From contig NZ_JAHDIG010000004.1 in assembly GCF_020630935.1 (NCBI RefSeq), positions 1 through 64,000 on the forward strand: 64,000 nucleotides of DNA. Reading direction: 5' to 3'. Positions 1 through 64,000 of the stretch are shown in pieces. The stretch comes from Bernardetia sp. (GTDB lineage Bacteria > Bacteroidota > Bacteroidia > Cytophagales > Bernardetiaceae). A model generated the notes under the pieces. That model saw nothing but the letters and a program-made list of their open reading frames with translations, ran no database searches and had not been told where the DNA came from. Numbering within the stretch: position 1 is the first letter of the stretch; each line of letters opens with the position of its first letter. Made by a program: the position numbers and the translations under genes.

Positions 1-108
1 CTATTTTTAATCAGAAATACAAAATAACAATTTTGTGAAAACTAACTACTTAATTCTAATAGTTTACACGCTCAAAAAGTTACTTTCGAAAATTCTTCAA
101 AGCACTAT

Positions 109-1494
109 TTGGTAATAACTAAAAACCTCCCAACAGGAAATATTTTATCTTTGTACACATCTAGTTACAAAAAAGGTGATGTAATTAATTATAAACTTTA
201 CCTTCATAACCCTGCTGGAAAATTACTCAAAACGACTAATTTGAAACTAGAATATCAATCCGTGTATCAAGACAACGGAAATATTCTTACTCAAGATGCT
301 TTATATTTGACATTCTATGACATGGAGGGGTTTGTCAGAATAATAAAAATAGATTTTGAAGCTAACATAAAAATAAATACACGTATAAATCTTTCAGAAG
401 AAGAAGCGAAGTTTTATCTTGACAGGGTCAGTTACTTCCCACTCTCAAAAGCTTTGTACGTGCTACTAGACAATGACGAGTTTTACATAACGAATTTCTA
501 TAAAATAAATAAGCTCAAGTATGGAATAAAAAGCAGAAAGGTCAGTAAAGCAGGCAAAGTAGTGTGGGTAAATACACTCGCTCCTGAAAAAGGGTCTTAC
601 GAAATCAAAAAAGTTGCAGGTTCAGTAGCTACACTATTTGTAATATCTACTCAAAAAGCAGATATTAAAGAAGGAGAGTCAAACCGAGCAATATTTTCAA
701 TAGATAAGAAAAATGGAAAACTAAAAAAACAGACAAGTCTCATACATAATGGGGGGACACTGATGCCTAGTAATGTTCAAGAAGCGAAAGATGGCGTTAT
801 CTTATCAGGGTTGTTTTTTGATGTTAAAGATTCTAAGGGCATATTTGTGTGCAAATATGATGATAATGGAGAGCAAAGCGATATTTATACTTACGACTGG
901 AAACAGATGTATGAGTTGAAAATGAATGATTCTAATCCATTTATGAATCCGAATATGAGATTGAATTTCGTAGCATCTTATATTAAAGATGATAAACTAA
1001 CATTAGTCGCAGAAGAGTTTTCTACTGGACTAAATTTATTTCCCGATTTCTCTATCAGTAATTTAAGTAGTTTTTATATCAGTCCGAATAATAGAAATCA
1101 GATTCTGGGAAATATTGTTACACTAACAGTAGATTTATCTAATGGTGCTATAGAAAAAAACTCTCTAAATAAAATCTCTGCAGAAGCAGAAAAGTTTGTT
1201 CTTACTGGCATTATGCCTAAAGCAGAGGTAAAACTTATTGGTCTATTGGACGATTTTGGATATACTCGTATTTTACAGAAGGAAGTGTATAATGAGAAAA
1301 TATTTTTACTCTTAAAAAGGCAGAAAAAGACAACTTTATTGACAGAAATAACGGATACAAAGATAAGAGATAAGAAAATTGACATATCAAGTATAAATCC
1401 AAAATATGGTTTGTATATGTATATAAGTAGTGGTAAAATTATCTATCAAGCCGTAGAGAAAAAAGAATACTCTATTTGGCAAGAGGGTATGTGA
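109..1494 (+). CDS. Hypothetical secreted protein, N-terminus apparently disrupted
   Basis: I do not recognise the family. The product is about 460 residues, rich in beta-prone segments and lysine, with no membrane segment after the N-terminus, so it is probably an extracytoplasmic protein. The only in-frame start is a TTG at 109. The open frame reaches back to a stop at 43, and the residues before the TTG read SLHAQKVTFE, which looks like the end of a signal peptide with its cleavage site (AQ|K). A matching hydrophobic start (KTNYLILIV after a GTG at 35) lies in the neighbouring frame. A one-base frameshift or short deletion around 55-65 therefore probably separates the signal peptide from the body. 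A hairpin terminator follows the stop. The reading frame is long and intact, so a real or recently real gene is likely. Confidence 0.6.
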   Translation: MVITKNLPTGNILSLYTSSYKKGDVINYKLYLHNPAGKLLKTTNLKLEYQSVYQDNGNILTQDALYLTFYDMEGFVRIIKIDFEANIKINTRINLSEEEAKFYLDRVSYFPLSKALYVLLDNDEFYITNFYKINKLKYGIKSRKVSKAGKVVWVNTLAPEKGSYEIKKVAGSVATLFVISTQKADIKEGESNRAIFSIDKKNGKLKKQTSLIHNGGTLMPSNVQEAKDGVILSGLFFDVKDSKGIFVCKYDDNGEQSDIYTYDWKQMYELKMNDSNPFMNPNMRLNFVASYIKDDKLTLVAEEFSTGLNLFPDFSISNLSSFYISPNNRNQILGNIVTLTVDLSNGAIEKNSLNKISAEAEKFVLTGIMPKAEVKLIGLLDDFGYTRILQKEVYNEKIFLLLKRQKKTTLLTEITDTKIRDKKIDISSINPKYGLYMYISSGKIIYQAVEKKEYSIWQEGM

Positions 1495-1516
1495 TGTAAT
1501 TTTTCAATATTTTATA

Positions 1517-1550
1517 GCCTAGTGATTTTATAGAAATTGCTAGGTTTTTT
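1517..1550 (+). terminator. Rho-independent terminator
   Basis: The arms CCTAG and CTAGG are extended by GATTT/AAATT and are followed by a run of six T. It lies just after the first gene. Confidence 0.7.
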
Positions 1551-1647
1551 CGTTAAAAAATACGAAAAATAACAGTATTTTATTTATCACTTTTAGATGT
1601 AGAAAATTTGTTTGCAAATTGTAATCAATCAATAATCAAATACTCTT

Positions 1648-1678
1648 CTCATTCTAAAGAATGAGCTACATTATAATT
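1648..1678 (+). repeat. REP-like hairpin with CTACATTA foot before a start codon
   Basis: CTCATTCT-AA-AGAATGAG is a perfect 8-bp hairpin at 1648-1665. It is followed at once by CTACATTA (1666-1673), and the ATG of the BNR-protein gene comes 5 bases later. Read on the other strand this is GTAG directly 5' of a hairpin, the layout of REP elements handled by RAYT transposases. A second copy with a different stem but the same foot lies at 21636-21660. The REP assignment is inference. Confidence 0.5.
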
Positions 1679-4618
1679 ATGAAAAAACATTTTCTTTCCC
1701 CTTTGCTATTTCTTTTGCTCTCAAACTTCGCTTTCTCCCAAAATGAAAATATAGAGTTTACAGCAGTAAAAGACCGTCAAGATTCTTATGCTCGGCTTAG
1801 TCAAGAAACATCTTGGCTCAAAAATATTCCTGTCAAATCCATAGGACCAACTGTTATGAGTGGGCGTGTGGTAGACATTGAAGTCAATCCCAACGACCCT
1901 ACCGAATTTTTGGCTGCCTTCGCCTCTGGAGGGCTTTGGCATACTAACACCAACGGAACTTCTTTTACTCCTCTTTTTCAAGATGAAAGAGTAATGTCTA
2001 TTGGAGATATTGCTGTTTCGTGGGAAAATTCTACGATTTGGATAGGAACTGGCGAAAATAACTCTTCTCGTTCGTCGTATTCGGGCGACGGAATGTATGT
2101 CTCTTACAATATGGGCAAAACTTGGGAGCATAAATCTGACCTAGAACTAGACGAAACACAACACATTGGTAGAATAATTTTGCATCCAACAGATAAAAAT
2201 ACACTTTGGGTAGCTGCTCTTGGTCATCTTTATTCGAAAAACAAGGAAAGAGGAATTTATAAAACCACTGACGGAGGCAAAACGTGGCAAAAAACACTCT
2301 TTGTAGATGAAAACACAGGAGCAGTTGATTTAATCATTGACCCAAGCAATCCAAATACACTTTATGCAGCTACTTGGCAACGCCACCGAGCAGCATGGGA
2401 CTTTGAAGAATCTGGCAAAGGAAGTGGGATTTATCGTTCTGATGATGGTGGTCAGAACTGGACAAAACTTACCACATCAGAAAGTGGCTTTCCTGTTTCG
2501 GAAGGTGTAGGAAGAATTGGTCTAACGATTTCTAAAGCTAATCCAAACTGGATTTATGCTTGTTTAGATAATCAAGACAGAAAACCAAAAGATGAAACCA
2601 AGAAAGACGAAAAAAAATTAACACTTACAAAAGATGCTATTTTGGCAATGAATAGTGAGCAGTTTTTGAGCGTTTCGGATGAGCAAATCACAGAATATTT
2701 AAAAGAAAATCGTTTTCCAAGAAAATATACAGCCGAATTTATCAAATCTCAAATTAAAGAAAATAAAATTCAGCCAAAAGCCTTAGTTGATTTCTTAGGA
2801 GATGCCAATACACGTTTGTTTGACACGCCAGTAAAAGGCTTAGAACTCTATCTTTCAAAAGATAAAGGCAAAACATGGGAAAAAACACATGAAGGAAGCA
2901 TTGATGAAGTAGTTTATTCCTATGGTTATTATTTTGGGCAAGTCAGAGTTTCGCAAAACAACCCTCAAAAACTTTATATTGTAGGCGTTCCAATCTTGAC
3001 AAGTGATGATGGAGGAAAAAACTGGAAAAGCATCAATGGAGATAATGTTCACGCAGACCATCATGCGCTTTGGGTCAATCCAAACCGAGAAGGACATTTA
3101 ATTAATGGAAACGACGGAGGAATAAATATCTCATACAATGATGGCAAAACGTGGTCTAAGCACAATTCTATTCCAGTAGGACAATTTTATAGCGTAGCAA
3201 CGGATAGAGCAGAACCATACAATGTTTATGGAGGTTTGCAAGACAATGGTGTTTGGACAGCTTCGCATCAGTACGAATATTCAGATTATTGGCAACAAGA
3301 AGGCGCATATCCTTACAAACGACTTTTAGGTGGCGACGGAATGCAAGTAGAAATTGATTTTAGAGACAACAACACCATTTTTACGTGTTATCAGTTTGGA
3401 AATTGCTATAAAGTTGATAAAACTACACTAGAATCTGACTACATCACCCCATCACATGAGTTAGGACAAAAACCGTTTCGTTTCAACTGGCAAACGCCTT
3501 TACACCTTTCAAAACATCAACAAAATATCTTGTATATGGGTTCGAATCGTGTACACCGTTCCTTTGACCAAGGCAAAACATGGGAAACCATTTCAGAAGA
3601 CTTAACAAGAGGAGCAGACGAAAAACTAGCCAAAACAGGTGATGTAGCTTATAACACTCTGACTTCTATTGATGAATCTGCCTTGCGTTTTGGGCTTTTA
3701 TATGTTGGTTCGGACGATGGAATGGTTCACATAAGTAAAGATGCTGGCTATAGTTGGGAGAATATTTCTCAAAATTACCTCAAAGAATTTCCAAAATATA
3801 AAAACTTTTGGGTGAGTCGTGTACAGGCTTCTAAACACCAACTAGAACGAGTATATGTTACGTTGAATGGCTACCGTTTTGATAATTTTGAAGCGATTGT
3901 TTTGGTTTCTAATGACTTTGGAAAGACGTGGAAAAAAATAGGTCAGAATCTACCTTTAGAATCTGTAAATGTAATCAGAGAAGATTATAAAAATGAAAAT
4001 CTACTTTTTGTAGGGACAGACCACGATTTGTATGCTTCTTTAGATAAGGGAGAAAATTTTATGAGACTAGGTAAAGATTTTCCTCGTGTGGCAGTTCACG
4101 ATTTGTCTGTTCAACCTGTAGCGAACCATTTAGTGGTCGGAACGCACGGACGCTCGCTCTTTATAATAAACATTGAGCCTTTACAAAATTTGGCAAGTAA
4201 GCCGAAAGAAACATCTTTTTTCTTAGCTAAAAACAACATCAAATCAAATAAAAATTGGGGCAAAACCTATTGGAGTAAGTGGTTTGGAAACTACGAGCCA
4301 AGCGAAGAAGAACAAAAATTTATTTTCTTTACTAACCAAAAATCAGAAGTAGAACTTCAAATCTTAGATAAAAATGGAAATGTTCTACATTCTGAAAAAA
4401 TGGAAGCTAGAGCAGGTCTGAACTATTGGAATTATGATTTGACAATAAATGAAGCAGCAGCTAAGAAACTTTCAAAATCGCTTTCTACAAAAGAAAAGCC
4501 TTTTACTATTTCCAAATCAGATAATGGAAAATACTATTTACCAATTTCTAATTATAAAGTTGTTTTGGTAGAGAATGGCAAAAAAGTAGAAAGCTCTTTT
4601 GAGATTGTAGAGAAATAA
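1679..4618 (+). CDS. Secreted BNR/sortilin-type beta-propeller protein
   Basis: The product is a secreted multi-repeat beta-propeller of about 979 residues. I start it at the ATG at 1679 because MKKHFLSPLLFLLLSNFAFSQ is a textbook signal peptide; an ATG 18 bases upstream only adds residues encoded over the hairpin foot. The body has repeated BNR/Asp-box motifs of the form S-x-D-x-G-x-x-W (TTDGGKTWQK, SDDGGQNWTK, SKDKGKTWEK, TSDDGGKNWKS, SKDAGYSWEN). Such proteins are often annotated as glycosyl hydrolases or VPS10/sortilin-like, but no catalytic residues can be assigned here, so the activity is unknown. The C-terminal 100 residues look like a small beta-domain and not a clear type IX sorting domain. 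It is a single-gene unit ended by a strong hairpin. Confidence 0.85.
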   Translation: MKKHFLSPLLFLLLSNFAFSQNENIEFTAVKDRQDSYARLSQETSWLKNIPVKSIGPTVMSGRVVDIEVNPNDPTEFLAAFASGGLWHTNTNGTSFTPLFQDERVMSIGDIAVSWENSTIWIGTGENNSSRSSYSGDGMYVSYNMGKTWEHKSDLELDETQHIGRIILHPTDKNTLWVAALGHLYSKNKERGIYKTTDGGKTWQKTLFVDENTGAVDLIIDPSNPNTLYAATWQRHRAAWDFEESGKGSGIYRSDDGGQNWTKLTTSESGFPVSEGVGRIGLTISKANPNWIYACLDNQDRKPKDETKKDEKKLTLTKDAILAMNSEQFLSVSDEQITEYLKENRFPRKYTAEFIKSQIKENKIQPKALVDFLGDANTRLFDTPVKGLELYLSKDKGKTWEKTHEGSIDEVVYSYGYYFGQVRVSQNNPQKLYIVGVPILTSDDGGKNWKSINGDNVHADHHALWVNPNREGHLINGNDGGINISYNDGKTWSKHNSIPVGQFYSVATDRAEPYNVYGGLQDNGVWTASHQYEYSDYWQQEGAYPYKRLLGGDGMQVEIDFRDNNTIFTCYQFGNCYKVDKTTLESDYITPSHELGQKPFRFNWQTPLHLSKHQQNILYMGSNRVHRSFDQGKTWETISEDLTRGADEKLAKTGDVAYNTLTSIDESALRFGLLYVGSDDGMVHISKDAGYSWENISQNYLKEFPKYKNFWVSRVQASKHQLERVYVTLNGYRFDNFEAIVLVSNDFGKTWKKIGQNLPLESVNVIREDYKNENLLFVGTDHDLYASLDKGENFMRLGKDFPRVAVHDLSVQPVANHLVVGTHGRSLFIINIEPLQNLASKPKETSFFLAKNNIKSNKNWGKTYWSKWFGNYEPSEEEQKFIFFTNQKSEVELQILDKNGNVLHSEKMEARAGLNYWNYDLTINEAAAKKLSKSLSTKEKPFTISKSDNGKYYLPISNYKVVLVENGKKVESSFEIVEK

Positions 4619-4650
4619 TTTTGATGCAGGTTTATTTCCCTTTTTATATA

Positions 4651-4688
4651 AAAAAAGCCTTTTCTTCCTAGCGAAAGAAAAGGCTTTT
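4651..4688. terminator. Bidirectional terminator
   Basis: A stem of AAAAGCCTTTTCTT against AAGAAAAGGCTTTT with a short loop lies between convergent genes. Its A and T flanks serve both strands. Confidence 0.85.
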
Positions 4689-4708
4689 GAGTGTTGAGTA
4701 AATTTGTA

Positions 4709-6028
4709 TTAATCAAACCTAGAACGAACAAACCATCTATCACTAATAGAGATTCCTAAGCCAAAACGAACATACTGCTCTTTAATAGCTTCCAAACTAC
4801 CACGCTGTCCTATTGCTCCATAAAGATTAAGCGAAGAAAAATTATTCTTGACAGGGAGCGAAAAACCAAAACTCAAACTCATATCTTCGATAGGCTCGTT
4901 ATTTATAACCAATGGCGTTTGAGAGTATGAAAAACCTAATCGGTATGTAGTGCGAGCTAAATAATTTGTATTACGAACATTTGGTGTAATCTCACCTCCA
5001 ACACTAACTTTATAGCTACTTTGCAAACGATTTCCTCCTACAATAGTAGAACCATTTGCAACACTCCAATCTTGCATAGAATAGTCAATACCAAAACTAT
5101 ATGCCATATTTTTTGTACCTGATGCAGCTTGCAGATATCCACGTTGTAAGCTAATGCCAAAAGTAAATGCATCTGGAATTTGGATAGATTCTTTACGTTC
5201 AGAAAACAATGTATCTCCATCAATCACAACATCACTAAAGTTTTTACGCTCAAAAGCTCTGAAATGTTTAGCACTAAAATCAGCAGCACCATCATAACTT
5301 ACTCCTACATTTATTTGCGAATTTTCAAATACTGGAATAAAATAATGCACTCCTAAACGGTAACTAAAATCACTATAATTGTAACGGTCATTGAGTTGAG
5401 CCACAAAGCTAGATCTAAAATCGTCTAAAGTAGAAGTTGAGGTATTACTAATTGCTCCAAAGTTATAATTTATCTGTGCACCCACAGAAAGATTTTGAAT
5501 AATTTTACTTCCTACACTAAGGAAAGCCTGTGAAACTCCACCACTTCCAGCATAGTCATACTTAACAAAAGTAGGTGTATTGGGTAAAAGTTCGTAACTG
5601 ACAGCGTCATAATTTACGGAAGAGTAAGGCTGAAAACCAACATTAATGCTCGTGTTTTTATAGACTGGAAAAATAAGTGATAAGTAAGCTAAATTTCCAC
5701 CAAAATCGTTGGTTTGAAGTGAGCTGGTCTGTAAATCTTTATATTCTCCTACTCCTGCGCCTTCAAAAACAGTTAGTTTGTGATAGCTCAAAAGTGCAGG
5801 ATTTTGAAGGTTAGAATATTGTACTGTTGGAAGACTTACGCCCATTCCTCCCATTCCAAGGTTAGCAATAGAACGTCTAGCAGAAATATCTCCTAATCCG
5901 ATACGTGAAAAAGGATTATTTGCTGTTTGAGCAAAAGCAGAGAAAGAAATTGATACAATAAAAACTATCATTATAATAGAAGTTGATAGTTTTGATACAA
6001 AATGTAGATAGATATTAGTTGTCTTCAT
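4709..6028 (-). CDS. Outer-membrane beta-barrel protein (PorV/FadL-like)
   Basis: The 439-residue protein has a cleavable signal peptide (hydrophobic stretch IIMIVFIVSISFSAFAQ, residues 18-34). The mature start NPFSRIGLGDISARRSIANLGMGG is typical of Bacteroidota barrels related to the FadL/PorV group. Alternating beta-strand patterns continue to the last residue pair FD, and the chain ends with an aromatic-containing strand (ISDRWFVRSRFD), as outer-membrane proteins do. Its start overlaps the end of coaX by 14 bases on the same strand, so the two are co-transcribed and probably translationally coupled. The substrate or role is not evident. Confidence 0.75.
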   Translation of the reverse strand: MKTTNIYLHFVSKLSTSIIMIVFIVSISFSAFAQTANNPFSRIGLGDISARRSIANLGMGGMGVSLPTVQYSNLQNPALLSYHKLTVFEGAGVGEYKDLQTSSLQTNDFGGNLAYLSLIFPVYKNTSINVGFQPYSSVNYDAVSYELLPNTPTFVKYDYAGSGGVSQAFLSVGSKIIQNLSVGAQINYNFGAISNTSTSTLDDFRSSFVAQLNDRYNYSDFSYRLGVHYFIPVFENSQINVGVSYDGAADFSAKHFRAFERKNFSDVVIDGDTLFSERKESIQIPDAFTFGISLQRGYLQAASGTKNMAYSFGIDYSMQDWSVANGSTIVGGNRLQSSYKVSVGGEITPNVRNTNYLARTTYRLGFSYSQTPLVINNEPIEDMSLSFGFSLPVKNNFSSLNLYGAIGQRGSLEAIKEQYVRFGLGISISDRWFVRSRFD

Positions 6029-6908
6029 TATTTTTTATAAACTGGAAAATTCGTTGTAAACCTATCAAAACCAAATTAGGTTCGATAGTCCATTCTTTAT
6101 AACTATACATATCGTTTGTAAATCGCAGAGTATATTCTCGCCACCACTTTTTAAGTAGTTTAGCATCGCCACCACAAACGACAATATTTAATTCTTCTTT
6201 ACCACTTTTCTGATAAAAATCAATAATTCCTTTTATTTCAGCCATCAACCCAAACTGAACACCACTTTGCATCGCTCCTTCAGTTGTTTTTCCAACAGGT
6301 GTAGGCAAAGTTTCTTGAGGTTCGAACAAAGGAAGATTAGCTGTAAAATGATTCAGAGCCTTAAAACGCATTTGCAAACCGAGTGAAATACTTCCTCCTT
6401 CATAAATGCCTTCGTTCTGAACCAAATTGATGAAATCATACGTAATACACGTTCCTGCATCAATAACTAAAGTCGGCTTGTATGCAAATTCTTCATTTAG
6501 AAAGTAAGCTCCTATGACGGCAGCCAAACGGTCTTTTCCCAACGTTTTGGGAGTTTTGTACTCATTTCTGATAGGCAAAGGCGTATTTTCATCTAGCACC
6601 ACGACGCTAATTTGCTTATCTTTTGTTGCAACTCTTTCTTTGTCTGATGTTGATTTTATGATTAATTTAGAACTAGAAGACAAATCAGCTTGTAATTCCT
6701 CTACAAATGCAAATTCGACTTCTTCATTTTTTCTTACTGAACTAATCATAATTCCCTTCAAAAACCGAGTAGCATCTTTCTCAATTTCTTTTATCCAACT
6801 TTTTAAAGCTGTTGTAGAAAGTGAATAACGCACCTCTAAGAGTTCTTCATTTTCGAAGAGAGCCGCTTTGAGCGTTGTATTTCCAAAGTCTACTGCCAAA
6901 GTCAGCAT
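6015..6908 (-). CDS. coaX: Type III pantothenate kinase
   Basis: It catalyses ATP-dependent phosphorylation of pantothenate, the first step of coenzyme A synthesis, in the cytoplasm. Type III signatures are present: phosphate-binding DFGNT at residues 7-11, GKDR at 124-127 and DAGT at 150-153, plus a late CGGDA segment. The length of 297 residues is slightly above the usual 250-260, mainly from an insertion around residues 75-110. It overlaps the downstream outer-membrane barrel gene by 14 bases. No other pantothenate kinase is visible in the window. Confidence 0.95.
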   Translation of the reverse strand: MLTLAVDFGNTTLKAALFENEELLEVRYSLSTTALKSWIKEIEKDATRFLKGIMISSVRKNEEVEFAFVEELQADLSSSSKLIIKSTSDKERVATKDKQISVVVLDENTPLPIRNEYKTPKTLGKDRLAAVIGAYFLNEEFAYKPTLVIDAGTCITYDFINLVQNEGIYEGGSISLGLQMRFKALNHFTANLPLFEPQETLPTPVGKTTEGAMQSGVQFGLMAEIKGIIDFYQKSGKEELNIVVCGGDAKLLKKWWREYTLRFTNDMYSYKEWTIEPNLVLIGLQRIFQFIKNNEDN

Positions 6909-7023
6909 AGGAGTACATCAAAATTATTTGAAGAAAAAAACCTTATTCGTATATCAAATAAGGTCGCAAATTTCGTGTTTTTGAAGCGAAATAGAAAATA
7001 TAAAGAAAAATAAAGGTTGGAAA

Positions 7024-8118
7024 TCAACTTTTTTCTAAAAAAATAACGTCATGTGCTTCTTGAATATCTGGAAATTCTAATCTGTTGTGCATCTCCCAAA
7101 TCTTTTTGGTGGGTACAATATCGCTTTCTTCTCTACTGCGATTGTCTTTTACAAGTTGGTTGATATTTTTGTGTAGAAAAACAATTTTAATTTTAGGTTT
7201 GTAGGGAAGCCATATCGAAATCAGACTTCCTCTGACTTGTTTTGTGAGGTTGGTAGCGTTCCAAATGAAAGACTGTTTTTTTCTACAATATTCTCTACTT
7301 CGTTCTTTTGCCTCTTGAATGATTTTTCCTTGATTATCAGTAGGTTTTATTTTGAGTTCTTTTCTCAAATCATCCATCGAAACGATAGGCAAGTCTTCAT
7401 TCATTTCTACAATATAACTATCCTTTCCACTAGCAGGAAGCCCACAAAGCATCGTAATTTCAAAGTCATAGTCTTGGTAGAGTTGTGTATTGGGAAAGTT
7501 GTTGTCTTTTCTAAAATATTCAAACCTGTCGTAATTAGAATGAAAGGCATAAGGATTATCAAAACAATCGTTTTCTACTCCCAATTCTTTAAAAACTTCC
7601 AAACGATATTGCCATTCTTCCCAATCTGGACAAATTCGTCCTCCTAAATCAGCCTTTCCAAAAGCATACAACCATTTGTTGTTCGATAAAAGACTGGTCA
7701 GAATCATGCTTTTCTGTGGATTGTCCTTTGCGTATGCCCAAAACGGATAGCCATGATAAAAAATAGTCTGAAAGACTTTATATATCGTATCAAAATCATA
7801 GTTTTCTTTGTCTAAAATCTGCCTTGTAAGTTGTGCGCCCCTGCGTGCGTGGCTAGGGTGGCTAATGCTTCCATCTGGTTCGTGAGTAAGAGTGTGAGGT
7901 TTGCAAATATCGTGAAACAAGACCGTTAGAAATAAAATATCTTGTTCTGTTTTGGAAAAAGTGTTCCATTCTTCTGTTTTCAAAATAGAATCCAAAACCA
8001 TTTGTGTATGTGTATAAACATCTCCTTCTGCATGTTTGATAGAGTCTTGCATCGTATTTTTCATATCCTCAAACAAGGAGCTGTATTTTTTTACCAGTTC
8101 AAAATCTTCTAGTTTCAT
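7024..8118 (-). CDS. HD-Pnk type bifunctional nucleic-acid end-healing enzyme
   Basis: The 364-residue protein has an N-terminal HD phosphohydrolase domain (H37, HD at 69-70, H122, D157) and a C-terminal P-loop kinase domain. The kinase part has GLPASGKDS at 226-234, a SMDD motif near 247-250, WNATN at 286-290 and a basic lid segment (DNRSREESD). This order and these motifs match the HD-Pnk family characterised from Runella slithyformis, which removes 2',3'-cyclic, 2' and 3' phosphates and phosphorylates 5'-OH ends, preparing broken RNA or DNA for sealing. The function here is inferred from the family. No ligase gene lies next to it. It is a single gene, divergent from ferritin. Confidence 0.8.
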   Translation of the reverse strand: MKLEDFELVKKYSSLFEDMKNTMQDSIKHAEGDVYTHTQMVLDSILKTEEWNTFSKTEQDILFLTVLFHDICKPHTLTHEPDGSISHPSHARRGAQLTRQILDKENYDFDTIYKVFQTIFYHGYPFWAYAKDNPQKSMILTSLLSNNKWLYAFGKADLGGRICPDWEEWQYRLEVFKELGVENDCFDNPYAFHSNYDRFEYFRKDNNFPNTQLYQDYDFEITMLCGLPASGKDSYIVEMNEDLPIVSMDDLRKELKIKPTDNQGKIIQEAKERSREYCRKKQSFIWNATNLTKQVRGSLISIWLPYKPKIKIVFLHKNINQLVKDNRSREESDIVPTKKIWEMHNRLEFPDIQEAHDVIFLEKS

Positions 8119-8241
8119 TATCTTTTTATTTTGACTAATTCTAATTTTATTTTTTTAGTATTGCTTTCAAAACAAATCCTTTCTATTATTGATTCCGTTA
8201 TAAGGGAAAAAGTAATAAAAACGTTAGAGTACAAAAAGTTA

Positions 8242-8306
8242 TTGGTGTTGCTAAACTAAAACACCAACAAACAGTATTTTTCCCTGTTCTGTGTCTCGCA
8301 GAACAG
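8242..8306. repeat. Two tandem hairpins upstream of ferritin
   Basis: The first hairpin is TTGGTGTT/AACACCAA (8242-8249 with 8260-8267, 10-base loop). The second is CTGTTCTG/CAGAACAG (8284-8291 with 8299-8306, 7-base loop). The second closely resembles the stem of the terminator at 47878-47916. Neither has a T-tract on the strand of the adjacent genes, so they are not plain terminators. They could be leader structure or REP-type repeats. Confidence 0.5.
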
Positions 8307-8397
8307 TAAATATCTATTGATGAGTACTTTATAAAAATATATATTTACTTTTTAGCCTTTTATAAAAATAGACTTCAACATTAAAAAAATATAGACT

Positions 8398-8973
8398 ATG
8401 TCAAAGAACGGAGTTCAGAAAACAGTAGTAACGATGAAAACATCGATTACACAAGAGATGCAAAACCTTATCAATAAGCAAATTCAGCTAGAAGCTCGCT
8501 CTTCGTGGGCATATTTGGCTGCAGCTTCGTGGTGCGATAAGGAAGGTTATGTCAATTCGGCAAAATATCTCTACAACCACGCAGAAGAAGAACGCATGCA
8601 CATGATGAAATTCTTCGATTATCTAAATAATGCTGGTGGACATGCTCTTGCTCCAGAAATTACAGATTTGCGTTATAACTTCGATAAATTGAGAGAAGTT
8701 TTCGAAACGGCTCTAAAGCACGAAATCAAGGTTACTTTAGCTATCAATGATTTGGTAGATGCGTGTTTGAAAGCAAAAGATTTTGCTACGTTTCAGTTTT
8801 TGCAATGGTTTGTAAACGAGCAAAGAGAAGAAGAGGTAATTTCTCGTCGTGCTGTGGAGCTTTTCGATATTATTGGTGAAGAAGGACAGGGAATATGGCT
8901 TATAGACCAAGCTATCGGAAACTTAGAAAATGAAATAGCACAAATTGAAAGTCCTTCTGGTGAAGCAGAATAA
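8398..8973 (+). CDS. ftnA: Bacterial non-haem ferritin
   Basis: It is an iron-storage four-helix-bundle protein that oxidises Fe(II) and stores the mineral in a 24-subunit shell. Ferroxidase-centre residues are visible in QIQLEARSSWAY (E32), HAEEERMHMM (E and H near 65-68) and the later NEQREEE segment. The length of 191 residues is slightly above the family's 165-175 because of about 12 extra N-terminal residues. The start at 8398 has the A/T-rich upstream typical here, but the ATG at 8434 (MKTSITQEMQ) would give the usual family length. Hairpins lie in the leader, and no Fur-type operator was recognised with confidence. Confidence 0.93.
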   Translation: MSKNGVQKTVVTMKTSITQEMQNLINKQIQLEARSSWAYLAAASWCDKEGYVNSAKYLYNHAEEERMHMMKFFDYLNNAGGHALAPEITDLRYNFDKLREVFETALKHEIKVTLAINDLVDACLKAKDFATFQFLQWFVNEQREEEVISRRAVELFDIIGEEGQGIWLIDQAIGNLENEIAQIESPSGEAE

Positions 8974-9002
8974 TATATTATTTACTTAAAGGTAAATCAT
9001 CA

Positions 9003-9040
9003 AATCACTATAAAAACCTAGTTTTTATAGTGATTTTTTT
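9003..9040 (+). terminator. Strong rho-independent terminator
   Basis: A stem of AATCACTATAAAAAC against GTTTTTATAGTGATT with a 3-base loop is followed by a run of T. It ends the ferritin transcript. Confidence 0.9.
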
Positions 9041-9113
9041 GGCTTAAAAAACTGTTTTGATTATTTTGAGTTTAGACAGATACGAAACAAATAGACAGCT
9101 ATAAAAGAAAATT

Positions 9114-9989
9114 ATGAAAAAAGATAATAGTTTGAGTGAAAATGAATTAAAAGCCTTGATTTCGCTTTTAGAAGACGATGATACAGAAATCTTGAATCAT
9201 ATAAGAAATAAAATTTTATCTATCGGAAAGCCTATTATTCCACTTTTAGAAGATACTTGGACAAGTAGTTTAAATTTGAAGTTGCAAAGTAGAATTGAAG
9301 ATATTTTACATACTTTACAATTTGGTCTCTTGAAAGAAAAGCTGCAAAACTGGTATGAAAATGAGCAAGACGATTTGCTCAAAGGTTTATGGATTTTGGC
9401 AACTTATCAGTACCCAGATTTAGAATATGAGGAGTTAAAAGTTAAGATAGAACAACTTTACTTTGAAACGTGGGTTAGTTTTCAAAATGTTCAGCATCCA
9501 ATAGACCAAATTAGACGGCTTAACAGTATTTTTTTTGAAAAGCTATCTTTTAAAGCTAATGTAAATAATTTTCATTCGGTTAATAATTCTATGATAAATC
9601 AAGTGTTGGAATCTAAAAAAGGAAATCCAATAAGTTTATCAGTAGTCTATATGTTGATTGCACAGAAGCTCAAACTGCCTGTATTTGGTGTCAATTTGCC
9701 TAATCTTTTTGTCTTGACCTATAAAAGTGAAGAACTTACCTTCTACATCAATGTATTTAACCGAGGGGTTATTTTTGCTAAACAAGACATCGACAACTAC
9801 CTCAAACAACTCAAATTACCTCAAAATGAAACTTTTTACTCACCCTGTGATAATTTAGCCATTCTACGAAGAACCATTCATAACCTAATCCAGTCGTTTG
9901 AACATGCTGCGCAAGGCGAAAAAATACCAGAACTGATAGAGCTTTTATCTATTTTAGGAGAAAATATCAATGATAATACAGAAAAATAA
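9114..9989 (+). CDS. SirB1/transglutaminase-like family protein
   Basis: The 291-residue cytoplasmic protein has a helical N-terminal half and a transglutaminase-like (SirB1, often annotated PF13369) C-terminal half. The family signature N-S-M-I-N-Q-V-L-E-S-K-K-G-N-P-I-S-L is at about residues 161-178, followed by VVYMLIAQKLKLPVFGVNLP. The usual NxxLxxVLerrkGiPisL pattern is kept, but the conserved His of the PgHFl segment is replaced (LPNLFVL) and no cysteine sits at the N-terminal end of the motif. Enzymatic activity is therefore doubtful. It is a single gene after the ferritin terminator, with unknown function. Confidence 0.7.
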   Translation: MKKDNSLSENELKALISLLEDDDTEILNHIRNKILSIGKPIIPLLEDTWTSSLNLKLQSRIEDILHTLQFGLLKEKLQNWYENEQDDLLKGLWILATYQYPDLEYEELKVKIEQLYFETWVSFQNVQHPIDQIRRLNSIFFEKLSFKANVNNFHSVNNSMINQVLESKKGNPISLSVVYMLIAQKLKLPVFGVNLPNLFVLTYKSEELTFYINVFNRGVIFAKQDIDNYLKQLKLPQNETFYSPCDNLAILRRTIHNLIQSFEHAAQGEKIPELIELLSILGENINDNTEK

Positions 9990-10023
9990 AAAAGCCATCC
10001 AAAAATACTTTCTTAGATGGCTT
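9985..10023 (-). terminator. Terminator for the minus-strand DUF3857 gene
   Basis: The stem AAGCCATC/GATGGCTT (9992-9999 with 10016-10023) is followed on the minus strand by a T-run. It also lies just after the convergent plus-strand gene. Confidence 0.65.
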
Positions 10024-10096
10024 AGTTTATAAGTTTTATGATTGTGATATAAAAGGGGAGTTTTGCCTTCTTGTTTTCCTATTTTTTTATTTGTTA

Positions 10097-12148
10097 TTAT
10101 TTCATTTTTTGAATCATCACAACAGCATTACTAAAATCTACTGATGCAGAATTGATACGCTCAAAGGCTGCTAATTGTTCTTTTGTTTGAATACCATCTC
10201 TGTAAAACTCTGTTACTTCAACTATCAGCACTCCATTTTTGATGGTAGCCTCTGTTTTGAAGTGCATAATCATCTTACCCATTTCCACATTCCAGATTTG
10301 CTTTTTCAAGGCTTCAAAGTTTCTAACATAATAGCCTTCTGGAATTTCTATTTCAATCGTAGTCTTAAATTCTTCGGGATAACCTTTTTCTACATTTCCT
10401 TTCTGTGTATATGATTTTGGATGTGCATCTAAAAGACTTCCTAATTTGAATAGATAAGTTTCATTAGCTTGCTCTACAAGCGTATTAGAAGAAATTTCTC
10501 CTTCTATTTTAAACAAATCCATACGAATACTTTGAGCATCGTAGTAATTGTTTTCTATAGTCGTAATATCTACACGCTCTGTCATTTCCTGTTCTCCTGC
10601 ACGAATATCAAATCGCTCTGCTACTGCTTTTTCTGGTTCGTCAGAAAGGTAATAATACGCATTATAATCTATGGCAGAATAACCTGTTAGCTCTCTCTTT
10701 AAATTTATTTTTGTAGTATTGAGTTCATCTTGAAAACTTACCTTATAATGTGTGTCAGTACTGCTTTGTGAAGGAACAAAATTTATAGTACGAACATCTG
10801 CATACGCTACAATATCTTCTCCAATTATAACTGGAGGTTTGACAAACAGACCTTTATTGTTGATGAGAGAGTAAGGAATATAACCATAACGATAATTTAC
10901 TTCTGTCGGCATCAAATAGCTTTTCAGAGAAGGAAAGTAAAAAAGATAAGAATGGATAAAATCCCAAGATGGAAACTCTTCGTCAAAGACAAAATATTTT
11001 TTATCTGATGTGCCTACCAAACGGTGGTCTATTCCTGCATTCTGAAAGAAAGCCCCAAACAAACGCAACACGCCATAACTATCGCTCATACCTGTTTCTA
11101 AAGAAGACAAAAGAGAGTAAGAATCGTGGCTAATGTTTTCATCTATACGAATATGATTTTTGATGTAATCTTCAATCGCCTTAATTTTTTGTTCTTGTGA
11201 TAAGAATGAGCTTTTTTCTGCTCCAAGTTCTTCTAAAATAGAATTTATACGTCTGTTTTCTTCCTTTAAGCTCAAAGGATAAACTACTGATGCAATTTCG
11301 TTGGCAATATTATTCCAACTATTGTCAGCATATTTCTCATCTGCCAAGACGTGTGAAAAACGGTAGTGCAAACGCATTAGATTACCCTCACCTAAAATAG
11401 ATTTAGATGAAGAACTATGTATTCTATCGGTAGAAATAGAAAGCAAATTTCTACCCATCGCATCGCTTTGCTCTTTAGCCTGTGGAAGTCCGTTATAACT
11501 TTTGCTAGTAAAGAAAATATTAGATGGTGTTACAAGCTCAAAACTAACGTTTTTCAAAAGAACATTAGAGGGATAAATATAATGTCCAGATAAAGATGCA
11601 GAACGCTCAACTAAATACAAATATTCAATATCACTTCCTACTTGCGCCCCCTCAATAGGAAAACGAGTAGAGGAAGTAAAAAAGCCATTTTCTTCTACTT
11701 GACGAATTTGAGATAAATCAATTTCTGTTATTTTTCCATCTTCTTGAATACTTCTTGCCTTCAAGCGTACCAATTTTTCACCATTTTGAAGAGGAACATA
11801 AACTTTGTTGTATTGCTTTAAAGCATTTTCAGAATTAATTTTTATAGAATGATGTACCAGTTCCCATACTTTGAAGTCGCCTTTCTCATCATAAAAATAC
11901 TCTAAAGCATCATGATATTTTTGAAACACTACTTGCTCTTTGCGCTCGTCTGCATTTAGCTTTGACGAAGTAGGAGAGATTTCCCAATCATAATTGAGAA
12001 GTCCGAAGGTTTCTAAAGAAGGAAAAAGGGTATTATTTTCATCGTCTGTAAAATCATTAGTAGTTTGCTGTGCCTTCGCCATTACTGTCAGAGTAACAAC
12101 GAAAAGTAAAGCGAGAAAAGATGAAAAAAATTGTAAATATCTACTCAT
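10097..12148 (-). CDS. Secreted DUF3857/transglutaminase-fold protein
   Basis: The 683-residue protein has a signal peptide (MSRYLQFFSSFLALLFVVTL..AKAQ, about 26 residues). A DUF3857 beta-domain spans about residues 60-230 (HHSIKINSENALKQYNKVYVPL, DIEYLYLVERSASLSGHY), and a transglutaminase-like domain follows at about 280-420. The catalytic cysteine of the usual G-D-C-K-D motif is absent: the corresponding segment reads MSDSYGVLRLFGAFFQNAGI. The domain is probably structural or substrate-binding rather than a protease or transglutaminase. Such proteins are common in Bacteroidota periplasms. It is a single gene with a terminator at 9985-10023. Confidence 0.75.
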   Translation of the reverse strand: MSRYLQFFSSFLALLFVVTLTVMAKAQQTTNDFTDDENNTLFPSLETFGLLNYDWEISPTSSKLNADERKEQVVFQKYHDALEYFYDEKGDFKVWELVHHSIKINSENALKQYNKVYVPLQNGEKLVRLKARSIQEDGKITEIDLSQIRQVEENGFFTSSTRFPIEGAQVGSDIEYLYLVERSASLSGHYIYPSNVLLKNVSFELVTPSNIFFTSKSYNGLPQAKEQSDAMGRNLLSISTDRIHSSSSKSILGEGNLMRLHYRFSHVLADEKYADNSWNNIANEIASVVYPLSLKEENRRINSILEELGAEKSSFLSQEQKIKAIEDYIKNHIRIDENISHDSYSLLSSLETGMSDSYGVLRLFGAFFQNAGIDHRLVGTSDKKYFVFDEEFPSWDFIHSYLFYFPSLKSYLMPTEVNYRYGYIPYSLINNKGLFVKPPVIIGEDIVAYADVRTINFVPSQSSTDTHYKVSFQDELNTTKINLKRELTGYSAIDYNAYYYLSDEPEKAVAERFDIRAGEQEMTERVDITTIENNYYDAQSIRMDLFKIEGEISSNTLVEQANETYLFKLGSLLDAHPKSYTQKGNVEKGYPEEFKTTIEIEIPEGYYVRNFEALKKQIWNVEMGKMIMHFKTEATIKNGVLIVEVTEFYRDGIQTKEQLAAFERINSASVDFSNAVVMIQKMK

Positions 12149-12638
12149 AAAAAATATAGGATATATATATAAGGTCGTGATTTATCTAAAACAGATGGTT
12201 AGGGAGCTATTAATCAACATAATAACTACAAAAATTAACCCTAAAGTTTTTAAATTACAAATTAGTAAAGTGATATAACAGATTGTTTAACGTTTGTTTT
12301 TTATCAAAAATGTAATTTTTTTTAGTTTAAAAAGGACGGCAACAAAATTATTCTTCAACAATTAACCAAAAAAACAAGGCTTTATTTGTTATTTTCAGAC
12401 AAAAACCAAACAAAATTAGAGTTTATAGATAATTATAGACGATATATTCTTTTTATTTACGCTAGTATGTTTCTTAGATGTTTTGACATTTCATTTTTCA
12501 TAAATCACAGAGTAATAGGCAGTTTCGCTCATATAACACATTAAAAATTAGTATTTTCAACCTAAAAAACAAGACAAAAAAACACCTTATCAAATCCATT
12601 TTGACAAGGTGTCTTTTTCAATCTGACATATTTAGGAT
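12149..12638. other. 490-base AT-rich intergenic region
   Basis: It lies between two minus-strand genes and should hold the promoter of the DUF3857 gene, but I see no convincing CAAAnnTA box with a partner. Its left part is long A/T runs without open frames of note. The right end is the malic-enzyme terminator. Confidence 0.5.
12579..12617 (-). terminator. Terminator of maeB
   Basis: On the minus strand GACACCTTGTCAAA pairs with TTTGATAAGGTGTT and is followed by a T-run. Confidence 0.85.
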
Positions 12639-14942
12639 TTACATAAACTGTGCTTTATTGTCTTGTACTGCATATTTTTTCTTGAGTTGTGCATCTACAA
12701 CAGCAATAGTAACCATATTGACAATTTCACGTACCGAACTACCTAGTTGCAGAATATGAACTGACTTTTTCATTCCTGTAAGAATAGGACCAATCGCTTC
12801 TGCTCCACTAATTTCTTGAATGAGTTTGTAAGCAATATTGGCAGAGGCAAGGTTAGGGAAAACCAAAATATTAGGCTCTCCGTTGGCAAGCTCTGAAAAA
12901 GGATAGTTTTCTTTCAAAATATCATTATTGAAAGCAATATTGGCTTGAACTTCTCCATCAGCAACAATATGAGGATATTGCTCTTTCATCATCTCAACAG
13001 CTTTTCTTACTGTTCTTGGTTCTTCATCGTCCGATGAACCAAAATTAGAGTAAGATAAAAAGGCTACTCTTGGCTCTAAACCAAATTCTTTTACCGTATT
13101 GGAAGTCATGGCTGCAATACCTACCAAATCTTCTGCTGTTGGATTAGGAATCATAGTGGTATCAGCAAAGAAAATAGGTCCTTTGCGAGTAATCATCATG
13201 TAAATTCCTGCTACTTTTCTATGGCTTTTGTATGTTCCTACAACCTCTAAAGCAGGACGAATTGTGTCAGAATATTTTCTTGAGAGTCCAGAGATAAGTG
13301 CATCTGCATCGCCTTCTTCTAACATCATTGCGCCAAAATAATTTCTTTCACGCATTGCTTTTTGTGCTTCATAATTGTTGAAACCTCTACGCTTGCGCTT
13401 TTCAAAAAATGTCTTTGCATATTTTTCTATAAGTTCATTCGAATCTTCACTTCTTGGGTCAATAATCCTTGTATCTTCTAGCTCCAAATTGTTTTCTTCT
13501 ATCAGACGCTTGATTCTTCTCTCATCTCCTAATAAAATTGGTTCTGCAATACCATCATCTTTTACAATCTGTGCTGCCATCAAGATTTTTGCATTATCAG
13601 CCTCTGCAAACACCACACGTTGAGGGTCTTGTTTTGCCATATTGCCCAAACGACGGATAATACTCTGGTCTCTACCCATTCTTACAATCAAATCGGCTTC
13701 ATATTTATCCCAGTCTGTAATAGGATTTTTAGCAACACCACTCTCCATTGCAGCACGAGCCACAGCAGGTGCAACCGTAGTAAGTAAGCGAGGGTCTAAT
13801 GGCTTTGGAATAATATAATCTTTACTAAAAGAAATAGTCTGCTGGTTGTAAGCAATCTTGACAATATCTGGAACAGGTTCTTTAGTCAGTTCGGCTAAGG
13901 CTTTAACGGCTGCCAATTTCATTTCTTCATTGATTTCTGTTGCACGAACATCTAATGCTCCTCTAAAAATAAAAGGAAAACCAAGTACATTATTTACTTG
14001 ATTGTTGTAATCGGAACGCCCTGTTGCCATAATAATATCATCACGAGTTTGCATAGCGAGTTCGTAATTGATTTCTGGGTCGGGGTTGGCAAGTGCAAAA
14101 ACAATAGCATTTTCAGCCATAGACAGGAGCATTTCTGGAGTCATTACATTTGCCATTGAGAGTCCCATAAAAACATCAGCACCTTTTAAGGCATCTTCTA
14201 ATGTATGTGCATCTGTATCTGTGGCAAAGAACTCTTTAGTTTCACTAAGGTTTTCTCTATCTGTTCGTATAACTCCTTTACTATCACAAACAATAATATT
14301 TTGACGATTTACTCCCAAATCCACAAAGATTTTCAAACAAGAGATTGCTGAAGCTCCAGCTCCTGAAACAACTACTTTTATTTTGTCAATATCTTTCTTT
14401 ACAAGTTCTAACGAGTTGAGAAGGGCTGCTCCTGTAATGATGGCTGTTCCGTGTTGGTCGTCGTGCATAATTGGAATATTGAGTTCCTTTTTCAGACGCT
14501 GTTCAATTTCGAAACACTCTGGAGCTTTGATGTCTTCCAAATTTATTCCTCCAAAAGTAGGTTCTAAGGCTTTTACCACAGTAATAAATTCTTCAACATT
14601 GGTGGTATTGAGTTCTAAGTCGAAAACATCTATTCCAGCAAAAATTTTAAATAAAACTCCCTTTCCTTCCATCACTGGTTTAGATGCTTCTGGTCCTAAA
14701 TTTCCTAACCCCAAAACGGCAGTTCCATCAGAAATTACGGCGACTAAATTTCCTTTTGCTGTGTATCTATAAACATTTTCGATATCTGCTGCAATTTCTT
14801 TACACGGCTCAGCAACTCCTGGAGAATAGGCAAGGGCTAAGTCTCTTTGGGTTTTGGTAGCTGTGGTAGGAATAACTTCTATTTTTCCTGGTTTGCCTTC
14901 TTCGTGATAACGGAGGGCTTCTTCTTTTCTTATTTTACTCAT
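12639..14942 (-). CDS. maeB: NADP-dependent malic enzyme fused to phosphotransacetylase domain
   Basis: It catalyses oxidative decarboxylation of malate to pyruvate with NADP, linking the TCA cycle to pyruvate and NADPH. The 767 residues match the family's usual size. The malic-enzyme domain covers residues 1-410, with the catalytic pair Y39 (in AYSPGVAEPC) and K94 (in EGKGVLFK), the metal-ligand region PIMHDDQHGTA and an NAD(P) fold (VVSGAGASAISC). A phosphate acetyltransferase-like domain fills about 430-760, which in this family usually serves regulation by acetyl-CoA and oligomerisation. It is a separate unit between two terminators. The YdeI-CDGSH gene lies just upstream on the same strand, so read-through from it is possible. 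Confidence 0.95.
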   Translation of the reverse strand: MSKIRKEEALRYHEEGKPGKIEVIPTTATKTQRDLALAYSPGVAEPCKEIAADIENVYRYTAKGNLVAVISDGTAVLGLGNLGPEASKPVMEGKGVLFKIFAGIDVFDLELNTTNVEEFITVVKALEPTFGGINLEDIKAPECFEIEQRLKKELNIPIMHDDQHGTAIITGAALLNSLELVKKDIDKIKVVVSGAGASAISCLKIFVDLGVNRQNIIVCDSKGVIRTDRENLSETKEFFATDTDAHTLEDALKGADVFMGLSMANVMTPEMLLSMAENAIVFALANPDPEINYELAMQTRDDIIMATGRSDYNNQVNNVLGFPFIFRGALDVRATEINEEMKLAAVKALAELTKEPVPDIVKIAYNQQTISFSKDYIIPKPLDPRLLTTVAPAVARAAMESGVAKNPITDWDKYEADLIVRMGRDQSIIRRLGNMAKQDPQRVVFAEADNAKILMAAQIVKDDGIAEPILLGDERRIKRLIEENNLELEDTRIIDPRSEDSNELIEKYAKTFFEKRKRRGFNNYEAQKAMRERNYFGAMMLEEGDADALISGLSRKYSDTIRPALEVVGTYKSHRKVAGIYMMITRKGPIFFADTTMIPNPTAEDLVGIAAMTSNTVKEFGLEPRVAFLSYSNFGSSDDEEPRTVRKAVEMMKEQYPHIVADGEVQANIAFNNDILKENYPFSELANGEPNILVFPNLASANIAYKLIQEISGAEAIGPILTGMKKSVHILQLGSSVREIVNMVTIAVVDAQLKKKYAVQDNKAQFM

Positions 14943-15047
14943 TTGAAGTGTGTGTTTATATGTATTTTTTTTTGTGTCTGAAAGTTAATTAACTTTTATG
15001 AATAGAGAAGTTATAAAAAAATTAACTCTTAGAAAAAAAATAGTTTA

Positions 15048-15683
15048 TTAGGCAAATTTATGTGAGCCGTCGCAAGTAGGCATTTTCTTAGATAAGCCAC
15101 AAGTACAATCATTTATTCCCTTTCCATTAAGGATTCTATTTTCATATTTTTTGATACGTGACATTCTTGTCTTAGCTTGTTTAGCAGATGAAAAATAAAG
15201 ATTGTAGCCTCTCTGCCTTCCTAGCGTAAGTTTTTTAAAGGCATTTCCAAAAGCTAAATCTTCATCTATTTTATTTTGAAGTTCTGCAACAAAGTGTATA
15301 TCCTCATTTTTCTTTAGTTCTACTTTCAGACCTGCTTTTTCTACCTGAATCGCTTCTAAGATATAGTTTTTTAAAATTGATTCTATTTTCTCAATTTCTT
15401 GAACACTTGTAAAACGAATTACTTTACTAGATTGAGAATGTTCTCCTGCCAGCTCCAAGATATTTTCTTTGTCTTTGAGCAAAACACCTTTTAAAAAACT
15501 AATGACACACCATTCTTTAAAACGTCCTAACAAAACAATATTTTTTCCTTCAAGTGTATAGCAAGGCGTTTTCCATTTGAAATCTTCGCTTAAGTTACAC
15601 TCTAAAAGAATACTTCTAAGTTTGGATAATTCCTTATTCCATGTTTGATTTTTTTCTAAAAACTCATCTACTTTTGGATTCAT
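15048..15683 (-). CDS. YdeI/DUF1801 protein with C-terminal CDGSH iron-sulfur motif
   Basis: The 211-residue protein has an N-terminal DUF1801 domain (SEDFKWKTPCYTLEGKN, residues 32-48) and the YdeI-type C-terminal segment (YNLYFSSAKQAKTRMSRIKK, near 160-180). It ends in CTCGLSKKMPTCDGSH at 193-208, an exact fit to the CDGSH pattern C-x-C-x2-S-x3-P-x-C-D-G-S-H that binds a [2Fe-2S] cluster through three Cys and one His. The cluster is inferred from the motif. The function of YdeI proteins is poorly defined (stress and metal links have been suggested). It sits upstream of maeB on the same strand, about 105 bases away. The GGCTACATAGCC palindrome lies just upstream of its start. Confidence 0.85.
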   Translation of the reverse strand: MNPKVDEFLEKNQTWNKELSKLRSILLECNLSEDFKWKTPCYTLEGKNIVLLGRFKEWCVISFLKGVLLKDKENILELAGEHSQSSKVIRFTSVQEIEKIESILKNYILEAIQVEKAGLKVELKKNEDIHFVAELQNKIDEDLAFGNAFKKLTLGRQRGYNLYFSSAKQAKTRMSRIKKYENRILNGKGINDCTCGLSKKMPTCDGSHKFA

Positions 15684-15809
15684 ATTTTTAGCATCTTTGA
15701 TGGCTATGTAGCCTAAAATAAATTTATATCAATCTACTAAAAATGCTTTAAAAATAGAATACTGAAATATTAAATTTGTGAGAAAGAAGATTTAAAGTAC
15801 CCCAAAAAC

Positions 15810-16409
15810 ATGGACAAAAGACAACGGAGAGTTTTACAAAACAAAGGAAAAAATAAAATTAAATATCAATCTGAAGTGTCGGAGAATCTCTCAAGAATGA
15901 TAAAAACTAAAAGAGTATTACTACACACATTTGAAGACTATATAACTCATTATGCTCTGAGTATTCCGTTTTTAATCCTTCCTGTTGGGGCATTGTGGTT
16001 TCTATTACAAGATTTTACTTTTGATTCATTTATATTTTTTACGATCTCTTTAGCTGTATTTGCATCAATTTTCTTTATGCAATATTACAGGTTGAGATTC
16101 AAAAAAGTGGAAAGCAAAATATCTGTTACAGACTTACACAAAATTATTAAGGAAATAGCAACAGAACTAGACTGGCATACTCACGTATTTGCAGAAGGGA
16201 CTTATGCACAAACTCACCCTCCGTTTTGGTCTGGAAGCTGGGGGGAAGATATTATTGTTTTATCAGATAAAAAGAATGAGCTAGTTTTAGTAAATAGCAT
16301 TTGTAGCCTACAAAAACGAAGTTCTGTTTTTGCATTTGGAAGAAATAGAAAAAACGAACAAAGGCTGATAAAAAAAATCAAGGAGTATGAGGCAAACCAA
16401 CTACGTTGA
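15810..16409 (+). CDS. Hypothetical two-helix membrane protein
   Basis: The product is 199 residues of no family I recognise. A basic N-terminus (MDKRQRRVLQNKGKNKIKYQ) is followed by two membrane helices at about residues 46-68 and 71-92, then a soluble cytoplasmic domain of about 105 residues containing TELDWHTHVFAEGTYAQTHPPFWSGSWGEDIIVL. A TAAATTTG box at 15771-15778 is a possible -7 element about 30 bases before the start. It is divergent from the YdeI gene and ended by the hairpin at 16435-16469. Confidence 0.65.
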   Translation: MDKRQRRVLQNKGKNKIKYQSEVSENLSRMIKTKRVLLHTFEDYITHYALSIPFLILPVGALWFLLQDFTFDSFIFFTISLAVFASIFFMQYYRLRFKKVESKISVTDLHKIIKEIATELDWHTHVFAEGTYAQTHPPFWSGSWGEDIIVLSDKKNELVLVNSICSLQKRSSVFAFGRNRKNEQRLIKKIKEYEANQLR

Positions 16410-16434
16410 GTATCTGACGAAATGATTTTAATCG

Positions 16435-16469
16435 AACAAAAAAACCATCTCAAGGAGATGGTTCTTTTG
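16435..16469 (+). terminator. Rho-independent terminator
   Basis: AACCATCTC-AAG-GAGATGGTT is a perfect 9-bp stem with a triloop and a CTTTT tail, 34 bases after the stop of the membrane protein. Confidence 0.75.
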
Positions 16470-16564
16470 GATTTCACAACTTAACTACTGTTGATCTTAA
16501 ATGTATTGAATGTCTATATATGTTTTCTGATATTTCGTAATTTCTGCTTGCTTGTTAAACAAAG

Positions 16565-17029
16565 TTACGAAATATTTACTTTTTTCTTATTAATAACTTC
16601 AGCTTTCTTTGGCAATATCAGCTTTAAAATACCATTTTCATAAGAAGCTGATATGTTTTCGCCATCCACATTTTTAGGAAGTGTGAAAGAACGCTTGAAA
16701 GATGAAGAACGAAACTCACGACGAGTGTAATAGTTTTGCTTTTTATTTTCTGTTACGTTTTCATCTGATTTTTCCTCATGTTCTTCCTTCATTTCAGCAG
16801 AAATAGTGAGCTTATTGTCTTCCATTTCAATATTGAACTGGTCTTTCTCAAAACCTGCTGCCGAAACTTCAATCAAATGCTCATTTTCGTTTTCACTAAT
16901 ATTTACAGCTGGCATTTGCAAATCTGCTCCAAACAAACTTCTATTAGATGGTAAGAAGTCTTGCTCAAAAAACTCTGAAAATGCAGAAGGTAAAAATGAA
17001 TTGCTTGGTCTATATTTGATAAGTGTCAT
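16565..17029 (-). CDS. Small heat-shock protein, Hsp20/alpha-crystallin family
   Basis: It is an ATP-independent chaperone that holds unfolding proteins. Of the 154 residues, the alpha-crystallin domain occupies about 40-142, beginning PAVNISENENEHLIEVSAAGF. It ends with the family's G-x-L-x4-P signature (GILKLILP, 133-140), and the tail holds an IxI-like V-N-I at 151-153. The N-terminal arm has the usual FSEFFEQDF aromatic pattern. It is a single gene. Its upstream region carries a hairpin and two copies of an 11-base motif that may be its stress control sites. Confidence 0.95.
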   Translation of the reverse strand: MTLIKYRPSNSFLPSAFSEFFEQDFLPSNRSLFGADLQMPAVNISENENEHLIEVSAAGFEKDQFNIEMEDNKLTISAEMKEEHEEKSDENVTENKKQNYYTRREFRSSSFKRSFTLPKNVDGENISASYENGILKLILPKKAEVINKKKVNIS

Positions 17030-17357
17030 AATAGTATAAATTTAAGTTACTAAAATAATAAATTAAAAGTGAATTTTTTATTTATAAATGCGACTATTCT
17101 AAGTTACATTTGACTTATATTATTCAAATTATGAACCAAAATAAATTTAAAGCACTTCAACCTAAAAAAACGCCAAAATGACATTAATTAATTCTTTTTG
17201 GTATTTCAACAAATCTTTTAGACTGCCAAAATGACTAAACCTTTTGTTTAGTCAATAGATAATATGAAAATTTGATGCCAAAAATTCAATTAAAAATGAT
17301 TTAACTTCTTTTTTAGCCCTTTTATCATACTATAAACTATTCCTATAAGAAATTGTT
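17030..17357. other. Intergenic region with repeated 11-mer and hairpin upstream of hsp20
   Basis: GCCAAAATGAC occurs at 17172-17182 and 17225-17235, 53 bp apart and in the same orientation. The second copy overlaps a hairpin, TGACTAAAC-CTTTT-GTTTAGTCA (17232-17254). The hsp20 start is at 17029 on the minus strand, so both lie about 145-225 bases upstream of it, and just downstream of the mscS stop. They are candidate regulatory sites or, for the hairpin, the mscS terminator, though a T-tract is lacking. Confidence 0.45.
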
Positions 17358-18278
17358 TTATTCTTTTGGTTCTGAACCTATTGAAGAGATAGGCTGTATT
17401 TGTTGATTTTGTTCGTTATAGTTCCCATAGCTTTGGCTTACGTGCCTATGAGGAACACCCATTTGTATTCCTTCTTTGTCGAAACGATACTTGATTTCTC
17501 TAATCAAATCGCAGTATAGGTCAAAAGAAGTAGGTGGGTCTTTTGCCCACACACTGGCTCTAATTTTTATACCTCGTTCATCCATTCCCGTTGGTCTGAC
17601 CATAACGATAGGGTCTCCATTTATTCTGTCTTCTAGACTTCTTCCGTCTATCATTTCTGGATGTTTCATAGCTTCTTCTTCCATAATTTGTATTGCTCGC
17701 TTCAAATCTGCATCATAGTTTATCCAAATTTCTACAAAACGCTGAATTTTGGGGTCTTCAATCGTAGAATTGACAATTACATCACTACTAATATTGGAAT
17801 TAGGAATGATAATACGCTTGTTTTCTAGCCCCCTAATAACTGTATGTCGTAATGTAATATCTTCTACTGCACCAAAGTGTGTACCCACCACTACAATATC
17901 TCCTACTCTGAAGGGCTTAAACCAAACAATAAAAATCCCACTGACAATATTACTAAAGGCTTGTTGAGAAGCAAAAGCAATAAAAGCAGCAAAAATACTA
18001 GCACCTGCAAAAAGCGTAACAGCAAGTGCACGAAGTGAAGGAATGGTATAAGTAATGAGTAAAATGCTGACAATAACAATAATAAAGTTTACTCCATTTT
18101 TGAGAAAACGAAGACGAGTAGCATTGTCGTAATCTTTAGACTCTTGTGAGTCTTCAATATTTCTAAGATGCTTATTTATAGCTGATTTTGCCAAGCGTGA
18201 AGCAACCCCTGCTACAATTAGAATAAGAATTATTGTAAATAACAACTTGGTATCAAAGGGAATAACTTTGTCTATCAT
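17358..18278 (-). CDS. MscS-family small-conductance mechanosensitive channel
   Basis: It is an inner-membrane channel that opens under membrane tension to release solutes in hypo-osmotic shock. The 306 residues have helices at about 8-27, 62-82 and the pore helix around 85-118 (LAVTLFAGASIFAAFIAFASQQAFSNIVSG), then the MscS beta-domain (FKPFRVGDIVVVGTHFGAVEDITLRHTVIRGLENKRIIIPNS pattern, family-typical) and a C-terminal alpha/beta domain. The length is close to E. coli MscS (286). It is probably a monocistronic gene. Confidence 0.93.
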   Translation of the reverse strand: MIDKVIPFDTKLLFTIILILIVAGVASRLAKSAINKHLRNIEDSQESKDYDNATRLRFLKNGVNFIIVIVSILLITYTIPSLRALAVTLFAGASIFAAFIAFASQQAFSNIVSGIFIVWFKPFRVGDIVVVGTHFGAVEDITLRHTVIRGLENKRIIIPNSNISSDVIVNSTIEDPKIQRFVEIWINYDADLKRAIQIMEEEAMKHPEMIDGRSLEDRINGDPIVMVRPTGMDERGIKIRASVWAKDPPTSFDLYCDLIREIKYRFDKEGIQMGVPHRHVSQSYGNYNEQNQQIQPISSIGSEPKE

Positions 18279-18383
18279 ATAATCAGTTTAGAATTGTGTA
18301 ACAATCAGCGTAGCTAATTATGATTTTATATTTAATTTATAAGAATGAAAACACAAAATTAGGGGTTTGGCGTGAAAAAATAA

Positions 18384-20231
18384 TTAAAACTGACTTACCA
18401 AACCAAAATGAATTTTTGAATTGACAACAGAAATAGGTTGTGTTTTGGAGTTTCCCATAGCAAAGATAAAATAAAAAACACCTGTTTTGGTGGAAAAGCT
18501 AATTCCTGCACCAGCTGAAGTAGGTAAATCTAAATACGGTTCATTTCGGCGTGTGTAAGCACGGATGGCTGCCTGTTCTGCAAAAGCCATCAAATAAGAA
18601 CGCTCTTCGAAATAAAAACGCCATTCTGCTCCTAAAAGTCCGTAGCGAGATACAAAAAAACTATTGGGGTCAAACCCACGAAGATTTTGCAAACCTCCTA
18701 CTCTCAAAAGTTCATTCAAAAATAAATCTTTGCTTTCTATAAACTGAACTTGCGTCCGAAAACGAAGAGATGAATTATTATTCACTTTGAAATACAGATT
18801 TATATCAGAAATAAATTTAAGTTGTGGATTGCGAAAATCTTCATCTGAAGGCGTATCAGAAATTCGGCTTCGGCTTAGTGAATCTGTAAAATTTTTATTG
18901 CCAGTAGAAATTTCTGTTTGGATTTGAAAACCTTTTCTTGGAAAAAAAATATCGTCTAAGGTATTGTAAGAATATGAAATGCCATAGTGCCAAAAACGAC
19001 TGTCGGCTGTCGGAACATTAGCTGTATCAGCGTTTCGTATAATACCTGTTCGATTAGTAGTCAGTAGTGAAGTAAAAAAGCCGATTTTGCCCATTTTTGG
19101 ACTGGGATAAGCTATATTTGCACGCCTTTCAACAGTAGAAAAGGTAGAATCTTCTTTGATAAAATTGAAATTCCCTCCTATTTCAAGGCTTGTTTTCAAG
19201 AAATTAGGATGCTCATAGTTGGCAAAAAGAGTTTGAGAGGCTGGGCGAATGCGTTGCCATTCGAAAGCAATCGTTTTTCCTGCTCCAAATGGATTGACAA
19301 GATGTAGTTGCACTTGTCCTGTCAAGAGTAGATTTGAACCATTTGTATTTTGCCCTCCTCCTGTGGTTTGGTTTCTTGGTAAAAAACCTATTACCCCATC
19401 AAACTGACTACTTTTTACTTTTTTCAAAGGCAATCTCAAATAAGCTCTATCATAACGAAATTCTACATTTGGCTTTCCATTTAACTTTAAATACGGCATT
19501 GTTTTGAGAAGTCGTATAGCATTTTTGACTGTGTTTTCCTCATATATTTTTCCTTCTGAAATATGTAAATAGTTCATCAAAAAACTTTTCTTGATTTTAG
19601 CATCTCCATCAACAATTATCGAATCAAATTGAATAAGAGAACCAGACTCATATACCAAACTTGCTGAAAAATAACGTCGCTTGTCAGTTTCTTCGACTTC
19701 TACACTATCCAAACTTGTTCTTGCCATTGGATAGCCATTGTTTTGGGAATAATTCAGAATAGCTTCTTGTAATTTCTTTATATCTGAACTCCTAACAGGT
19801 ATATTTTTACTGTTTTTGGATATTTTTTTTAGAAAATCTTTTCTCCTAAAATCTGAAATAATGTTTTTCTCTATTAAAGTAGGAACTGATTTTGTGCGTA
19901 ATTCTTTCCAAAAAGTTCGTTTCCCTAAGTCAATTGTCAAGACTATGTTTTTCCTATTATTTTGATTTGTACTGTCTAGGGTAACTAATTTTGCATTCCA
20001 GTAGCCTTCATTCTGTAAATTTTGAAGTACATTTGTAGAGAGTTGGTGTAGTTCTAAAAAAGACTTTAATCGTTTGGGAAGTTCTAAATTCGGTAATTTC
20101 TCTTCAAAGGAATTTTGATAAGATACAGAAACCTCTATTTGAGCAAGTATTTTTTCTGTATTAAAAAATAATAAAAGGAAGAAAGTAAAGAAGCGAACCC
20201 AAAACTTTACCCTAGAAAAACAAGTATTCAT
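18384..20231 (-). CDS. BamA/TamA-type Omp85 surface antigen
   Basis: It is an outer-membrane 16-strand-type barrel preceded by POTRA-like periplasmic domains. The start at 20231 gives 615 residues with the signal peptide MNTCFSRVKFWVRFFTFFLLLFF..ILAQ; a longer frame from 20267 would overlap the divergent protease gene. POTRA-like segments span about 100-280. The barrel carries the diagnostic LRGFDPNSFF (the L/VRGF motif of Omp85 loop 6) near residue 540, and the chain ends in F. BamA itself is longer with five POTRAs, so this is a paralogue of the TamA/surface-antigen type. The partner and substrate are unknown. Confidence 0.85.
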   Translation of the reverse strand: MNTCFSRVKFWVRFFTFFLLLFFNTEKILAQIEVSVSYQNSFEEKLPNLELPKRLKSFLELHQLSTNVLQNLQNEGYWNAKLVTLDSTNQNNRKNIVLTIDLGKRTFWKELRTKSVPTLIEKNIISDFRRKDFLKKISKNSKNIPVRSSDIKKLQEAILNYSQNNGYPMARTSLDSVEVEETDKRRYFSASLVYESGSLIQFDSIIVDGDAKIKKSFLMNYLHISEGKIYEENTVKNAIRLLKTMPYLKLNGKPNVEFRYDRAYLRLPLKKVKSSQFDGVIGFLPRNQTTGGGQNTNGSNLLLTGQVQLHLVNPFGAGKTIAFEWQRIRPASQTLFANYEHPNFLKTSLEIGGNFNFIKEDSTFSTVERRANIAYPSPKMGKIGFFTSLLTTNRTGIIRNADTANVPTADSRFWHYGISYSYNTLDDIFFPRKGFQIQTEISTGNKNFTDSLSRSRISDTPSDEDFRNPQLKFISDINLYFKVNNNSSLRFRTQVQFIESKDLFLNELLRVGGLQNLRGFDPNSFFVSRYGLLGAEWRFYFEERSYLMAFAEQAAIRAYTRRNEPYLDLPTSAGAGISFSTKTGVFYFIFAMGNSKTQPISVVNSKIHFGLVSQF

Positions 20232-20261
20232 AAAATCAAGAAATACGTATAAAATAAAAGC

Positions 20262-21530
20262 ATGCAAGACGAAAACCCAAATTCTCCTTCTTATCTCAAC
20301 TACGAAACAGATAGCGATGCTGCTAATCCATTTTTATATGAAGAAGTTAGTTATAAAAAGCGAAAACCTAAATATTGGTTACATATTTTACTTTTTGTTA
20401 TTACTTTCATAGCAACGACACTTGCTGGTGCAGAATGGATTTTTGGAGAAAAAAGCTTTATAGCTCTGCTCTTTGATGCTGATGGTTTTGCAGGCTTGGG
20501 AAGTGGAGGACTTGGTTTAGAGGCGTTTGTAGCTGGCTTGTCATATTCTATTCCTTTTTTGGGAATCTTGACTGTTCATGAGTTCGGACATTATTTTGCA
20601 GCCAAATATCACAATATTCGTGCTTCGTTACCATTTTATATTCCAATGTGGTTGGGTTTTTTGGGAATGCCTTCTACTATCGGAACGATGGGTGCATTTA
20701 TCAAAATAGAATCTCCCTTTACTTCTCATAAATCACTTTTCGATGTAGGCGTAGCAGGTCCTTTGGCTGGTTTTGTGATTGCTTTGGGTGTTTTATTTTA
20801 TGGTTTTTTGAATCTTCCTTCTCCAGAATATGTAATTGAAGTAGCGCATCCGTCGTGGCAGAAATATGGTTTGGATTATGCTTCTCATGTCTATAAGTCT
20901 ATTCCAGAAGGTGCAAATATGGAGCTAGGGACAAATCTTTTATTTGAATTTTTCAAAAATTATGTTGCTCCAAATCCAGAATGGGTACCTAACAATAGAG
21001 AAATTTTTCATTACCCTTTTATATTAGCAGGTTATTTAGCTTTATTTTTTACAGCTTTAAATCTGATGCCGATTGGGCAACTAGATGGTGGACATGTTTT
21101 GTATGCGATGTTTGGAGAAAAATGGCACAAAAAAATATCGATGGGAATGTTTACTATTTTCTTAACCTATGCAGGGTTAGGGCTTATTTCCCCACAAGAC
21201 CCTATTGAAGATATTGCATTATATAGCATTTTTTACCTCTTCTTTTTATATATCATTTATCTAAAAAACACAGAAAGACCTATTACGGCAGTAGTGTTTG
21301 CTCTAGGAATTTATGCTTTTCAGTTTTTGTTTGTAAGTGTTTTTCCAGAGGCACAGGGGTATTACGGTTGGTTGGCTTTTGGTTTCCTTTTAGGTAGAAT
21401 TTTAGGACTTTCACACCCACCGACACAAAATCAAGTTACCCCACTCACAAAAGGAAGAATGATTTTGGGTGTGATTACTTTTATTATTTTTATTCTATGT
21501 TTTTCGCCTCAGCCCTTTGTGATTTCATAA
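20262..21530 (+). CDS. Site-2 protease family (M50) membrane metalloprotease
   Basis: The 422-residue intramembrane zinc protease has the active site HEFGH at residues 106-110 and the second metal motif NLMPIGQLDGGH at 267-278 (Asp275). About eight membrane helices are present. The N-terminal 40 residues are acidic and cytoplasmic. The family resembles plant EGY and bacterial S2P enzymes without a PDZ domain. The substrate is unknown; homologues typically cut membrane-anchored regulators. It starts 30 bases from the divergent Omp85 gene, so the two share a very short promoter region. Confidence 0.9.
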   Translation: MQDENPNSPSYLNYETDSDAANPFLYEEVSYKKRKPKYWLHILLFVITFIATTLAGAEWIFGEKSFIALLFDADGFAGLGSGGLGLEAFVAGLSYSIPFLGILTVHEFGHYFAAKYHNIRASLPFYIPMWLGFLGMPSTIGTMGAFIKIESPFTSHKSLFDVGVAGPLAGFVIALGVLFYGFLNLPSPEYVIEVAHPSWQKYGLDYASHVYKSIPEGANMELGTNLLFEFFKNYVAPNPEWVPNNREIFHYPFILAGYLALFFTALNLMPIGQLDGGHVLYAMFGEKWHKKISMGMFTIFLTYAGLGLISPQDPIEDIALYSIFYLFFLYIIYLKNTERPITAVVFALGIYAFQFLFVSVFPEAQGYYGWLAFGFLLGRILGLSHPPTQNQVTPLTKGRMILGVITFIIFILCFSPQPFVIS

Positions 21531-21635
21531 GTGTAATTTGATTTTGGCATCAAATTTCCAACAACATAAAATATATCAAAATTTCGTCGTTAGGATAGAA
21601 TTATACCTAATAAGCTAATCTTCAAATATAAAATC

Positions 21636-21660
21636 ACACGCTAGAGCGTGTTCTACATTA
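21636..21660 (+). repeat. REP-like hairpin with CTACATTA foot before the LRR gene
   Basis: ACACGCT-AG-AGCGTGT (21636-21651) is followed by T and CTACATTA (21653-21660), then AAATTAT and the ATG at 21668. The foot and the bases after it match the element at 1648-1678, while the stem sequence differs. Confidence 0.55.
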
Positions 21661-21667
21661 AAATTAT

Positions 21668-23149
21668 ATGAAAAACACTCGTTTTTTTATTCTGTTTTCT
21701 TTCTGTACATTATTTTCCTTTTCTGCATTTTCTCAACAAAACAACATCAATCAGAAATGGTGGAATGATTTGAATGACGGCTGGAAACTTTATTTTAGAT
21801 ACAATCATGAAATAGATAGCGTTCCAACTTCTCAAAATTTAGAAAAAATCTATAATCTCAAAAAAATAGATTGTTCTGGAACAAAAGAACATTACAACAG
21901 TCTGATTTTGGATATTGAACCCTTGAAAGATTTACCCTTTTTGGAGGAAGTAAACTTTTCTTATTGTCCTGTCAGTTCGTTAGAGCCACTAAAAAATGCC
22001 AAAAACCTTCGAAAGTTAGATGCAGAGCGCACGCTTCTTTCAGATTTTTCTCCTATTTCAAAACTAGACAACTTAGAAGAAATTTGGGTACAAAAATGTG
22101 CTGGTATCAATTCTGTTACATCGCTTTCTTCTCTCAAAAATCTTAAAAAATTATCTCTTTCAGGAACTGGCGTGAGTGATATTTCGCCACTGAGTTCTGT
22201 TTCTAGTTTGGAGCGTATTTATATTGCTTACACAAAAGTCAAAGATATTTCTGCACTAAAAAATTTAGAAAACTTAGAAAAAGTGAGTTTTACAGCAACT
22301 GGAATTAAAGACTTTTCACCTCTTGCAAAGCTCAAAAATTTGAAATCTATTTTGGCGTGGCGTACTCCTGTCAGTGATGTTTCATCGCTTTCTAAACTCA
22401 CTAATTTGGAAGAGTTGTATCTAAACTGGACACAAGTGGAAGATATTTCAAAACTCAAGAGCCTTGTCAATTTGCGTGTAATAGGTTTGGGAAATACGAA
22501 AGTAAGCGATATTTCTGCACTTTCAACTATGACACAGCTTACAGAAGCACAACTCAATGATACAAAAATTAATGATATTAGCTCACTGGAAAATGCTAAG
22601 AATTTAGAAATTTTATCTATTTCAGAAACTGATGTTGAAAAAATTGATGTGCTAGAAGAGTTAATTCACTTGAAAAAATTATTCCTCAATAAAACCAAAA
22701 TTAAAAATATTTCGTCTCTAAAAAATGCTACAAAACTAGAGCTTTTAGAAACAGGAGAGACGCAAATAACTTCACTCAAAGGCATTGAAAACCTAACGAA
22801 TATAAAAGATTTGTATGTTTATCAAACAGAAATTAAGACTTTGAAACCTTTATCTGAATTAGGAAAATTAGAAAAACTTTTTTGTGGGGAAACTCAAATC
22901 AAGACACTAGAAGGTTTAGAAAACAAACCTAATTTACAAATTTTAGATGCTCAAAAAACAGAAGTCGCAGACCTCACTCCTATTAGAAATTGTAAAAATT
23001 TAGAAACTCTTATTCTGATAGATACAAAATTAGAGACTATGGAAGTAGCAGAAGAGCTTAAAAAACAAAGTCTTAAAAAGCTCTATGTTAAAGGAACTCC
23101 ACTAGAGCAAAAAATACAAGAAGAAGAAGGCGAAGGAGATGATTATTAA
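21668..23149 (+). CDS. Secreted leucine-rich-repeat protein (SDS22/internalin-like)
   Basis: The 493-residue protein has the signal peptide MKNTRFFILFSFCTLFSFSAFSQ and about 19 tandem repeats of about 22 residues. The consensus is L-x-x-L-x-L-x-x-T-x-I-x-D-I-S-x-L-x-x-L-x-N, the SDS22-like class used by internalins. An unusual conserved Thr at the position after the LxL strand (GT, YT, AT, RT, WT, NT, DT, ET, KT, QT) runs through nearly all repeats. It has an acidic tail (EEEGEGDDY) and no type IX sorting domain or lipobox. The likely role is protein-protein binding in the periplasm or outside; the partner is unknown. Confidence 0.88.
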   Translation: MKNTRFFILFSFCTLFSFSAFSQQNNINQKWWNDLNDGWKLYFRYNHEIDSVPTSQNLEKIYNLKKIDCSGTKEHYNSLILDIEPLKDLPFLEEVNFSYCPVSSLEPLKNAKNLRKLDAERTLLSDFSPISKLDNLEEIWVQKCAGINSVTSLSSLKNLKKLSLSGTGVSDISPLSSVSSLERIYIAYTKVKDISALKNLENLEKVSFTATGIKDFSPLAKLKNLKSILAWRTPVSDVSSLSKLTNLEELYLNWTQVEDISKLKSLVNLRVIGLGNTKVSDISALSTMTQLTEAQLNDTKINDISSLENAKNLEILSISETDVEKIDVLEELIHLKKLFLNKTKIKNISSLKNATKLELLETGETQITSLKGIENLTNIKDLYVYQTEIKTLKPLSELGKLEKLFCGETQIKTLEGLENKPNLQILDAQKTEVADLTPIRNCKNLETLILIDTKLETMEVAEELKKQSLKKLYVKGTPLEQKIQEEEGEGDDY

Positions 23150-23310
23150 ACATTTTATAATCCTAATATTCAACTCATTATGAAAGTTTTCTATTGCTAT
23201 AAAAATCAATACAACCTAGTCTGATAAATCAAGTTAAAATAGATAAGTAACTAAACAAATTTGTAAATTTGTGTTTATTGTTTTGTATAGCTTTTAATTT
23301 TTTAGTTAAA

Positions 23311-23344
23311 TTGTCTGTAATGATTTAACTTTGTTCTAATTTTG
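23311..23344 (+). promoter_or_regulatory. Bacteroidota-type promoter of lpxA
   Basis: A TAATTTTG -7 box at 23337-23344 is followed by CACTATAC, with a TTG at 23311-23313 as a possible -33 (spacing 23, slightly long). The start codon is about 50 bases downstream. The same TAATTTTGCACTA string recurs at 39875 and 51280. Confidence 0.55.
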
Positions 23345-23396
23345 CACTATACTATACAAAACTACTCATCTGTTTTCACACAACTTCAGCATACAA

Positions 23397-24194
23397 ATGA
23401 AATATCCGAACACTAATATACACCCCAACGCAAAGATTGCAGAAAATGTAACCATCGAACCTTTTGCAACTATTTATGGAGATGTAGAAATAGGGGAAGG
23501 AACTTGGATTGCTGCCAATGCAGTTATCATGGATGGTGCTAGAATTGGAAAAAACTGTAAAATCTACCCAGGAGCTGTTATTTCTGGAGACCCTCAAGAT
23601 TTGAAATATAAGGGGGAAAAAACACTTACTATCATCGGAGACAATACTACTATCAGAGAATTTGCAACCATCAATAAAGGTACAGATGATAGAATGCAAA
23701 CGACGGTAGGTAATAATGCTTTGATTATGGCGTATGTACATATTGCTCATGACTGCATTGTAGGAAATAATTGTATTTTAGTAAATGGTGTTCAACTGGC
23801 TGGGCATGTAGTGGTAGAAGATTTTGCCATCATTGGAGGAACAAGTGCTGTCTTACAGTTTGTGAAGATTGGAGCGCATGCCATGATTGCAGGTGGTTCG
23901 TTAGTTAGAAAAGATGTACCTCCTTATATTCGTGCTGGGCGTGAACCTCTTTCGTATGCAGGAATTAATATTGTAGGTTTACGCAGACGTGGTTTTGATG
24001 CTGACAAAACAGCAGAACTTAGAGAAATCTATCGTCTTATTTACTCTGCTGGGCTTAATACACAAGAAGCTCTCAAACAAATAGAAGAGCTAGAACCTTC
24101 AACACCAGAAAAAAATCAGATTGTAGAGTTTATTAAAAATGCAAAACGTGGCATAATCAGAAGTGGAAATGAAGATGCTACCATAACTGTATGA
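23397..24194 (+). CDS. lpxA: Acyl-ACP:UDP-N-acetylglucosamine O-acyltransferase
   Basis: It performs the first step of lipid A synthesis, transferring a hydroxyacyl chain from acyl carrier protein to UDP-GlcNAc. It is a left-handed beta-helix of hexapeptide repeats through residues 1-185 (for example AKIAENVTIEPFATIYGDVEIGEG), with the catalytic histidine in VHIAHDC (His118, equivalent to E. coli His125) and a helical C-terminal domain. At 265 residues it has the family's usual length. Bacteroidota often fuse LpxC with FabZ upstream of lpxA; here lpxA has its own promoter. Its stop overlaps the next gene (ATGA). Confidence 0.96.
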   Translation: MKYPNTNIHPNAKIAENVTIEPFATIYGDVEIGEGTWIAANAVIMDGARIGKNCKIYPGAVISGDPQDLKYKGEKTLTIIGDNTTIREFATINKGTDDRMQTTVGNNALIMAYVHIAHDCIVGNNCILVNGVQLAGHVVVEDFAIIGGTSAVLQFVKIGAHAMIAGGSLVRKDVPPYIRAGREPLSYAGINIVGLRRRGFDADKTAELREIYRLIYSAGLNTQEALKQIEELEPSTPEKNQIVEFIKNAKRGIIRSGNEDATITV

Positions 24195-24796
24195 TATTTT
24201 TTCTTCAAAATACATTACCCAACCAAATTGAAGGTTTTTCAAGAATTGAATATTTGGCTGTCTTTAATGCCATTATTTTTGGTTTTATTGTAGCTGAGTT
24301 TTTTATGGGATGGGGAAACTTTATGCGTTATCGTTCTCAGATTCATTTTGACTTTATTCCAGTTATTTGGTCTTTTCTCACTTTTTTAGTTTCTATCTTG
24401 ATTTGGTGGGGAACTTGGACAAATAACGAATTTATTGGAAAAAATATTTATTACTACTATTACTCCCTTGCCTTACCTTTACTTCTTTATCTCGTTTGTG
24501 TATTCCTATTTCCCAAAGTAAGTGATAGTAGATATGAAAAGGATACTTTTGATTTGGAACGTTATTTTCAAAAACAAGCTCCCATAATTTCCTTTTTATA
24601 TGGTCTTTTGTTTACAGCAATGATTCTCAACTCTATTATTTTTGAAGAATATGAGTTTTGGAGTATAAAGAATTATATCAAAGGAGGTGCTGCTCTGCTT
24701 GCTTTTGCTGGAATCATCATAAAAAACAGGAATTATTACTGGGCAATCACTGTGATTATGTTCTTATTGTTTGTTGGATTTTTGATAACATTATAA
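24191..24796 (+). CDS. Hypothetical polytopic membrane protein
   Basis: The 201-residue protein has about six hydrophobic helices (near 25-40, 56-74, 88-106, 131-148, 164-178, 186-200). I recognise no family. Its ATG overlaps the lpxA stop by 4 bases, so it is translationally coupled to lpxA, and it is followed 5 bases later by a HAD-type gene. The coupling suggests an envelope role but proves nothing. Confidence 0.7.
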   Translation: MIFFLQNTLPNQIEGFSRIEYLAVFNAIIFGFIVAEFFMGWGNFMRYRSQIHFDFIPVIWSFLTFLVSILIWWGTWTNNEFIGKNIYYYYYSLALPLLLYLVCVFLFPKVSDSRYEKDTFDLERYFQKQAPIISFLYGLLFTAMILNSIIFEEYEFWSIKNYIKGGAALLAFAGIIIKNRNYYWAITVIMFLLFVGFLITL

Positions 24797-24801
24797 TAGA
24801 A

Positions 24802-25254
24802 ATGGACATTAGTTTCGATTTAGACAGCACACTTATTCCACATGGAAACGAATTTGAATCGGAACACAGAAACTGGTTAGCAAAACTACTAGGAATTGAG
24901 CCTATTCGTAAGGATTCAGCATTGCTTATTTCTGCCTTACAAAAACAAGGACACCACATTCATATCTACACTACTTCATTTAGAAGTACATTCAAAATTA
25001 GATTACTGCTTTTATATTATGGAATTAGAGTAGAAAAAATAATCAACGAATTTCAAAATCAGCGCACTTTAAAAAAGAAAACTATTAAATCATCAAAATA
25101 TCCTCCTGCTTTTGGTTTTGATTTGCATATAGATGATTCGAAAGGAGTCGGAATAGAAGGCGAAAAATTTGGCTTCAAAACAATTATTATAAAAACAATT
25201 GATAAAAATTGGGTAGAAACTATCAAGAAAGGAATTGAAGACTTTAAAGTATAA
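24802..25254 (+). CDS. Small HAD-superfamily hydrolase
   Basis: The 150-residue cytoplasmic protein starts at ATG 24802, where MDISFDLDSTLIPHG immediately gives HAD motif I (D-x-D-S-T, nucleophile Asp6). A longer frame from 24658 lies inside the preceding gene and is not credible. Motif II is IYTTSFRS, and the acidic motif IV is in DLHIDDSKGVG. The short length with almost no cap domain suggests a type C0 phosphatase. The substrate is unknown. It is third in the lpxA operon by spacing. Confidence 0.8.
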   Translation: MDISFDLDSTLIPHGNEFESEHRNWLAKLLGIEPIRKDSALLISALQKQGHHIHIYTTSFRSTFKIRLLLLYYGIRVEKIINEFQNQRTLKKKTIKSSKYPPAFGFDLHIDDSKGVGIEGEKFGFKTIIIKTIDKNWVETIKKGIEDFKV

Positions 25255-25256
25255 AA

Positions 25257-26075
25257 TTAGTTCTCCCAAAAATTGCTTTCATATTCTATAAGGTGGTTAT
25301 AATAAGAATGAGCTTCTTTTAAACTGTGTTCAGAATCGATGTAATTGCAATGATAAATAATTCCAAAATTGTTCTTGTCAATCTGCTCTACAGCAATCCC
25401 ACTCAAAAGCATCAAATCAAAGGCTTCTTTTGCTTGGAGTTGAGTAGCTCTATTTTGTGAGTCTTGCCAAACAAAATTACTTTCACACAAATAATTCATA
25501 ACCTCTTGATACGAAAAATTAGCTAATGTTTTATCTAATCCAGTCGTTTTGTTTTCTATGGCTGGAATAATTAGGCTAATAACTTCAATTTGAGAGATTA
25601 ATTTTCCTCGTCTCTTATCAAAGTATAGATTCTCTTTTGTTTCTAAAATAGAAATTTGACGAGGACTAAACCACTCCCATTCAGATTCTAACTCCTCTTC
25701 TGCTTCCCAGTCATTAGAAATAATAGTCTCTGGTTCAAGTCCTATATCTTCAGTCAAATAACAAGGCATTTCCTGTGGAACAGTCATGTTTTCTTCAAAA
25801 TGTTCTGACGACATTTCAGTTTTCAAATCACGACTATCGTAAGGCTGTAGTTTTCCATCACGCACCCCTGTGATAATTAATTTTGTGATTTCATTTTCTT
25901 CTATAAAAAAAGGCTGATTTTGCTTTTCCTTTAATGACACTCTGCGCCAAAGAGTCTTTTGATAAGAAATATGATTCTCATAGACAGTCTTTTGTACAAT
26001 ATCAGATGTTATTTGTGCTTGTAGTAATAGGAATGGAAAAGTCAAATACAAAACTAAAAGAACAAATTTCTTCAT
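25257..26075 (-). CDS. GldN/PorN-like secreted protein
   Basis: The 272-residue protein has a signal peptide (MKKFVLLVLYLTFPFLLLQAQ). Two segments match the GldN/PorN family of the type IX secretion ring. Near residues 40-90, LWRRVSLKEKQNQPFF leads to a G-K-L-Q-P-Y-D segment, as in GldN's WR-x-I-D-L-R-E-K-x-N-x-P pattern. Near 140-190, ISILETKENLYFDKRRGKL is followed by a hydrophobic stretch, as in GldN's K-E-x-W-x-F-D-K-x-R-S. Canonical gldN ends a gldKLMN operon, but here the gene stands alone and an acidic EAEEELESEWEW insert is present. It is probably a paralogue rather than the core subunit. Confidence 0.65.
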   Translation of the reverse strand: MKKFVLLVLYLTFPFLLLQAQITSDIVQKTVYENHISYQKTLWRRVSLKEKQNQPFFIEENEITKLIITGVRDGKLQPYDSRDLKTEMSSEHFEENMTVPQEMPCYLTEDIGLEPETIISNDWEAEEELESEWEWFSPRQISILETKENLYFDKRRGKLISQIEVISLIIPAIENKTTGLDKTLANFSYQEVMNYLCESNFVWQDSQNRATQLQAKEAFDLMLLSGIAVEQIDKNNFGIIYHCNYIDSEHSLKEAHSYYNHLIEYESNFWEN

Positions 26076-26498
26076 TATAATAAGTCGGATTGGGTAGAGA
26101 CATATACACTCAATAACGATATATTATTTTGCTATTATATTTTTTGAAAATAAATGTATTGTGGTAGAAGTTTTTTTGAAAGAAACCACAAGGTAGAGAG
26201 TATTTTGAAGTTTTGCGCTAATTTTTCCTTACGGAATCTTCTGCTTGAAGGTTACAAATTAGGTAGTTTTTATTTGCAACAAAGTTGCATTTACGAGTAA
26301 CTTTTAATCACCAAAAGCCATTTTTTAATCTAAAAAGTTATAAAATTCTGATTTTCTTAAAAAAATAGAGTTTTTTTTCTGCAAAAAAAGATTTTAACAA
26401 TATAAAATATTATTTGGAATGAGCGTAAAAAAAAAGCTATTACAGAATATTATTTGGTTTATTGCAGTATTTTTGTTTTAAAAATTTTGAATAAACAT

Positions 26499-26533
26499 TA
26501 AAAAATGATTTTTATACCGATAAAAAATGATTT
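26499..26533 (+). promoter_or_regulatory. Tandem 13-bp direct repeat, candidate activator site
   Basis: TAAAAAATGATTT occurs exactly at 26499-26511 and 26521-26533. The copies are 22 bp apart, two helical turns, and end 8 bp before the -33 box of the protease promoter. This is a typical arrangement for a dimeric activator or response regulator. Confidence 0.5.
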
Positions 26534-26541
26534 ACCCAAAT

Positions 26542-26572
26542 TTTGTTTTTCTAAAAAAGTACCGTATGTTTG
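26542..26572 (+). promoter_or_regulatory. Bacteroidota sigma promoter of the M43 protease gene
   Basis: The -33 element TTTG (26542-26545) and the -7 element TATGTTTG (26565-26572) are separated by 19 bp, a near-perfect match to TTTG-N19-TAnnTTTG. Transcription would begin near 26579, giving a leader of about 90 bases. Confidence 0.75.
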
Positions 26573-26670
26573 CAATGCCTTCAAGAGTAAGGTTTAGCAA
26601 AGGATTTAACTCAACAATTAACATATTTAACTAAATATTCATTTCCCCTTTAATTTTTACAGAAAATAAA

Positions 26671-29172
26671 ATGATTTCTACAAAAACAATTAAAAACACA
26701 CTTTTTAGCTTCGGATTCGGCATAGGAATGCTTGCAAGTTCGACATCATTCGCTCAAGATTCACACGGTCATAAAGGTCGTTCTTGTCATGCAGATGAAA
26801 ACTTAGAACGTTTGCTTTCTATCAATCCAGAAGCAAAGCAAACAATGCGTAACATTGAAACATTTACGCAAAACTATATTCAAAACCAAAGAAATCAACG
26901 TACAGAAGCAGAGGTTTACACAATTCCAGTTGTAGTACACGTACTTTATAATACTTCTGCTCAGAATGTAAGTCAAGCACAAATTCAATCTCAAATTGAT
27001 GTATTGAATGCTGACTTTAGAAGAACAAATAGTGACTACACTCTTACTCCTTCAGAGTTTGCTGGTTCAGTAGCTGATACTGAAATCGAATTTGTTTTGG
27101 CAACAACAGACCCTAACGGAAATGCTACAAGTGGTGTTACTCGTACACAAACAAGTGTAAGTGCATTTGGTACAAATGACCAAATGAAATATAGCTCTCA
27201 AGGTGGTAAAGATGCTTGGAATACTCAAAAATATTTGAATATTTGGGTATGTAACATGTCTGGTGGAATTTTGGGTTATGCTCAGTTCCCAGGTAGTGGA
27301 TCTGCAAACACTGACGGTGTTGTTATTCTTACTACTGCTTTCGGTTCTACTGGAAATGTAAATGCTCCTTTTAATAAAGGACGTACTGCTACTCACGAAG
27401 TTGGACACTGGTTAAACCTTCGCCACATTTGGGGAGATGGTAACTGTAGTGCTGATGATTATGTAAGTGATACACCTATTGCTGCTGCTTCAAATGGAGG
27501 TTGTCCTTCTTATCCTTCAAAATCTTGTTCAAACAATGGTGGTTTTACAAGTGATATGTTTATGAACTATATGGATTATACAAACGATGCTTGTATGTAT
27601 ATGTTCACAACAGGTCAGAAGAACCGTATGCGTGCTGTTCTTGATGCAGGTGGTTTCCGTTCTGACTTAGTATCAGGTGGTACAACACCTCCTCCTACTA
27701 CGTCTTACTGTGCATCTAAAGGAAGTGATGCAAGCTATGAGTGGATTGCAGGTGTAAAAGTTGGTTCATTGAACAAAACAAGTAGCAATAATGGTGGATA
27801 TGCAGATTTTACTTCATCTTCTGTAAGCCTTGCTCAAGGAAGTAATAACGCAATTACACTGACTCCAGGTTTTGGTAGCAGTACATATAACGAATACTGG
27901 AAAGTATGGATTGATTTCAACAAAGACAACGATTTTGACGACGCAGGCGAATTAGTATTTGATGCTGGTTCTTTAAGTAGCACAACTGTAAATGGAACTC
28001 TTTCTATTCCTTCAAGTGCAGCAACTGGTTCTACTCGTATGCGTGTATCTATGAAATATAATGGCGCACAGACTTCTTGTGAAACATTCTCTTATGGTGA
28101 AGTTGAAGATTATACAGTAAATATTACAGGTGGTTCTACTCCTTCTTGTGGCGTTCCTTCTGGACTTTCTTCTTCTTCTGTAACTAGCAGTTCATTCACA
28201 GTTTCTTGGTCTTCTGTTTCAGGTGCAAATTCTTACGATGTTCGTGTTCGTGCAGCAGGTACTTCTTCTTGGACTACAAACAATTCAACTTCAACATCTT
28301 TAAACCTTACTGGTGCTAGTCCTTCTACTCAATATGAGTATCAAGTACGTGCAAACTGTTCAGTAAGTAGTGCATATTCTTCAAGCTCATTCGTAACTAC
28401 TTCTTCTGCTCCAGTTGTATCTTACTGTTCTTCTAAAGGAAACAGCGTTGCTGATGAATGGATTCAGAGAGTACGTGTAGGTTCTATTGACAATAACTCT
28501 GGTGCAAACGGTGGATATGCAGACTTTACTAACCTTTCTACATCACTTGCTAAAGGTACTAGCTACAACATCACTATCAATCCAGCTTGGTCTGGAAGAA
28601 CATATAGCGAAGCATACAATGTATGGATTGACTATAACCAAGATGGAGACTTCAACGATTCAGGTGAGTTAGTTTACTCTCGTGCAAAAACAACAAGTTC
28701 ATCTGTAAGTGGTTCGTTCACAGTTCCTTCTTCTGCTCAAAATGGTTCAACTCGTATGCGTGTAACAATGAAGTATAATGCAAATGCAAGCTCTTGTGAA
28801 ACATTCTCTTATGGTGAAGTTGAAGATTACACAGTAGTAATTGGTTCTTCAAACAGAATTAATCCTGCTCCAACAGCATTCCACAATGAAGATAGAGCAC
28901 AAGAAGCAAGATTTGGAAATGGATTGAAAGATGAGAGCGTTGCTTTTGTAGCTTTCCCTAACCCTGCAAACTCTACATTGAATGTTCGTTTAGGATACTT
29001 CAGTACAGATTCAGAAGTTACTATTTACAGTGTAACTGGAGCACAACTTGTTAGACAAACACTAGCTTCTCAAGAAACGGCTATCAATATCTCAAAACTT
29101 CCTAAAGGAATGTATATCTTGAGTGTGAATAATGGTCGTGAAGTAGAAACGATTAAGTTTATCAAAGAATAG
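26671..29172 (+). CDS. M43 (pappalysin-type) metalloprotease with GEVED domains and type IX sorting signal
   Basis: It is a secreted zinc protease of 833 residues. A signal peptide (1-28) and propeptide lead to an M43 catalytic domain (about 85-330) with [11 protein letters not shown] at 242-252 (Zn ligands His242, His246, His252) and a Met-turn FMNYMDY. Two GEVED domains follow (about 345-485 and 585-725, each ending [10 protein letters not shown]) around a fibronectin III domain (about 490-580). The last 75 residues ([13 protein letters not shown] ... [21 protein letters not shown]) form a type A sorting domain, so the protein should leave through the type IX system. It is monocistronic, with its own promoter and terminator. 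Confidence 0.95.
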
Positions 29173-29202
29173 AAAAGTATTCTAATGAAATAAATCACAA
29201 AC

Positions 29203-29237
29203 AAAAACACCTAACAGATAATGTTGGGTGTTTTTTT
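29203..29237 (+). terminator. Terminator of the protease gene
   Basis: AAAAACACCTAACA pairs with TGTTGGGTGTTTTT across a 5-base loop and is followed by more T. Confidence 0.85.
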
Positions 29238-29306
29238 ATAGCATAATTTTTGAAATACAAGCACATTAAAAATCAACCCTCTTAAATATAAATCACTAAA
29301 ACTAAA

Positions 29307-29786
29307 ATGAAAAAATTAATGAATTATTCACTTTATATCTTACTGTTCTCTACTTTATTTACTTTTACAGCTTGTGGAGACAAAGATGAGGACGAAATGC
29401 AAGAAGTAATAACTTGTGAAACTTCTGTAGGTGAATTATCAGAAGCAAATGCTATTCTTTCTGAAAGTGCTTGGGAATGGGTAGAATCACGTAGTCAAGG
29501 ACGAAATGGCGAAATTATAATTACACCTGAAAGCGAAGGAAAAACAATGTCTTTAGTATTTAGTCTAGGACAAAGTGTAGAAGAACTAGAAAATGGGCAA
29601 GCTACAGGAATTTGGGAATACAGACTCTTAGAATCATCAGATACCACACAAGGACAATTTACTACAACTTGGCTGAATGCTGGTAATATAGAAAGGGATT
29701 ATTTTTTAGATGTATGTCCAGAAATTTTAATACTAACAGACGCTTCTAGTAGCCTAATGAGCGTAACAACATATAAAAGAAAGTAA
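29307..29786 (+). CDS. Hypothetical lipoprotein
   Basis: The 159-residue protein has a signal peptide ending in the lipobox FTAC, so Cys23 would be acylated. An acidic linker (GDKDEDEMQE) follows, as is common for surface-routed Bacteroidota lipoproteins. The body is beta-rich and resembles small lipocalin-like lipoproteins of the phylum (AWEWVESRSQGRNGEIIITPES ... TYKRK), but the assignment is weak. It follows the protease terminator and is ended by its own strong hairpin. Confidence 0.75.
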   Translation: MKKLMNYSLYILLFSTLFTFTACGDKDEDEMQEVITCETSVGELSEANAILSESAWEWVESRSQGRNGEIIITPESEGKTMSLVFSLGQSVEELENGQATGIWEYRLLESSDTTQGQFTTTWLNAGNIERDYFLDVCPEILILTDASSSLMSVTTYKRK

Positions 29787-29800
29787 AAAAATATCAAGAC

Positions 29801-29838
29801 AAAAAAGCCTCAAATTTGAAAGAATTTGAGGCTTTTTT
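29801..29838. terminator. Bidirectional terminator between lipoprotein gene and rpmE2
   Basis: AAAAAAGCCTCAAATT pairs with AATTTGAGGCTTTTTT across a 6-base loop, with A and T flanks for both strands. Confidence 0.9.
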
Positions 29839-29859
29839 ATGATTAAAAGAGAAGGTAAA

Positions 29860-30135
29860 TTACTTTTCAGTAGATTCTTCTTTCTTTTCAGTACGCTTAT
29901 AACGACGGTTGAAGCGTTCAACACGTCCAGTAGCCTTACCAAAGTTTCCTTTTCCACCTGTGTAGAATGGGTGAGAAGCAGAACTAACCTCTACTTTTAC
30001 TAATGGATATTCGTTTCCATCTTCCCAAGTGATAGTTTCTTTTGTCTGTATAGTAGAGCGAGTCAAAAATTTGAATTCGCTAGAAGTATCTAAAAATACT
30101 ACTTCACGGTATTCTGGGTGAATGTCTTTTTTCAT
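29860..30135 (-). CDS. rpmE2: 50S ribosomal protein bL31, type B (zinc-free)
   Basis: The 91-residue large-subunit protein begins [16 protein letters not shown] and contains [13 protein letters not shown], the bL31 signature. It lacks the CxxC zinc ligands, so it is the type B form, which needs no zinc. The C-terminal tail is charged ([14 protein letters not shown]). It is monocistronic between its promoter at 30242-30271 and the terminator at 29801-29838. Confidence 0.97.
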
Positions 30136-30241
30136 TGTATAAACAGTTTTATGTAAGAGGATTGCGCCACTTACCCTATAAATTTAATTTAAAACTTTTC
30201 TAATAAAGTCTGTATGGAATACAAAACTCTAAAACGAACTG

Positions 30242-30271
30242 CAAAAATAATCATTTTATCTTGAATTACAA
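30242..30271 (-). promoter_or_regulatory. Promoter of rpmE2
   Basis: On the minus strand the -7 box TATTTTTG (plus-strand CAAAAATA, 30242-30249) and TTG at -33 (30269-30271) are separated by 19 bp. The leader would be about 100 bases. Confidence 0.65.
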
Positions 30272-30392
30272 CAATTAAAAAGCCTTTAATTCAATAGATT
30301 ATGCTTTCAAAGCAGATTTTTTGTCAGAATCTTTTTTTTGAGTTCCTTCAAATTGCATTAGTATTTTAATTCTTACTAAATTTATCAATCCT

Positions 30393-31349
30393 CTACCTTC
30401 TTGTAAAGAAAGATTCTACAAACTCTTGTTTATTAAAGACTTGTAAGTCTTCTACTTTTTCTCCTACACCAATATACTTTACAGGAATTTGGAACTGGTC
30501 AGATATTCCTATCACAACGCCACCTTTTGCTGTTCCGTCTAACTTGGTTATAGCTAGTGAGGTTACTTCTGTAGCTTTAGTAAATTCTTTGGCTTGTATA
30601 AAAGCATTTTGTCCTGTACTTCCATCTAAAACGAGCATTACTTCGTGTGGAGCTTCTGGAATATGTTTTTTGATAACTTTATGAACTTTTGTTAGCTCAT
30701 TCATAAGGTTTACTTTAGTCTGTAAACGCCCTGCTGTATCAATGATTACGATATCTGCATTTTGTCTAATTCCTTCCTCAACAGCTTCGTAAGCCACAGT
30801 TGCAGGGTGAACGTTCATTCCTTTAGAAACTACAGGAACATCTACTCTTCTTCCCCATTCAATCAGTTGGTCGACAGCAGCAGCACGGAACGTATCAGCA
30901 GCTCCTAACAATACTTTCTTACCAGAGGCTTTATATTTTGCAGCTAGTTTTCCAATAGTTGTTGTTTTTCCTACCCCATTTACTCCTACTACAAGTAGAA
31001 CATAAGGCTTTATATTTGGAAGGTCATAGTTTTTGACATCAGAAGAATTATTTTCTGCCAAAAGGGCTGCAATCTCTTCCCTCAAAATTCTGTCTAGTTC
31101 TGAAGTTGTGGTATATTTATCTTTAGCCACACGCTCTTCAATACGGTTGATAATCTTGACCGTCGTATCTACACCTACGTCAGAAGCTACTAAAATATTT
31201 TCAAGTTCGTCCAAAACATCATCATCAACTTTTGACTTTCCTGCAATGGCTTTTCCAATTTTATCAAAAAAATTAGATTTTGATTTTTCAAGACCTTTGT
31301 CTAAGGTTTGTTTTTGTTCTTTGGTAAAAAATTTCTTGAAAATAGACAT
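30393..31349 (-). CDS. ftsY: Signal recognition particle receptor FtsY
   Basis: It is an SRP-receptor GTPase that targets ribosomes translating membrane proteins to the Sec translocon. I start it at the ATG at 31349 (MSIFKKFFTKEQKQ), giving 318 residues; the frame upstream to 31460 encodes no FtsY-like sequence. The N domain is about 20-110. The G domain has GVNGVGKTT at 122-130, DTFRAAAVDQL, DTAGRL and TKLDGTAKGG. The acidic A domain of E. coli FtsY is missing, as in many bacteria. It lies downstream of rpmB-rpmG-DUF4295 on the same strand, with a hairpin at 31508-31551 in between. Confidence 0.96.
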   Translation of the reverse strand: MSIFKKFFTKEQKQTLDKGLEKSKSNFFDKIGKAIAGKSKVDDDVLDELENILVASDVGVDTTVKIINRIEERVAKDKYTTTSELDRILREEIAALLAENNSSDVKNYDLPNIKPYVLLVVGVNGVGKTTTIGKLAAKYKASGKKVLLGAADTFRAAAVDQLIEWGRRVDVPVVSKGMNVHPATVAYEAVEEGIRQNADIVIIDTAGRLQTKVNLMNELTKVHKVIKKHIPEAPHEVMLVLDGSTGQNAFIQAKEFTKATEVTSLAITKLDGTAKGGVVIGISDQFQIPVKYIGVGEKVEDLQVFNKQEFVESFFTRR

Positions 31350-31507
31350 AGTATTTGTTCGAAAATGGTTAGAAAAGCAGGGTAATTGATAACAAAAGAT
31401 ATTTTTTGTAATCTTATTTATAGAGATAAGGAATACCTTATCCTTACAATCAAAAGACAAAAATACGCATTTGTATTTATATTCTTTGTATCAGAAAGTA
31501 TAGAAAA

Positions 31508-31551
31508 TGAAAAAAAGCCCCTATAAAACATTTCTGTAACGGGACTTTTTT
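31508..31551 (-). terminator. Hairpin between DUF4295 gene and ftsY
   Basis: AAAAAG...CTTTTT and CCC...GGG pair with one mismatch over a long loop. It may attenuate transcription from the ribosomal-protein genes into ftsY. The stem is moderate. Confidence 0.5.
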
Positions 31552-31627
31552 AGTCTTTTGTTTTGAGAAATACCATTGTAGGGACTATTGAAGTATAAAT
31601 AAACTAAAAAGCTATTGACAAATGTTC

Positions 31628-31786
31628 TTAGCTCTTGCGGTTCATTACTTCTTGTACCATTTGTTCAGGAACGATTTCTTCCTTGAACGTGTATGCACCT
31701 GTTTTTTCTGAACGAACAGTACGGATTACTTTAGCCCATTTCTGACCGCCTTCTTTTTTCAGGGTTGCTACTACTTTCTTAGCCAT
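31628..31786 (-). CDS. DUF4295 small basic ribosome-associated protein
   Basis: The 52-residue ORF begins MAKKVVATLKKEGGQKW and ends EQMVQEVMNRKS. This is the DUF4295 family, found almost only in Bacteroidota directly after rpmG in the rpmB-rpmG-DUF4295-ftsY cluster. It is highly basic, which together with its neighbours suggests a ribosomal or ribosome-associated role (inference). The ATG follows an A/T-rich leader. It is too short for usual ORF cut-offs and is easily missed. Confidence 0.93.
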   Translation of the reverse strand: MAKKVVATLKKEGGQKWAKVIRTVRSEKTGAYTFKEEIVPEQMVQEVMNRKS

Positions 31787-31869
31787 AATATATAAAACTT
31801 AAAAGAGTGAATACTTTATTTAATGGATAATTGGCAATGCCAAAATCCATATATGAGAATAAATATAAA

Positions 31870-32052
31870 TTACTTAATCTCTCTGTGTACCGTATGTTTT
31901 TTAAGGATTGGGTTGTATTTTTTCAATTCCAAACGCTCAGTTACATTCTTACGGTTTTTTGTAGTGATATAACGAGAAGTTCCTGCCACACCAGATGTTT
32001 TGTGTTCAGTACATTCCAAAATCACTTGTACTCGGTTGCCTTTCTTAGCCAT
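31870..32052 (-). CDS. rpmG: 50S ribosomal protein bL33
   Basis: The 60-residue protein begins [18 protein letters not shown] and contains [23 protein letters not shown], the bL33 core. Only one cysteine is present, so it is the zinc-free form. It lies 82 bases after rpmB, and the DUF4295 gene follows 83 bases later. Confidence 0.97.
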
Positions 32053-32134
32053 AATGATAATAAAATTAACTTCTAAAACTCCAAATTTTATTAGTTTTAA
32101 AAGTAGAGATGTAAAGTTATATTTTTAATGTAGC

Positions 32135-32401
32135 CTATGCTTCTTGAGCAGGCTCTAAAAAACTTTTATGCAAGTGTCCTTGTGCTACTGCCTTACGCAT
32201 TGTAGGAAGGATTCCGTTTTTACTGATAGTACGGATTGCAGAAGTAGAAACTTTAAGTGTTACAAAACGGTCTTGCTCAGCAATATAAAAACGCTTTTTC
32301 TGTAAGTTTGGATAGAATTTACGTTTTGTTTTATTATTTGCGTGAGAAACGTTGTTTCCTACTTGTGTTCTTTTGCCAGTGATATCACACACTCGTGCCA
32401 T
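32135..32401 (-). CDS. rpmB: 50S ribosomal protein bL28
   Basis: The 88-residue protein begins MARVCDITGKRTQVGNNVSHANNKTKRKFYPNLQ, the bL28 signature, with VSTSAIRTISKNG in the middle and an acidic end (EPAQEA). It is the first gene of the rpmB-rpmG-DUF4295(-ftsY) cluster. A promoter about 270 bases upstream implies an unusually long leader. Confidence 0.97.
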   Translation of the reverse strand: MARVCDITGKRTQVGNNVSHANNKTKRKFYPNLQKKRFYIAEQDRFVTLKVSTSAIRTISKNGILPTMRKAVAQGHLHKSFLEPAQEA

Positions 32402-32747
32402 AATGAATAAAATTTATAGTAAAAACAAAAACTATTGGTTATTTGCTTTTCTAAGTTGTAAATATAAATGAAATACGAGTTGTATTTTAAAAGAAATAAA
32501 TAGTGGTTGAAAACGAATGTAAAATTATAAATGAAGAAAAAATGTGTTTTTTAGAGTTTGCATCGTCTCTAAACGAATTTTTATCTACACTTTATCTGAA
32601 ACTTGTAATATCAAATAAAAATATAATTTGCAGAGAAGTCTCATTTTCAAGCCTTTACTCTTTTGAATAGAATTGCAAAGGTAAGGTCTTTTTTTCTGAA
32701 TTGCAATTATTTAAAATGAAAAATTAGAAGCATTTCATTGACTTAGC
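32402..32747 (-). other. Long leader region upstream of rpmB
   Basis: These 346 bases without a gene hold the promoter at 32676-32706 and about 268 bases of A/T-rich leader. I see no strong single hairpin, no terminator and no short ORF with family features in it. Confidence 0.55.
32676..32706 (-). promoter_or_regulatory. Promoter of the rpmB cluster
   Basis: On the minus strand the -7 box TACCTTTG (plus-strand CAAAGGTA, 32676-32683) and TTG at -33 (plus-strand CAA, 32704-32706) are separated by 20 bp. It is a near-consensus Bacteroidota promoter. Confidence 0.7.
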
Positions 32748-33125
32748 TCAATTACAAACTTCCTCATACCAAATCAAATAATTTTCTATCAACACTTTTC
32801 TTTTTTTGATACAATACCTATTATAAAAAATTCCTTCTCTTCTTTTGCTATTTCGTGAAGGCTTAGAGGAATAGATAAGACCTCCTGTGATTAGAAGTAT
32901 CAAGATTGTCATAAAAATACCCATAAACCTTGAATTAGTATCGTTTGAGCTAATTATGAGATACAAGCAAAGAATACTTACCACAACAAAACCGTAAAAG
33001 CAAAGTTGCCAATACATTATTTGAAGGTGTAAAGAGGCTAAACTCAATGGAGAAATACTAAGCAGAAACATCATAAGGAGCAGTACCAATCCAACATAAA
33101 AACCGAGTTTTAAGTATTTTCTCAT
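32748..33125 (-). CDS. Hypothetical small membrane protein
   Basis: The 125-residue protein has three hydrophobic helices (about 7-27, 36-58, 68-87) and a basic C-terminal tail (SKPSRNSKRREGIFYNRYCIKKRK). I recognise no family. It lies about 45 bases downstream of the Omp85-like gene on the same strand and could share its transcript. Confidence 0.6.
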   Translation of the reverse strand: MRKYLKLGFYVGLVLLLMMFLLSISPLSLASLHLQIMYWQLCFYGFVVVSILCLYLIISSNDTNSRFMGIFMTILILLITGGLIYSSKPSRNSKRREGIFYNRYCIKKRKVLIENYLIWYEEVCN

Positions 33126-33169
33126 AAAAGTATTTTTTTATGAAGATAAGCATTTGAATCAAAAATGCT

Positions 33170-35212
33170 CTAACGTCCTTCATTTCCATTATGAAAATGA
33201 ATAGTTTCTGGTCGTTCTATATCAAAATCTTCTATGCGAAGGCGTGGTACATTATCAATAACTGTTTGAATATGAAAAGGTGCATCAGCAAAACCTGTGT
33301 AAACTCCAAAACGAATTTGAAGCATATTGAAGGTAAAACGCTCATTATAGATTCTAAAACCAATATTATAACCTTGAAAAATAGGACTTTCTGAAATAGA
33401 ATTAGTAAATGTAGCCACTCCCACATCTGCACGCACAAAAAATGCCCATTGAAAATCTAACAGTTGCCAAGGCGTAAAGAAAACACTCTCTGTTCCTAAA
33501 ACCCCAACTTCTGTTCCTTTGAGTTGGTCATTTTGCATCCCCCAAATACCTGCATTCCTATTTATATCATTAAATTCTCTATCAAAACGATTAATTCCCT
33601 TTGTATAGCGCCCTCTTAGAAATTGTCTTAATCGCCACTTGCCTAAACAAATGAGTGGTGTAAAATAAGTAAATTTAGATTCGAAAGTCCCTTGTTCTAA
33701 CTCCCTTGTATTGGTTATGTATGAACCAAATGCCATTGAAGCACGCAAATAGCCTATTTTTTTTGTCTTGATGCCTTTGCTAACTTCTACACCTGCATAA
33801 TATCGTGTCTCTAAATCAGTATTTGATTTTCCAAAAGTCAAGACAGCACGCCTACCAATCGGAATATCTTCAGTTCTTCCAAAACCATAAATCATATAAT
33901 CTCTCTGATAATTTCTTTTTGTTAGTCCAACACTCAAAAGCATTTGTGTCTGATTTTGATATAAGAGATTTGTATCTGTACTTATCTCTGGGCGAGTTAG
34001 AAAATAATAATTTGTAAAACGAGCAGCCGTAATGAGCGAGAGTCTGCCATTTTTGGTTTTGATAGGAAAAGAATACGCTCCCCATCCGTCTGTAAGCAAA
34101 TAACTATAAAAAAAATCAGCAGTAAGCGTATCACTTTCTAACAGTGGGCGAGCCAACCAACGTCTATATCCAGCTTCTGCACCACCTGCCCAACGCATAT
34201 TAGGAGATAGAAACCGACGTTCTAAAGCTGTATTATATCTTTTGTGTTCGTAGGTATTCTGATAATCAGCACTCAAAACAGAAAAAGAATTTCCTAAATA
34301 AGCTGATTCAAAATTAGCTTGATGTCCAAACTCTTGTTCAGTATTAGGTCTGTAGATAATTCTGCCTCCTAAAGTGTGTCCAAAACCTAAGAAATTTCGC
34401 TCTTGAAGCTCTACCCAACCACCATCTAGTCCATACGCTCCAGCACTTGGAAGCATCGACCAAATATCTTGTGTAATGATTTCAATATCTACTGTATCAC
34501 TTTGTGTTCCATCTTCAACTGTTCTTGAGTTTACATAAATACGAGCATCAGCAATAGAATTTAATTGTCTCAAAATTCGCTCTGTATCTCTTATCAAATC
34601 TGGATTTAGTTTTTCTCCTTCTTCAAAAAGTAGATAACGTCTTTTTACAACTCCACTGTGCGTCTTAATGTGTAGTGTATTACCTGCTCTTTCTAGCCAA
34701 TTTTTCGTTTTTCTTAGAGTATCAGTAGCTTTTGCACCAAAAACATCTAATGTTCTGACACTAATATTTCCAATTATTTTTCCTTCTTGTGTTTTCCAAT
34801 CTGGATAGTGCAAAACTTCGGGTGGTGGGCAGTAATTAGCTTCTTTTTTAGGTTTAATTATCCAACTGACTACTTCTTTTGTGAGTTTTCGTTTTTCTGC
34901 CCAATATCTAATCTTGTCTGCTAAAGTAGTATCATTTTTCGGTTTGTATTGCTCATCAACAATCTTTTCAAGACTGTCTATTGTAACAACAGACGTAGAA
35001 TATGAAGGAAAATAAGGAGCTTTTTGCGCTTTTGTTTTGGAAGCTAAAAAAATACAGAAAAAGAAAATTACTCCTATCTTAAAAAAAATAGGTATAAAAA
35101 ATCGTCTGTAAAAAGTAAAACAACTAAAAGAAAGAGAACTTCTTGTACTTGAAAATAGTCTAAAAAATAAAATTCTGATTTCCTCTAAGTTGTCATTATT
35201 CTGCTTTTTCAT
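33170..35212 (-). CDS. Omp85-type outer-membrane protein with POTRA domain
   Basis: The 680-residue protein starts at ATG 35212 (MKKQNNDNLEEIR); a TTG six codons upstream is less likely. A hydrophobic signal segment ends in KAQ near residue 63, unusually far from the start, so the true start may be internal and non-ATG. A POTRA-like segment at about 150-270 has the pattern G-N-I-S-V-R-T-L-D-V-F-G followed by L-L-F-E-E-G-E-K-L-N-P-D-L-I, and TERILRQLNSIADARIYV, common to Bacteroidota barrel proteins of the Omp85/ShlB group. A beta-barrel fills the remaining 400 residues. The substrate is unknown. Confidence 0.75.
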   Translation of the reverse strand: MKKQNNDNLEEIRILFFRLFSSTRSSLSFSCFTFYRRFFIPIFFKIGVIFFFCIFLASKTKAQKAPYFPSYSTSVVTIDSLEKIVDEQYKPKNDTTLADKIRYWAEKRKLTKEVVSWIIKPKKEANYCPPPEVLHYPDWKTQEGKIIGNISVRTLDVFGAKATDTLRKTKNWLERAGNTLHIKTHSGVVKRRYLLFEEGEKLNPDLIRDTERILRQLNSIADARIYVNSRTVEDGTQSDTVDIEIITQDIWSMLPSAGAYGLDGGWVELQERNFLGFGHTLGGRIIYRPNTEQEFGHQANFESAYLGNSFSVLSADYQNTYEHKRYNTALERRFLSPNMRWAGGAEAGYRRWLARPLLESDTLTADFFYSYLLTDGWGAYSFPIKTKNGRLSLITAARFTNYYFLTRPEISTDTNLLYQNQTQMLLSVGLTKRNYQRDYMIYGFGRTEDIPIGRRAVLTFGKSNTDLETRYYAGVEVSKGIKTKKIGYLRASMAFGSYITNTRELEQGTFESKFTYFTPLICLGKWRLRQFLRGRYTKGINRFDREFNDINRNAGIWGMQNDQLKGTEVGVLGTESVFFTPWQLLDFQWAFFVRADVGVATFTNSISESPIFQGYNIGFRIYNERFTFNMLQIRFGVYTGFADAPFHIQTVIDNVPRLRIEDFDIERPETIHFHNGNEGR

Positions 35213-35341
35213 AATAACCATCCAACTCAAAAAATAGAGGAATGTAGCCTGTTGAAACTACTTTAACTCTGCTCTACTACAATCAACACCAATATAGATA
35301 TGAATGTTTGCGTAACAGAAAACGAATCCACAATTTTTAGC

Positions 35342-35349
35342 TAATTTTG
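35342..35349 (+). promoter_or_regulatory. Possible -7 box of the SDR gene
   Basis: TAATTTTG lies about 30 bases before the start codon. No good -33 TTG was found, so support is partial. Confidence 0.35.
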
Positions 35350-35377
35350 TTGCTCAATAAAATACGAATATCAAATT

Positions 35378-36193
35378 ATGAGCAAATCAGTAAAAGATAA
35401 AGTAGTCATTATTACAGGAGGAACTTCTGGAATTGGGAGAGCTTGTGCAGAAGCCTTTGGACGAGAAGGAGCAAAAGTTGTCATTACAGGAAGAAATGCT
35501 GAAAGGCTAAAAGAAGCACAAGAATTTTTAGAAAATCAGAATATTGAAGTATTGCCCTTGCAGTTGGATGTTAGTAAAGAAGAAGACAATGAAATATTAG
35601 CAAAAGAGACAGTAGAACGATTTGGAAAAATAGACATTTTGGTAAATAATGCTGGTATTTCGATGCGTGCTTTGTTTAAAGACTTGGATTTATCAGTTTT
35701 GAAAAGTCTTATGAACATCAATTTTTGGGGAACTGTCTATGCTACTAAATACTGTATTCCTCATATTATCAAGACAAAAGGTTCTGTGGTGGGCGTTTCA
35801 TCTATTGCAGGGTTTAGAGGACTACCTGCTCGTACAGGATATTCAGCTTCAAAGTTTGCTATGCAAGGTTTTTTGGAAGCGTTACGCACTGAAATGATTG
35901 AAGAAGACGTACACGTTTTGATTGCTTGCCCTGGATATACATCTTCAAACATTAGAAATACTGCCCTTTTACACAATGGAAATGCACAAGGAGATTCGCC
36001 AAAAGATGAAGGAAAAATGATGAGTTCAGAAGAGTGTGCTGCTCATATTTTGAAAGCTACTAAAAAACGAAAAAACATTCTTATTCTGACAACACAAGGA
36101 AAACTGACTGTATTTTTAAATAAACTCTTCCCTTCTTTTATGGACAAACTCGTCTTAAATGCGATTGCAAAAGAAGGAGAAGTTCCAAAGTAG
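35378..36193 (+). CDS. Short-chain dehydrogenase/reductase
   Basis: The 271-residue NAD(P)-dependent oxidoreductase has cofactor motif TGGTSGIG at 13-20, NNAG at 90-93, and the catalytic set S142, Y155 and K159 (in YSASK). The C-terminus is of the DHRS7/YqjQ-like type (HILKATKKRKNILILT ... LNKLFPSFMDKLVLN), with a hydrophobic, possibly membrane-associated end. An Arg after the GxxxGxG region (TGRN, residue 39) favours NADPH. The substrate is unknown. Confidence 0.92.
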   Translation: MSKSVKDKVVIITGGTSGIGRACAEAFGREGAKVVITGRNAERLKEAQEFLENQNIEVLPLQLDVSKEEDNEILAKETVERFGKIDILVNNAGISMRALFKDLDLSVLKSLMNINFWGTVYATKYCIPHIIKTKGSVVGVSSIAGFRGLPARTGYSASKFAMQGFLEALRTEMIEEDVHVLIACPGYTSSNIRNTALLHNGNAQGDSPKDEGKMMSSEECAAHILKATKKRKNILILTTQGKLTVFLNKLFPSFMDKLVLNAIAKEGEVPK

Positions 36194-36222
36194 TTTTTTG
36201 TATTCTCAAAAATGGCAAAAAA

Positions 36223-36257
36223 TTAGGGATGATATACGTCTTATGTATCATCCCTAA
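36223..36257 (-). terminator. Hairpin between convergent genes
   Basis: TTAGGGATGATA (36223-36234) pairs with TATCATCCCTAA (36246-36257). The minus strand has a T-run after it, so it mainly serves the minus-strand gene at 36289-36639. Confidence 0.7.
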
Positions 36258-36288
36258 AAATATAAAAAATGAGTAATCTGTTACATAC

Positions 36289-36639
36289 TTAGACAGCTAT
36301 AAAATGAGTAAAAAGAAAATATAGAGAAGCTATAAAAATAGCTATTAAAAGCCCTGCAAAAATATAAAAACTGGTATAGTTGTATTTTGGCTTTATTGGT
36401 TTAGGCTTATTGTACTTTGCAATTTCCTTTTCCAAAGCAAAGACTTTCTCTTTATGATGTTTTTGATGCTCTCTAATTTCCAAAATTCGAAACTGAATCC
36501 CTTCAAGTTCTTTCTCATAATCAAAGAATTGTTTTTCATGCTTTGCTTTCTGAAGATAAAGGTTTTCAAGAATTTCCTTTGTTGTTTTGAATTTAGGCTG
36601 ATTTTGGGAGGTTTGATGTTTTGTAAATAAAGGAGTCAT
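36289..36639 (-). CDS. Hypothetical coiled-coil, tail-anchored membrane protein
   Basis: The 116-residue protein has a long charged helix with heptad-like spacing (about residues 20-75), a Lys-Pro linker (KPKPIKPKY) and one C-terminal membrane helix (FYIFAGLLIAIFIASLYFLF, about 91-110). This topology resembles tail-anchored scaffold proteins. I recognise no family. It is monocistronic with a terminator at 36223-36257. Confidence 0.65.
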   Translation of the reverse strand: MTPLFTKHQTSQNQPKFKTTKEILENLYLQKAKHEKQFFDYEKELEGIQFRILEIREHQKHHKEKVFALEKEIAKYNKPKPIKPKYNYTSFYIFAGLLIAIFIASLYFLFTHFIAV

Positions 36640-37083
36640 GATGATAGTAGTTAAAATTGAATAGGATATTAATTAAAAGAAGCTGACTTTCTCATTTTTC
36701 GTACTAGCCAACTAAATCATAACTTACCTAACCTACTATTAATTCCCCCATTATAGATTATTTGTAGCTTCTATGCTTATTTGTATCTATTCTGAATATT
36801 TATTTTTAGGCTGATTAGGGAACTTTTTTGGTAGTGCTGTTATTTTGGCAATTATTTGAATCTGATGATAAGTGCATTATTTTTAGATAAAAGATTCCTT
36901 TCTCATCAGCATTTTCAACATCTTTAGAGAAAACAATTTGAGTTAGGCTTATTTTTTGCAATTTTGAATTACTTGATAAGTATTGATAATCAAAGATTTA
37001 ACAACTCTTCAACAAATGCAATCATTTGTTGGATAAATGATATTGATAACTTTCAAAAACTTACCACAAGCCTACAACAACTC
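36640..37083. other. 444-base intergenic region
   Basis: It lies between divergent genes. It is A/T-rich with several imperfect repeats, such as TATTGATAA near 36978 and 37044. A 40-codon in-frame extension upstream of the next gene (from 36964) has no credible protein features. No promoter is assigned with confidence. Confidence 0.4.
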
Positions 37084-37476
37084 ATGAAGTCTAATTTTAC
37101 ATTACTCCTTTTCTGCTTTTTTTCGGTACTGTTTCTTTCCAGTTCAGTTCCCAAAACCCTAGACCCTATCCCTGTCAATCGGTGGATGTTGTTTCAAAAA
37201 GAAGCAGGTGTAGAATTTTATATCCAACATCGAAGTTCTATGTACGACACTCGTTATAATACGCTTGTGCGCCTTCGAAACACCAATCAATATGAAGTAA
37301 AAGTGAGCTTTACACCTTCTTTTGGATGTGAGGGAGAGAGTAAAATGAACCTCCAAGGAAGAATCCAAACAGCTATATATCCACGCCACTCAGTTACGCT
37401 TTTGGCATATCGTCCATGTCAAGGAAAAATCCCAGATAGAATAAGTTTTAACTCATTAGATGTTAGAAAAAGATAA
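37084..37476 (+). CDS. Hypothetical small secreted protein
   Basis: The product is 130 residues starting at ATG 37084, which gives a clear signal peptide (MKSNFTLLLFCFFSVLFLSSS). The mature part has two cysteines that could pair (GCEG and RPCQG) and beta-strand-like segments (VKVSFTPSFG, RHSVTLLAYRP). I recognise no family. It is followed 53 bases later by the YraN-like gene. Confidence 0.6.
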   Translation: MKSNFTLLLFCFFSVLFLSSSVPKTLDPIPVNRWMLFQKEAGVEFYIQHRSSMYDTRYNTLVRLRNTNQYEVKVSFTPSFGCEGESKMNLQGRIQTAIYPRHSVTLLAYRPCQGKIPDRISFNSLDVRKR

Positions 37477-37529
37477 ATCCCCACACCTGTCTGTCTTGTC
37501 AGTATAAATTAGTGGAAAAATAAAAATTT

Positions 37530-37919
37530 ATGAGCAAAACATCTTTACCTACCCAAAAACAAACTACTGGAAAAAAAGGAGAAGAAATAGCTGTATCTTT
37601 CTTGAAAGAGAAAGGTTTTTTATTGCTTGCCACCAACTTTAAAGCAAACAGAGGAGAAATAGATATTATTGTAAGAAAAAAAAATGTTATTCATTTTATA
37701 GAAGTAAAAACCCGTAAGAACAACGATTTTGGCAATCCAGAATCTTTTGTGAGTGAAGCACAAGCTGATAAAATTTCAGAAACAGCAGAACTATTTTTAG
37801 AAGAGTATGAAGAAAAAACAGACAAAGAGTTCAAAGGCTTCATTCAGTTCGATATAATTTCAATTCTTTTTGAAAAAGATAATCTAAAAGAAATTCTACA
37901 TTTGGAAGATGCTTTTTAG
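37530..37919 (+). CDS. UPF0102/YraN-family nuclease-like protein
   Basis: The 129-residue protein has a fold related to restriction and Holliday-junction endonucleases. Motifs are G-E-E-I-A near residue 18, N-F-K-A-N-R-G-E-I-D-I-I at 36-47 and the acidic-lysine motif FIEVKTR at 56-62, matching the E...GEIDLI...EVK pattern of the metal-binding site. Its biological role is still unclear in any organism. It may be transcribed with murI 67 bases downstream. Confidence 0.9.
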   Translation: MSKTSLPTQKQTTGKKGEEIAVSFLKEKGFLLLATNFKANRGEIDIIVRKKNVIHFIEVKTRKNNDFGNPESFVSEAQADKISETAELFLEEYEEKTDKEFKGFIQFDIISILFEKDNLKEILHLEDAF

Positions 37920-37986
37920 AAGTAAAAAATAATCGTAATTTCACACTTTATTCCTACTCCATTTTAAAAAGTAGATTCAAGAATCA

Positions 37987-38844
37987 ATGTCAGAAAACGA
38001 CACCTTAAAAATGTATCTTCAAGATACCAAACATACCAACCCAATAGGAATTTTTGACAGTGGGATTGGAGGACTTACGGTAGCACATGCTGTCAAAAAA
38101 CTTCTTCCACACGAACAAATCATCTATTTTGGAGATATAGCACATCTTCCCTACGGAGATAAATCTACGGCAGCACTGCAAGCCTACTCTATAAAAGCAG
38201 TAGATTTTTTACTCAAACATAACTGTAAAGTTATTCTCTTTGCTTGTAATTCGGCATCGGCTGCTGCTTTTGAGCTTATCAAAGAATATACTGCCACAAG
38301 AGCTAAGGTAATTGATGTCATCCAACCTGTTGTTAATTATGTTGCAAATCGATTTGATGGAAAAAACATAGGTCTTATCGGCACACGCCAAACTATCAAC
38401 TCCAACGCCTATCTTCAAAAAATAAATCAAGCCAACAAAAATGTATCTTTGTCGTCCTTAGCAACACCTCTTTTAGCTTCTATGATTGAGGAAGGCTTTT
38501 TCAATAATACGGTCAGTAAGTCCGTCATTGCAGAATATTTGTCTGATGAATCATTACAAAATATTGAAGGTCTAATTTTGGGTTGTACGCATTACCCACT
38601 CATAAAAAAAGATATTGAGCTATTTTTTCAAGAAAATTTTACCCAGAAAGTTGAAATTATAGATGGTTCTTTTATTGTAGCCGAAGAAGTTCGTATCTTT
38701 TTAGAACAAAATAATTTACTCAATCCATATTCTACAAAAGAAGATGTGTTTTATGTTTCTGACCTTACTAAGTCATTCGAAGAAACCACAAAAATATTTT
38801 TTAAGAAAAAAGTAGAATTGGAACTGTATAAACTTTGGGAATAG
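37987..38844 (+). CDS. murI: Glutamate racemase
   Basis: It makes D-glutamate for peptidoglycan. The 285 residues include IFDSGIGGLTV (Asp24) and the two catalytic cysteines in FACNSAS (Cys87) and LGCTHYPL (Cys200), with the general acid-base region around D50 and HLPYGDKS. An alternative start at 38014 (MYLQDTKHTNPIGIFDSG) would shorten the tail by 9 residues. The neighbours yraN and pyrR are on the same strand. Confidence 0.96.
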   Translation: MSENDTLKMYLQDTKHTNPIGIFDSGIGGLTVAHAVKKLLPHEQIIYFGDIAHLPYGDKSTAALQAYSIKAVDFLLKHNCKVILFACNSASAAAFELIKEYTATRAKVIDVIQPVVNYVANRFDGKNIGLIGTRQTINSNAYLQKINQANKNVSLSSLATPLLASMIEEGFFNNTVSKSVIAEYLSDESLQNIEGLILGCTHYPLIKKDIELFFQENFTQKVEIIDGSFIVAEEVRIFLEQNNLLNPYSTKEDVFYVSDLTKSFEETTKIFFKKKVELELYKLWE

Positions 38845-38922
38845 ATTTTTTCAGTTTCCAGTAAATGGTTACCAGTAATTTCATTGAGTTTTTTTATTCA
38901 TTTATCACTAATCTACGCCATT

Positions 38923-38940
38923 GTTGGTGTCCCCACCAAC
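38923..38940 (+). repeat. Hairpin directly upstream of pyrR
   Basis: GTTGGTG-TCCC-CACCAAC is a 7-bp GC-rich stem ending 19 bases before the pyrR ATG. It has no T-tract. It could be leader structure or a dispersed palindrome; TTGGTGTT/AACACCAA at 8242-8267 is similar in part. Confidence 0.5.
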
Positions 38941-38959
38941 GACGAAAAATACCACAAAA

Positions 38960-39508
38960 ATGAAAAGATTACTTTTTTCCTCCGATTTATTAGACCTTAC
39001 GGTAAGCCGTCTTTGTGAACAGCTTATTGAGAATTATTCCGATTTTTCGGATACAGTTTTGCTAGGCATTCAGCCACGAGGGACTCTTTTTGCAGAGCGC
39101 ATTCATAAGCGTTTGGAAACTCGTTTGAATAAAAAAATTCCTTTTGGAAAGCTAGATGTTACCTTTTATAGAGATGATTTTAGGAGAAGAGACGAGCCTC
39201 TCAAAGCTAATATGACAGATGTTCCGTTCGTGATTGAAAATAAGAAAGTCATTTTGATAGATGATGTTCTCTATACAGGACGAACCATTAGCGCAGCAAT
39301 GAGCGCAATGGCAGCCTTTGGGCGACCAAAGAAAGTAGATTTACTGGTATTGATTGATAGAAAATATACAAGAGATTTGCCTATTGCTCCAAATTATACA
39401 GGTAAAACTGTAAATACAATTTTATCTGAACACATAGAAGTAGAATGGACACAAGAAGGTGCAAAGGAGGATAAAATTTGGCTTATTTCAGAAAATGAAG
39501 ACCTATAA
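38960..39508 (+). CDS. pyrR: PyrR-type uracil phosphoribosyltransferase/regulator
   Basis: The 182-residue protein starts at ATG 38960 (MKRLLFSSDLLD); an upstream TTG would place the start in the hairpin. It is a phosphoribosyltransferase fold with the PRPP-binding motif VILIDDVLYTGRTISAAM and the PyrR-type GIQPRGTLFAERI, FYRDDFRR and LIDRKY segments. In Firmicutes PyrR binds pyr mRNA. In Bacteroidota that regulatory role is not established, and no pyr operon adjoins here. A terminator follows. Confidence 0.9.
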   Translation: MKRLLFSSDLLDLTVSRLCEQLIENYSDFSDTVLLGIQPRGTLFAERIHKRLETRLNKKIPFGKLDVTFYRDDFRRRDEPLKANMTDVPFVIENKKVILIDDVLYTGRTISAAMSAMAAFGRPKKVDLLVLIDRKYTRDLPIAPNYTGKTVNTILSEHIEVEWTQEGAKEDKIWLISENEDL

Positions 39509-39955
39509 AAAAGAAAAACCCTCTTTTTATGAAAGAGAGTTTTGCTACTTCTTGCCAAAAGAAACGACCAAAATAATTTAAAAATGAGTAGTCCTTAAAA
39601 AATGTTCATTGTTGGTTAATGAAAACAGACTACTGATTACTTTGTCTTGCTCTTCTGTTTTTTGGTTCTAAAAAAATAAAGTTGCTATAAAAAATGTTGT
39701 AACGTCAAGCCTACTACCTCTCAACGTTCAAAGCAGCTACTTTGAGAACCTGCTTACTTACTTATCTACTTACTCGCTTTATATATTTCAATAGGCTTGC
39801 CAATGCCAAAATAACATAAAAAATAATTTTATTTTACTTAAAAACAGGCTTTAAAGCTCATTAGAGAGTATTTTTAATTTTGCACTAGACTTTTATAGTA
39901 GAGTGTTTTTTTCAAAGTGGAAAACATTTTTTTCATAATAGAAAAAACCACATAC
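39509..39955. other. 447-base convergent intergenic region with RNA-like structure
   Basis: It lies between pyrR (plus) and bioD (minus). Contents are the pyrR terminator, a segment closed by CAAGCCTA (39706-39713) and TAGGCTTG (39792-39799) with an inner hairpin TTCAAAG/CTTTGA (39727-39745), and a plus-strand -7-like box TAATTTTG at 39875-39882. No open frame is convincing. Confidence 0.45.
39515..39545 (+). terminator. Terminator of pyrR
   Basis: AAAAC-C-CTCTTT pairs with GAAAGAG-A-GTTTT with one mismatch and a short loop, immediately after the stop. Confidence 0.75.
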
Positions 39956-40594
39956 TCAAAATACAATTTTGGAAGCATATTTTTTCACTAACTCTTTTGT
40001 AATTTCTTGTTCTTGTTTTACCCTTAGCAATACTTTAGAGCCAAGTTGATGAATAACATAATTTTCAATAATCTGCTCTGATGCTAGATTAGATTCGCCG
40101 TTAAAAATAATTCCCTTCAACTTTATATTTCTATTTTTGATGGCTTCTAAGCTCAAAATAGAATGATTGATACTACCCAAATACAGATTACAAACCAAAA
40201 TCAGAGGTAGTTCTAGTTTTTCAATGAGGTCAATAATATAATCTGCCTTTCCATTTTTTGCTTCATTTATCGGAACAAACAAACCACCTGCACCTTCCAC
40301 AATTAAGTTTTTATCTTTTGTTTTGTTTGGCAATTCAAAATCAGATAAACTTATATTTATATTGTCAATTTTTGCAGCAGCGTGTGGCGACATAGGAGCA
40401 GTGAGACAAAATCGCTCTTTCAAAAAATGACTTTCTGTGTTAGAAACTAGCTTTTTAACTCCATCCGTATCTCTTGGTAAACCTGCTTGAATGGGTTTCC
40501 AGTAGTTGGCGTGTAAGGCTTCTACCAAAATGGCACTAATGAATGTTTTACCACTATCTGTTCCGATAGCAGATATGAAATATTGATGAATCAT
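39956..40594 (-). CDS. bioD: Dethiobiotin synthetase
   Basis: It performs ATP- and CO2-dependent closure of the ureido ring of dethiobiotin, the penultimate step of biotin synthesis. The 212 residues include P-loop GTDSGKT at 11-17, YWKPIQAG near 31-38 and the conserved EGAGGLFVPI near 100. It follows the acyl-CoA synthetase/GNAT gene by 20 bases on the same strand, so it is probably co-transcribed with it. No other bio genes are in the window. Confidence 0.95.
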   Translation of the reverse strand: MIHQYFISAIGTDSGKTFISAILVEALHANYWKPIQAGLPRDTDGVKKLVSNTESHFLKERFCLTAPMSPHAAAKIDNINISLSDFELPNKTKDKNLIVEGAGGLFVPINEAKNGKADYIIDLIEKLELPLILVCNLYLGSINHSILSLEAIKNRNIKLKGIIFNGESNLASEQIIENYVIHQLGSKVLLRVKQEQEITKELVKKYASKIVF

Positions 40595-40614
40595 ACTTGT
40601 AAACTGATTAAAAT

Positions 40615-43600
40615 TTATTCCTCCTCGTCACTTTCCTCCTCATAATCAAAAATATTTCGAATGTAGAGAGATGCTTTTACCGTTCCTTCATCTGCATTAT
40701 GTTCCATAATGAAACCTAATTTTTCACAGATTTTACGCATCGCCATATTTTCAGGTAAAATATCTGCTGTAAGCAGCTCTATACCTTCACTACGACACAC
40801 TTCTACAGCTCTTGTCAAAAGTTTTGAGCCTAATCCTTCACCTTGATAACCATCAACGATAGTCATTCCAAATTCGGCTTCTTTTGTTCCGTGTAGCTTG
40901 ATAATTCGAATAGCACCAATAATTTCATTCTCTTCTTTTTTCTTCTCAATTTCTATAATAAGTGTAAGCTGTCTGTCATAATCAGCAAAACAAATTCTTG
41001 AAAGACGCTCGTGTGAAGCTCTTTGGTCTAGGCTGACAGCGTGGAAAAATCTAAAATAAACACTCTGTGGGGAAAGTCGCTTGTGAAAGTTTGCCATAAG
41101 GGGTTCATCCTCTGGACGTATTGGACGAATCAACACTTCTTGCTTACTCTTTGGAAGTACCCAACGTTCCTCATATTCTGAAGGATATGGACGTATAGCC
41201 AAACGAATAAGGTCTTCTCCTTTTACCTCTGTAGGTTGTAATACCATAACAGCATCAAGAATGGAAACTCCTTCTGTACGAGAAACTGAAATTGGGTTAA
41301 GATAAATTTCTTTGATGAAAGGTTGTTCTATAATCAGTTGGCTAAACCGAACCATAGACTGCTCTAAAAGTTTTAGAGTAGGTTCATGCACATCATCTCT
41401 ACTTACTAAGTTTTTATAAATTGTCGTTTGTTCGATGGCTCTTCTAGCTAAGGTAGTATTAAGGGGTGGCAAGGCTATGGCTCTATCCTCATAATATTGC
41501 ATCGAATTTCCACCATTTCCAAAGAAAATAATCGAACCAAACTGTGCATCTACTTTACTTCCCATTAACATTTCAATATCTTCACTAGTATTCATTTCCT
41601 GTACAGTAACTCCCAAGAACTTACCTTCTCCTACTCTTTCTTCAATATTTTTCTTGATGTCTTGGAAAGCATTTCTGACAGCTTGTTCATCTTTTAAATA
41701 AAGACGCACTCCACCAACTTCACTCTTATTGATAATATTATCAGAATACACTTTCAAAACAACAGGTTTTCCAATAGATTCGGCTTGTTGCCACGCTTCG
41801 TCTTCAGAAAGAGCCAAGCGTGTATCAACAATAGGCAAATTATAAGCTGCCAAAATAAGTTTGGCTTCCCATTCTGTCAAGATTCCTCTACCTTCTATGC
41901 GTGCATTGGCAATAATTTGTCCTACAATTTCCCTACTAGGAGGGTTATTTTTCATTTCATTCGAAATACGAGGCGTCTGATAGATACCTTTTAAATTGTA
42001 GGCATATTTCCATAAATAATTAAAAATATGAGCTGCAGCATCTGGATATTGAAAATTAGGAATACCAGCTTGGGAGAGCAAGTTACGTCCTTCCTTTGTA
42101 GTGTCTCCTCCCATCCAACTAACAAGAATAGGTTTCTTTTTAAGAGGAGCAAATCGGAGCAATTTTTTTGCTGTTTCGGTAGGCTGGCTTACTGCTTGTG
42201 GCGCAAGTACTACTAAAAGCCCATCTACATTTTTATCTTCTAAAAGAACTTCTGTTGCTATTTCGTAAAGTTCAGGAGTAGCAAACTGATGTAAATCCAA
42301 AGGGTTTTCGTATTCCCAGTGTTTAGGTAAATGTGCTGAGAGTTTTTCGATTGTAACTTCAGACAAGGAGGCTAGTTCTCCATTACCTTTTTCAAGCATA
42401 CTTGTAGCAAGCTGTGCTGGTGCATTGGCATTAGTAAGGATAGCTAATTTTTTTCCTTTTGGTCTTGGTTGCTTTGAGATGACTTCTACCATAAAAAATA
42501 CTTCTGCCATTGTATCTACACGAAGCATTCCCGAACGGCGAAAAGCAGCATTAAAAATCAAATCTTCATCTACCTCAAAATGAATAGGAGAGATTGCTTG
42601 CTTAGAGCTGCTATTCTCTAAATGCTGTCTTTTTCCAGTTTTCAAAACAATAATAGGTTTTGAATAGGAAACTTCTTTGGCTGCTGAAAGAAAAGAACGA
42701 GCATAATTGATAGTCTCCATATACAAAACAATAGCTTTGGTATGCTGGTCATCACCAAGATAATGAATTACGTCTCCCCAACTAATATCTATCATTCCAC
42801 CAATAGATACAAAAGCACTAAAGCCCACATTTTGGCTGCGCCCCCAGTCTAAAACTCCCTCTCCCATTGCACCACTTTGAGAAATAAAACCAATATTTCC
42901 TTCTTTTGGACGTTGGTCGGAAAATGTAGCAAAAAGATTGAGATGAGGACGGATAAAACCAATTGAATTTGTACCAATAATTCTGACATCTGCTCTTCTA
43001 GCTTCTAATAATACATCAGCTTCAAACTCTACTCCTTTTTCTCCAATTTCTCTAAAGCCAGTAGATAGAATAAGAGCATTTTTCACATTGGCTTCTCCAC
43101 ATTCTCTTATAATTTGTGAAACTGTTCTGGCTGGTGTAATAATAATGACAAGGTCTATAAACTCATCTATGTCTTCAATTTTATCGTAACACGTAGCTCC
43201 ATTTATTTCATCGTATTTTGGATTTACTGGAAAAACATCTCCTTTATAATCTAACAGAGTTAGGTTTTCGTAAAGGCGTTTGCCTAAAGAGTTCTCTCTT
43301 TTACTTGCTCCTACCACAGCAATTGTTTTGGGATGGAAAAGTGCCTCCATCTTGCCTTTATCGTAGGAAGGATGGAAATGACTTGCCGAAACGCCTTCGC
43401 CCCAAGAACGAATACCTTCCAAAACACGTTCTAAAATACGTTGAAAAGAATGTTGCATGACCGTTTGGATTCCAATAGCTAATTGATGAGCTACATAATT
43501 ATAATTTCTTCTGAAAGATAATAAAGAATTTTCTCTTCTGAAATCTTTAACGTCAAAACGGGTCTCTGTTTTGGAATAAGAACTTCTGGTATGAATTGGA

Positions 43601-43644
43601 CTGGGTTGGCGCACCCTTTTTGGATTAGAATATACAACAGGCAT
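40615..43644 (-). CDS. ADP-forming acyl-CoA synthetase fused to GNAT acetyltransferase (Pat-like)
   Basis: The 1009 residues comprise a unique basic N-terminus (1-100), a CoA-binding Rossmann domain from about 100 (LFHPKTIAVVGASKRENSLG), succinyl-CoA-ligase-like domains to about 560, an ATP-grasp domain (about 585-810, with PVVLKVYSDNIINKSEVGGV) and a C-terminal GNAT domain (about 850-990, with GYQGEGLGSKLLTRAVEV as acetyl-CoA site). This is the architecture of the Pat/PatZ (YfiQ) lysine acetyltransferases, in which the synthetase part may be inactive. Protein acetylation or acyl-CoA formation are both possible. It is upstream of bioD. Confidence 0.9.
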   Translation of the reverse strand: MPVVYSNPKRVRQPSPIHTRSSYSKTETRFDVKDFRRENSLLSFRRNYNYVAHQLAIGIQTVMQHSFQRILERVLEGIRSWGEGVSASHFHPSYDKGKMEALFHPKTIAVVGASKRENSLGKRLYENLTLLDYKGDVFPVNPKYDEINGATCYDKIEDIDEFIDLVIIITPARTVSQIIRECGEANVKNALILSTGFREIGEKGVEFEADVLLEARRADVRIIGTNSIGFIRPHLNLFATFSDQRPKEGNIGFISQSGAMGEGVLDWGRSQNVGFSAFVSIGGMIDISWGDVIHYLGDDQHTKAIVLYMETINYARSFLSAAKEVSYSKPIIVLKTGKRQHLENSSSKQAISPIHFEVDEDLIFNAAFRRSGMLRVDTMAEVFFMVEVISKQPRPKGKKLAILTNANAPAQLATSMLEKGNGELASLSEVTIEKLSAHLPKHWEYENPLDLHQFATPELYEIATEVLLEDKNVDGLLVVLAPQAVSQPTETAKKLLRFAPLKKKPILVSWMGGDTTKEGRNLLSQAGIPNFQYPDAAAHIFNYLWKYAYNLKGIYQTPRISNEMKNNPPSREIVGQIIANARIEGRGILTEWEAKLILAAYNLPIVDTRLALSEDEAWQQAESIGKPVVLKVYSDNIINKSEVGGVRLYLKDEQAVRNAFQDIKKNIEERVGEGKFLGVTVQEMNTSEDIEMLMGSKVDAQFGSIIFFGNGGNSMQYYEDRAIALPPLNTTLARRAIEQTTIYKNLVSRDDVHEPTLKLLEQSMVRFSQLIIEQPFIKEIYLNPISVSRTEGVSILDAVMVLQPTEVKGEDLIRLAIRPYPSEYEERWVLPKSKQEVLIRPIRPEDEPLMANFHKRLSPQSVYFRFFHAVSLDQRASHERLSRICFADYDRQLTLIIEIEKKKEENEIIGAIRIIKLHGTKEAEFGMTIVDGYQGEGLGSKLLTRAVEVCRSEGIELLTADILPENMAMRKICEKLGFIMEHNADEGTVKASLYIRNIFDYEEESDEEE

Positions 43645-43950
43645 CTGTAAAAAATATGATGTAAACAGATAAGATTAAAAAAATTGTTGTGTATTTGTGT
43701 AGATATTTCTGCTCTTAACAGAGATAGTTTTTGTGCTTTTTATGCTTGAGTTGCCCTCATAACATTACAAGTGTGTTGATAGTTATTCAAAAAATCAAAA
43801 ATAATGTTAAAGGATGACCCTTAGTCATAATCAAAGTCATAAATTAGTTTATTTCAGCTATTTAGCTTACTTATACAAAAATACCAAAAATATGGCTCAT
43901 TTCATTATTTAATGCTTAAAATAACCTTTTTTGAGAATTTTTTAATGCTA

Positions 43951-43984
43951 TTTGTAGCTAATAAAGATAGAAACGTTATTTTTG
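43951..43984 (+). promoter_or_regulatory. Promoter of the MarR-family gene
   Basis: The -33 element TTTG (43951-43954) and the -7 box TATTTTTG (43977-43984) are separated by 22 bp. Confidence 0.6.
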
Positions 43985-44003
43985 CAAATAGGTTTTGTTT
44001 ATC

Positions 44004-44018
44004 CATACAAAACGTATG
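44004..44018 (+). promoter_or_regulatory. Candidate MarR operator
   Basis: The inverted repeat CATAC-AAAAC-GTATG lies between the promoter and the MarR start codon, a usual place for autoregulation. The arms are only 5 bp. Confidence 0.3.
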
Positions 44019-44050
44019 AAATAATCATTAATAAATTACTACCAAAATAA

Positions 44051-44530
44051 ATGACTACAATTCAGAAAACAAAAAATGAGTCTATCGTGTTGGCAATAAT
44101 AGAGTTGGCAGCACAAATGCTCAAAAAAGGCTCAAACCTTACCAGTATGATAGGATTGACCACACAACAATGGATGGTACTTTTATATGTTCAAGGAGAC
44201 AGAAACATCCCATATTCAGAAGAACGTTTTCAAGATGGAGGAATATTGGCATCAGATATTGCAGAGGCTCTCAATGTTTCTCGTCCTAATATTACTAATC
44301 TATTGCAAGTTTTGTCAGACAAAGGGCTTGTAAAACAAGAAAAAGACTCAAGAGACAAACGCCGAAAAGTATTGGTCTTGACAAGAAAGGGAGAAGAAGC
44401 TATTGCAAAAGTGCATCCTTTGAGAGAAAACTCTAATTTGAGGCTACTCTACGATTTTAGTGAAGAAGAAAAGGAAGATTTATTGCAAAAACTAATGCAC
44501 TGCCTAGACCGTATGCACGGAAGAATTTAG
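44051..44530 (+). CDS. MarR-family transcriptional regulator
   Basis: The 159-residue winged-helix dimer has GLTTQQWMVLLYVQG at the start of the DNA-binding domain, ASDIAEALNVSRPNITNLLQVLSDKGLV as the helix-turn-helix (about 78-105), and the wing DSRDKRRKVLVLTRKGEE with the family's D-x-R-D-x-R. An insertion of about 15 residues (NIPYSEERFQDGG) precedes the recognition region. The ligand is unknown. It is divergent from the Pat-like gene, which it could control. A terminator follows. Confidence 0.93.
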   Translation: MTTIQKTKNESIVLAIIELAAQMLKKGSNLTSMIGLTTQQWMVLLYVQGDRNIPYSEERFQDGGILASDIAEALNVSRPNITNLLQVLSDKGLVKQEKDSRDKRRKVLVLTRKGEEAIAKVHPLRENSNLRLLYDFSEEEKEDLLQKLMHCLDRMHGRI

Positions 44531-44554
44531 AGATATATAAACTCTCTCTAAAAT

Positions 44555-44592
44555 AAAAGCCCTCTCAAAACTTGGTTTGAAAAGGCTTTTGT
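44555..44592. terminator. Bidirectional terminator
   Basis: AAAAGCC...TCAAA pairs with TTTGA...GGCTTTT between convergent genes. Confidence 0.8.
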
Positions 44593-44607
44593 TATTTTTA
44601 TAATAGC

Positions 44608-53594: not shown

Positions 53595-53632
53595 GATAAA
53601 GACACATTATAGTTTTACAATATGTCTTTATC
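53595..53632. terminator. Inverted repeat between convergent genes
   Basis: GATAAAGACA and TGTCTTTATC form 10-bp arms around an 18-base loop. It has no long T-tract, so termination is likely but not certain. Confidence 0.55.
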
Positions 53633-53638
53633 ATATAT

Positions 53639-54046
53639 TTATGAATTTTGAGGTTCAAAATCTTTTAGCCAATCCTTTGCTTCCTCTAAGTCATCGAAGA
53701 AGTGCATTGTATAACTATTGTCTGTCATATCTTTTCCTATTTTTTTGACAGCCAACTGATTGAAAACATCCTTTGACATAACCACAGCAGCCGTTCGAAT
53801 GCCAGCCTCTAATAAACGAGGAAACCAGTCTTCATTTGTCCATTTTTGGTCGTTTGGAGAAATAGCTCCCATATTTGCCATATCAGCAAGCCATTTGCTT
53901 ACATGCTTTTCTTTTACTTTTTCCAATCCTGTATTCATTCCATATTTATAATTTTCTGTAGTGGCAAAACCCGTCCACTGCATGTGAATACATTGTACGT
54001 CTTCATTGTGATGAATAGTAAGATATTTTTCTTCGAATAAAGCCAT
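53639..54046 (-). CDS. Hypothetical STAS/SpoIIAA-like protein
   Basis: The 135-residue soluble protein has an alternating beta-alpha pattern: YLTIHHNEDVQCIHMQWTGFATTENYKYG, then KHVSKWLADMANMG, RTAAVVMSK and a final MHFFDDLEEAKDWL. The layout resembles the SpoIIAA/SEC14-like STAS family of small Bacteroidota proteins, including the last D-L-E-E-A-x-x-W-L helix. No phosphorylatable Ser is identifiable with confidence. It is monocistronic. Confidence 0.55.
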   Translation of the reverse strand: MALFEEKYLTIHHNEDVQCIHMQWTGFATTENYKYGMNTGLEKVKEKHVSKWLADMANMGAISPNDQKWTNEDWFPRLLEAGIRTAAVVMSKDVFNQLAVKKIGKDMTDNSYTMHFFDDLEEAKDWLKDFEPQNS

Positions 54047-54095
54047 AAATCAGTAGTTTTTTAAGTAAAAGTAAGTTTATTGTAAAGCAGATTTG

Positions 54096-54725
54096 TTATT
54101 TATAGACCTCATTGTAATATCGAATGGTTTTTAATAGGTCATCTCTATTGCGTAATTTGTTGTCGTGGTCTAATAAGTAGAGTTCCATGACTTCTTTCTT
54201 TTCTCCAAACAAATCCATAATAGCCTCTCGGCTCTCCTCTACATCTACAACATTTCCTTCGTTATCTAAAAGAAAGTAATCATCTTCTTGTACGACATAA
54301 CTGCCTCCATTGACCCAACCACCCCACATATAAGGCGAATAATAACCAGCCTGTCTTACTACAAAATTCTCTCTGCAAAGCAGTGTTATTTTGCCCTCGG
54401 TTAGCAACTCAAAAAAGTAGAGAACTCTATAATCATCTTTTACCACTTGAGGTAACGCATAAAAATAACGTACTCGCTTTTGTAATTCGTCTTGAATCCA
54501 AAACTGCTCCACTTGAGAAGCATTGTAAGAACGAAGTTTGTTATCGGAAGTCCTGACAGTAATATTATTTTGGTCTAAATCATACCTAATACTTCCTTTT
54601 ATATTTTCTTCATTAAATAGATAGGCTTCGCCTTTATGCCAATATTCTTTTGAAAAGTTTTGTCCATATATTTGATGAGAAAATAAGGAAAAAAGCAAGT
54701 AAAATACACAGAACAAACTTCGCAT
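54096..54725 (-). CDS. Hypothetical secreted protein
   Basis: The 209-residue protein starts at ATG 54725, giving the signal peptide MRSLFCVFYLLFSLFSHQIYGQ. The mature part has beta-type segments (GSIRYDLDQNNITVRTSDNKLRSYNASQVEQFWI pattern, KRVRYFYALP, KITLLCRENFVV), as seen in many unnamed Bacteroidota periplasmic proteins. The function is unknown. Confidence 0.6.
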   Translation of the reverse strand: MRSLFCVFYLLFSLFSHQIYGQNFSKEYWHKGEAYLFNEENIKGSIRYDLDQNNITVRTSDNKLRSYNASQVEQFWIQDELQKRVRYFYALPQVVKDDYRVLYFFELLTEGKITLLCRENFVVRQAGYYSPYMWGGWVNGGSYVVQEDDYFLLDNEGNVVDVEESREAIMDLFGEKKEVMELYLLDHDNKLRNRDDLLKTIRYYNEVYK

Positions 54726-54816
54726 AGGTAATTTTATTTGGTAGAATAGCATCTGAAAAATCAGTTTATAGAATTAGTAAATTAGTTTTAAGAACTACAA
54801 CTAAACAAAGAGTGTT

Positions 54817-56334
54817 CTAATAATTTATAATTCCAATTTTTTTATCTTTTAATTTTACATTGATAAAATTTTTCAGACGGTCTTCGTATTTTTGACGTGT
54901 ATATCTATTTCTAGCTGGCTCGCCTTCCCATTTTACAAGTAGCATAAAGGCTAAAGAATCGTTCTCAAAATCTGTCTGACGCACCCTTGCTACTCCAATT
55001 TGTGTTAGTTCTGGATAAATTGCTTTGAGTTCATTTTTTATTGTTTCAAATGGCAGTGTATCTCCTCTTGCATAAAGAAGTTCATTTTTTAGTTCTTCAA
55101 TTTCCCTATCTTTTCCTGTTATAATATCGTCCTTTTGTTTGTATGTCCCCATTTCTTCCCGAAACTTTATTTCAATATAGCGTTTGGCATTGTTCATAAC
55201 TGTTCGTTCCACACGAGTTTCAGAATCAGCAGGCTCTTCCGACTGTACAAGTTCAATGTGAATACTGTCATTGCTATCAAAACCTGTAAGTTGCCAAGTA
55301 TTTCTCACCTCTTCATTAAACGTTTTTTCTAAACTAAGAAGCGAATCGTAATTGATATAACTTCCTGCTCCAAAACTAATAACACGTAGTCTGTAAATAT
55401 TGGTAGAGTCTAGCTTTACTTTCCACTGTACAGAGTTTAAATCGTAGTTTGGATTTATATTTTCTGTGATGAATGTAGAAATACGCTGATGGCGAAAATT
55501 TTCTGTCAGTTTTTTAAATAAAAACCAAACACTCGGAACAAGTAATAACGTAAGCACTACATACGCTGTCATTCTTGCACGCCTTGCCAAAACAGGATTC
55601 AAAACCTCCACATACGGAAACTTCAAAAAGCGCACAATCATGTAGGTAGAAAGACTTATAAAAACAGCATTTATAAAAAATAAATAAAATGCTCCAGCAA
55701 AAACATCCCACTGTCCAGTAGCTAACCCAAAACCAGACGTACAGAGAGGAGGCATTAAGGCTGTCGCAATCGCCACGCCTGGAATGGCATTTGTTTTTTC
55801 TGTACGAGAACCTGCAATAATCCCTGCCAAACCACCAAAGAAAGCTACTAAAACATCTAACAAATTGGGTTCGGTTCGTGAAATCATTTGTTCGGTTAGA
55901 AGTCCCAATGGAGTAATTTTGAAATAGATGACACTTGTTACTAGCGTTAAGAGAATAGCACTTAAAAAATTTCGAACCGATTTGATGAGTGTTTCTCTGT
56001 CGTTGATGGCAGCTCCCAAGCCAATCCCCAAAATAGGAGACATCAAAGGAGAAATAAGCATGGCTCCGATAATTACAGCAGCCGAATCCAAATCTAATCC
56101 GATAGAAGCAATCATTACTGAGCAAATCAAAACCCAAAGGTTTGACCCTTCCAACACAACTCCCGACTTAATGCTTTTTACTGTTCCTACATAATCTGTA
56201 TCAGAAGCAAGGTGGGTAAGACGAAAGAAAAAATCTTTGACAAATTTCCAAGAGTCTCGCAAGCCGTGTTGCCATTCTGGATAATCGTGCTTTATAACTT
56301 CTTCTTGGGAGGTAGAGTTTTTTTCTTCCTGCAT
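54817..56334 (-). CDS. DUF389 (TIGR00341-type) membrane protein
   Basis: The 505-residue protein has six or seven helices in residues 60-275. The DUF389 core is AAVIIGAMLISPLMSPILGIGLG with IPGVAIATALMPPLCTSGFGLATG. A soluble C-terminal half (about 280-505) contains a coiled-coil stretch (KQKDDIITGKDREIEELKNELLYARG). The function of DUF389 proteins is not established. It is monocistronic. Confidence 0.88.
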   Translation of the reverse strand: MQEEKNSTSQEEVIKHDYPEWQHGLRDSWKFVKDFFFRLTHLASDTDYVGTVKSIKSGVVLEGSNLWVLICSVMIASIGLDLDSAAVIIGAMLISPLMSPILGIGLGAAINDRETLIKSVRNFLSAILLTLVTSVIYFKITPLGLLTEQMISRTEPNLLDVLVAFFGGLAGIIAGSRTEKTNAIPGVAIATALMPPLCTSGFGLATGQWDVFAGAFYLFFINAVFISLSTYMIVRFLKFPYVEVLNPVLARRARMTAYVVLTLLLVPSVWFLFKKLTENFRHQRISTFITENINPNYDLNSVQWKVKLDSTNIYRLRVISFGAGSYINYDSLLSLEKTFNEEVRNTWQLTGFDSNDSIHIELVQSEEPADSETRVERTVMNNAKRYIEIKFREEMGTYKQKDDIITGKDREIEELKNELLYARGDTLPFETIKNELKAIYPELTQIGVARVRQTDFENDSLAFMLLVKWEGEPARNRYTRQKYEDRLKNFINVKLKDKKIGIINY

Positions 56335-56524
56335 AACTGAACTTACAATTAGGTAAAAAATAGCTTTTGTCTTGAATTGATATACTAAAATACTCTTTTT
56401 CTGATAAAGAAGCCAAATTTAGAGTTTTTTATTAGAATACTGGAAACTAAGAGTAATTTTCATTCTGTGAAGCAAAGAACAGAGATAAGAGGCATTTTTT
56501 TTATCTTTTTATGCTATAGCTAAT

Positions 56525-56561
56525 AAACCCCATCTATAAAGCTAGATTATTGATGGGGTTT
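56525..56561 (-). terminator. Terminator of the DUF4139 gene
   Basis: AAACCCCATC (56525-56534) pairs with GATGGGGTTT (56552-56561), just after the stop of the minus-strand gene. Confidence 0.8.
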
Positions 56562-56578
56562 GGTTATAATTATAGAAA

Positions 56579-58216
56579 TTATCTTCTAACATAAAATTGG
56601 TACGAATAAGTAATCGTTTTGGATTGTCCTTTAGCGAGTTTTAGTTCCCACGTAACATCATTGATTGGATTGATAGCATAATAATTTGGTCGTTTTTTGG
56701 TTTCCCAATCGGAATCTGTTTTGAGCATTTCTCCAATAACTGTTCGGCTTACTTTCAGATTTATTTCCTTGTCTTTATAATTTTTGACTTCAATCGTTGC
56801 TGTAGCTGTAACCAAATCATAGACAATTTTTTTCATCTTGATATTCGTCTGTCTGTCTGTTTCTTGCTCATTATCTTTTACCAAAACATCTGGAGCAACG
56901 GTTAGGCGAAGCATCGTTTTAGAAGTTTTGGCTGTATATTTTAGCATATCTTGGCTCAATACCTGTGGGTCGGCTGTGGTACTTACACTACCATCTTTTA
57001 CTTTTCTAGGTTGTGTAACCATTGCTGTTCCTGTTGTCCAAGGAAAATCTGTTGAGTTTTTGAGTTCTAGTGAATGATAAACATCATTTCTTTGCTCTTC
57101 ATCTTTTTTATAAACTACATTATAGCCGTTATTTTGAGGAATTTCTACTTCATAAATATGCTTATAATCTACCTCTTCGTTGAAAAGTGAATACAAAGCT
57201 CGCCCTCCTTTTGGAAGCGTAACACCTTTTCTAGTATAGAAAAATAAATCTTCCTGCGACTGTGTCTCTACTTCATCTACATCGCCTCCACCTCCATAAA
57301 CATCCATTTCGTCCATTTGATAATTCATAGATTGAGTAGTTATCATATTCGAAAGGTTATTTTGTCTTCTATATCTTAAATCATTTCCAGACGAGCCATT
57401 GAGTTGACTCAAAAAAGCCTCTAAGCTCTGATTCGAAACAAATGGAGAAACCAATCTATCATATTTGAAATTTGGAACTCCCACTACTAAACTAAGGGTT
57501 GCATTTTTAATGTCTTCTGCATCGTTTACGAGTTCGGCACGCAAAACGATTTGTGCTTTTTTATCGTCTTTCAAATGAACTAAATAACTTGGAAGCCAAC
57601 CAATGCCACGTTGTAAATATGCCATCTCTACATTTTCTTGTGTGCCAGCCTTATCAATTTCCACTTCTATGATACGCTGTTCTTTTAGAGGAGAGTAGTC
57701 TGTATTTGGTTTTTTGGAAAAAGAAATTGCCTTTATTTCGTTCATATAAATTGCCATAAATCCAACTTTTGGTTTTGTGGTTTCCAAAAATATCATTCCA
57801 CTTTTTAGATTTACGTCTTGAATTGTGCCTACAACTTCTGTCTCTTTTTCCCCTTCGGATTTGAGGGTGAGTTCTACATTTTTGCCTTTATTGGCATAAA
57901 GCATTTCAGAGAGGTTTGTAGCTTTTTTTGAATCAGTCTCTTCTTCACTTTCATAGCTTTTCAAACTGCTTATGGGCTTTCCATTGGTATAAAACCAAAA
58001 TGTTCCGAAAAGAGCTTGAGGCAATGATTTGATAATAAATTTTCCTCTCTGTTCTCCGTCTTTTTCAGCTTTTAGCGTCATGGGGTTGAAGAAAAAACCT
58101 GTTCCGTTCTTGAAAACAGCTACTCGTTGTTCTTTATTAGAGTTAGTCTGTGAGAAAGCAGTCATAAAAATAGAGGTAATAAAAAATAAACTTAGAAAGA
58201 TTGATTTGTAGTTCAT
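56579..58216 (-). CDS. Secreted DUF4139 protein
   Basis: The 545-residue protein has the signal peptide MNYKSIFLSLFFITSIFMTAFSQ. The DUF4139 domain occupies the C-terminal two thirds: AYLQRGIGWLPSYLVHLKDDKKAQIVLRAELVNDAEDIKNATLSLVVG is the family core, and SYQFYVRR closes a beta-rich end. A low-complexity patch (MDVYGGGGDVDEVETQSQED) lies near 300-320. The family is widespread and of unknown function. It is monocistronic. Confidence 0.83.
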   Translation of the reverse strand: MNYKSIFLSLFFITSIFMTAFSQTNSNKEQRVAVFKNGTGFFFNPMTLKAEKDGEQRGKFIIKSLPQALFGTFWFYTNGKPISSLKSYESEEETDSKKATNLSEMLYANKGKNVELTLKSEGEKETEVVGTIQDVNLKSGMIFLETTKPKVGFMAIYMNEIKAISFSKKPNTDYSPLKEQRIIEVEIDKAGTQENVEMAYLQRGIGWLPSYLVHLKDDKKAQIVLRAELVNDAEDIKNATLSLVVGVPNFKYDRLVSPFVSNQSLEAFLSQLNGSSGNDLRYRRQNNLSNMITTQSMNYQMDEMDVYGGGGDVDEVETQSQEDLFFYTRKGVTLPKGGRALYSLFNEEVDYKHIYEVEIPQNNGYNVVYKKDEEQRNDVYHSLELKNSTDFPWTTGTAMVTQPRKVKDGSVSTTADPQVLSQDMLKYTAKTSKTMLRLTVAPDVLVKDNEQETDRQTNIKMKKIVYDLVTATATIEVKNYKDKEINLKVSRTVIGEMLKTDSDWETKKRPNYYAINPINDVTWELKLAKGQSKTITYSYQFYVRR

Positions 58217-58467
58217 GAGTGAGCTAATTTAGTTTGAGATAAAAAAATGATGCAGTATAGTTTTTTATAATTTATAAGAAGATGCTTTGCTGCATAATTT
58301 ACATAAATAAATCAGAAAGTTTTAAACTTTTTAAGTTTTGAAGGGAGTTGTTATGCTTTCTATCAAAACAAAACAGCAGTTTATTTGTAATTTGAACACT
58401 AAGAAATACAGTCTGAATTTTGAACTGTTGTTCTTTTGCCTTTCTTTCCAATAATTTGAACTAAAAA

Positions 58468-59739
58468 ATGACAGCTGAAGATTTTACTCAACACGATATT
58501 GTAAGAAACCTTATCAAACAACTCAAAAAAAAAGGAGTGCATCACAAAATTTTTTCTGATGTTTTGGATGATGAAGGTAATCAGTATGTAGATTTGGTAC
58601 AAGAAGGTGGAGGTGTTTTAGGAATTGCCTTAATTGGTTATGTACATGTTTTGGAACAGATGGGCATTCGTTTTTTAGGGTATGCAGGAACTTCTGTAGG
58701 GGCAATTAACACAATTTATATGGCTTCTATTGATGACCGAACTAAGCCCAAAACGGATAAAATGATAGAACTCATTGCTAATAAGAATTTTATAGATTTT
58801 ATAGATGGAGATGAAAATGCAAGAGAATTTGCGATTGCAATAAGCGAAAACGATGGAGAAATTCATTGGAGTAAACTAATATGGAGAGGGGTAAAAGCAT
58901 TTAGCAAACTTTGGGAAGACTGGGGACTCAACCCTGGAATACATTTTTATTATTGGTTTACAGAAGCTCTCGGCAAAGAAGGTGTTTATACTTCATTAGA
59001 TGTTGAGCGAAGAGTGGCAAAGCTTCCTAATTTGCGTATTAGAAAAGGTATAAATCAAAGTATTGAAGGGATAAAGGCTACCATTTCTATTGTAGCTACT
59101 GATATTACAACGGAGTCGAAAGTGATTTTTCCTGCTATGCGACATTTATACTGGGAAAATAGCCATCTTATCAATCCAACAAATTTTGTACGTGCTTCTA
59201 TGTCTATCCCATTTTTCTTTACTCCTTATAAGGTTACAGACATTCCTAAAGGAAAAAAAGCACAAGCCAACTGGAAAAATACAGTAGATTATCGTGGGGC
59301 GATTCCAAAAGAAGTTTTTTTTGTAGATGGAGGCATTATATCAAATTTTCCTGCCGACGTCTTTCATAAGCTACACGTTCCACGCTTACCCTCCTTTGGA
59401 GTAAAACTAGGCACAGAACGCAACCGACCTAATGACATTACAAATCCTTTTGTTTTTACAAGAGCGATTGCCGAATCGATGCGACAAATTGCAGATTATA
59501 ATTTTATCCTTCGCAACAGAGACTATCGCCAGCTGATTACGTGGATAGACATTGGAAATCATAACTGGATAGACTTTACGCTTTCTTATGAAGACAAACT
59601 AGACCTTTTTATTCGTGGTGCAAAGGCAGCAGCACACTTTTTAAGAACATTTGATTGGCAGAAATACAAAGATACTCGTGCAGCACAAAATCCTTATGGC
59701 ATTCTTCCTCCTAAAAATGATTTTAGTATTAAGCCTTAA
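58468..59739 (+). CDS. Patatin-like phospholipase
   Basis: The 423-residue serine lipase has oxyanion loop GGGVLG at 47-52, nucleophile elbow GTSVG at 74-78 (Ser76) and catalytic Asp in VDGGIISNFP (Asp287). There is no signal peptide or barrel, so it is cytoplasmic or secreted by another route. An insert of about 140 residues between the Ser and Asp motifs is large compared with small patatins. The likely activity is acyl-lipid hydrolysis. It is monocistronic. Confidence 0.92.
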   Translation: MTAEDFTQHDIVRNLIKQLKKKGVHHKIFSDVLDDEGNQYVDLVQEGGGVLGIALIGYVHVLEQMGIRFLGYAGTSVGAINTIYMASIDDRTKPKTDKMIELIANKNFIDFIDGDENAREFAIAISENDGEIHWSKLIWRGVKAFSKLWEDWGLNPGIHFYYWFTEALGKEGVYTSLDVERRVAKLPNLRIRKGINQSIEGIKATISIVATDITTESKVIFPAMRHLYWENSHLINPTNFVRASMSIPFFFTPYKVTDIPKGKKAQANWKNTVDYRGAIPKEVFFVDGGIISNFPADVFHKLHVPRLPSFGVKLGTERNRPNDITNPFVFTRAIAESMRQIADYNFILRNRDYRQLITWIDIGNHNWIDFTLSYEDKLDLFIRGAKAAAHFLRTFDWQKYKDTRAAQNPYGILPPKNDFSIKP

Positions 59740-59748
59740 AAAACACTG

Positions 59749-59880
59749 AAGTTATTTAAAACCTAAAAGCGATCGAAGCTACACAATCATCGGTACTGAC
59801 CTATCGGTCTGACCTTAATTAAATTAGAACAGACCAAAAACTATATCAAAGATATTTTAATACTCTGATTTGCAGCATTT
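59749..59880. repeat. Decayed relative of the 49.3-kb inverted-repeat element
   Basis: The left end AAGTTATTTAAAACCT resembles AAGTTGTTTAAGACCT at 49328. TATCGGTCTGACCTTA at 59802-59817 is the exact reverse complement of 49416-49431, and ACTGACCTA is shared directly. No good right-end inverted repeat remains. Confidence 0.45.
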
Positions 59881-59948
59881 AAAGTCAAAAACTCGTTCTT
59901 TAAAAAACGTTAATCATTTTTTACTACTGTTTAAACGCTATATCAAGT

Positions 59949-60944
59949 ATGAAAATAAATCTACCAAAACCGTGTCATGAGGATTGGAATAAAATGACGC
60001 AAGAAGACAAAGGGCGTTTTTGTGGCTCTTGTCAGAAAATTGTCGTTGATTTTTCAGTTATGTCAGATAAAGAAATAGTCAATTACTTCAAAGAATATAA
60101 AGGAAATAATACTTGTGGACACTTCAAAAAAAATCAGATAGACCGAACTTTAAAACAAGGAACTCCAAGAAGAACATTTTTCCTCAAAGAACTCGCTACA
60201 GCTTGTGTAGCTTTTTTTCTAGCTTCTACTGAGGCAAAAGCGCAGATAGGAGATATACCCTTAACAGAAAAACAAACAGAACAAAATAACTTAGAAAGCG
60301 ATGAAGGTAAAATTGTCATTAATGGAAAAGTAAAAAATGGTAATGAACTTTTAGCAAATGCTACTATTTCTATAAAAGACACAAAGCAAAAAACACAATC
60401 GCTAGAAAACGGAAGTTTTTCTATCTCTATTCCTAAAGAAATAACTCAAAATAATGAGGTTGTAACGCTAGTAATAGAATATGAAGGGTTGGAAAGTAGA
60501 GAAATTGAAATCAAACCCTCAATTACTCATCAGTTTTATGAAATAGACTTTGCTGAAAATACACCACTCACAGATGCCTTAGCTGGACAAACAGATGGTG
60601 TACAGATTATTCACTCTAAAAGAACTATTACTGGAAAAGTAACAAGTAGTGATGGAGCATTACCTGCAGCAACCGTACAAATAAAAGGAACAACAATAGG
60701 AACAACAACAGATATGGAAGGGAATTACACATTGGAGAATGTTCCAAATGATGCTGTTCTTGTTTATAGGTTCGTAGGACTAAATTCAAAAGAAGAAACT
60801 ATAGCCTCAAGAAATACTATAAATGTCCAATTAGAAGATGCTCTGTTAGGAGAAACATTTGTAGTCGGAGGAATATCTAGCAAACCTTACAAATGGTATT
60901 CCCCAAGGAATCTTTGGTACAAAATCAGAAATATTTTTAGATAA
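59949..60944 (+). CDS. Membrane protein with N-terminal Cys motif and carboxypeptidase-regulatory-like domains
   Basis: The product is 331 residues. The N-terminal 65 carry C9, C25GSC28 and C56G in the pattern P-C-H-x2-W-x2-M ... G-R-F-C-x2-C-x-K-x-V-x-D-F, a putative metal-binding module seen in Bacteroidota. One helix (about 76-98, ending in AKAQ) follows. Two CarboxypepD_reg-like beta-domains lie at about 103-195 and 226-298 (ITGKVTSSDGALPAATVQIKGTTIGTTTDMEGNYTLENVP pattern). Between them, DALAGQTDGVQI resembles the plug region of TonB receptors. The arrangement places the Cys module in the cytoplasm. The function is unknown. Confidence 0.75.
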   Translation: MKINLPKPCHEDWNKMTQEDKGRFCGSCQKIVVDFSVMSDKEIVNYFKEYKGNNTCGHFKKNQIDRTLKQGTPRRTFFLKELATACVAFFLASTEAKAQIGDIPLTEKQTEQNNLESDEGKIVINGKVKNGNELLANATISIKDTKQKTQSLENGSFSISIPKEITQNNEVVTLVIEYEGLESREIEIKPSITHQFYEIDFAENTPLTDALAGQTDGVQIIHSKRTITGKVTSSDGALPAATVQIKGTTIGTTTDMEGNYTLENVPNDAVLVYRFVGLNSKEETIASRNTINVQLEDALLGETFVVGGISSKPYKWYSPRNLWYKIRNIFR

Positions 60945-61133
60945 GACAGTATCCTAGAAATAATTTTTGTCTAACCTCCAAATGCTCAGTGTATTAAACA
61001 GCATTTCGAACTGACAAAATTTCCGATTTTATCTCAAAAAAACGATTGGAATAAAACTAGCTAACTTTCTATTAAAACATCTGAAATTCATTCATTTTCA
61101 TAGAAAATCAATAATAAAAACTTTAATAGAATT

Positions 61134-62966
61134 ATGAGCGTAGAACAAGGTAATTTGTCGGTAAACACCGAAAATATTTTTCCAATCATCAAGAAGTTTC
61201 TCTATTCAGACCACGAAATATTTTTAAGAGAACTGGTAGCCAATGCAGTAGATGCTACTCAAAAGCTAAAACATTTATCTTCTTCTGCTGATTTTGAAAA
61301 AACAGCAACAAGTGAAGTAGGAGAATTAAAAGTAAAAGTTTCTTTCGACAAAGAAGCCAAAACCATTACAGTAAGTGATAATGGAATCGGTATGACTGCC
61401 GATGAAATTAAAAAGTATATCAATCAAATTGCTTTCTCTGGAGCTACTGAATTTGTAGAAAAATACAAAGATGCTCCAAACAATAAGCAGATTATCGGAC
61501 ATTTTGGCTTAGGTTTTTATTCTGCTTTTATGGTTTCTAAAAAAGTAGAAATTATTTCTCGTTCCTTCTCTGCTAAAGAAAACGAAGCTGCACATTGGGA
61601 ATGTGAAGGCTCAACCTCTTTTGAGTTGGAACAAACTACAAAAGCAGAGCGAGGAACGGATATAATCCTCCACGTAGCAGAAGATTCAGAAGAGTTTTTA
61701 GAAAGTTTCCGTTTGAAAGGCATTTTGGATAAGTATGCTAAATTTTTGCCTATGCCAATAGAGTTTGAAGGCGAGCAAATCAATGACCCAAATCCACTTT
61801 GGACAAAACAGCCTTCTGACTTAAAAGATGAAGATTATTTAGAGTTTTATAAAAAACTGTATCCGTATGGCGAAGACCCACTCTTTTGGATTCATTTGAA
61901 TGTAGATTATCCGTTTGAGCTTACAGGAATTTTGTATTTCCCTAAAGTAAAACAAGAACTTACAGCCTCAAAAGACAAGATTCAGCTTTATAGCCGTCAA
62001 GTATTTATTACAGATGAGGTAAAAGAGATTGTACCAGAATTTTTGACACTTCTTCATGGTGTGATTGACTCGCCAGATATTCCTCTCAATGTTTCAAGAA
62101 GTTATCTTCAAGCAGATGGAAATGTAAAACGTATCAGTAGCTACATTACTAAAAAAGTAGCAGACAAACTGCAAGAGCTTTTCAAAAACGACCGTGAAGG
62201 ATATGAAAAAAAGTGGGATGATATAGGCTTATTTGTAAAATTCGGAATGATTACCGATGAGAAATTCTTAGAAAAAGCTGAAAAATTTGCTCTAGTAAAA
62301 AGCATAGAAGGGAAATATTATACTTTTGATGAGTACAACGAAAAAATTGCAGCCAATCAAACAGACAAAGACGGTAAAAAAGTTTGGTTATATGCAGCTG
62401 ATGTACAAAAACAACATACTTTCATCTCTTCAGCTCAAAAACGAGGCTATGATGTCTTGGTAATGGATTCTATTATAGATTCGCATTTGATTCAGCGTTT
62501 GGAAGCAAAGTTAGAAAATGTTTCTCTTCGTAGAATTGACTCTGATACGGCAGACAAAATCATTGCAAAAGATGAGAAAATGGAGGCTGTTTTGTCAGAA
62601 GCAGACCAAACCAAAGTCAAAGAAGTTTTTGAAAAAATTGTTTCTGCAAACCACACCGTAGAAGTACAGCCGATGCCGACTGATGAAATGCCTGTTACCC
62701 TAACACTTTCAGAGTTTATGCGTCGTATGAAGGAAATGGCAATGTCTGGAGGAGGAGGAATGTACGGAATGAATTTGCCAGACCAATACAATGTTATTGT
62801 CAATGCTAATCATTCTTTAGTACAGAAAATTTTAGACACAAAAGAAGAAGAAGCTCAACAGCAAATTGCTAGACAGGCGTATGATTTGGCTCTCCTCTCT
62901 CAAAACCTTTTGGAAGGACAAGCACTTTCAAGTTTTGTAGAGCGTAGTTTAGAGTTTATGAAATAA
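61134..62966 (+). CDS. htpG: Molecular chaperone HtpG (Hsp90)
   Basis: The 610-residue dimeric ATPase chaperone has an N-terminal ATP domain with FLRELVANAVDATQKL, DNGIGM and GHFGLGFYSAFMV, a middle domain with NVSRSYLQ (Arg for ATP hydrolysis), and a C-terminal dimerisation domain with EFMRRMKEMAMSGGGGMYGMNLP. The length is close to E. coli HtpG (624). The gene is preceded by about 190 bases without a recognised heat-shock element and followed by a strong terminator. Confidence 0.97.
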   Translation: MSVEQGNLSVNTENIFPIIKKFLYSDHEIFLRELVANAVDATQKLKHLSSSADFEKTATSEVGELKVKVSFDKEAKTITVSDNGIGMTADEIKKYINQIAFSGATEFVEKYKDAPNNKQIIGHFGLGFYSAFMVSKKVEIISRSFSAKENEAAHWECEGSTSFELEQTTKAERGTDIILHVAEDSEEFLESFRLKGILDKYAKFLPMPIEFEGEQINDPNPLWTKQPSDLKDEDYLEFYKKLYPYGEDPLFWIHLNVDYPFELTGILYFPKVKQELTASKDKIQLYSRQVFITDEVKEIVPEFLTLLHGVIDSPDIPLNVSRSYLQADGNVKRISSYITKKVADKLQELFKNDREGYEKKWDDIGLFVKFGMITDEKFLEKAEKFALVKSIEGKYYTFDEYNEKIAANQTDKDGKKVWLYAADVQKQHTFISSAQKRGYDVLVMDSIIDSHLIQRLEAKLENVSLRRIDSDTADKIIAKDEKMEAVLSEADQTKVKEVFEKIVSANHTVEVQPMPTDEMPVTLTLSEFMRRMKEMAMSGGGGMYGMNLPDQYNVIVNANHSLVQKILDTKEEEAQQQIARQAYDLALLSQNLLEGQALSSFVERSLEFMK

Positions 62967-62992
62967 AGCGTTAGCATTTACTCATAATTTTG

Positions 62993-63030
62993 AAAAAACC
63001 TTTCCAAATTGAATTTTGGAAAGGTTTTTT
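62993..63030. terminator. Bidirectional terminator of htpG
   Basis: AAAAAACCTTTCCAA pairs with TTGGAAAGGTTTTTT across an 8-base loop, with A and T flanks. Confidence 0.9.
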
Positions 63031-63056
63031 CTTTTTAAAAATATGCTGTTAGAAAA

Positions 63057-63326
63057 TCATTTATTTTTTCTGTTTCTCCTAAAAACAACTGGCATTGCCA
63101 TTCTAACCTTTGCTTTTTTACCTCGCTGTGTAGCTGGTGTCCAGTAATGGTCTTTACTTATCAAATTCATTACTCTTAAAACCTCTGTACTGTTTGCTTC
63201 ACTAGGGCTTTTCAATATTTCAATATGAGTTATTTTTCCTGTTGTATCTACAATAAAATGAAAAAAAACTTTTCCTTCTTTAGCATCTTTGGGAAACTGT
63301 AAATGATAAAAAATTAACACTATCAC
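63057..63326 (-). pseudogene. TonB C-terminal domain remnant
   Basis: About 89 codons encode a TonB C-terminal fold: LQFPKDAKEGKVFFHFIVDTTGKITHIEILKSP, then a final beta-hairpin ending VRMAMPVVFR. The usual N-terminal membrane anchor and proline-rich linker are missing. The only start is a GTG, and the frame upstream has no Met before a stop. It is probably the remnant of an energy-transducer TonB gene, or a short free-standing domain. Convergent with htpG. Confidence 0.6.
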
Positions 63327-63350
63327 GTACGCCCAAGAAACAATTATGTG

Positions 63351-63512
63351 ATGAATAAGTTCAATGCTTATATGTATTATCAGAATGCAAAAGCCTATTC
63401 AGAGGGAAATCATAGAAGGTGGGATAAAGACAGTTTGAAAAAAGAAAGCTATCAAAAATTAAAAGAATATAAAGAAGAGTTTAATAGATTATTTTCTAGT
63501 GAAAAGACATAA
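63351..63512 (+). CDS. Small ORF of 53 residues
   Basis: ATG at 63351 to TAA at 63512 encodes MNKFNAYMYYQNAKAYSEG followed by a Lys/Glu-rich helix ending NRLFSSEKT. The residue composition is protein-like rather than random (amphipathic helix, balanced charge). It starts 24 bases from the TonB remnant on the opposite strand, so it may be the end of another broken gene. I recognise no family. Confidence 0.4.
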   Translation: MNKFNAYMYYQNAKAYSEGNHRRWDKDSLKKESYQKLKEYKEEFNRLFSSEKT

Positions 63513-63855
63513 CAATAGGCAACTTTATGTTAAAACATTCGTAAAAAAAGTAATAATAGTTACACAAAAACCAAAAGGTAGTCAAAGAAAAGCTATAAAA
63601 AAATAGCACACCAAAATACTGACTACCAATACCTTAACTCATAAAACTTACTATCACTCACTATGAAGTTCAGATTATATATTATTTCATTATTTTGAAA
63701 CAATAGTCTGTTAATTTACACGAAACCCAAATTTAATATGTTATTTTAAATAAAATTCATATTTATATTGGATTGATTGAAACAATTCTATTACCTTTGC
63801 ACTCGTAAAAATATTACATACAAAATCTGTACATCACTAAAACACTTTATCTAAC
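63513..63855. other. 343-base intergenic region with nested inverted repeats
   Basis: GGTAGTCA (63577-63584) and TGACTACC (63620-63627) enclose GCTAT/ATAGC (63592-63607). The promoter of the last gene lies at 63768-63799. The remaining sequence is A/T-rich with no gene seen. Confidence 0.5.
63768..63799 (+). promoter_or_regulatory. Promoter of the DksA/TraR-type gene
   Basis: The -7 box TACCTTTG is at 63792-63799, with TTG at 63768-63770 as -33 (21-bp spacing). It lies about 57 bases before the start codon. Confidence 0.6.
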
Positions 63856-64000
63856 ATGGAAAATAATCAGCAGTTGCGCTATTCAGCAGAAGAACTCAAA
63901 GAATTTGAAGCTATTATCAATTCTAAACTTGCTAAATCAAGAGACGAACTAGACTATTTGAAAAAGTCTATTATGAGAGAAGATGCAGCCGAAAACAGAA
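63856..64000 (+). CDS. DksA/TraR-type zinc-finger protein, N-terminal part
   Basis: 48 codons are visible before the window ends. MENNQQLRYSAEELKEFEAIINSKLAKSRDELDYLKKSI is the coiled-coil N-terminus typical of Bacteroidota TraR/DksA-like proteins (short, with C4 zinc finger further on), which bind RNA polymerase. The zinc-finger region is outside the window, so the call rests on the N-terminal pattern only. Confidence 0.6.
   Translation, partial: MENNQQLRYSAEELKEFEAIINSKLAKSRDELDYLKKSIMREDAAENR

Follow-up and report, generated by a model that had tools for sequence, protein, structure and literature searches.

HD-Pnk of Bernardetia and its probable RNA ligase partner: a gene pair apparently split by an inversion and retained in the same genome

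The enzyme of Runella slithyformis studied by Munir and Shuman in 2017 is said to be the exemplar of the HD-Pnk family, and its homologues reportedly often share their operon with the gene of a putative ATP-dependent ligase. In Deinococcus radiodurans, DRB0098, DRB0099 and DRB0100 form a radiation-induced operon, and the kinase activity of DRB0098 has been shown (PMC1997131). The 3'-phosphatase activity was not reduced in the DRB0098 HD mutants H81A and D82E, and a contaminant could not be excluded (PMC1997131). The ligase DRB0100 formed an AMP adduct yet joined none of the DNA or RNA tested, and together with DRB0098 and DRB0099 it gave no DNA ligation either; a blocked DNA nick could be healed and sealed by DRB0098 plus LigA (PMC1997131). 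The DRB0100 knockout is radiation-resistant (PMC1978522), and DRB0099 is a PARG whose substrates are ADP-ribosylated ends of nucleic acids (PMC11833690). According to its title, Schmier and Shuman 2018 (a reference in PMC9146567) ascribes to the Deinococcus HD-Pnk a role in radiation and mitomycin C resistance.

We analyzed positions 1 to 64,000 of contig NZ_JAHDIG010000004.1 of Bernardetia sp. (assembly GCF_020630935.1; genome G000, contig C4), and this whole stretch of 64,000 nucleotides is referred to as the window. A 364-aa open reading frame on the minus strand, beginning with ATG, occupies exactly the interval of the HD-Pnk gene given in Table 1. Orthologues from the same genus share 84-88% identity with the encoded protein. 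Between the window gene and its relatives, dN (0.07-0.10) is far below dS (1.3-1.6), and this pattern of substitution indicates that the gene is real and that purifying selection acts on it. The terminator-like hairpin downstream matches a consensus only, with one found against 0.5 expected in shuffled sequences. Counts of promoter consensus showed no excess over shuffles, and the Bacteroidetes -7 type promoter pattern was too loose for use. Neither HD-Pnk nor the ligase described below matched the PADLOC defence models. A phage origin of the gene was considered and is not evident, as annotated phages yielded a single full-length relative of 37% identity.

Table 1 Features of the HD-Pnk locus in the window and other RNA-repair genes of the same genome.
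Feature	Location	Strand	Remarks
HD-Pnk gene	7024..8118	-	364 aa, ATG start; HD phosphoesterase (~residues 1-185) and P-loop polynucleotide kinase (~217-364)
HD domain	7564..8118	-	Residues 1-185; candidate metal ligands H37, H69, D70, H90, H122, D157
Kinase domain	7027..7470	-	Residues 217-364; P-loop GLPASGKDS, D249xxR252, R279, NATN 287-290, R296, R329
Terminator-like hairpin with T-run	6939..6965	-	Just 3' of HD-Pnk, ahead of CoaX
Intergenic region between HD-Pnk and divergent ferritin-like gene	8119..8397	.	Inferred inversion breakpoint ~15-20 bp from the HD-Pnk ATG
Divergent ferritin-like gene	8398..8973	+	Marks the inversion junction; outside the system
Hen1-Pnkp	G000 C2, L024		
Rnl2-type ligase	G000 C1, L194		
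Third RNA ligase	G000 C19, L195		
RtcB-like protein	G000 C35, L192		Matches part of the RtcB profile only
Tpt1	G000 C29, L193		
PARG	G000 C27, L202		

The N-terminal half of the protein carries an HD domain. Pfam HD aligned at residues 35-127 (4e-4, one bit below the cut-off), and NCBIfam matched the HD region of CCA enzymes (2e-12) and HDIG. Profile searches in Pfam, NCBIfam and PDB related the domain to the CCA/poly(A)-type tRNA nucleotidyltransferases. Residues 1-185 superposed on the HD region of the tRNA processing enzyme 3wfr_F (VIA Z 17.3), whose relatives 3wfo and 3wfp carry the name poly A polymerase. When ten diverse homologues were aligned, H37, H69-D70, H90, H122 and D157 were invariant. 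The pattern H..HD..H..H..D is intact in the window protein, with all six candidate metal ligands retained; their roles are assigned by conservation and the HD signature, rather than via a metal-bound structure.

The same profile searches related the C-terminal P-loop domain (AAA_33, residues 222-350, 5e-13) to Pnkp of Clostridium thermocellum, T4 Pnk and tRNA(Sec) kinase. G231-K232-D233, D249, R252, R279, N287-A-T-N290, R296 and R329 were invariant in the ten homologues. The AlphaFold2 model was confident (pLDDT 92, pTM 0.91), and its best fold matches were polynucleotide kinases: the C. thermocellum enzyme ranked first in Foldseek, and residues 217-364 gave VIA Z 17.0 with 4gp6 of that enzyme and 14.6 with T4 Pnk. 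L-seryl-tRNA(Sec) kinase was also reached by profile, with the best sequence E-value in one search, as was KTI12, and a PSTK or Kti12-like kinase would act on a small molecule or a tRNA instead of polynucleotide 5' ends. We consider this very improbable here: PSTK scored lower in VIA (Z 15.7) than the first-ranked C. thermocellum kinase, end healing suits both the fused HD phosphoesterase and the neighboring ligase, and kinase activity on polynucleotide 5'-OH ends has been demonstrated for the homologue DRB0098 (PMC1997131).

The protein thus combines an N-terminal HD domain and a C-terminal P-loop kinase with intact motifs on one chain, and its kinase fold is closest to the polynucleotide kinases. 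It has neither a metallophosphoesterase nor a PNKP ligase domain, which sets it apart from Pnkp/Hen1. The earlier note had proposed an HD plus P-loop kinase architecture from the HD, GLPASGKDS and NATN motifs; all are present with intact active sites, and full-length homology to the characterized DRB0098 bears out the assignment to the HD-Pnk family. The two outcomes that would have spoken against it, loss of the HD ligands and a better match to a different kinase family, did not occur. The window protein is a real, intact and ordinary bacterial HD-Pnk. As the family is already known, what is added here is the displaced yet co-retained ligase, which is a modest addition.

We clustered the neighbors of 92 HD-Pnk loci. 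One family dominated, an RNA ligase of ~235-265 aa that mostly lies directly beside HD-Pnk. This small RNA ligase (PF09414, DRB0100-like) occurred in the fetched stretch of 78 of the 80 loci from named genomes, usually immediately upstream. The two genes were within 150 bp of each other in 63 and within 500 bp in 74 of these 80 loci, and in one of the 78 ligase-positive loci the distance was 8.4 kb. The two loci without the ligase in the fetched stretch are Bernardetia L039 and L114, the latter cut by the contig end. The ligase gene is divergent from HD-Pnk in Sorangium, Polyangium and Minicystis. Long open reading frames in Sorangium and Polyangium had suggested ligase-HD-Pnk fusions; these were rejected, as the ligase lies on the opposite strand, divergent and ~200 bp off, and the extensions look like GC-rich artefacts. 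In L029, L031, L032 and L043, a second, Rnl2-type ligase was observed in the neighborhood of HD-Pnk and the first ligase; that of L029 has 335 aa and a T4_Rnl2_C domain.

Within the window, no ligase is adjacent to HD-Pnk, as the earlier note had stated. In tblastn, the partner ligase had no meaningful match anywhere in the window, and no ligase relic was found upstream of HD-Pnk. The description of the enzyme as stand-alone, however, does not suit a family that is regularly encoded beside a small RNA ligase, and the partner that had been called unknown can now be named. The usual, though not strictly defining, gene partner of HD-Pnk, a small ATP-dependent RNA/polynucleotide ligase, is encoded unlinked in the same genome on contig C6 (4376-5077). 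Its 234-aa reading frame is intact, the KxDG motif is kept, and it shares 75% identity with the orthologue in G001. The predicted fold is closest to the Naegleria RNA ligase and T4 Rnl2, and dN was 0.15-0.17 against a dS of 1.5-3.4. Purifying selection still acts on both HD-Pnk and the ligase after their separation.

Gene order in the genus accounts for the separation. The distance of HD-Pnk to the start of C4 is 7.0 kb and that of the ligase to the start of C6 is 4.4 kb; even with these contig ends joined, at least 11 kb would separate the two genes. In the single-contig genome G001 of the same genus, they are adjacent. The order there, with gene names assigned by reading the sequences, is DsbD-like, YbbR-like, ligase, HD-Pnk, CoaX and outer-membrane protein; on the other strand come Tsf, a small ORF, RpsB, RpsI and RplM, and these are followed by genes for ferritin and a transglutaminase-like protein. 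If the segment running from HD-Pnk through RplM is turned around, the ligase comes to lie beside RplM and HD-Pnk beside ferritin. The gene order of G004 is that of G001 after this inversion, plus one added gene. In G000, the C6 piece holds the ligase and the RplM to Tsf side, with a GNAT gene between the ligase and RplM, and the window piece holds the outer-membrane gene, CoaX, HD-Pnk and ferritin. Homology between the window and G001 stops at 8131-8139 and resumes at 8387, and that between C6 and G001 ends ~20 bp past the ligase stop codon, which places the breakpoint in the short intergenic gap between the two genes. An inversion with one breakpoint between ligase and HD-Pnk therefore apparently explains the split; a second one, parting Tsf from the outer-membrane gene, is needed for the arrangement in G000. 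We took adjacency as the ancestral state, since it is the prevailing arrangement elsewhere in the family.

Both genes were searched for in 291 genomes of the order. HD-Pnk was present in 45, and each of these also has the ligase; the ligase was present in 46, a single genome having it without HD-Pnk (Fisher 3e-52, a p-value that ignores phylogeny and operon linkage). Most informative are the genomes with an unlinked pair, and co-occurrence persists in these (G000, G002, G004, G006 and G504). Five Bernardetia genomes have an unlinked pair, of which G005 is fragmentary and G004 has the genes 8.4 kb apart; in the fragmented assemblies G452 and G565, the genes are on different contigs. G003, of the same genus, has neither. 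The mirror-tree distance correlation between HD-Pnk and ligase was 0.77, and permutations reached no more than 0.16. A distant ligase subtype (26% for L031) was found in L031, L032 and L043, which belong to the HD-Pnk clade of the window; the ligase thus seems exchangeable without loss of the pairing. A thin phylum-wide set of 395 genomes contained three with HD-Pnk, all with the ligase, and nine with the ligase only. These nine belong to one genus, g95 (G128, G131, G219 and others), and have a relative of the small ligase but no detected HD-Pnk. It is an even call, in our judgment, whether HD-Pnk and the ligase make up an obligate two-component repair system that is passed on and lost jointly even when unlinked, with a ligase replaceable by a distant subtype, and that stands beside Pnkp/Hen1 without replacing it.

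HD-Pnk and the ligase also occur, widely separated, on large plasmids of Pseudomonas, Bosea, Rhizobium and Miltoncostaea. On megaplasmids of 0.7-1.3 Mb (NZ_CP143488, NZ_CP016463, NZ_AP022849, NZ_CP140867, NZ_CP064357, NZ_CP032678 and NZ_CP031226), tens to hundreds of kb separate HD-Pnk from the small RNA ligase. The pair also occurs on some phage contigs. On phage contig L131 (6602-12659, 20048-20542), HD-Pnk is close to NAD synthase, the RNA-repair nucleotidyltransferase RlaP and a PARG-like stretch, and no partner of the small RNA ligase family was detected in the fetched stretch. PARG was considered as a conserved third member and rejected, as this was the only fetched locus besides Deinococcus with PARG nearby. 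The HD-Pnk-like protein of viral contig L160 (9980-11134) has the P-loop GLPASDKS, in which D replaces the conserved G before the lysine, and its kinase is possibly degenerate. A 1429-aa ORF on viral contig L157 (9188-13474) has a complete poly(A)/CCA-polymerase head, an RNA-binding and HD module and DUF192, and it matches GNAT weakly; further viral matches with HD only may be of this kind.

A search of G000 for RNA ligases, Tpt1 and RtcB, suggested in the earlier note, recovered several RNA ligases, Tpt1 and an RtcB-like protein (Table 1). The RNA-repair kit beside HD-Pnk is unusually full. Pnkp was found in 27 of the 45 HD-Pnk genomes versus 38 of the 246 others (odds ratio 8.2, ignoring phylogeny and linkage); co-occurrence above expectation indicates that one enzyme does not simply substitute for the other.

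We consider it likely that the bifunctional HD-Pnk heals ends which a dedicated ligase encoded on C6 then seals, and that an ancestral two-gene unit was split by inversion. HD-Pnk would convert 5'-OH and 3'-phosphate or 2',3'-cyclic phosphate ends into 5'-phosphate and 3'-OH. The HD domain would use a transition metal to take off the 3'/2' phosphate, and the 5'-OH would be phosphorylated by the C-terminal kinase. The healed ends, presumably of RNA rather than DNA in the main, would be joined by the small ATP-dependent RNA ligase. The ligase gene, followed by HD-Pnk, would once have formed one unit, which an inversion with one breakpoint between them would have split in the Bernardetia lineage. 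Against this reading stand the lack of ligation by DRB0100 and the undiminished 3'-phosphatase of the DRB0098 HD mutants (PMC1997131), the radiation resistance of the DRB0100 knockout (PMC1978522), and the other ligases of G000, which could use ends healed by HD-Pnk. These ligases invite another reading, in which HD-Pnk is a true orphan whose ends are sealed by Pnkp/Hen1, the Rnl2-type ligase or the C19 ligase and the C6 ligase has diverged towards a different function. The lack of linkage would agree with this, as would the partner ligase of G002 (L185:9037-9687), in which we observed a 22-residue in-frame gap upstream of motif IV relative to a 98% identical relative; the HD-Pnk of G002 is intact despite this gap. 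We regard the orphan explanation as improbable, since the C6 ligase keeps its motifs and a low dN relative to dS, and since HD-Pnk and the ligase are absent together in G003.

Action mainly in DNA strand-break repair, where the housekeeping DNA ligase would receive the ends from HD-Pnk and the small RNA ligase would be an independent second user, deserves more weight, and still seems doubtful to us. It draws on the radiation-induced operon of Deinococcus, on the healing and sealing of a blocked DNA nick by HD-Pnk and LigA (PMC1997131), and on the title of Schmier and Shuman 2018 (in PMC9146567). The same sources qualify the view that the damage is unknown: it is not wholly so for a family whose Deinococcus member is radiation-induced (PMC1997131) and is linked, by that title, to radiation and mitomycin C resistance (PMC9146567). 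In contrast, near-perfect co-inheritance with a protein of RNA ligase fold, even when unlinked, points to RNA, as do the pairing in phages and RlaP near one phage HD-Pnk. A dual role in RNA and DNA is possible.

Retention of the dedicated ligase on C6 would remove the puzzle of an orphan healing enzyme, as a likely sealing partner is named and placed in the same genome. Lineages with an unlinked but co-inherited pair are natural tests of joint working, and they matter because the Deinococcus ligase gave no ligation in vitro. Two complete heal-and-seal kits in one genome also allow their roles to be compared within one organism.

Among the known systems, the Runella slithyformis HD-Pnk, as described, has the architecture of the window protein and comes from the same phylum, and the operon with an ATP-dependent ligase reported for its homologues fits the loci described here. 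Bacterial Pnkp/Hen1 of the C. thermocellum type, of which a copy occurs in the same genome, shares the kinase fold and the heal-and-seal logic but joins a calcineurin-like phosphatase and its own ligase domain in one polypeptide. T4 Pnkp with Rnl1/Rnl2 likewise has the kinase fold and divides the labor between a healer and a separate ligase, whereas its domain order is reversed and a domain other than HD serves as its phosphatase (PMC1997131). Of the experimentally studied proteins recovered, DRB0098 was the nearest, with HD and kinase domains in the same order and 26% identity over 391 alignment columns (E 9e-23). Its H51, H81, D82, H107, H139, D173 and K277 correspond to H37, H69, D70, H90, H122, D157 and K232 of the window protein, and equivalents of D249, R252, R279, R296 and R329 are shared, while NATN reads DATT. 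DRB0100 is 35% identical to the partner ligase over 218 aa. Deinococcus has its genes for ligase, PARG and HD-Pnk directly side by side, whereas in the genome of the window the three are on separate contigs.
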